The notes beneath the pieces are model-generated. The model was not told the DNA's origin. It saw only the letters and a list, made by a program, of their open reading frames with translations, and ran no database searches. Position numbers and translations under genes: made by a program. A stretch of DNA of 33,331 nt, taken from contig CAKKSP010000020.1 of NCBI GenBank assembly GCA_919902045.1, positions 1 through 33,331 of the forward strand, read 5' to 3'. The DNA comes from Omnitrophica bacterium GWA2_41_15. GTDB lineage: Bacteria > Omnitrophota > Gorgyraeia > Gygaellales > Profunditerraquicolaceae. Positions 1 through 33,331 of the stretch are shown here, piece by piece (within the stretch, counting starts at the first letter, position 1; each line of letters opens with the position of its first letter).

Positions 1-301
1 TTTTATAAAAACTACCCCTGGTATTACCGGTTTTATCGGTTTAGGAAAAAAGCCCACTCCTTTGACACAAGATGAAGTAGACAATATTTTAAAACGCAGC
101 GAAGAGACTCGTATCAAACCCAGTCCAAAGACGATGTTTGATAAGGGCGAGCAGATTCGCGTGAATGAAGGGCCTTTTGTGAATTTTAACGGTACCATCG
201 AAGATATATATCCGGATAAGGGGAAATTAAAGGTAAACATATTAATTTTTGGACGCTCTACCCCGGTTGAATTAGAATACTGGCAGGTAGAGAAGATCTA
301 A
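1..301 (+). CDS. nusG: Transcription termination/antitermination protein NusG, C-terminal part (5' truncated by window edge)
   Basis: The open frame runs in from the window edge, with its first complete codon at position 2, and ends with TAA. The visible 99 residues hold the end of the NGN domain ([11 protein letters not shown], then KPTPL) and a complete C-terminal KOW domain with [19 protein letters not shown] and a terminal beta strand. In the family, NGN binds the RNA polymerase clamp and KOW contacts ribosomal protein S10 or Rho. A TTG at 62 lies inside the conserved NGN sequence, so it is not the true start. Its position directly before rplK is the standard arrangement. Confidence 0.96.
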
Positions 302-311
302 GGTCAAAACT

Positions 312-737
312 ATGGCAAAAAAAATTAACGCACAGATTAAACTTCACGTTTCAGCAGGTCAAGCTAATCCTGCGCCGCCAGTTGGGCCGGCATTAGGCCA
401 ACATGGTGTTAACATCATGCAGTTCTGTAAGCAGTTCAATGATCAGACCAAAGACAGAGACGGCCTGATCCTGCCGGTAGTTATCAGCGTTTATGAGGAT
501 CGCACCTTTTCCTTTATAATTAAGAGCCCTCCATCATCAGTGCTTATTAAAAGAGCGGCTAATTTAGCTAAAGCTTCAGGGAATGCCGGGAAAGAGACCA
601 TAGGTTCAATAACCAGAATGCAAGTTGAAGAGATCGTTAAACAAAAGATGAAGGACCTGAATACCCAAGATATGGCGCAAGCCGTGAAAGTTATTTCCGG
701 TACAGCCAGAAGCATGGGTATTACGGTGACAGAATAA
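312..737 (+). CDS. rplK: 50S ribosomal protein L11
   Basis: The 141 residues match the usual bacterial length. The proline-rich N-terminal segment ([20 protein letters not shown]) forms, in the family, the GTPase-centre domain that sits beside the 23S rRNA thiostrepton loop. The C-terminal RNA-binding domain ends with the conserved SGTARSMGI. The gene starts 10 nt after nusG, with AAGGT as a modest ribosome binding site. Its TAA overlaps the ATG of rplA by one base, suggesting translational coupling. Confidence 0.98.
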
Positions 738-1417
738 TGAATAAGCCAAGTAAACGTTATCAAGAATCTAAAAAACAGCATCAGGAAGATAAAACCTACA
801 CTTTAAAAGAAGCAGTCGTTCTTTTAAAGAAAATGCCCACCCCGAAATTTGACGCTTCGGTAGATTTGCATTTTCACCTTAATATTGACTCCAAAAAATC
901 TGACCAAATGGTGCGCGGCACAGTAGTTCTGCCGCATGGCACAGGTAAAAAAGTTCGCGTCGCGGTATTTTGCCGCGGCGAACATGAACGCCAGGCAAAA
1001 GAGTCAGGCGCAGATTATGTCGGAGCAAATGAGTTGATTGATCGCGTTGCAGGTGGTTTTCTTGATTTTGATTGCGCTATTGCTACCCCTGATTTGATGA
1101 AAGACCTTTCAAAGTTAGGAAAAGTGCTTGGCCCAAGAGGCCTGATGCCCAGTCCGAAGACCGGTACCGTAACCGTAGATATTAAAAAAGCCATCGAAGA
1201 TGTCAGAAGAGGAAAAGTCGAGTTTCGTACAGATAAACAGTGCGGAGTGCACCTTTCCGTCGGTAAAATGTCATTTGATGAAGATAAAATTTTAGATAAT
1301 GCTACTAAAGTAATTGACGCTATTAACGAGGCAAGGCCTGCTTCCGTTAAGGGGAAATATGTGCTTAGTATGTTTATTTCTTCAACCATGAATCCTGGCC
1401 TTAGATTGGGGATTTAA
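737..1417 (+). CDS. rplA: 50S ribosomal protein L1
   Basis: This 226-residue protein has full L1 length. The signature LGKVLGPRGLMPSPKTGTVT is present near residues 127-146, and the C-terminal half returns to domain I with NPGLRLGI at the end. L1 builds the mobile L1 stalk that handles E-site tRNA, and in many bacteria it represses its own operon by binding the mRNA. No obvious copy of an rRNA-like L1 target is visible here, because the upstream spacer is absent (one-base overlap with rplK). rplJ follows after two bases. Confidence 0.98.
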   Translation: MNKPSKRYQESKKQHQEDKTYTLKEAVVLLKKMPTPKFDASVDLHFHLNIDSKKSDQMVRGTVVLPHGTGKKVRVAVFCRGEHERQAKESGADYVGANELIDRVAGGFLDFDCAIATPDLMKDLSKLGKVLGPRGLMPSPKTGTVTVDIKKAIEDVRRGKVEFRTDKQCGVHLSVGKMSFDEDKILDNATKVIDAINEARPASVKGKYVLSMFISSTMNPGLRLGI

Positions 1418-1419
1418 CG

Positions 1420-1956
1420 ATGAAAAAAATCGGTATTATAGTTCGCGAAGCTACGGAGAATAGGATTAAAGATCGCCTTGCAGCAACTGAGGCTCTTTTT
1501 ATTGTTAAGTTTTCCGGTTTATCAAGCCCTGATATTTGCGGCTTAAGGATTACACTTAAGGCTTCTAATGCGAGTATGTTTATAGTAAAAAATAGTATTG
1601 CCCGCCGCGCTTTTAAAGAGTTAGGTTTTGAGGCGCTTAGCGTATGCGTTGACGGCCCATCCGGAATAATTTTTGTTAAGGATGATTTCGCTGCGGTTTC
1701 TAAGTTGCTCTATAATTTTGCCAAAGATCATGAGCATCTTAAGTTTGCCGCCGGGCTTTTAAATAGAGAAAAGCTGCTTACCCAGAAAGATATCGAAATT
1801 CTGGCAAAGTTGCCGTCTAAAGATGTTTTACGCGGACATGTAGTCTGCACCCTTAATGCTCCGATAGTCGGTTTTGTGCGCGTACTTTCTCAGAGCTTAA
1901 GGAAATTCGTATATTGTATTGATCAAATTAAACTAAAAAAAGAAAAGTTAAGCTGA
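1420..1956 (+). CDS. rplJ: 50S ribosomal protein L10 (stalk base)
   Basis: The 178 residues match the L10 family. The N-terminal rRNA-binding domain contains FIVKFSGLSS near residues 27-36 and VKNSIARRAF near residues 56-65. The C-terminal helix (APIVGFVRVLSQSLRKFV) is where L7/L12 dimers dock. The start is two bases after rplA, so any autoregulatory L10 leader would have to lie within the rplA coding sequence. A 101-nt GC-rich spacer separates it from rplL. The short lysine-rich tail is unremarkable. Confidence 0.96.
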   Translation: MKKIGIIVREATENRIKDRLAATEALFIVKFSGLSSPDICGLRITLKASNASMFIVKNSIARRAFKELGFEALSVCVDGPSGIIFVKDDFAAVSKLLYNFAKDHEHLKFAAGLLNREKLLTQKDIEILAKLPSKDVLRGHVVCTLNAPIVGFVRVLSQSLRKFVYCIDQIKLKKEKLS

Positions 1957-2057
1957 CGCTAGGCGCAATCGGCGCCCGACGCAATCGGAATATGCGTCGG
2001 CATGCGCTAACTGCGCAAATGTGCGCCGGTGTTGACTAACTGTCAAGGAGGACACAA
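1957..2057 (+). other. Structured rplJ-rplL intergenic spacer
   Basis: This gene-free 101-nt spacer is far richer in G and C than its surroundings. It contains a perfect 8-bp hairpin, CCGACGCA at 1976-1983 with TGCGTCGG at 1993-2000 and a 9-nt loop. A 9-nt direct repeat CGCAATCGG lies at 1964-1972 and 1980-1988. Two further GCGCA/TGCGC stems are mutually exclusive (2003-2007 with 2013-2017, or 2013-2017 with 2022-2026), and GGCGCA at 1962-1967 could close the whole region with TGCGCC at 2022-2027. No run of T follows, so it does not look like an intrinsic terminator. The spacer ends with the rplL ribosome binding site. Confidence 0.6.
2045..2051 (+). promoter_or_regulatory. Strong Shine-Dalgarno of rplL
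   Basis: AAGGAGG lies 6 nt before the rplL ATG, which is near-ideal complementarity and spacing for the 3' end of 16S rRNA. It is stronger than the sites of the neighbouring rplK, rplA and rplJ. This fits the need for several copies of L7/L12 per ribosome. Confidence 0.85.
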
Positions 2058-2438
2058 ATGGCTGGAAAAGTAGAAGAATTCGTACAATCAATCGAAAGTA
2101 TGACCGTGCTTGAATTAGCGGAATTAATCAAATCCCTCGAAGAAAAATTTGGGGTAACGGCTAATATGCCGATGATGGCAGCTCCCGCAGCCGCAGCAGG
2201 CGCAGCAGCTCCTGCAGCAGAAGAAAAGTCGGTTTTTAGCGTAGTTTTAACAAGTTCCGGTGCAAACAAGATCGCCGTAATTAAAGAAGTGCGCACGATC
2301 ACCAACCTTGGTTTAAAAGAAGCCAAGGATCTCGTCGATGCAGCACCTAAGGCGATTAAAGAAGGCGCTACAAAAGACGAAGCAACAGAGATCAAAAAGA
2401 AACTGGAAGCTGCCGGCGCTACCGTAGAATTAAAATAA
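2058..2438 (+). CDS. rplL: 50S ribosomal protein L7/L12
   Basis: The protein has 126 residues with classic architecture. An N-terminal dimerisation helix pair is followed by an alanine/proline-rich hinge near residues 38-54. The C-terminal domain has the factor-binding face ([20 protein letters not shown], then [12 protein letters not shown]). In the family it recruits EF-Tu, EF-G and other translational GTPases. A near-perfect ribosome binding site and the structured spacer upstream set it apart from rplJ, consistent with higher synthesis of this multi-copy protein. Confidence 0.98.
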
Positions 2439-2470
2439 AAGTTTTTGTCGTATAAAAAGTGTGGGGGAGT

Positions 2471-5400
2471 ATGAAGCATAAAAGTTTTGGCAAAATCAAA
2501 GAAACATTCCAGATGCCCGATCTCTTGGATATCCAGGTTGAAAGCTACCGGGAATTTCTACAGATGAATGTACCTGTAGAAAATAGGCAGAATATCGGAT
2601 TAGAAGAAGTTTTCCGCGAGATTTTTCCGCTTGAAAATGCGGATCGTTCTGTAAAGCTTGAATTTATCAGTTATAGCCTCGGTAAACCAAAATATGATGT
2701 TAATGAATGCGGCCGTCGCGCGCTTTCTTATGCAGCACCTCTTAAAGTTAAATTTCGCCTGACCACGGCACAGGAAACAAAAGAGCAAGATGCGTATTTT
2801 GGGGATCTTCCGTTAATGACAAATACCGGAAGTTTTATTATTAACGGAGACGAGCGTGTTGTGGTTAATCAACTACATCGTTCACCCGGAGTTTCTTTTG
2901 AAGAAGAACTACATCCCACCGGAAAAAAGATTTTTTACGGCCGGATCATTCCTTATAGAGGCACTTGGCTTGAATTTAAGTATGACCTTACTGAAACAAT
3001 TATTGCCTATGTTGACAGGCGCCGTAGTTTTCCAGCCACTCAAATCCTTAGGGTTTTAGGGTACGCCACAGACGCTGAAATTAATACCTGTTTTGGCAAG
3101 GAATATTCTGAAATCGGAAATACCCTGAAAAAAGATTTTACAAAAAATAAAGAAGAAGCTGTACTTGATTTTTACCGCAAGATGCGTCCTAATGAGCCGG
3201 TAACTAAAGATGCAGCAGAAATGCTTTTTTACCGCTATTTTTTTGATCCTGCACGTTATGATCTGGAACGCGCCGGAAGATTTAATCTAAATCGTAAATT
3301 AGGTATGGAAGTTTCTCTTGATAAGAGAATTCTTGATTCTGCAACTGTAGTTAAAGTAATTGAATATTTAATTAAGCTTAATGCCGGTGAAGGCAAAATT
3401 GATGATATCGATCATTTGGGCAGCCGACGTGTAAAAACTGTCGGTGAATTAGTGCAAAATCAGGTGCGTATTGGTATGACGCGCCTTGAACGCTCAATCC
3501 GTGAGCGTTTAAGCATGTTGGGTGATTTTCAAACCCTTAATGTGCACTACCTGATTAATTCCAAATTGCTTTCCAACCAAATTCGTGATTTCTTCGGCAG
3601 ATCACAACTTTCACAGTTTATGGATCAGATTAATCCTTTGGCAGAGATGACACATAAGCGCCGCTTAAGCGCTTTAGGCCCGGGTGGGCTTTCTCGTGAG
3701 CGTGCCGGATTTGAAGTGCGAGACATTCATCCTTCGCATTACGGAAGAGTATGTCCTATTGAAACTCCTGAAGGCCCGAATATCGGATTGATTGCATCAT
3801 TATCCACATATGCCCGTATAAATTATTTAGGGTTACTTGAAACTCCTTACCGTAAAGTTGAAGATGGTAAAGTTACTAAAAAAACCGAATACCTTACCGC
3901 TGATATAGAGGAAGATAAGATTATTGCTCAGGCAAATTCCCTGCTTGAAGAAGACGGAACATTTAAAGAAGCAGAAGTTGCTTGCAGGCATCACGGAGAT
4001 TTTCCTAAAGTTAACGGCAAAAAAATTGAATATATGGATGTGTCTCCGAAACAGCTGGTTTCAGTCGCTGCTTCCTTAATACCTTTCTTAGAGCACGATG
4101 ACGCAAACCGCGCTCTTATGGGTTCAAACATGCAGCGTCAGGCAGTACCGCTGATGATTACCGAGTCGCCTTTGGTAGGAACACAGATGGAAGGCAAAAT
4201 TGCCAAAGACTCCGGAGTAGTTGTAGTTGCAGAAGATGCGGGTAAAGTTATTAGCGTAGATGGTACCCATATTACTATTGGTAAAAAGACCTATCATCTA
4301 AAGAAATTCTTACGTACAAATGCCGATACTTGTTTTAATCAGCGTCCGTTGGTTAAAGTAGGAGAGCATGTAGAACAAGGCCAGGTAATTGCAGACGGTA
4401 TAGCTACTAAAGACGGGTTACTTGCGCTTGGTAAAAATGTCATGGTTGCGTTTATGCCATGGAGAGGTTATAACTTTGAAGATGCAATTTTAGTAAGTGA
4501 AAAGATTATAAAAAATGATGTACTTACTTCAATACATGTTGAGCGTTGTGAAATTGAAGCTACTGAAACACGCTTAGGTAATGAAGAAGTTACAAGAGAT
4601 ATTCCTAATGTTGGTGAAGAAGCGCTTAAAAATCTTGATGAAAACGGGATTATCCGTTTAGGAGCAGAAGTTTCTCCCGGGACAATCTTAGTGGGAAAAG
4701 TCACTCCTAAGACCGAGTCGGAACTTTCTCCGGAAGAAAGGCTGTTGCGGGCAATTTTTGGTGAAAAGGCTTCAGATGTGAGAGATACATCTTTAGTTGT
4801 TTCTCCCGGAGTTGAAGGTATAGTTATCGATGTGCACATCTTTCAGCGTAAGGATCGCGGCCGCAAGTCTAAAGAAGAAAAAAGCAAAGAAAATTCCAAG
4901 ATCCGGCAGCTTAAGGCTTATTATAAACAGGAGATTGAGTTTGTTCAGAATGAGAAGATCCTTCGTTTAAGCCAGGTTTTAGGCGTAGATAAGAAAAAAA
5001 TTAAAGATGATATGGATTTTAGCGATAATGAAGAAGCCAGAATTTTAAGCGTTTCTTTTGATGAGCAGATCCATGAGTTACTTTCCGAGCAGGAACAGGA
5101 GATTGAGAAGATCAATCGTGGAGATGAATTGCCGCCAGGAGTGCTTAAGAGGGTAGTAGTTTATATTGCTACCAAAAGAAAATTATCAGAAGGTGATAAG
5201 CTTGCCGGACGTCACGGAAACAAAGGAGTAGTTTCCCGTATTATACCGGAACATGATATGCCGTATATGCCAGATGGTACTCCGGTTGATATCGTGCTTA
5301 ATCCCTTGGGTGTACCTTCGCGTATGAACGTCGGCCAGATTCTTGAAACCCATCTTGGCTGGGCAGCAAAGATGCTTAATATATGTTTTGATTCTCCGAT

Positions 5401-5887
5401 TTTTGACGGAGCCTGCGAAGAAGAAATTAAAGAGATGCTTGCTAAGGCCGGGCTTTCAGAAGACGGGAAAACTACACTTTACGACGGTTTTACGGGTGAA
5501 CCTTTCGATCAAAAAGTTACCGTTGGTTATATGTATATAATGAAACTTATCCATTTAGTTGATGAGAAGATTCACGCCCGTTCCATTGGGCCTTATTCTT
5601 TGGTTACACAGCAGCCTTTGGGTGGTAAAGCCCAATTCGGCGGACAGAGGCTGGGAGAAATGGAAGTTTGGGCGCTTGAAGCATATGGGGCAGCATTTAC
5701 GTTGCAAGAGATGTTAACTGTTAAAAGTGATGACGTTGCCGGAAGAACCCGCATTTATGAAGCAATTGTTAAAGGCGAACAACGCCTTACACACGGCACG
5801 CCGGAATCTTTTAACGTGTTGATAAAAGAATTACAAGGATTATTATTAGATATCAGGATGGAAAAAGACAAAGAGAAGGGTAAATAA
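2471..5887 (+). CDS. rpoB: DNA-directed RNA polymerase subunit beta
   Basis: From the ATG at 2471 this is an 1138-residue beta subunit, a compact form without large lineage inserts. The rifampicin pocket is recognisable from G376 ([11 protein letters not shown]), with D385, H395 and S400 matching the E. coli resistance positions D516, H526 and S531. GRHGNKG at 913-919 belongs to the active-site region, and the C-terminus carries the usual clamp sequence. The GTG at 2459 is in frame, but its first codons form the purine-rich GTGGGGGAG that looks like the ribosome binding site, so I prefer the ATG. SD spacing to this ATG is short. rpoC follows after one base. Confidence 0.97.
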
Positions 5888-5888
5888 G

Positions 5889-8800
5889 ATGGAAGAAGTT
5901 AGCCTGTTTGATTACGTTTCCATAAAAATTGCTTCTCCGGAAGTGATTCGTTCCTGGTCTAAGGGCGAAATTAAAAAAGCCGAAACAATTAATTATCGTA
6001 CTTTAAAACCAGAGAAGGATGGCCTTTTTTGCGAGAAGATTTTTGGCCCTGTCCGCGACTGGGAATGTCATTGCGGTAAATATAAAGGAATAAAATTTAA
6101 GGGTGTTACCTGCGACCGTTGCGGTGTAGTTATTGACCGCTCTGCGGTGCGGCGTGAACGTATGGGCCACATTGATTTGGCAGCCCCTGTTACCCATATC
6201 TGGTTTTTTAAATCTTCACCCGGTAGATTTTCTGCGCTTCTTGATATGAGTATGCGCGAGATCGAGAAGATAGTATATTATGAAGAATATGTTGTAACCG
6301 ATCCGGGTACAACTGCCTTAAAGATGAAAGAAATGCTTGCTGAAGATAAATATCAGGAAGCAGTGGAAAAATACGGTACAGGCGCATTTAAGGCAAGGAT
6401 TGGAGCTGAAGCTATACAGTATTTGCTTAAAGAGCTTGATCTTGATGCTTACTGTGAAAAACTGCGCAAGGATATGGATAAAACAAAAGATATCCTGAAT
6501 AACCGTAAAATTTTGAAGAACCTTCGTATCGTCGAAGATTATAAAAAATCTGAAAATAAGCCGGAATGGATGATTATGGAAGTGCTTCCGGTAATACCGC
6601 CTGATCTCAGGCCTTTAGTACCTCTTGATGGTGGTAGATTTGCTACATCAGACCTTAATGATTTATACAGGCGTGTAATTAACCGTAATAACCGCCTTAA
6701 AAAACTTATTGAATTAAGCGCTCCGGATATAATTATTCGTAATGAAAAACGTATGCTTCAGGAGGCTGTGGATGCGCTTCTAGATAACGGAAAACATGGC
6801 CGCGCAGTGATGGGCGCCAATAACCGTCCGCTTAAGTCTTTGGCGGATATGCTCAAAGGAAAACAGGGACGTTTTCGTCAGAACCTTTTGGGTAAACGTG
6901 TAGATTATTCCGGCCGTTCAGTTATTGTTGTTGGCCCGCATTTAAAACTTCATGAGTGCGGTTTGCCTAAACAGATGGCGCTTGAATTGTTTGAGCCTTT
7001 TATTATTAAGAGGCTGCGTGAAAAAGGTTTTGTGCATACGATTAAAGGCGCGCGCCGCATGGTTGAGCGGGGCAAGATCGAAGTTTGGGATATTCTTGAT
7101 GAAGTTATCCGTGACCATCCGATTTTACTTAACCGCGCTCCCACACTTCACCGCTTAGGTATCCAGGCATTTCAGCCGACGCTGGTTGAAGGAAAATCTA
7201 TCAAGATCCATCCTTTGGTTTGTACTGCTTTTAACGCTGATTTTGACGGTGACCAGATGGCAGTGCATGTGCCGTTATCACTTGAAGCTCAGATAGAAGC
7301 AAAGCTGCTGATGCTGTCTATTAATAATGTTTTTTCTCCTGCTGACGGAAGGCCGATTCTTTCTCCGACCCAGGATATTATTCTGGGAGTTTCTTATCTT
7401 TCAAAGGAAAAGCCTGATGCCAAAGGCGCAGGAAAACTTTTCGCCAATTGCGACGAAGTTCAGATTGCATATCAAGATGGTGAGCTCGCTTTACATGCTG
7501 TAATACGTTTAAGAATTTATAAGTTGTTTGATGTTGCAGATAAAAAAATTATTGAGGGTAAACAGATTATAAATACCACTGCCGGGCGCGTGATTTTTAA
7601 TCAGACGCTGCCTGCGGAATTTGGTTTTGTCAATTATGAGCTTAAGAAGAGCGTAGTAGGCGAGATTGTCGCTGAATGTTATAAGCGTTTCGGCCATCAG
7701 CGCACTATTGAGCTTCTTGATGAAATCAAAACTCTTGGTTTTGAGTTTGCAACTCTCGGGGGAATATCTATCGGTATAAATGATATGACTATTCCTGCTG
7801 AAAAGGGCGAAGTGCTTAAAGAAGCGCGTATTGAAGTAGCAAAGGTTGAAGATCAATACCGTAAGGGTATTATTACCGATAGAGAGCGTTACAATAAAGT
7901 TATCGACGTCTGGACGCATACCACTGATAAGGTGTCGGACCTGCTTTTTAAAGAGATGGAAAATTTTAATCCGCTTTTTATGATGGTAGATTCCGGTGCA
8001 AGAGGATCCCGGCTTCAGGTGCGTCAGTTGGCTGGTATGCGTGGTTTGATGGCAAAACCATCAGGTGAGATTATCGAAAACCCGATTACCGCTAATTTTC
8101 GCGAGGGTTTAACCGTGCTCGAATATTTTATCTCTACCCATGGTGCGCGTAAGGGATTGGCCGACACTGCGTTAAAAACTGCGGATGCAGGGTATCTTAC
8201 CCGTCGCTTGGTTGATGTCTGCCAGGAAGTAATTATTACTGAAATTGATTGCGGAACTCTAAATGGAATCACGGTTGCTGCTATTATCGAAGGCGATGAA
8301 GTAGTAGTCAGCTTAAAGGATCGTATCTTTGGCCGAGTTGCTTTGGATAATGTGGTAGATATTATTACCGATGAAGTTATAGCTGAACAAGGAAGCATTA
8401 TTAGCGAAGAAAAAGCGGAGATGATCGAGAAACTTGGTATTGAAAAAATCCGTATCCGCAGTGTCTTAACTTGTGAGTCTGAGCGTGGAGTATGCGCCAA
8501 ATGCTATGGAAGAAATCTTGCTACCGGAAGGTCTATTGACTTGGGTGAAGCAGTAGGCGTAATTGCCGCGCAAAGTATTGGTGAGCCTGGAACGCAGTTA
8601 ACCATGAGAACATTCCATATCGGCGGAACTGCATCCAGAATTGTTGCGCAATCTTCCCATAAAGCCAAGAACAAGGGTACTATTAAATACCATAGCTTAA
8701 GGACAGTTGCTAAGAATAAAGATTTTGTAGTTTTAAACCGCAACGGTTCTATTAGTATTAATGATAAACAAGGCAGAGAGCTTGAACGTTATCCTGTTCT

Positions 8801-9932
8801 TCAGGGTGCTTTGATTGCCTTTAAAGAGGACGATGATGTGCAGAAGGGTGATTTCCTTGTGCGTTGGGACCCGTATAACGTTCCAATTCTTACCGAAGTC
8901 AGCGGAAAAGTAAAATTTGAAGATTTAAAGGAAGATATAACTTTCCGTCAGGAGCTTAATCCTGTCACTAAGCTTACCGAGCGTGTAGTCGTAGAACATA
9001 AACAGGAATTTCACCCTCAGATTATTATTGTCAATGAAAAAGATGAAGAGATGGGGATTTATCCCATTCCTATCGGAGCTCATATTTTGATTAAAGACGG
9101 CCAGCAGATCAGTGCAGGAGATCTTGCTGCTAAGATTCCTCGATTAGTCGTGAAAACAAGAGATATTACCGGCGGTCTTCCGCGCGTAGCTGAGCTTTTT
9201 GAAGCACGCCGTCCGAAGGATCCGGCAGTAATCAGCGAAATTGACGGTTTTGTGGAATTCGGCCATTCTAAAAAAGGCCAGAGGTTGATTATTGTTAAAT
9301 CTTCCACCGGCATGGCAAGGGAATATGTTATCCCGCACGGAAAACATCCCAATGTTTATAAAGGCGACCGCGTAGAAGCAGGCCAGCAGTTGACTGACGG
9401 GCCGGTTGTTTTACAGGATATTTTAAGGGTTTGTGGTGATAAGGTATTGCAGGAGTATTTAGTAAATGAGGTTCAGGAAGTTTACCGCTTACAAGGTGTG
9501 CGTATCAATGATAAGCATATTGAGGTTGTTATCCGTCAGATGCTTAAAAAGATACGCGTAGAGGAATCCGGAGATACGGAGTTCTTGCCAGGACAACAGG
9601 TAGATAAATGGGTTTTCCGCAAAGAGAATATACGCGTAACCTCAAAAAATAAGAAACCCGCATCAGCTGTTCCGCTCTTGTTAGGTATAACCAAGGCTTC
9701 TTTAAGCACTGAAAGTTTTATTTCCGCGGCAAGTTTTCAGGAGACCACCCGCGTACTTACTGATGCTGCGACTTCCGGAAAACATGATGAACTTTTTGGT
9801 TTAAAAGAAAACGTCATCGTCGGCCGATTGATACCGGCTGGCAGCGGATTTGATGCGCACCGAAAAGTTGAAATAGAAAAATTAGCACAGGAAAAACGAA
9901 AAGAGATGCAAGAGGCAGCAGTAGCCCAGTGA
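5889..9932 (+). CDS. rpoC: DNA-directed RNA polymerase subunit beta'
   Basis: This is a full-length beta' of 1347 residues without the large inserts of some phyla. The N-terminal zinc ribbon has C60, C62, C75 and C78. The catalytic loop [12 protein letters not shown] lies at 449-460 and supplies the three aspartates that bind the active-site magnesium. The second cysteine cluster ([15 protein letters not shown]) sits about two-thirds along, followed by [19 protein letters not shown] of the trigger loop region. rpoB ends one base upstream. The stop codon is followed by the first palindromic element of the window. Confidence 0.98.
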
Positions 9933-9938
9933 TAATAC

Positions 9939-9972
9939 CGACCTACGCGGTCGTTTTCGACCGCGTAGGTCG
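9939..9972. repeat. Palindromic element, copy 1 (rpoC-rpsL spacer)
   Basis: CGACCTACGCGGTCG (9939-9953), a TTTT loop and CGACCGCGTAGGTCG (9958-9972) form a perfect 15-bp stem. Each arm is itself an inverted repeat, CGACC and GGTCG around TACGC or GCGTA, so the site could fold as one long hairpin or two short ones. It starts six bases after the rpoC stop and leaves the rpsL ribosome binding site intact. No T-run follows, so it is a poor intrinsic terminator. Three related copies occur at 17274, 20752 and 32817. Confidence 0.9.
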
Positions 9973-9994
9973 AATAGGTAAAAAAGGAAAGAAA

Positions 9995-10393
9995 ATGCCC
10001 ACGATTGAGCAATTAATAAGATTAGGAAGAAGTTCAAAAACTAAAAAATCTAAATCACCGGCACTTAAGGCTTGCCCTCAAAGAAGAGGCGTTTGCCTTC
10101 AGGTGCGCACGATGACGCCAAAAAAGCCTAACTCTGCGCTTCGTAAGATTGCAAGAGTCCGGCTTACAACAGGTATCGAAGTAACTTCTTATATACCTGG
10201 TGAGGGGCATAACCTTCAGGAACATTCGATCGTGTTAGTACGCGGAGGCCGCGTAAAAGATCTTCCCGGCGTGCGTTATCATATTGTACGCGGGACATTA
10301 GATACATCTGGCGTTACTTCAAGAAAACGTTCTCGTTCAAAATATGGAGCAAAACGGCCTAAAGAACAAGCAGCTGGAAAAGCCGCTAAGTAA
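9995..10393 (+). CDS. rpsL: 30S ribosomal protein S12
   Basis: The 132-residue protein starts at the ATG with the canonical MPTIEQLIR. An in-frame ATG at 9929 would overlap the rpoC stop and read through the palindromic element, so it is rejected. The decoding-centre loop [11 protein letters not shown] is at 41-51 and includes the lysines altered in streptomycin resistance elsewhere. [13 protein letters not shown] at 84-96 carries the aspartate that is methylthiolated in some bacteria. The tail is lysine/alanine rich. An AAAGGAAAG ribosome binding site lies just after the upstream hairpin. Confidence 0.98.
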
Positions 10394-10405
10394 GGATAAA
10401 AAAAT

Positions 10406-10876
10406 ATGAGACGAAGAAGGATATCAAGAAAAGAACCAAGCGGAGATTCAAAATTTAATTCAAAAATTGTTGCTAAATTTATCAGCATGGTGATGTATGA
10501 AGGAAAAAAATCCGTTGCTGAAAATATAGTCTACGATGCTTTTGAGCGCGTTAAAACGCAACTTAATGAAGCTGATGCTATGAAAGTTTTTCATAAAGCT
10601 ATTGAAAATGTACGTCCGCGGCTTGAAGTAAAACCTCGCCGCGTGGGAGGCGCTACATATCAGGTTCCCGTCGAGGTTAAGCAGCAGCGCGGTGTTTCAA
10701 TGGCTATGCGTTGGATGCGTGATTTTGCCCGCGGCAGAAAAGGCAAATCCATGACTGATAAACTTGCGGATGAAATTATCAGCGCTTATAAAGGTGAAGG
10801 TTCGGCAATAAAAAAACGCGATGATACGCACAAGATGGCTGATGCAAATAAGGCCTTTGCACATTTTAGATGGTAA
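10406..10876 (+). CDS. rpsG: 30S ribosomal protein S7
   Basis: The 156 residues are the standard bacterial length. Visible family marks are KFISMVMYEGKKSVAE near residues 26-41, the PRLEVKPRRVGGATYQVPVE segment around residues 70-90, and the C-terminal DDTHKMADANKAFAHFRW. S7 nucleates assembly of the 30S head and contacts E-site tRNA. The gene lies 12 nt after rpsL and 5 nt before fusA, the usual str order. Confidence 0.98.
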   Translation: MRRRRISRKEPSGDSKFNSKIVAKFISMVMYEGKKSVAENIVYDAFERVKTQLNEADAMKVFHKAIENVRPRLEVKPRRVGGATYQVPVEVKQQRGVSMAMRWMRDFARGRKGKSMTDKLADEIISAYKGEGSAIKKRDDTHKMADANKAFAHFRW

Positions 10877-10881
10877 GGTAA

Positions 10882-12981
10882 ATGGAACGAAAAATATCAT
10901 TAGACAAATTACGAAATATTGGTATAATAGCGCACATTGATGCTGGTAAAACAACAACCAGTGAGCGCATTCTTTACTATACAGGAAGAACCTACAAAAT
11001 CGGTGAAGTCCATGATGGTACTGCTACCATGGATTATATGGTTCAAGAGCAGGAGCGCGGGATTACAATCACAGCGGCCTGCACAACTTGCGTATGGGGC
11101 GCTTACCGGATTAACTTGATCGATACACCAGGGCATGTTGATTTTACAGTAGAGGTCGAACGTTCTTTGAAAGTTTTAGATGGAGCAGTAGTGGTTTTCT
11201 GCGGAGTAGGTGGAGTTGAGCCGCAATCAGAAACTGTCTGGCGCCAGGCCGATCGTTATAATGTACCGCGGGTGGCTTTTATAAATAAAATGGATCGCGT
11301 GGGGTCAGATTTTTTTGGTACGGTTGATCAGATGCATAAAAAGTTGGGCACCAATGCCGCTGCGATTCAGCTTCCTTGGGGATTAGAAGGCGCCTTTAAC
11401 GGAATTATCGACCTCGTAGAAAAAAAAGTGGTTGAATATTCAGACGAAAAAGGCAAGGTTTTTGAAGTAAAAGAAATTCCCCAAGAAAAGATGGAAGAGG
11501 TAAATAAGTACCGCGAGCTTATGCTTGAAAAACTTGCCGAAGGCGATGAACAGGTGTTAGAAAAATTCGTGCACGGAAAAGAGATTTCAAGCGAAGAAAT
11601 AAAACAAGCCATCAGGCGCGCGGTAATTGCCAATAAATTTGTTCCGGTGCTTTGCGGCACAGCTTTTCGTAATTGCGGGATACAACAACTACTTGATGCG
11701 GTTTGTGATTATCTGCCATCGCCCCTAGATGTTTCTGCAGCTAAAGGTACTGATCCTGATAGCGGAGATTTTAAGGAAATTACTCCTTCTGATGAAGCGC
11801 CTTTCTGTGCTTTATGTTTTAAGGTGCTCACTGATCCTTATGTCGGCAGGCTGAATTATCTGCGTATTTATTCTGGCGAACTTCATGCCGGAGAAAACAT
11901 TTATAATTCTACGCGCAGGGTAAGCGAACGGGTAACAAAGCTTGTGCAGATGCATGCGAATCAGCAGAGTATAATTCCGGAAGTTGCAACCGGCGATATC
12001 GTCGCAGCTGTAGGATTGAAAGAAACAAAGACAGGCGATACGCTTTGCCAGGAAGAAAACCCGATTTTACTTGAAGTAATGCGGTTTCCTGAACCGGTTA
12101 TTCAGCAGGCAGTAGAGCCTAAAAGTAAGCAGGCTCAGGAAAGAATGGGTTTTGCGCTGCATAAGATGGCGGATGAAGACCCGTCTTTTAAAGTAAGTTA
12201 TAATCATGAAACCGGCCAGACAATTATCGCAGGCATGGGCCAGTTGCATCTTGAAATTATTATTGACCGTATTTTACGGGAATTTAATGTAGAAGCTCAA
12301 GTTGGGCAGCCTCAAGTAGCATATAGGGAAACAATTACCAGGAAAATAGTTTCAGTCGGTAAATTTATTCAACAGAGCGGCGGCCGCGGGCAATATGGCC
12401 ATGTGGTGATAGAGATGGAGCCGCAAGAAAAGCCAGGTATGGGAAATACATTCGAAGATAAAATAAAAAGCGGGGCTATACCGCGAGAGTTTATCCCTTC
12501 AGTAAAACAGGGGATACTCGAGACAGCAAAGAGCGGCGTTTTAGGCGGATATCCTGTTACAGATACAAAAGTTACTTTGGTAGACGGTTCTTACCATGAT
12601 GTAGATTCTTCAGAGATGGCTTTTAAAATGGCTGCTTCCATGGCATTTACCGACGGATTGCGTAAAGCTAAATCAATATTACTAGAGCCGATTATGGACG
12701 TAGAGATAGTAGTGCCTGAAGAATTTATGGGTGTAATTATCGGAGATCTTAATTCGCGCAGGGCAAAGATTGTAGCGCTTAATACACGCGCTAATGTGCG
12801 CGCGATAAGGGCTACTGTGCCATTGGCTGAAGTTTTTAATTACGCTACGGTTTCACGTTCATTAACACAAGGTCGTGCGTCTTATACAATGGAGCCCTCG
12901 TTTTATGCCGAGGTGCCTGCATATATATCAGAAAAAATAATGACAGGATATGCATCTAAAGGGACAAGAAAAGGTACATAA
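10882..12981 (+). CDS. fusA: Elongation factor G
   Basis: The 699-residue translocase has its GTPase motifs in order: P-loop AHIDAGKT at 17-24, switch I RGITI at 59-63, DTPGH at 81-85 and NKMD at 135-138. Domains II to V follow. Domain IV includes [16 protein letters not shown], and the C-terminal domain includes [16 protein letters not shown]. The switch sequences are orthodox, unlike those of the neighbouring EF-Tu. It is the canonical EF-G by position between rpsG and tuf. A second EF-G paralogue elsewhere in the genome cannot be excluded. Confidence 0.98.
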
Positions 12982-12983
12982 CC

Positions 12984-12991
12984 AGGAGGTG
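12984..12991 (+). promoter_or_regulatory. Strong Shine-Dalgarno of tuf
   Basis: AGGAGGTG lies 5 nt before the tuf ATG within a 15-nt spacer. This is one of the two best matches to the anti-Shine-Dalgarno in the window, the other being at rplL. Both precede genes whose products exceed ribosome stoichiometry. Confidence 0.85.
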
Positions 12992-12996
12992 AATTA

Positions 12997-14202
12997 ATGG
13001 CTAAAGAGAAGTTTGTACGTTCAAAACCTCACGTCAATATCGGTACAATTGGTCATATTGATCATGGAAAAACAAGCTTAACCTCGGCCATTACGTTGGT
13101 GTTGTCTAAGCTGGGCAAGGCTACGTTTAAGGAATATGCCGATATTGCAAAAGGCGGCACAGTAAGAGATGAAACAAAAATTCTTACTATTTCTGTTGCG
13201 CACGTAGAATATGAATCAGATGCCCGCCACTACGCACATATCGACTGCCCAGGACATGCTGACTATATCAAAAATATGATTACCGGAGCAGCGCAGATGG
13301 ATGGAGCAATTTTGGTAGTTTCAGCAGCTGACGGCCCAATGCCGCAGACCCGCGAACACATCCTTTTAGCGCGTCAGGTAAATGTGCCTTCGATGGTCGT
13401 ATTTTTGAATAAGGTTGATCTAGTTCAGGATAAGGAACTAATTGACCTGGTTGAGATGGAAATACGCGAGCTTTTAACTAAGTATGAGTATCCCGGAGAG
13501 ACTACTCCGATTATTAAGGGAAGCGCTTTAAAGGCATTACAGGCTGGAGGAGACCCTAATAATCCGGATTGTAAACCTATCCTTGATCTTGTAAAGGCAT
13601 GTGATGATTTCATTACGCTTCCTCCAAGAGAAATGGATAAGCCGCTTTTAATGGCAGTTGAAGACGTTTTTACTATTGAAGGTAGAGGCACAGTTGCTAC
13701 CGGAAGAATTGAGCGTGGTAAGGTTAAAGTCAACGAAGAAGTTGAACTTATCGGGCTTCGTCCGGAAGTAAAGAAAACCGTTGTTACCGGTATTGAAATG
13801 TTCCGCAAGCTTCTTGATGAGGGGCAAGCTGGTGATAACGTTGGGTTGTTATTGCGCGGTATCGATAAAAAAGATGTTGAGCGCGGAATGGTTATTGCTC
13901 AATCTAAATCTATTACTCCGCATACCAAATTCAAGGCACAGATCTACATCCTGAACAAGGAAGAAGGCGGCCGCCATACTCCGTTTTTTGCCGGGTATCG
14001 CCCGCAGTTTTATTTTCGTACCACAGATGTTACTGGTTCGGTAAAACTTCCTGAAGGTGTAGAAATGGTTATGCCGGGTGATAACGTGAATTTGGAAGTA
14101 GAATTAATTATACCTATTGCTATGGAAAAGGAATCGCGTTTTGCTATTCGTGAAGGCGGACATACCGTCGGAGCAGGCGTGGTTACCGAGATCTTAGCGT
14201 AA
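12997..14202 (+). CDS. tuf: Elongation factor Tu with divergent switch I
   Basis: The 401-residue protein delivers aminoacyl-tRNA to the ribosome. P-loop GHIDHGKTS is at 19-27, DCPGH at 83-87, NKVD at 138-141 and the SAL motif at 176-178. Domains II and III are typical and end with [17 protein letters not shown]. The switch I stretch is unusual. The common KARGITI is replaced by ETKILTI preceded by AKGGTVRD, keeping only the magnesium-binding threonine (T64). From memory, planctomycete EF-Tu proteins have a similar AKGGTVRD form, which supports PVC affinity. Position after fusA is standard. Confidence 0.97.
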
Positions 14203-14217
14203 GGAAGAAGCGATATA

Positions 14218-14517
14218 ATGCAAAAGATTCGAATTAAACTTAAAGCTTATGATCACCGCCTGCTTGATCAGGCGGTTGTAGAAATTGTTGAGAATGCAAA
14301 GCGTACCGGCGCCAAAATTTCGGGGCCGGTTCCGCTTCCGACAAAACGTGAGATTTATACAGTATTGCGTTCACCGGTAATTGATAAAAAGTCACGGGAA
14401 CAATTTCATTTATGTACCCACAAACGCCTTATCGACATTATCGAGCCGACCGCTAAAACGATTGATTCGCTCCGAAAGCTTAATCTGCCTTCCGGAGTGG
14501 ATGTGGAGATCAAATAA
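14218..14517 (+). CDS. rpsJ: 30S ribosomal protein S10 (NusE)
   Basis: The 99 residues contain the S10 core: [16 protein letters not shown] at the start, [19 protein letters not shown] around residues 36-54, and [12 protein letters not shown] in the central beta region. Besides its place in the 30S head, S10 (NusE) binds the KOW domain of NusG and pairs with NusB in antitermination. It opens the S10 block 15 nt after tuf with no visible promoter or leader between them, so it is probably transcribed from upstream. Confidence 0.98.
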
Positions 14518-14518
14518 T

Positions 14519-15205
14519 ATGTCAGGCCTGATCGGTAAAAAAATAGGGATGACGCAGGTGTTTAATGCTGTGGGAAATCGCCTCGGAGTAACGGTAATCG
14601 AAGCCGGGCCTTGTCCGATATTAACAGTAAAAGATAAATCCATTCAACTTGCGTTTGAAAAGGTTAAAAAAGAATCAAAAATTAAGAAGCCGGTGCTAGG
14701 GCTTTTTAAAAAAGTGAATGTGCCTGCTTGTAAAGTTATCCGTGAATTTGACAAAGAGAAGGGAAAAGATTATCAAGTTGGCCAGGAGTTGAAAGTAGAT
14801 CTTTTCACCGCCGGTGATTTTGTGGATGTTACCGGTACTAGTATCGGTAAAGGATTCCAGGGCGGTATGAAGCGTTGGCACTGGAAAGGCGGAAAAGAGA
14901 CTCATGGTTCAACTTCGCATCGCCGGGTGGGGTCAATAGGATCTACAACTACCCCCGGAAGAGTTATCAGAGGGCATCACATGCCTGGGCATATGGGAGC
15001 AATTACCGTTACTATTGATAATCTTCGGGTAGAAAAGGTTGACCTTGAAAATAATCTTTTAGTAATTGAAGGTGCAGTCCCCGGGCATAAGAATGCATAT
15101 GTGTTTGTAAGAAAATCAAAAAAGAAACTTGCTAAAGCCGCAGTTGCAGCGCTTAAACCAAAAGTCCTGCCAAAAGCCGCAGCTAAAAAATCAGTTAAGA
15201 AATAA
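14519..15205 (+). CDS. rplC: 50S ribosomal protein L3
   Basis: The chosen ATG, one base after the rpsJ stop, gives the canonical MSGLIGKKIGMTQVF and a 228-residue protein. An in-frame ATG at 14381 would add 46 residues that overlap rpsJ and have no L3 character. The long loop reaching toward the peptidyl transferase centre (KGFQGGMKRWHWKGGKETHG, then RVGSIG) is present. The last 30 or so residues form a lysine/alanine-rich basic tail (KSKKKLAKAAVAALKPK onward) beyond the usual core. Confidence 0.97.
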   Translation: MSGLIGKKIGMTQVFNAVGNRLGVTVIEAGPCPILTVKDKSIQLAFEKVKKESKIKKPVLGLFKKVNVPACKVIREFDKEKGKDYQVGQELKVDLFTAGDFVDVTGTSIGKGFQGGMKRWHWKGGKETHGSTSHRRVGSIGSTTTPGRVIRGHHMPGHMGAITVTIDNLRVEKVDLENNLLVIEGAVPGHKNAYVFVRKSKKKLAKAAVAALKPKVLPKAAAKKSVKK

Positions 15206-15210
15206 CTTTT

Positions 15211-15846
15211 ATGGAAACCACTAATTTACCGATTTATAATCTGGATGGGAAAGAAGTCGATACAATAAAGCTTGATGCACATGTATTCGACGGTATTGTT
15301 AATAAAGATGCTATTCATCAGGCAATAATTGCGTATCGGGCTAATCAGCGTAAGGGGCTTGCGCAAACAAAGACCCGCGGCGAGGTATCAGGCGGAGGCA
15401 AGAAACCATGGAAGCAAAAAGGCACAGGACGCGCCCGTCATGGTTCAACACGTTCGCCACTTTGGAAACACGGAGGCGTAACTTTTGGCCCGCATCCGCG
15501 TGATTTTTCTTACAATCTCCCGGAAAAAATAAAAAGATTAGCGTTAAAATCAGCTCTTTGTTCTAAATTAAACGAATCAAATCTTATGGTTCTTGAAGAT
15601 GCGGTAATTGCAAAAGCAAAGACTAAAAATGCAGTCAAGGCCTTCAGCAATTTAAAGATTGAACGTAAGAAAAAAGTGCTGCTTCTTGATCATGAATTTA
15701 ATAAGAATAGCAGGCTGGCTTTTAGAAATATAAGTTTTCTGACGATTAATTTAGCAAAAGATACTTTTGCTTATGAAGTGCTTAATTGTAAAAAACTTTT
15801 GGTGACTAAAGAAGGCATCAAAGTATTAACGCAAAGGTTAAAATAA
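15211..15846 (+). CDS. rplD: 50S ribosomal protein L4
   Basis: This 211-residue protein has the L4 exit-tunnel loop, recognisable from KKPWKQKGTGRARHGSTRSP around residues 64-84. It is followed by the family sequence VTFGPHPRDFSYNLPEK. The C-terminal globular domain is less conserved, as usual. L4 lines the nascent-chain tunnel, and in some bacteria it represses the S10 operon by binding the leader. No such leader is apparent here. Its TAA overlaps the rplW start by one base. Confidence 0.97.
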   Translation: METTNLPIYNLDGKEVDTIKLDAHVFDGIVNKDAIHQAIIAYRANQRKGLAQTKTRGEVSGGGKKPWKQKGTGRARHGSTRSPLWKHGGVTFGPHPRDFSYNLPEKIKRLALKSALCSKLNESNLMVLEDAVIAKAKTKNAVKAFSNLKIERKKKVLLLDHEFNKNSRLAFRNISFLTINLAKDTFAYEVLNCKKLLVTKEGIKVLTQRLK

Positions 15847-16124
15847 TGAAATATTCACACGATATTTTAAAGACAATTTTGCGCAACGAAAAATCGGTTC
15901 GTCTTGAGCCACTTGGAACGTACTGTTTTTTAGTTGATAAGCTAGCTAATAAGATTGAAATTAAGAGGGCTGTAGAAGAAATTTATAAAGTAAAAGTCAA
16001 AGCCGTTAATACTGTGATTATGCCTGGCAAGATTAAACGTGTAAGGCATCAGGCCGGTAAAACCCCGGATTTTAAAAAAGCGCTGGTTACTTTAAAAAAA
16101 GGCCAGAAAATAGAGGTCGCATAA
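15846..16124 (+). CDS. rplW: 50S ribosomal protein L23
   Basis: The 92-residue protein fits L23. It opens with DILKTILRNEKS, has YCFLVDKLANKIEIKRAVEEIYKVKVKAVNT in the central fold, and then a basic loop with PGKIKRVR. L23 sits at the tunnel exit and is the docking site for trigger factor and SRP. The start overlaps the rplD stop by one base, and rplB follows after 12 nt. Confidence 0.96.
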   Translation: MKYSHDILKTILRNEKSVRLEPLGTYCFLVDKLANKIEIKRAVEEIYKVKVKAVNTVIMPGKIKRVRHQAGKTPDFKKALVTLKKGQKIEVA

Positions 16125-16136
16125 GAAGAAAATACT

Positions 16137-16970
16137 ATGGGAATAAGAAAATTTAAACCTACAACTGCCTCGCGCAGATTTATCACGATGTCGGATTTTT
16201 CCGAAATTACCAAGGATTATCCGGAAAAATCGCTACTTGAGCCGCTTAGGAAATCCGGCGGTAGGAATAATTATGGCCGTCTTACTGTACGTCATGTTGG
16301 AGGCGGACACAAACGGATGTACAGAATAATCGATTTTAAGCGGGATATTTTTGATATCAGCGCAAAAGTTACGGCGATAGAATATGACCCAAATCGCAGT
16401 GCGCGTATCGCTTTGGTGGAGTATCCTGATAAGCTTAAGCGCTATATTCTTGCTCCGGTGGGGCTTAATGTTGGTGATGAAGTAATCGCATCTAATAATA
16501 AAGACGTAGAAATTAAAGTAGGGAATTGTTTTTTAGTGCGTCATATCCCTTCCGGTACCGTGATCCATAATATAGAGATTGCCAAAGGCAAAGGCGGCCA
16601 GATCGTGCGTTCTGCCGGAGCTGGCGCTCAGATTATGGCTAAGGAAGGAGATTTCGCGCATGTACGTTTACCGTCAGGCGAAATCAGATTAATACGTTTA
16701 GATTGCCATGCCAGTATCGGGCAGTTAGGTAACATAGAGCATGAAAATGAGGTTATTGGTAAAGCCGGGCGTACCCGCTGGATGGGGGTCAGGCCTACAG
16801 TCAGAGGTTCAGCAATGAACCCGGTTGACCATCCGCATGGTGGTGGTGAAGGTAAAGCAGGACAAGGTAATCCGCATCCGGTTACCCCTTGGGGGAAACC
16901 TACTAAAGGATATAGAACCCGTAATAGAGGTAAATATTCCAATATGTTTATCGTAAAGAGAAGGAAATAA
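16137..16970 (+). CDS. rplB: 50S ribosomal protein L2
   Basis: This is a full-length L2 of 277 residues. The N-terminal part shows [20 protein letters not shown]. The middle OB and SH3-like domains include [11 protein letters not shown]. The C-terminal signature [15 protein letters not shown] includes the conserved histidine near the peptidyl transferase centre. The end is typical ([21 protein letters not shown]). The following gene rpsS begins three bases downstream. Confidence 0.98.
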
Positions 16971-16973
16971 GGT

Positions 16974-17261
16974 ATGCCAAGATCATTAAAAAAAGGCCCG
17001 TACATCGATGAAAGGTTGCTTGAAAAAGTTGAGAAGATGCGTGTTGCAGGAAATCGCCAAGCAATTAAAACCTGGTCAAGAAGGTCCACTATTGCTCCGG
17101 AATTCGTTGGTTTGACTTTTGCAGTTCATGACGGCCATAAACACGTCCCGGTGTTTGTAACCGAAAATATGGTAGGCCATAAGCTGGGAGAATTTGCTCC
17201 TTCGCGGATCTTTAGAAAACACGGCGGTGTGAAAGCGAAAAAGGCCGCAGAAAAGACTTAA
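16974..17261 (+). CDS. rpsS: 30S ribosomal protein S19
   Basis: The 95 residues match S19: [19 protein letters not shown] at the start, [21 protein letters not shown] centrally, then [21 protein letters not shown]19 pairs with S13 at the head of the small subunit. Unusually for this tightly packed block, a 65-nt spacer with a palindromic element follows before rplV. Confidence 0.98.
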
Positions 17262-17273
17262 TAAATAACCTTA

Positions 17274-17309
17274 CGACCTACGCGGTCGTATTTTCGACCG
17301 CGTAGGTCG
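17274..17309. repeat. Palindromic element, copy 2 (rpsS-rplV spacer)
   Basis: The arms CGACCTACGCGGTCG (17274-17288) and CGACCGCGTAGGTCG (17295-17309) are identical to those of copy 1 and form a perfect 15-bp stem. Only the loop differs (TATTTT). It lies inside the S10 block, where the genes around it are separated by only 3 to 20 nt, and directly before the rplV ribosome binding site GGAAGG. No T-run follows. Confidence 0.9.
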
Positions 17310-17326
17310 AGGAAGGTAAAATAAAA

Positions 17327-17662
17327 ATGTTAGCAAAAGCTGAATGTAAATATTTAAGGATTACTCCGACAAAGGTAAGGTTGGTGCTTGATCTTATCCG
17401 CAACAAAGACGTTATAGAGGCAAGGAATATTTTAGTTGCGATTAATAAGCGTTCAAAAGAATTTTTATTAAAGATTTTGAACTCTGCGATAGCTAATGCC
17501 AAAGTAAAAGGGTTTCAGCCGGAACAGCTTTATGTTTCGCGTGCTATTTGTGATCAAGGGACGGCTTGGAAGAGATTTAAGGCAGGGCCTTTTGGGCGGG
17601 CATTACCTATTCGTAAACGCACCTCGCATATAAAGATCGAGTTAGATTTAAAAAATAATTAG
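17327..17662 (+). CDS. rplV: 50S ribosomal protein L22
   Basis: The 111-residue protein shows the L22 fold. KYLRITPTKVRLVLDLIRNK forms the first helix region, LLKILNSAIANAK lies centrally, and the basic beta-hairpin near the C-terminus (GRALPIRKRTSHIKIEL) reaches into the exit tunnel and is the usual place of macrolide-resistance changes. The start has a GGAAGG site placed just after the palindromic element, so a hairpin there would end about 17 nt before the ATG. Confidence 0.97.
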   Translation: MLAKAECKYLRITPTKVRLVLDLIRNKDVIEARNILVAINKRSKEFLLKILNSAIANAKVKGFQPEQLYVSRAICDQGTAWKRFKAGPFGRALPIRKRTSHIKIELDLKNN

Positions 17663-17682
17663 TAGAAAGAAGGAAAAAATCA

Positions 17683-18360
17683 ATGGGACAAAAAGTTCAT
17701 CCGCTAGCTCTGAGATTAGGTTTCATTAAAAATTGGCACAGCCGTTGGTATGCAAAACCTAAGGATTTTGGACGTTTTATCGAAGAGGATTACAGGGTTC
17801 GCAGGTATATTAAGAAAAAATGTAAGCAAGCAGCGATTTCTTCGATTGTTATCGAGCGCCTTGCAGAGCGGGTCAAGGTAAGGATTTTTGCGGCTAGGCC
17901 GGGATTGATTATCGGGCGCCACGGGGCGGATATTGATCGTCTTCGTCAGGATTTAAACGGTATAGTAAAAAAAGAAGTTTCTATAGATATAGAAGAAGTA
18001 AAGAATCCTACCATTGATGGACAGCTTGTTTCTGAAAATATTGCTTTACAGATTGAAAAACGCGTTGCTTTTAGGCGGGCAGTTAAAAGAGCAATGGAAC
18101 AGGCGATGTCAGCTGGAGCAAAGGGGATCAAGGTTTCTTGCGCGGGAAGATTAGGCGGGGCAGAAATTGCACGTAAAGAAAATTACCGCCAGGGAAAAGT
18201 TCCGCTTCAGACTTTACGCGCTGATATTGATTACGGATTCACAGAAAGCCTTACTACTTACGGTTTAATCGGGATAAAGGTTTGGATTTATAAGGGAGAA
18301 ATTTTAGGCAGGCAATTACCCGGTGTTATGCCCACTGTTAAAACAAACACAAAGCAATAG
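17683..18360 (+). CDS. rpsC: 30S ribosomal protein S3
   Basis: The 225-residue protein begins MGQKVHPLALRLGFIKNWHS, a family hallmark. The KH domain has its GxxG loop in IIGRHGADIDRL. The C-terminal domain includes GAKGIKVSCAGRLGGAEIAR and ends with LPGVMPTVK. S3 lines the mRNA entry channel. An AGAAGGA ribosome binding site lies in the 20-nt spacer. Confidence 0.98.
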   Translation: MGQKVHPLALRLGFIKNWHSRWYAKPKDFGRFIEEDYRVRRYIKKKCKQAAISSIVIERLAERVKVRIFAARPGLIIGRHGADIDRLRQDLNGIVKKEVSIDIEEVKNPTIDGQLVSENIALQIEKRVAFRRAVKRAMEQAMSAGAKGIKVSCAGRLGGAEIARKENYRQGKVPLQTLRADIDYGFTESLTTYGLIGIKVWIYKGEILGRQLPGVMPTVKTNTKQ

Positions 18361-18375
18361 TTCGAGGATACTTAT

Positions 18376-18795
18376 ATGGTAATGATGCCAAAGAGAGTTA
18401 AATATCGTAATCGTCAACTAGGGCAGCGGCGCGGGGTTGCAACAACCGGTACAACTATTGCTTTTGGTGAATTTGGCCTGAAGGCGCTTGAGAACGGTTG
18501 GATAAAAAATCATCAGATTGAAGCCGTGCGCGTTATTTTAGCGCGTCAGTTGCATAAAGGCGGCAAGATGTGGATACGTATATTTACAGATAAGCCCGTC
18601 ACTAAAAAGCCGGCAGAAGTGCGTATGGGTAAAGGAAAAGGGGATTTAGCTCATTGGGTGGTAGTAATAAAACGCGGAAAAATACTTTTTGAATTAGGTG
18701 GTGTGCCTGAAGAATTTGCCAGACAGTGTTTTCGTTCGGCATGCTATAAGCTTCCGATGCGGACTAAATTCGTTACACGCGTTCAACATATATAA
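18376..18795 (+). CDS. rplP: 50S ribosomal protein L16
   Basis: The protein has 139 residues with [17 protein letters not shown] close to the start and [21 protein letters not shown] in the second half. L16 contacts the A and P site tRNA elbows. Three candidate ATGs exist (18376, 18382, 18385). I chose the first because GAGGA at 18363-18367 is 8 nt upstream of it. The choice changes the N-terminus by at most three residues. Confidence 0.97.
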
Positions 18796-18801
18796 AATAA
18801 T

Positions 18802-19002
18802 ATGAAAATAAAAGAGCTAAGAAATTTAAGTAATGAAGAGTTGATTCAGAAAGAAGCGGGTTTAAAAGAAGAGTTGCATAAATTAAATGGCCAGCGTTAT
18901 GGCGCAAGGGTTGAAAAGCCGCATTTGTTTAAAATTTGTAAACGTGATATTGCGCGCATAAAAACAATCCTCAAAGAAGCAAAGATAAAGGATAAGAAAT
19001 AA
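18802..19002 (+). CDS. rpmC: 50S ribosomal protein L29
   Basis: This 66-residue all-helical protein matches L29: MKIKELRNLSNEELIQKEAG in the first helix, then LKEELHKLNGQRYGARVEKP and a basic second helix with RDIARIKTILKEA. It lies near the tunnel exit next to L23. The stop overlaps the rpsQ start by one base. Confidence 0.95.
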   Translation: MKIKELRNLSNEELIQKEAGLKEELHKLNGQRYGARVEKPHLFKICKRDIARIKTILKEAKIKDKK

Positions 19003-19280
19003 TGGAAAGACGTAAGGAGTTTACCGGTACGGTTATCAGCAATAAGATGCAAAAAACTATAATTGTGCGTATTGTGCGCATGGCAAAGCATCCTAAGTAT
19101 GGCAAGGTAATGAAGCATTATAATAAATTTAAGGTCCACGATGAAAAGGCGGTTGCACAGACAGGGGATATCGTAACCATTGAAGAAACAAGGCCGATAT
19201 CTAAAGATAAGCACTTCAGGTTAGTTAAGGTGGTTAAAAAAGCCATACTTACTAGCCCTAACCCGGATGAGGTAAAATGA
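19002..19280 (+). CDS. rpsQ: 30S ribosomal protein S17
   Basis: The 92-residue OB-fold protein has the S17 features [33 protein letters not shown] and [21 protein letters not shown]. It binds helix 11 of 16S rRNA. The C-terminal dozen residues are a short extension. The terminal ATGA overlaps rplN by four bases, linking the S10 block to the spc block without a gap. Confidence 0.97.
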
Positions 19281-19645
19281 TTCGATTACGTTCTATTTTG
19301 GATGTTGCCGATAATACAGGAGCAAAGCGCGCTTCTTTTATTGGAGTTTTAGGGAAGAAAAACTGTAGTTTTGCTGAAATTGGCGATGTAATTAACGTAA
19401 ACATTAAAGAATCATCTGCTGATGCTACGGTTAAAAAAGGCGAAGTGGCAAAAGCAGTGGTAGTGCGCACAAGGAATGCTATTCGTCGCAAGGATGGCTC
19501 AGTGCTGCGTTTTGACCGCAATGCCGTTGTTTTTATTGATGCCCAGTCTAATCCGAGAGGCACACGTGTTTTTGGGCCTGTTGCAAGAGAGTTGCGCGAT
19601 AAAAATTTTACGAAAATAATTTCATTAGCACCGGAAGTAATTTAA
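19277..19645 (+). CDS. rplN: 50S ribosomal protein L14
   Basis: The 122-residue protein is a textbook L14 by length and motifs. It has [20 protein letters not shown] at residues 5-24, [21 protein letters not shown] in the middle and [16 protein letters not shown] near the end. It forms part of bridge B8 and the silencing-factor RsfS contact site. Its ATG overlaps the rpsQ stop by four bases, so translational coupling is likely. Confidence 0.98.
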
Positions 19646-19655
19646 GGGATAAATT

Positions 19656-19967
19656 ATGGAAAAAATCAGAAAAGGCGATATCGTTATAATAAATAAAGGT
19701 AAAGACCGCGGGAAAAAAGGTAAAGTAGTGATGATTTTCACCGCAAAAAAAGCTGCTCTTGTCGAGGGTTTGAATTTATTTAAAAAACATAAACGCCGTA
19801 CACAGCAGGATCCGCAAGGTGGTTTTGTTTCGGTTGAGATGCCGGTCCGCCTGTGTAATCTTGCGGTAGTATGCAAGCGTTGTAACCGCGGAGTAAAAGT
19901 CGGTTTTAAGGCTGAATCCACAAAAAGCAAAGTGCGTGTTTGCCGCGTTTGCAAAGAGGTATTATAA
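19656..19967 (+). CDS. rplX: 50S ribosomal protein L24 (zinc-ribbon form)
   Basis: This 103-residue protein has an N-terminal KOW motif (RKGDIVIINKGKDRGKKGKV). The C-terminal half contains two CxxC pairs (VVCKRCNRG and RVCRVCKEVL) that would bind zinc. L24 is an early assembly protein at the 5' domain of 23S rRNA. The stop is followed four bases later by rplE. Confidence 0.96.
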   Translation: MEKIRKGDIVIINKGKDRGKKGKVVMIFTAKKAALVEGLNLFKKHKRRTQQDPQGGFVSVEMPVRLCNLAVVCKRCNRGVKVGFKAESTKSKVRVCRVCKEVL

Positions 19968-19971
19968 AATC

Positions 19972-20541
19972 ATGAAAAATAATGTAATTGTGCCCAGGCT
20001 TCTTGAACGTTATCGTCAGGAGATTGCTCCTAAGATGATGGAAAAATTTGCTTTAAAAAGCAAAATGGCTGCACCTAAGATTGATAAAATTGTAATAAAT
20101 ATGGGAGTTGGCGAAGCCCTTCAGGATATTAAGATTTTAGAGAAAGTAATGGATGAACTTGCTATGATTACCGGACAGCGTCCGATAATGCGACGGGCAA
20201 AAAAAGCTATTTCAAACTTTAAAATCAGAAAAGGCCTTCCCATTGCTTGTAAGGTAACTTTACGGCGCCAAAAGATGTATGAATTTATGGATAGGTTGAT
20301 CAATATAGCTATGCCGCGTATTCGCGATTTCCGTGGTGTTCCGGATAATTCTTTTGATGCGGCAGGAAATTATACATTAGGTTTACATGATCAGACTATT
20401 TTTCCGGAAATTGAATTTGACCGGATAACACATGTTCAGGGGATGGATATAACGTTTGTGATTAAGAACGCCAAAAATACAGAACAGGCAAAAGAACTGC
20501 TTGTAATGTTTGGCATGCCGTTTCGTAAAGATAAGGATTAG
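19972..20541 (+). CDS. rplE: 50S ribosomal protein L5
   Basis: From the ATG at 19972 the product is 189 residues, starting MKNNVIVPRLLERYRQEI, which aligns with the family N-terminus. The ATG at 19936 is in frame but lies within rplX and adds 12 atypical residues. KIDKIVINMGVGEA, the TGQRPIMRRAKKAISNFKIR segment and RIRDFRGVPDNSFD are diagnostic. L5 binds 5S rRNA and the P-site tRNA. Confidence 0.97.
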   Translation: MKNNVIVPRLLERYRQEIAPKMMEKFALKSKMAAPKIDKIVINMGVGEALQDIKILEKVMDELAMITGQRPIMRRAKKAISNFKIRKGLPIACKVTLRRQKMYEFMDRLINIAMPRIRDFRGVPDNSFDAAGNYTLGLHDQTIFPEIEFDRITHVQGMDITFVIKNAKNTEQAKELLVMFGMPFRKDKD

Positions 20542-20555
20542 GAGAATAAACATAC

Positions 20556-20741
20556 ATGGCAAAAAATTCGCAATTAGCACGCTGGAAAAGGCCGGCAAAA
20601 TTTTCTACTCAAAAATATAACCGTTGCCATATTTGCGGGCGCGCAAACGGATATCTGCGCAGGTTTCAGTTATGCCGCTTATGTTTCCGTGAATTAGCCT
20701 GGCAAGGCATGATTCCGGGCGTAAAGAAGGCTAGTTGGTAA
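20556..20741 (+). CDS. rpsZ: 30S ribosomal protein S14, short zinc-binding type
   Basis: This 61-residue S14 belongs to the short, zinc-containing class. C24, C27, C40 and C43 form the ribbon, and the C-terminus [11 protein letters not shown] is universal. The long zinc-free form of about 100 residues is not present here. It lies between rplE and rpsH as usual. An 84-nt spacer with a variant palindromic element follows. Confidence 0.98.
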
Positions 20742-20751
20742 TAAGTAGACA

Positions 20752-20808
20752 CCTTTCAACCTACGCGGTTGAAAGGCAAACAAACGAATGTAAACCGCGT
20801 AGGTTGAA
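20752..20808. repeat. Palindromic element, variant copy 3 (rpsZ-rpsH spacer)
   Basis: TTCAACCTACGCGGTT (20755-20770) pairs perfectly with AACCGCGTAGGTTGAA (20793-20808), giving 16 bp around a 22-nt loop. The left half alone also folds: CCTTTCAACC (20752-20761) and GGTTGAAAGG (20767-20776) make a perfect 10-bp stem with a TACGC loop. The two folds exclude each other. Relative to copies 1 and 2, two G-C pairs of the long stem are A-T pairs here, with both partners changed. The core CCTACGCGG/CCGCGTAGG is retained. Confidence 0.85.
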
Positions 20809-20825
20809 TAAAGAGAGGTAATATA

Positions 20826-21224
20826 ATGTCCAGAACAGATTTAATTGCCGATGCATTTACCATGGTGCGTAACGCAGTAATGGCAAAAAAACCAAATTTA
20901 GATATTCCTGCATCTAAGACCGTGAAATCGGTATTAGAAATTTTTAAACGCGAAGGCTATATTGATAATTTTAAAGCGCTTGAGGATTCAAGCCGCGGAG
21001 AAATTCGTGTTTACCTGAAATATTATTCTTCGGGTAAGTCCGCAATTAGAGAAATCATTCGTGTTTCAAAGCCCGGCCTGCGGAAGTACGTCGGAAAAGA
21101 AAAAATTCCACATGTTTTACGCGGCAAGGGGGTTGCGATAGTTACTACCTCTAAAGGTATAATTACGGGGGAAGAGGCGCGCAGCCTTGGAGTGGGCGGA
21201 GAAGTAATCGGGTATATTTGGTAA
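20826..21224 (+). CDS. rpsH: 30S ribosomal protein S8
   Basis: The 132-residue protein has the S8 N-terminal domain (DLIADAFTMVRNAVMAKKPN, then PASKTVKSVLEIFKREGYI). The C-terminal signature is GKGVAIVTTSKGIITGEEAR, followed by GGEVIGYIW. S8 binds helix 21 of 16S rRNA and in E. coli represses the spc operon. No copy of that rRNA-like target was recognised nearby. Both flanking spacers, 84 and 126 nt, are unusually long for this block. Confidence 0.97.
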   Translation: MSRTDLIADAFTMVRNAVMAKKPNLDIPASKTVKSVLEIFKREGYIDNFKALEDSSRGEIRVYLKYYSSGKSAIREIIRVSKPGLRKYVGKEKIPHVLRGKGVAIVTTSKGIITGEEARSLGVGGEVIGYIW

Positions 21225-21350
21225 CAAGTAAACGAGGGAAAAATCCCTTGCCTAAGCGCTCCTAAATTTTGTCGCCAGGTTTGCCGGCTCCAAAATTTAA
21301 GTCGCAGGCTGCGGGATAATTTTCTGACAAGTAAAAAAAGGGAAAATTAA
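21225..21350 (+). repeat. rpsH-rplF spacer with tandem and flanking direct repeats
   Basis: The longest gene-free stretch of the window (126 nt) is repeat-rich. A near-direct repeat, ACAAGTAAACGAGGGAAAAA at 21224-21243 and ACAAGTAAAAAAAGGGAAAA at 21327-21346, brackets it; the second copy provides the rplF ribosome binding site. Between them lie two imperfect tandem units (21259-21287 and 21288-21315), each CTCC, then an A/T block, then TCGC-AGG and a GC-rich end. TAAATTTTG (21263-21271) and CAAAATTTA (21291-21299) can also pair. No coding potential, T-run terminator or clear promoter is seen. It does not contain the CCTACGCGG palindrome. Confidence 0.65.
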
Positions 21351-21896
21351 ATGTCCAGAATCGGTAAGAAAGCAATCGCAGTTCCAAAAGATGTAAAAGT
21401 AGATATCAAGGAAAGGCTCGTAAGCGTAGAAGGATCCAAAGGTAAAGCTAGCCGTACGCTTCCTGATCGTTTAAAGATTGAGCATAAAGATAGCCAGCTT
21501 TTTATTACCAGTATCTCTAATACCAAGCTTGATAAGACTCTTCATGGCTTATATCGGGCGTTAATACTTAATATGGTAATAGGAGTTTCTGAAGGCTATA
21601 CTAGAGAACTTGAAGTCATCGGTGTTGGTTATAAAGTTCAGGCTCAAGGTAATATGCTTAATATGCAGCTTGGATTTTCGCACCCTGTAAATTTTCCGAT
21701 TCCTGATGGGGTTAAGTTAGAAACGCCAAAAGCAACGCTGATTGTGTTGCGTAGCATTGATAAAGAATTGATCGGTAAAGTTGCGCGAGATATCCGCCAG
21801 ATTTGCCCTCCTGAACCATATAAAGGCAAAGGAATACGTTTTAGCGGTGAATATATCAAGAAAAAAGTTGGTAAGGCACAAGCCGGAGCTAAATAA
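21351..21896 (+). CDS. rplF: 50S ribosomal protein L6
   Basis: This 181-residue protein has the duplicated L6 fold. The N-terminal SRIGKKAIAVPKDV and the C-terminal RQICPPEPYKGKGIRFSGEY are both diagnostic. L6 sits near the sarcin-ricin loop. The AAAGGG ribosome binding site upstream lies in the second copy of the spacer direct repeat. The stop codon directly abuts the rplR ATG. Confidence 0.98.
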   Translation: MSRIGKKAIAVPKDVKVDIKERLVSVEGSKGKASRTLPDRLKIEHKDSQLFITSISNTKLDKTLHGLYRALILNMVIGVSEGYTRELEVIGVGYKVQAQGNMLNMQLGFSHPVNFPIPDGVKLETPKATLIVLRSIDKELIGKVARDIRQICPPEPYKGKGIRFSGEYIKKKVGKAQAGAK

Positions 21897-22256
21897 ATGA
21901 ATAAGAAAGAAGCTTTAAGAAAGAAAAGGCATCAAAGGATAAAGTTAAAAATAAGCGGATCTGCGCAGAGGCCGCGAGTTGTAATTTTTCGCAGCGTGAA
22001 TCATCTGGTTGCACAGTTCGTAGATGATATAAGCCAAAAAACTTTATTTTCGGTTTCTACCAATGATAAAGATGTGCGCCAAAAAATTCCTACCGGAGGA
22101 AATATTAAATCCGCCCAGCTTTTAGGAGAAATTTGCGGGCAAAAGGCTAAGGAAAAAGGCGTAACACAGGTAGTCTTTGATCGCGCCGGTCATATTTATC
22201 ACGGCCGCATTAAAGCATTTGCTGAAAGTTTAAGAAAGGCAGGTTTACAGTTCTAA
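21897..22256 (+). CDS. rplR: 50S ribosomal protein L18
   Basis: The 119-residue 5S rRNA-binding protein starts with a basic helix ([19 protein letters not shown]). It continues with [20 protein letters not shown] and ends with [20 protein letters not shown] and a terminal ARKAGLQF-like RKAGLQF. There is no spacer to rplF and one base to rpsE. Confidence 0.97.
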
Positions 22257-22257
22257 T

Positions 22258-22740
22258 ATGCGCGAAATGAGCATTGATCATCAACCGACATTAATCGAAA
22301 AAGTTATTACTATTAATCGTATTACTAAAGTAACTAAAGGTGGTAAAAAAATGTCTTTTAGCGCTTTAGTAGTAGTAGGCGACACAAAAGGTAACGTAGG
22401 TTTTGCCCTTGATAAGGCAAATGATGTAGCATCTGCTATTCGTAAAGCCCTTACGCATGCAAAAAAACATCTTTTAAAAATAGAGATGGAAGGTTCTACT
22501 ATTCCGCATGAAGTCGTGGGTGATTACGGGGCAGCAAAAGTTATTTTAAAACCTGCTTCTGAAGGAACCGGAGTTATCGCGTCAGGGCCTGTTCGTGCGA
22601 TATGCGAGTCTGCCGGAATCAAGGACATTCTTACTAAGTCCATTAGGTCTAATAATCCTATTAATGTTATTAAAGCGACAATTGAAGGCCTAAAAAAATT
22701 AAAAGGTGCAAGTAATGAAAAACCAACAACAAATGAGTAA
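22258..22740 (+). CDS. rpsE: 30S ribosomal protein S5
   Basis: The 160-residue protein has the S5 double-stranded RNA-binding domain ([20 protein letters not shown], then [21 protein letters not shown]). The C-terminal domain has [23 protein letters not shown] and [16 protein letters not shown]5 helps form the mRNA entry site with helicase activity and contributes to decoding fidelity. The last 26 bases overlap the preferred start of rplO. The rpmD gene (L30), which lies between rpsE and rplO in many bacteria, is absent. Confidence 0.97.
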
Positions 22741-23212
22741 GCCCGAGAGAGAAAAAACTAAAGTAACAGTAACCCTGTCTACATTAAAATGCCCGATTGG
22801 CGGGAATAAACGTAAGAAGATCCTCGGACGCGGTTCTAGTTCCGGGCATGGTAAGACTTCTACCCGCGGTAGTAAGGGGCAGACTTCCCGTGCTGGAAGA
22901 GATATGTATCCTGGGTTTGAAGGCGGACAGACTCCGCTTATCAGGCGTATTCCAAAACGCGGTTTTGTTAATGAATTCGGCCGCGATTATCAATTGGTGA
23001 ATATTCGTGATATTAACCGGCTTAAAGAGCCGTCAATTAGTTTAGATTTACTTGAAGAAAAAGGGATTATTAAAAATAAGAATAAACTGGTAAAGATTCT
23101 CGGTATCGGAGAGATTAAACACCCGGTTACTATTTTTGCGCATGCTGCTGCAAAAAGCGCCATTGAAAAAATAGCCCAGGCCGGAGGAAAGGTAGAGATT
23201 ATCAATGCTTGA
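22715..23212 (+). CDS. rplO: 50S ribosomal protein L15
   Basis: I chose the ATG at 22715, giving 165 residues, because AAAGGTG lies 6 nt upstream. An ATG at 22733 lacks such a site but would remove six unremarkable residues, and an ATG at 22706 has poor context. The basic glycine-rich segment [23 protein letters not shown] and [18 protein letters not shown] are the L15 hallmarks. The C-terminal domain includes [19 protein letters not shown]. The overlap with rpsE suggests coupling and leaves no room for L30. Confidence 0.95.
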
Positions 23213-24530
23213 AGCATTGGTGAACTCGTTTCGCATACAGGATTTAAAAAAGCGATTATTGATTACGGGTGCGTTATTAGCAGTTTACCGTATCGGTTGT
23301 TTTCTGCTGGTTCCCGGGATTAACGGCTCGGAGCTTGCATCTTTTTTTGCAAGCCTGGCTAAAACTCAAGGCGGGGCGCTCTTTGGTATAATTAACATGT
23401 TTTCAGGCGGTGCCATGGAACGTTTGACTATTTTTGCGCTTGGAATTATGCCTTACATTTCCTCATCGATTATTTTGCAGTTATTGACTGCGGTAATTCC
23501 TGCGCTTGAAAAGCTTGCAAAAGAAGGAAAATCAGGATATCAGAAGATAAATCAATATACTCGTTATGGTACGCTTGTACTTTCAGTAATTCAGTCATTT
23601 TTTATTGCTCTTTGGCTTGAGAATCCGCAGCATTTTAGCGGGCATGAGATTGTTTCGCATCCGGGTTTGGCATTTCGTATTCTGACCGTACTTACGCTTA
23701 CTACCGGCACGATTTTTATTATGTGGCTGGGTGAGCAGATACAGGAGCGTGGTATAGGTAACGGCATATCACTTGTAATTACCGCAGGTATAATTTCGCG
23801 TATCCCTACAGCTTTGCAGCAGCTTTGGCTTTTGCATAACCAATTAAACCTTTTTACGCTACTTATTATGGCAGCGTTTTTAGTAAGCGTAGTTTTTGGG
23901 GTTATTATGGTAACACAGGCGCAGCGTAAAATTCCTGTACAATATGCGCGCAGGATAGTAGGAAGAAAAATTTACGGAGGCCAGAGTACATACATACCGA
24001 TTAAAGTGGACAATGCCGGGGTAATTTCGATTATTTTTGCGCAGTCAATTTTACTTTTTCCAGCTACGATAGCGTCATTTTTTCCTAATACTGCGCTTAA
24101 TACATTCGCGCAGAATATTGCGCGCGGGCATTTGTTATATACGCTGATTTATGCGACGCTGATTGTTTTCTTTTGTTATTTTTATACTGCGATTGTTTTT
24201 AATCCTCAAGATCTGGCAAGCAATATGAAAAAATATGGCGGATTCATTCCGGGTATAAGGCCGGGAGTTTCTACTTCTGAATATCTTGATTATGTAACTA
24301 CTCGCGTTACTTTAGCCGGAGCGATTTTTATTGCTATAATTGCGATTGTGCCGGATTTTATTATGGCATCTATGAAAATTCCGTATTTAGTGGCTTCATT
24401 TTTCGGCGGCACAGGAATTTTGATTGTTGTCGGTGTGATGCTTGATACGATTAAGCAGGTTGAATCGCATTTATTGATGCATCATTACGAAGGTTTTTTA
24501 AAGACCGGCCGGATTAAGGGGAGAAGGTAA
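23205..24530 (+). CDS. secY: Protein translocase subunit SecY
   Basis: This 441-residue membrane protein is the channel subunit of the SecYEG translocon, with about ten hydrophobic segments in the family pattern. Recognisable stretches are RIGCFLLVPGING in TM1 and the plug region, ALGIMPYISSSIILQLL in TM2, GNGISLVITAGIISRIP near TM5, the cytoplasmic loop with QRKIPVQYARR, and FNPQDLASNMKKYGGFIPGIRPG preceding TM9. The start overlaps rplO by eight bases, and the stop overlaps adk by one. Confidence 0.98.
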   Translation: MLEALVNSFRIQDLKKRLLITGALLAVYRIGCFLLVPGINGSELASFFASLAKTQGGALFGIINMFSGGAMERLTIFALGIMPYISSSIILQLLTAVIPALEKLAKEGKSGYQKINQYTRYGTLVLSVIQSFFIALWLENPQHFSGHEIVSHPGLAFRILTVLTLTTGTIFIMWLGEQIQERGIGNGISLVITAGIISRIPTALQQLWLLHNQLNLFTLLIMAAFLVSVVFGVIMVTQAQRKIPVQYARRIVGRKIYGGQSTYIPIKVDNAGVISIIFAQSILLFPATIASFFPNTALNTFAQNIARGHLLYTLIYATLIVFFCYFYTAIVFNPQDLASNMKKYGGFIPGIRPGVSTSEYLDYVTTRVTLAGAIFIAIIAIVPDFIMASMKIPYLVASFFGGTGILIVVGVMLDTIKQVESHLLMHHYEGFLKTGRIKGRR

Positions 24531-25195
24531 TGCGCATAATATTTCTCGGCCCTCCAGGAGCTGGTAAAGGCACGCAGTCAAAACAGCTTGCCAAGAAAAT
24601 TAATTTAGCGCATATTTCAACCGGAGATCTCCTGCGCCAGAATGTAGCAGATGCTACTGCTTTAGGCGCACAGGCAAAAGAATATATGACAAAGGGTGCA
24701 CTTGTCCCTGATAGTTTGGTTACAGAGATGTTGAGTAAGCGTTTGACTCAACAGGATACAAAAGATGGATTTATTTTAGATGGCTATCCGCGTACCATTG
24801 CTCAAGCAGAATCATTGGATAAATTGTTAGGGAGACTTAATACTCCGATAGATTTGGTAATAAATTTAGATACTAGCGATGCGGTGATTATTCAACGGCT
24901 TTCCGGCAGGCTTGTTTGCAAGAAGTGTGGCTTTAACTTTCATATTACTAATATGCCACCTAAAAAATCCATGATTTGCGATCATTGCCAGGGAGAGCTT
25001 TATCAGCGTGCTGATGATAAGGAAGATACGATCCGTAAACGCATGGTTGTTTATAACCAGGAGACCGCTCCGTTACTCGATTATTATAAAAAGCAGGAAA
25101 AATTAAGCCGTGTTTTATCTGACGGAGATGCTGCCAAGGTGCTTGACGAAATTATGCGGCTAGTCCAGCATCACGATGATACCGTTAAAGCTTGA
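24530..25195 (+). CDS. adk: Adenylate kinase (zinc-type LID)
   Basis: The 221-residue enzyme interconverts AMP plus ATP with two ADP. The P-loop GPPGAGKGTQ is at 7-16, the AMP-binding STGDLLR at 30-36, and FILDGYPRTIAQA starts at 81. The extended LID domain has C130, C133, C150 and C153, a complete zinc site found in many Gram-positive and some other bacterial enzymes. Its place between secY and map is common outside the proteobacteria. The last 20 bases overlap map. Confidence 0.98.
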   Translation: MRIIFLGPPGAGKGTQSKQLAKKINLAHISTGDLLRQNVADATALGAQAKEYMTKGALVPDSLVTEMLSKRLTQQDTKDGFILDGYPRTIAQAESLDKLLGRLNTPIDLVINLDTSDAVIIQRLSGRLVCKKCGFNFHITNMPPKKSMICDHCQGELYQRADDKEDTIRKRMVVYNQETAPLLDYYKKQEKLSRVLSDGDAAKVLDEIMRLVQHHDDTVKA

Positions 25196-25922
25196 AGAAG
25201 ATATAAAGTTCATTGAAAAATCAGCGTTAATTTTGACGCGTGTACTTAGCGTTGTAAGAAATAAAGCAGTAGCTGGTATATCGATGCTTGAGCTTGACAG
25301 TATAGCCGAGCAGATGATAATAAAAGAAGCTGCATTACCGGCATTTAAAGGTTATCGAGGGTATCCTGCGACAATCTGCGCTTCTTTAAATGAAGAAATA
25401 GTGCATGGTATCCCGGATGAGCGAGTAGCAAAAGACGGTGATATCTTAAGTATAGATATAGGCGTAAATTATTCAGGGTATTTTGCCGATGCAGCAATTA
25501 CGGTAGCGATTGGTAAAATAACCCCTAAAGCAAAAAAGCTCATTGATATTACTAAACAGGCATTGGCAAAAGGCGTACAAAAAGCAAGCCCAGGCAATCA
25601 CCTGGGTGATATATCCTATACTATTCAAAACTTTGTTGAGCAGCATGGTTTTTCAGTAGTAAGAGAATTCGTAGGCCACGGTATAGGAAAAAATTTGCAC
25701 GAAGAGCCCGAGATACCTAATTTTGGGCGCTCAGGCACAGGCCCGGTTTTAAAAGCCGGAATGGTGTTAGCGATTGAGCCGATGGTAAATGTCGGAATTT
25801 GGCAGTCAAAGTTGAAAGCTAATGGATGGACCGCAGTTACTGCCGATGGTGAATTATCCGCTCATTTTGAACACACAGTTTTAATTACAGAAAAGGGCCC
25901 AAGGATTTTGACAAATGGCTAA
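25176..25922 (+). CDS. map: Methionine aminopeptidase type I
   Basis: The 248-residue enzyme removes initiator methionine from nascent proteins. All five metal ligands are visible: D94, D105, H168, E201 and E232. H78, in EIVHGIPDE, is the conserved substrate-side histidine. Length fits type Ia without an N-terminal extension. Its start, [16 protein letters not shown], lies inside adk with no clear ribosome binding site, so translation probably depends on coupling. The end overlaps infA by eight bases. Confidence 0.97.
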
Positions 25923-26133
25923 AGAAGAACTTATTGAAACAGAAGGAAAAGTTGTGGAAACATTGCCAAATGCGATGTTTCGCGTTGAGCTTGAAAATGG
26001 CCACATCGTTTTAGCGCATGTGTCGGGGAAGATGCGGATGCATTTTATTAGGATTCTCCCCGGTGATAAAGTAAAACTCGAACTTTCTCCGTATGATCTT
26101 ACTCGGGGGAGAATAACATTTAGGGTGAAATAA
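25915..26133 (+). CDS. infA: Translation initiation factor IF-1
   Basis: The 72 residues are the standard IF-1 length. The OB fold shows [20 protein letters not shown], then [40 protein letters not shown] and RITFR. IF-1 occupies the ribosomal A site during initiation. It overlaps the end of map and precedes rpmJ by one base, the same order seen in Bacillus-type spc regions. Confidence 0.98.
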
Positions 26134-26134
26134 A

Positions 26135-26248
26135 ATGAAAGTAAAAGCGTCAGTAAAAAGGATTTGCGATAAGTGTAAAATTATTCGTCGCCGCAACGTA
26201 GTGCGGGTCATCTGTAGCAATGCAAAACATAAGCAGCGTCAGGGATAA
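26135..26248 (+). CDS. rpmJ: 50S ribosomal protein L36 (zinc-ribbon form)
   Basis: A short reading frame one base after infA encodes 37 residues that begin [20 protein letters not shown] and end with HKQRQG. C11, C14, C27 and H32 form the L36 zinc site. Position between infA and rpsM is the normal place for rpmJ. It ends with TAA, and a 35-nt spacer with GAGAGGA before rpsM follows. Confidence 0.97.
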
Positions 26249-26283
26249 GAATTTTTAAGTAATCATAATAGCGAGAGGATAAT

Positions 26284-26691
26284 ATGCCCAGAATTTTAGG
26301 TGTGGATATTCCGAAAGAAAAACGTATGGATATTGCCCTTACTTATCTTTACGGGATAGGAAGATTTAATTCTTATATAATATTAAAAGAAGCCGGTGTT
26401 GATCCTAGTAAACGCGCTAAGGATTTAACCGATACTGAAGTTATGCATATTACTAATACCATTCAGAAGAGCGGTTATAAAGTAGAAGGTGATTTGCGCC
26501 GTGATATTTCACAGAATATTAAACGGCTTATTGAAATCGGAAGTTGGCGCGGTTTAAGGCATAAGAAAGGCCTGCCAGTAAGAGGCCAGCGTACCCGTAC
26601 TAATTCCCGCACGCGCAAAGGGCCGCGTAGGGGCGGTATGGTGGTATCTAAGAAAGTTGATGACGGTAAAAAACCGGCAGGAGGTAAGTAA
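26284..26691 (+). CDS. rpsM: 30S ribosomal protein S13
   Basis: This 135-residue protein has the S13 N-terminus ([20 protein letters not shown], then YGIGRF). The helical centre with [20 protein letters not shown] and the basic tail [12 protein letters not shown] reach the P-site tRNA. The tail runs about a dozen residues longer than the common form. The stop overlaps the rpsK ATG by one base. It opens the alpha block with no promoter evident in the 35-nt spacer. Confidence 0.98.
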
Positions 26692-27080
26692 TGGCAACAA
26701 AAGATAAAGCAAAGAAGAAAAAAATAGCTAAAGGTGTTACTTCTGGGATTGCGCATATTCAGGCAACCTTTAATAATACCATAATTACTATTACTGATAA
26801 GCAAGGTAATGTCCTGGCTTGGTCTGCTCCGGGGATAGTCGGTTACGGTGGATCAAAAAAGTCCACTCCCTTCGCAGCACAGATTGCTGCTAGTGATGCG
26901 GCAAAAAAGGCTAAAGAAGTGGGATTAAAGGATGTAGAAGTACTTGTTAAAGGCCCCGGATTCGGCAGAGAATCTGCAATCCGCGCCTTACAGGCTTCAG
27001 GGCTTACCGTAGTTTCCATAAAGGACGTTACGCCAGTTCCGCATAATGGCTGTCGTCCGAAAAAGAAAAGGAGAGTGTAA
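26691..27080 (+). CDS. rpsK: 30S ribosomal protein S11
   Basis: The 129-residue protein has [20 protein letters not shown] near the start, then [40 protein letters not shown] and the C-terminal [17 protein letters not shown], all S11 signatures. S11 forms part of the platform next to the Shine-Dalgarno helix. It overlaps rpsM by one base, and rpsD starts five bases after its stop. Confidence 0.98.
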
Positions 27081-27085
27081 TTTAG

Positions 27086-27718
27086 ATGGCTCGTTATACT
27101 GAAGCCCGTTGCCGATTATGTCGGCGTGAGGGAGAAAAATTATTTCTTAAAGGACCACGTTGCAACACTCCAAAATGTGGGTTAGCTAAAAGGGCTTTTG
27201 CTCCCGGACAACACGGAAGCAATAATAAACAAAAACTTTCAAACTACGGGTTACAGTTGCGGCAGAAGCAGAAAGTGAAAAGAATCTACGGAGTGCTTGA
27301 ACAGCAGTTCCGTAATTATTTTGAGATTGCTTCTGTGTCAAAGGGTGTAACCGGTAAAATTTTGCTTCAGCTTCTTGAGCGCCGTCTTGATAATGTGATT
27401 TACCGCCTTGGCATTGGGGTATCACGTTCACAGGCGCGCCAGATAGTCAGGCATAATTTTATTTATGTAAATAACCATCGGGTGAACATTCCGTCGTACT
27501 TGATCGAAAAAGGCGACACAATCGATATTAAAGCAAAGGAAAAGGCGCAGGGAAAGCTTAAAGATAACTTAGAGCTTTCTAAAAAAGACCGCAGTTTGCC
27601 TGTATGGCTTGAGTTTGATGCTTTAAATTGGCAGGCAAAGGTGGTTAGGCTTCCGGAAAAGGAAGATATCGGCGCCACCATTCAGGAACAGTTAATCGTC
27701 GAACTTTACTCCAAATAA
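27086..27718 (+). CDS. rpsD: 30S ribosomal protein S4 (zinc-binding form)
   Basis: This 210-residue S4 carries an N-terminal zinc site with C9, C12, C26 and C31. FAPGQHG follows, and then the RNA-binding S4 domain (LERRLDNVIYRLGIGVSRSQ, ARQIVRHNFIYVNNHRV). S4 is a primary 16S binder and in E. coli represses the alpha operon through a pseudoknot upstream of rpsM. I do not recognise such a pseudoknot here. The 23-nt spacer to rpoA contains a GGTAAGGGGGG ribosome binding site. Confidence 0.98.
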   Translation: MARYTEARCRLCRREGEKLFLKGPRCNTPKCGLAKRAFAPGQHGSNNKQKLSNYGLQLRQKQKVKRIYGVLEQQFRNYFEIASVSKGVTGKILLQLLERRLDNVIYRLGIGVSRSQARQIVRHNFIYVNNHRVNIPSYLIEKGDTIDIKAKEKAQGKLKDNLELSKKDRSLPVWLEFDALNWQAKVVRLPEKEDIGATIQEQLIVELYSK

Positions 27719-27741
27719 TAGCAAGGTAAGGGGGGAATTAA

Positions 27742-28734
27742 ATGGGTATAAAATGGAAAGATTTTCAACTGCCTAATCGGCTTGAGTGTGATGAGGCCAG
27801 CTACACCAATACATACGGGAAATTCTATGCCGCACCTTTTGAGAAAGGTTATGGCGTAACATTAGGAAATTCTCTGCGCAGGGTACTGCTTTCTTCTATC
27901 GAGGGAAGCGCTGTAACTGCGGTAAAGTTTGACGGAGTCCAGCATGAGTTCAGCACTATCCCGGGCGTTCTTGAGGATACTCCGGAAATAATCTTAAACA
28001 TTAAGAGCCTTATTCTTAATTCTCACTCTAAGATTCCTAAAACTATCGTCATCAAAAAAGATACTAAAGGGAATGTTTTGGCTTCTGATATTAAGGTGGA
28101 TGAAACGATAGAGGTGATTAATCCTGATCTGCATATCGCCACTCTTACTAAAGATGCGAAGTTTCACGTAGAGATGGAAGTTGCCCGCGGCAGGGGTTAT
28201 GTGCCGGCAGAGGCAAATAAAAAAGAAGATCATGCTGTAGGAACAATTTCGATTGATTCTATTTTTACTCCGATAAAAAAGGTAAATTTTTCAGTTGAGA
28301 ATACCCGCGTCGGGCAGCGCACTGATTATGACCGCCTGATTTTAGAAATTTTTACAAACGGGTCAATTTCACCAAAAGATGCCCTGTTGTATGCTTCTAA
28401 TATTTTGCAGAGGCATTTTGACATCTTTGTGAATTTCGGACAGCTTCCTGAAGAAGCTCAGGAAGAAGAGCTTGAGATGACAAAGGAAGAATCAGCGCTT
28501 TATGAAAAATTACGCCTTCCTATTTCGGAGCTTGAACTTTCTGTGCGTAGCTCAAATTGCCTTCGCGAAGCAAATATAAAAAGCATCGCAGAGCTGGTTA
28601 AGCACGGTGAAGAAGAGATGCTTGGGCTTAAAAATTTTGGGAAGAAATCTTTAACGGAAATAAAAGAGTTGATCGTAGGGATGGGGTTGACTCTTGGAAT
28701 GCAGATAGATCCTAAAAAACTAAAGAAGGCTTAA
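27742..28734 (+). CDS. rpoA: DNA-directed RNA polymerase subunit alpha
   Basis: The 330-residue protein has the assembly domain (GYGVTLGNSLRRVLLSSIEG near residues 35-55, then VRGRGYVPA-like VARGRGYVPAE). A linker is followed by a C-terminal domain with R269 in SVRSSNCL, matching the UP-element contact residue R265 of E. coli, and LKNFGKKSLTEIKELI. Together with rpoB and rpoC in the same cluster, all three large core subunits are encoded in one run. Confidence 0.98.
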   Translation: MGIKWKDFQLPNRLECDEASYTNTYGKFYAAPFEKGYGVTLGNSLRRVLLSSIEGSAVTAVKFDGVQHEFSTIPGVLEDTPEIILNIKSLILNSHSKIPKTIVIKKDTKGNVLASDIKVDETIEVINPDLHIATLTKDAKFHVEMEVARGRGYVPAEANKKEDHAVGTISIDSIFTPIKKVNFSVENTRVGQRTDYDRLILEIFTNGSISPKDALLYASNILQRHFDIFVNFGQLPEEAQEEELEMTKEESALYEKLRLPISELELSVRSSNCLREANIKSIAELVKHGEEEMLGLKNFGKKSLTEIKELIVGMGLTLGMQIDPKKLKKA

Positions 28735-28738
28735 ATAT

Positions 28739-29296
28739 ATGAGACATGCAAAGAGAAGGCATCAACTGAACCGTTTTACCAGCTGGAATAAAGCAACTTT
28801 AAAAAGTTTAGCCAGGAACCTGCTTTTACATGAGAGCATTAAAACTACTAAGGCTCGCGCTTTGGCAGTGCGCCCTTTATTTGAAAAACTGATTACTCTT
28901 GGTAAAGAAAATACGCTTACTGCGCGCAGAAGGGCATTTACTGTCCTTGGCGATCATGCGCTTGTAAAATTATTATTTGATGATATTGCCAAACGTTTTA
29001 TCGGCCGCACCGGCGGATATATACGTATTCTGTCTTTAGGAAAAAGGCGCGGAGATGACGCAGAAATTGTTATATTTGAGTTGACCGAAATCAAAGCGAA
29101 GAAAAAAGCTAAGGCGCATAAAGAGGCAAAAGGCGTTCAGGCAGAAACTCAGGAAATACAAGAAGCAGAAATAAAAGAAGAAACTCCTCATGTGCATCAT
29201 GAAGAGAGGCAAAAGCATCATGAGCCAAAGAAACCCTCAAAGAAATTCTTAGGTGGTTTACGTAGTATTTTTAAAAAAGAGCGAGATTCATTATAA
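28739..29296 (+). CDS. rplQ: 50S ribosomal protein L17 with C-terminal extension
   Basis: Residues 1 to about 117 are a normal L17 (MRHAKRRHQLNRFTSWNKAT, TTKARALAVRPLFEKLIT, then the C-terminal core DDAEIVIFELTE). About 68 residues follow that the family core does not need. First comes a Lys/Ala then Glu/Gln-rich stretch, then a His-rich patch (HVHHEERQKHHEPKK), and a final basic, amphipathic-looking segment with FLGGLRSIFKKER. L17 sits at the tunnel exit, so the tail would lie where nascent chains and membranes meet. That location is known; its role here is inference. Confidence 0.95.
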   Translation: MRHAKRRHQLNRFTSWNKATLKSLARNLLLHESIKTTKARALAVRPLFEKLITLGKENTLTARRRAFTVLGDHALVKLLFDDIAKRFIGRTGGYIRILSLGKRRGDDAEIVIFELTEIKAKKKAKAHKEAKGVQAETQEIQEAEIKEETPHVHHEERQKHHEPKKPSKKFLGGLRSIFKKERDSL

Positions 29297-29297
29297 T

Positions 29298-29328
29298 CGC
29301 ATAGCACCGGAGAAAAAGCGGTTATGCG
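29298..29328 (+). promoter_or_regulatory. Possible hairpin over the aminotransferase start
   Basis: CGCATA (29298-29303) and ACCG (29306-29309) can pair with TATGCG (29323-29328) and CGGT (29319-29322), giving ten base pairs with a two-base bulge. The candidate ribosome binding site GGAG is in or next to the loop, and the ATG is buried in the stem. It lies at the junction between the ribosomal cluster and the metabolic genes. There is no T-run, so it is not an intrinsic terminator. A regulatory role is conjecture from pairing alone. Confidence 0.4.
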
Positions 29329-30499
29329 TATAGATATAAGGCTTGCGGAACGCGTAAAAAAGGTTAATCCTTCTTCTACTTTAGTTATTACGAAAAAAGC
29401 TAAAAAGCTAAAAGCTGAAGGGAAGGATATCGTTAATTTTGCTGCTGGCGAGCCGGACTTTGATACTCCTGATTTTATCAAAGACGCGGCAATCCTTGCA
29501 ATAAAAACAGGTTTTACCAAATACACTCCCACCACAGGCACAGATGAGCTGAAGCAGCTTATCTGTGCTAAATTTAAAAGAGATAATAATCTAGAATATT
29601 CTCCAAGCCAGGTAGTGGTTTCAAACGGAGCAAAACACAGCATCTATAATATTTTTATGGTGTTAGTGGATAGGTTCGATGAAGTGCTCATACCAACGCC
29701 TTTTTGGGTAAGTTATCCGGAGATGGCGCATCTTTGTGAAGCAAATCCGCGTTTTATCAAAACCTCTCCTAAAAATAATTTTAAGTTGACTTCTGAGGAC
29801 CTGGAGAAAAATATTACTCCAAAGTCAAAGATTTTGGTGCTTAATTCTCCTTCTAATCCCAGCGGATGCGTTTATAGTATAAATGAACTTCAGGAGATTG
29901 CGCGTATCTGCGTGAAAAATAAAATTTTTGTTATTTCAGATGAAATCTATGAGAAAATTATTTACGATAATCTTGCGCAAATTTCTATAGGTTCATTAAA
30001 TAAGGATATTTACGATCTTACTATTACTGTAAACGGTTTATCTAAAAGTTATTCTATGACCGGATGGCGTATTGGTTATCTTGCCGGGCCACAGGATATC
30101 GTCGATTCTATTTCAAATCTTCAGGATCATTCCACATCTTGTCCGGTATCTATTTCTCAGAAAGCTGCCTTGGCTGCTTTAGGTATGCAGGATGAATTTT
30201 TAAGCGTGATGAGGCAGGAATTCCAGAAGCGCCGCGATTTGATAGTATCCCGATTAGCAAAAATGAAAAAAATTGGATACGTAATACCTCAAGGTGCATT
30301 TTATATTTTCTGCGATATCTCAAAGACTAAACTTGATTCCATGACTTTTGCTAACCGGCTTCTTGATGAAGCAGAAATCGCAGCTATTCCGGGAAACAGT
30401 TTTGGCCGCGATGACTATGTGCGTTTTAGTTTTGCCACTTCCACAGAGCAGATAGAAAAAGGTATGGATCGACTTGAAAAATGGTTAGAAAAAATTTAA
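29324..30499 (+). CDS. aspC: Class I PLP-dependent aminotransferase, aspartate aminotransferase-like
   Basis: The 391-residue enzyme belongs to fold type I aminotransferases. N178 (in NSPSNPSG), D206 and the PLP-binding K241 (in GLSKSYSMTGWRIGY) are in place, and an arginine in YVRFSFA near residue 366 would hold the substrate carboxylate. The N-terminal AAGEPDFDTPDFI resembles the aspartate/prephenate aminotransferase branch (AspB type). The exact amino donor and acceptor cannot be fixed from sequence, and the symbol is provisional. It overlaps the dehydratase gene by 19 bases, implying co-expression, perhaps for branched-chain or related amino acid synthesis. Confidence 0.85.
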   Translation: MRIDIRLAERVKKVNPSSTLVITKKAKKLKAEGKDIVNFAAGEPDFDTPDFIKDAAILAIKTGFTKYTPTTGTDELKQLICAKFKRDNNLEYSPSQVVVSNGAKHSIYNIFMVLVDRFDEVLIPTPFWVSYPEMAHLCEANPRFIKTSPKNNFKLTSEDLEKNITPKSKILVLNSPSNPSGCVYSINELQEIARICVKNKIFVISDEIYEKIIYDNLAQISIGSLNKDIYDLTITVNGLSKSYSMTGWRIGYLAGPQDIVDSISNLQDHSTSCPVSISQKAALAALGMQDEFLSVMRQEFQKRRDLIVSRLAKMKKIGYVIPQGAFYIFCDISKTKLDSMTFANRLLDEAEIAAIPGNSFGRDDYVRFSFATSTEQIEKGMDRLEKWLEKI

Positions 30500-31749
30500 C
30501 TCCCTCCACAATCGCTGAAAAAATATTAAGTAATCATGCCGGTCAACAATTAAAAGCTGGTGATTTTGCAGTTTGCAAAGTCGATTTTGCTTTTGGCCAG
30601 GACGGTACTTCCTCAATTATCATTGATCGCGTTAAAGAGCTTGGATTAAATCAGTTCAAAACTAAATTTTGCATGGTAATCGACCACAGCGCTCCTTCGC
30701 CAAGTGAAGGGGTTTCGCGCGTACATAAGAAAATGCGGGATTTCGCTCAAAGCTGGAGAACAAAAATTTTTGATATTGGCTGTGGAGTATGCCATCAGGT
30801 AATTCCTGAGTCAGGTAATATTTTGCCCGGAGATTTAGTCTTGGGCGCAGATTCACATACTTGTACTTACGGAGCTTTGGGTATATTTTCTACAGGCGTA
30901 GGTTCAACTGATCTTGCGATTGCCCTGGCTACCGGAAAGAATTGGTTTAAGGTGCCCGCTACTTATAAAATCATAGTGAAGGGGAAACTCCCGAAAGGAG
31001 TATTTGCAAAAGATATTATCCTTCATATTATCACCGATCTTAAGGCAGATGGTGTTACTTATAAAGCAGTTGAATTTGCCGGGCCTGTTATCGATAACTT
31101 AGGCATAGATGGCAGGATGACTATTTCAAATATGGTAGTAGAAATGGGTGCAAAAGTAGGTATTATGCCGGTTGATAAAAAGACAATCGATTGGTTTAAG
31201 AAGTACTCGCCAGGGAAAAAAATTAAACCCATTAATGCTGATACAGGCGCTAATTATGAAAAAGTTCTGGAGTATGATATTACCCATCTTAAGCCGCAGG
31301 TTTCAAGGCCGCATAGCGTAGATAGCGCAGTTCCTGTAGCAGAGCTTAAAGATGTATTTATCCAGGAGGCATTTTTAGGGACTTGCACTAATGGCAGGAT
31401 TACTGATTTAGCCGTGGCTTGCAAAATTATTAAAGGAAAACAGGTCCATCCTAATGTGAAATTTATCGTTGCAGCAGCGTCGCGTTCGATTTATCTTGAA
31501 GCACTTAAAGAAGGATACGTTGATATTTTTATCAAAGCCGGTGCGGTAGTTGTGGTGCCGGGGTGCGGGCCTTGTGTTGGTACTCATAACGGAGTGCCGG
31601 CTGACGGAGAATCAGTAATATCTACTGCCAACCGTAATTTTAAAGGACGTATGGGGAATCCCAATTCCTTTATTTATCTTGGTTCACCTGCAACTGTGGC
31701 AGCTTCTGCATTAAAAGGTAAAATTACTGATCCACGTACCTACCTTTAA
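30481..31749 (+). CDS. leuC: 3-isopropylmalate dehydratase-type large subunit (aconitase superfamily)
   Basis: This 422-residue protein is a short, archaeal-type large subunit of the isopropylmalate dehydratase/homoaconitase family. LGADSHTCTYGALG (121-134) and GTCTNGRITDL (300-310) are present, and C302, C362 and C365 are the expected 4Fe-4S ligands. It would isomerise 2-isopropylmalate to 3-isopropylmalate in leucine synthesis, or homocitrate/homoaconitate in related pathways. Large subunits alone do not separate these. The start overlaps the aminotransferase gene. Its small subunit partner is encoded about 1.1 kb downstream, beyond a pilus ATPase gene. Confidence 0.88.
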   Translation: MVRKNLTPSTIAEKILSNHAGQQLKAGDFAVCKVDFAFGQDGTSSIIIDRVKELGLNQFKTKFCMVIDHSAPSPSEGVSRVHKKMRDFAQSWRTKIFDIGCGVCHQVIPESGNILPGDLVLGADSHTCTYGALGIFSTGVGSTDLAIALATGKNWFKVPATYKIIVKGKLPKGVFAKDIILHIITDLKADGVTYKAVEFAGPVIDNLGIDGRMTISNMVVEMGAKVGIMPVDKKTIDWFKKYSPGKKIKPINADTGANYEKVLEYDITHLKPQVSRPHSVDSAVPVAELKDVFIQEAFLGTCTNGRITDLAVACKIIKGKQVHPNVKFIVAAASRSIYLEALKEGYVDIFIKAGAVVVVPGCGPCVGTHNGVPADGESVISTANRNFKGRMGNPNSFIYLGSPATVAASALKGKITDPRTYL

Positions 31750-31766
31750 AAATAGGGAGGAAGCGC

Positions 31767-32813
31767 ATGGAAATAAAAGATTTGTTAGTGATGTGTATCG
31801 AGAAGCAAGCCTCTGACCTGCATTTAACGGAAAGAGAGCCTCCGATTTTGCGTATTGACGGAAAATTACAACGCCTCAACTATCCTCCGTTATCCCGAGA
31901 TGACCTAAAAAAAACAATTTATAGTATTTTGACAAATTTTCAAAAAGAAATGTTTGAGCGTGACCTGGAGCTTGATTTTTCACTTGCCCTTCAGGGGCTT
32001 GATCGATTTCGGGTTAATGTCCACATGCAGAAGGGTGTAGTAGAAGCAGCGTTTAGGCGTGTGCCTTTAGAGATTCCGAGTATTGATCAGCTTGGCCTTC
32101 CCCAGGTAGCATATGACCTGGCACGTAAATCAAACGGTTTAGTTTTAGTTACCGGGCCAACGGGTGTTGGTAAGACCACTACACTTGCGGCTATGATTGA
32201 GCTGATTAACAATGAAAGGGAAAACCTGATCCTTTGTATTGAAGATCCGATTGAATTTGTGCATTACAATAAAAAATCAGTAATAAAACAAAGAGAAGTT
32301 TATTCAGACACCCATTCTTTTGCAGAATCTTTACGCCATGCGCTTAGGCAGGATCCTAATGTTATAGTAGTAGGTGAGATGCGCGATTTGGAGACTATAT
32401 CTACTACACTTACTGCCGCTGAAACCGGCCATTTAGTTTTAGCGACACTCCACACTCCTGATGCTCCTCAAACTATAGAGCGTATTATTGACGTATTTCC
32501 TTCGCATCAGCAGCAGCAGGTTAAATTGCAGTTAGCAGACTGTTTGCAGGGTGTAATTTCACAGCTCTTACTTCCGCATGCTTCAGGAAAAGGAAGAGTG
32601 CTTGTTACAGAAGTAATGGTGGCTACTGCTGGTATTCGTAATTTAATCAGAGAGCAGGAGATTGAACAGATTCCTACGCTTATGCAGACCGGAAGTCAAT
32701 ATGGGATGAAGACCATGGATAAGCATTTAAAAGAACTTTTTCAGCGCGGGATTATTACTTTAGATGCAGCAATGACCAAAGTTAAGAATATAGAGGAATT
32801 TAAACACCTATAA
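31767..32813 (+). CDS. pilT: PilT-type twitching motility / pilus retraction ATPase
   Basis: The 348-residue protein is a complete hexameric secretion ATPase of the PilT branch. An N-terminal PAS-like domain (SDLHLTEREPPILRIDGKL) precedes the Walker A GPTGVGKTT at 130-138. The Asp box follows (EDPIEFVH), then the Walker B region VIVVGEMRD with E204, and the His box (TGHLVLATLHT). The PilT-specific AGIRNLIRE is at 289-296. It powers type IV pilus disassembly at the inner membrane. AGGGAGG gives a strong ribosome binding site. It lies between the two dehydratase subunit genes, which is unusual. Confidence 0.93.
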   Translation: MEIKDLLVMCIEKQASDLHLTEREPPILRIDGKLQRLNYPPLSRDDLKKTIYSILTNFQKEMFERDLELDFSLALQGLDRFRVNVHMQKGVVEAAFRRVPLEIPSIDQLGLPQVAYDLARKSNGLVLVTGPTGVGKTTTLAAMIELINNERENLILCIEDPIEFVHYNKKSVIKQREVYSDTHSFAESLRHALRQDPNVIVVGEMRDLETISTTLTAAETGHLVLATLHTPDAPQTIERIIDVFPSHQQQQVKLQLADCLQGVISQLLLPHASGKGRVLVTEVMVATAGIRNLIREQEIEQIPTLMQTGSQYGMKTMDKHLKELFQRGIITLDAAMTKVKNIEEFKHL

Positions 32814-32816
32814 AAC

Positions 32817-32853
32817 CGACCTACGCGGTCAAAAATTTCGACCGCGTAGGTCG
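32817..32853. repeat. Palindromic element, copy 4 (pilT-leuD spacer)
   Basis: CGACCTACGCGGTC (32817-32830) pairs with GACCGCGTAGGTCG (32840-32853) in a perfect 14-bp stem around AAAAATTTC. It begins four bases after the pilT stop and ends 14 bases before the leuD ATG. This copy lies outside the ribosomal protein cluster, so the element is not tied to ribosomal genes. Its right arm is identical to those of copies 1 and 2; the left arm has lost the last G. Confidence 0.9.
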
Positions 32854-32867
32854 AAAATGTAAAATTT

Positions 32868-33331
32868 ATGAAAATAAACGGTGAAGCGATAAAACTTGGG
32901 AATGATATAAACACGGATTTTATTATTTCCGGAAGGTACAAATTTGCCATTACCGACATGAAAGAGTTGGCTAAGCATATCATGGAGGATATTGACCCGG
33001 AATTCCCAAAAAAAGTTATATCGGGGAAATCTATTATTGTGGCTGGACGGAATTTTGGCATGGGTTCATCGCGCGAGCAAGCTCCACTTGTTATTAAAGA
33101 ATGCGGAATTTTAGCAGTAGTAGCATCTTCATTTGCGCGCATATTCTATCGCAATGGATTTAATATCGGCCTGCCGTTAATTGAGATCGATACATCTTTA
33201 ATTGATGAAAAAGACAATCTCGAGATTGATCTGGATAATGGTATAGTGCGTAATCTTACAAAAAATACTGAAGTAAAGATTAAACCGCTTCCTGAATTTA
33301 TACAGGAGCTTGTAAAAGAAGGCGGGATTGT
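32868..33331 (+). CDS. leuD: 3-isopropylmalate dehydratase-type small subunit (3' truncated by window edge)
   Basis: The reading frame is open from the ATG to the window end (154 complete codons). It encodes the swivel domain of an aconitase-family small subunit: GNDINTDFI near the start, and the active-site loop FGMGSSREQAP at 63-73 with S67, S68 and R69. The substrate-recognition loop after the conserved arginine reads GRYKFA (Y24-A27), not a YLRL-, YLRT- or YLVY-type sequence, so the substrate is uncertain. Small subunits of this class are about 160-170 residues, so only the last few are missing. No clear Shine-Dalgarno precedes it, and a palindromic element ends 14 bases upstream. Confidence 0.88.
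   Translation, partial: MKINGEAIKLGNDINTDFIISGRYKFAITDMKELAKHIMEDIDPEFPKKVISGKSIIVAGRNFGMGSSREQAPLVIKECGILAVVASSFARIFYRNGFNIGLPLIEIDTSLIDEKDNLEIDLDNGIVRNLTKNTEVKIKPLPEFIQELVKEGGI

Follow-up and report, generated by a model that had tools for sequence, protein, structure and literature searches.

Palindromes between genes of an Omnitrophota genome are very probably REP/REPIN-type elements linked to a hairpin-flanked Y1 transposase lineage

Palindromic doublets in gene spacers of an Omnitrophota genome

The window, i.e. the whole stretch of 33,331 nucleotides analysed here (positions 1-33331 of contig C20), is part of the Omnitrophota MAG G000, which comprises 1,144,951 bases (1.145 Mb) on 51 contigs and is 82% complete. 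Four palindromes were found in it, all of them at the places listed in a first-pass annotation of this DNA (Table 1), and at all four spacers the palindrome lies between a stop codon and the next start, as had been claimed. A ribosomal gene cluster had been named as their setting, which applies to three of the four copies, located at ribosomal-protein genes, but not to copy 4, which is found elsewhere. Perfect arms of 14-16 bp, ascribed to all copies, were confirmed for copies 1 and 2 (15 bp each) and copy 3 (16 bp), while copy 4 has arms of 18 nt with 94% complementarity. Among the inverted repeats of the window whose arms lie close together, none is longer than the four copies except for one overlapping imperfect palindrome of 21 nt (76% complementarity). 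An Rfam search of the window at gathering score matched no described RNA.

Table 1. Palindromic elements of the window and their neighbouring genes.
Feature	Positions	Strand	Description
rpoC	5889..9932	+	5' of copy 1; Pfam RNA_pol_Rpb1 domains
Copy 1	9939..9972	.	+- doublet, REPIN-like, rpoC/rpsL spacer
Copy 1 half-site palindromes	9939-9953, 9958-9972	.	loop TACGC (first), loop GCGTA (second)
rpsL (S12)	9995..10393	+	3' of copy 1; Pfam Ribosom_S12_S23
rpsS (S19)	16974..17261	+	5' of copy 2; Pfam
Copy 2	17274..17309	.	+- doublet, rpsS/rplV spacer; half-sites 17274-17288 and 17295-17309
rplV (L22)	17327..17662	+	3' of copy 2; homologues in relatives
rpsN (S14)	20556..20741	+	5' of copy 3; Pfam
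Copy 3	20752..20808	.	long-spacer +- doublet, 24-nt interior, rpsN/rpsH spacer
rpsH (S8)	20826..21224	+	3' of copy 3; Pfam
Type II/IV secretion ATPase-like gene	31767..32813	+	5' of copy 4; Pfam T2SSE
Copy 4	32817..32853	.	+- doublet, spacer between T2SSE-type ATPase gene and aconitase-C (LeuD-like) gene

Copy number and types

Counts for G000 were obtained from pattern searches and from the sequence stretches around the matches. The half-site ACCTACGCGGT occurs 75 times in exact form, compared to about 0.5 occurrences expected (calculated for an 11-mer, 1.145 Mb and both strands). The arms are indeed nested inverted repeats, and the family, as the proposed whole-genome search revealed, is not confined to the four copies. 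When up to one mismatch was allowed, 85 matches were obtained versus 17 for the reversed control pattern, and exact palindromes of the form CCTACGCGG(0-30)CCGCGTAGG were found 27 times, with none for the reversed control. The half-sites are arranged in 34 doublets, 27 of which have TACGC followed by GCGTA (+-) and seven the reverse order (-+); a further two doublets carry a mutation in one half, and five half-sites stand alone, of which one, inside a coding frame, is probably a chance match. The half-site at L166, located mid-way in a coding frame of 314 aa, is probably a coding match by chance. Nearly all copies lie in spacers, and both inverted doublets and singlets occur, as is characteristic of the extragenic repeats called REPs and REPINs. 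The "hundreds" of copies extrapolated from the window were an overestimate: the whole assembly holds about 40 elements, approximately one per 28 kb versus one per 8 kb in the window.

Hairpin anatomy and covariation

The unit of the family is a hairpin composed of a stem, ACC, a 5-nt loop (TACGC, or GCGTA on the opposite strand), GGT and the second strand of the stem; in copy 3, for example, the left half forms a hairpin with a 10-bp stem and a TACGC loop. A doublet consists of two inverted units with a spacer of most often 6-25 nt. Most stems in G000 read TTCG/CGAA or TTCA/TGAA, and the doublet interior usually has 10 nt (24 nt in four copies). Across genomes, the core and the 5-nt loop hardly vary, whereas the stem sequences change from one genome to another in a covarying manner. 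In the sister subtypes, core position 8 is A or G, alike in both halves. The letter at this position is equal in both halves of 152 out of 152 pairs (134 C, 12 A and 6 G), and in a scan for the A and G subtypes of 37 out of 38.

Single-hairpin and twin-hairpin folds had both been considered possible. Both can be formed, but predicted RNA energies give the long single hairpin a much higher stability (-27 to -32 kcal/mol versus -16 to -20 for the twin fold; the minimum free energy of the single hairpin of copy 1 is -31.9). In 46 diverse copies, 92.1% of the cells are paired in the long hairpin, with a covariation score of 0.265 (shuffled 0.084), and 83.3% in the twin fold, with a score of 0.267 (shuffled 0.110). 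Because of these pairing and covariation scores, both folds have left a trace in the sequences, the long fold being the better kept. The 11 core pairs are invariant in this set because it was collected by the core sequence, and are therefore uninformative on their own.

No unpaired GTAG (or GTGG) is present directly 5' of the stem-loop according to the predicted folds, and no CGTC, TGTC or CCTC end tag is conserved in the copy alignment A1. In doublets, GTAG lies within a paired arm of the predicted fold, and in singlets it straddles the loop and the stem. Its letters are invariant in TACGC, TACGA and TACGG cores, and a guide role for this core-internal GTAG is conceivable.

Evidence for copying within genomes

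Orthologous spacers were sought with rplV as query, which matched in 36 of 40 genomes including G000; the homologues in the relatives share 54-76% identity (best match per genome). The rpsS-rplV spacer has 65 nt in G000 versus mostly -1 to 26 nt in relatives, and the rpsN-rpsH spacer 84 nt versus mostly 1 to 49 nt. The element is absent from the former spacer in 20 relatives and from the latter in all relatives readable there. Other, unrelated palindromic or repetitive sequences of 97-229 nt are found in the rpsS-rplV or rpsN-rpsH spacers of several relatives (L228, L229, L232 and L235). Core flanks are more alike within genomes (0.72) than with shuffled labels (0.52, maximum 0.60). No recurrent gene families that might represent a mobiliser or a regulon were found among the neighbours, which are assorted housekeeping genes. 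Since the orthologous spacers are empty, the copies resemble each other within genomes and the neighbours are assorted, the pattern fits copying within genomes rather than conserved regulatory sites. Neither excision nor insertion nor target duplication was observed in the genomes compared (assemblies or MAGs).

Placement after stop codons

The copies are mainly located in short co-directional spacers, usually 4-14 nt past the upstream stop codon. Based on greedy ORF calls, which are heuristic and not curated, the core lies no more than 14 nt from the upstream stop in 85% of the co-directional G000 copies with non-negative distance, while simulation yielded 17% (length-weighted) or 41% (equal per spacer). 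Stop-proximal placement is similar in other genomes, the small A/G set not being significant under the milder null. On the side of the downstream gene, copies often have CGARGNAGGTAA a few nucleotides 5' of the start codon, a sequence that resembles a ribosome-binding site. In three copies, the upstream gene is terminated by the TAG of the core or by a stop just inside the element. At L150 in G000, the C-terminal residues and the stop codon of a gene are supplied by the element, which is missing from the homologues of this gene; for one stop-supplying copy the homologues align up to the element and continue with short unrelated tails. One homologue of the L150 gene (L297 in G017, tail GAGLKPAPT) ends in CDVGAGLKPAPTVA; this resembles a further C-terminus derived from a repeat at that same position.

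With predicted RNA hairpins of very high stability and 85% of the co-directional G000 copies within 14 nt of a stop compared to 17-41% expected, the copies might be taken for functional RNA elements in operons, either RNase III/E processing sites or mRNA-stabilising stem-loops past stop codons, with a REP ancestry that is historical at most; the + strand also has no U-run 3' of the main stem, which makes read-through plausible. However, stop-proximal location and a repeat-supplied TAG have already been published for REP families (PMC3733652), the positions are not common to relatives, the assorted housekeeping neighbours include no recurrent families, and a generic hairpin does not need a loop and core fixed in sequence. 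A functional RNA is therefore an improbable explanation.

Distribution across Omnitrophota

A scan of named genomes for the exact core yielded 85 stretches, nearly all from Omnitrophota, a large share of which is supplied by LacPavin WC90_MAG_41_16 (at least 47 among those listed). The exact doublet was found in 13 of 384 Omnitrophota genomes, which belong to many families, while most sister genera are without it; with a covariance model, related elements were detected in 43 of the 384 genomes. The A and G subtypes of core position 8 were detected in 14 genomes, and in some of these they coexist with the C type. No viral contig contained the core pattern. Matches in Verrucomicrobiota and Akkermansiaceae (L082, L117 and L126) and in Kerfeldbacteria (L097) have differing flanks, are probably unrelated and were discarded.

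In LacPavin WC90_MAG_41_16 (L048-L128), many copies are located within a longer inverted-repeat element with the ends AGGGGACGGTTCTATTTTT...AAAAATAGAACCGTCCCC (e.g. L105 around 2691-2726). This seems to be a separate repeat which spread with the REP inside. The doublets of LacPavin WC70L_MAG_38_7 (G321) have an interior of 1 nt, and a +,+,- triplet of half-sites in 12-bp steps is found in the same genome (L065, 118-152).

A Y1 transposase lineage flanked by the hairpin

Y1 genes were found in 14 of 14 carriers tested, but also in 23 of 30 relatives. Since most relatives also have Y1 genes, the presence of such a gene is uninformative by itself, and most Y1 genes of the relatives are without the element. 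An early result of no Y1 linkage, derived from the Y1 genes of G000, was overturned by scanning the Y1 loci of carriers. Two loci were flanked by exact half-sites, L200 of Omnitrophota STD1_50 and L199 of Elusimicrobia AS27yjCOA_32, and their flanking hairpins have the exact TACGC/GCGTA core. The two proteins share 44% identity over the full length (184 bits), while the other Y1 proteins from the carrier loci examined reach at most 90 bits.

A search with a profile of both proteins delimited a lineage that is clearly set apart and present in 78 of 384 genomes, so that the look-up of a TnpA-REP (Y1 HUH) gene suggested in the first-pass annotation led to hairpin-flanked genes in Omnitrophota and one Elusimicrobia genome. 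The proteins match Pfam Y1_Tnp and, below cut-off, NCBIfam REP_Tyr_transpos, and the lineage profile matches the solved TnpA-REP structure PDB 4ER8 with an E-value of 9e-7. Regular expressions applied to 35 lineage proteins identified HxH and YxxxNP in all of them, WE/WQ in 34 and Y[LIV]HLNP in 29. The motifs are mostly THxH, WE/WQ and Y[LIV]HLNP and thus include the Y1 motif of class 2, the class of TnpA-REP, which has the Y...NP signature (PMC6006769).

Hairpins of the type ACC-N5-GGT (stem of at least 6 bp, up to 300 nt from the gene) were present at 21 of 32 lineage Y1 genes and at none of 24 other Y1 genes, the background in distal DNA being one per 57 kb. Eleven of the 32 lineage genes have such a hairpin on both sides, ten of them with the same loop on both. 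The flanking loops include TACGC, TACGA, TGCGA, CCGGG and GCGGG. In LacPavin WC90_MAG_41_16 (G402), the carrier genome richest in copies (about 47), a lineage gene (L343) is preceded by a doublet with the GTAG/CTAC stem of this genome. Tested on the tree of the transposases, loop letter and enzyme showed no coevolution, and for this reason the loop specificity may be loose or fast-changing. Two close lineage transposases, at L316 (1435-) and L319 (1420-, 2143-), are located beside very long perfect palindromes, which are doublets of the same plan with the loops TGCCA/TGGCA and TCGGA/TCCGA.

The lineage gene was detected in 23 of 43 element carriers versus 55 of 341 non-carriers (Fisher p 2e-7, with related genomes not being independent); in the remaining 20 of the 43 carrier genomes no lineage gene was found. 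The G000 assembly (82% complete) also contains no lineage transposase, but seven Y1 genes of other lineages (best 1.9e-27), which are not clearly flanked by the element hairpin and mostly have other repeats at their sides. A Y1 gene flanked by the same repeat, the arrangement known as REPtron, was accordingly found in other genomes (L199, L200 and L343) and not in the G000 assembly.

These data bear on two further explanations. The half-site might be a quasi-palindromic operator and the copies double-stranded binding sites of a nucleoid, partition or regulatory protein, as the nearly invariant 11-bp core and the occurrence of half-sites in both orders, as singlets and in the +,+,- triplet would allow, but base-pair covariation is seen in the stems beyond the core, the hairpins specifically flank the Y1 genes of one lineage, and presence is patchy between sister genera, which makes binding sites very unlikely. 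Least probable of all are ends or relics of DDE-type MITEs or of another non-Y1 mobile element with the Y1 association as a passenger insertion: many copies of LacPavin WC90_MAG_41_16 are nested in a longer inverted-repeat element whose ends are GGGGACGG, but many divergent lineage genes have hairpins with matching loops on either side, none of the other Y1 genes has them, and no transposase recurs among the neighbours.

Probable REP/REPIN elements of a RAYT branch

The palindromes are very probably miniature non-autonomous mobile elements of the REP/REPIN type, passengers of the hairpin-flanked Y1 (HUH) transposase lineage; of the REP- or MITE-like mobile element proposed earlier, the REP-like side has thus been retained. 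This reading is based on sequence, namely on copies, structure, covariation, lineage-specific presence, homogeneity within genomes and linkage to the transposase. We infer that the hairpin is recognised and moved by the lineage enzyme, and that this enzyme was present in G000 in the past or is encoded in an unassembled part of the genome. With the characterised TnpA-REP enzymes as a model for hairpin binding and movement (PMC8266576), the transposase would most likely bind the hairpin in single-stranded DNA and move the doublet, folded as one long hairpin or two small ones, copying it to new sites. Recognition would proceed via the closing ACC/GGT pairs and the loop, which are natural candidates for the recognised part because the stems vary freely. 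Insertions would survive just past a stop codon and 5' of the downstream gene's ribosome-binding site, owing to their low cost there.

Like REPINs and REP doublets with RAYTs (PMC3116915, PMC3733652), the elements are short hairpin units, mostly in inverted doublets, extragenic and stop-proximal; they sometimes supply the stop codon, are homogeneous within a genome and flank a Y1 tyrosine transposase gene. Unlike these, the Omnitrophota element has neither an unpaired 5' GTAG nor a CGTC tag at the foot of the stem, its conserved part is the loop with the closing ACC/GGT while the stems are free to vary, the copy number is modest (about 40), and assembled G000 is without the lineage transposase. 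REP-like repeats in a genome without an adjacent transposase, as in G000, are also known from CGTC-tagged REPs (PMC3733652), which differ from the elements described here by their tag, while a dedicated transposase lineage exists in genomes related to G000.

Untagged atypical hairpins beside TnpA-REP genes have a precedent in Bacteroidetes (subclass 2.6) and class 3 (PMC6006769), which share the Y...NP signature and non-canonical flanking hairpins with the present lineage; copies of the flanking hairpin also occur elsewhere in the genome in subclass 2.6. The lineage differs from these subclasses by the host phyla (Omnitrophota/Elusimicrobia) and by its motifs, mostly THxH and Y[LIV]HLNP, where the published motif entries compared have NHxH/DHxH.

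An undescribed RAYT branch without an unpaired 5' GTAG or CGTC tag is the best reading of these features, and a search of open-access literature yielded no previous account of such elements from Omnitrophota. The more specific claim has about an even chance of being correct, namely that this REP branch is read by the loop and ACC/GGT instead of a 5' GTAG, that both loops of a doublet change together, and that the enzymes form an undescribed TnpA-REP subclass (THxH...Y[LIV]HLNP) extending from Omnitrophota to Elusimicrobia. The transposase-repeat pair would belong to a phylum of which hardly any members are in culture and would account for palindromes between genes of compact Omnitrophota operons, which should not be read as terminators or regulatory RNAs. 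With the usual GTAG guide missing at the stem foot, it raises the question of how a Y1 HUH enzyme recognises its substrate and chooses the cleavage site without a tag.

Two minor observations concern further Y1/repeat arrangements. In the Elusimicrobia genome, a second pair of the flanking hairpins (L199, 2333-2417) has about 74 nt and no gene between the units and is possibly a gene-less derivative. The G000 Y1 loci L208 and L209 (C32) and L207 (C50) have flanking inverted repeats of the AGGGACACTTTTC... and GTGCCAGGCA types, which suggests that this small genome houses several Y1/repeat pairs independent of each other.
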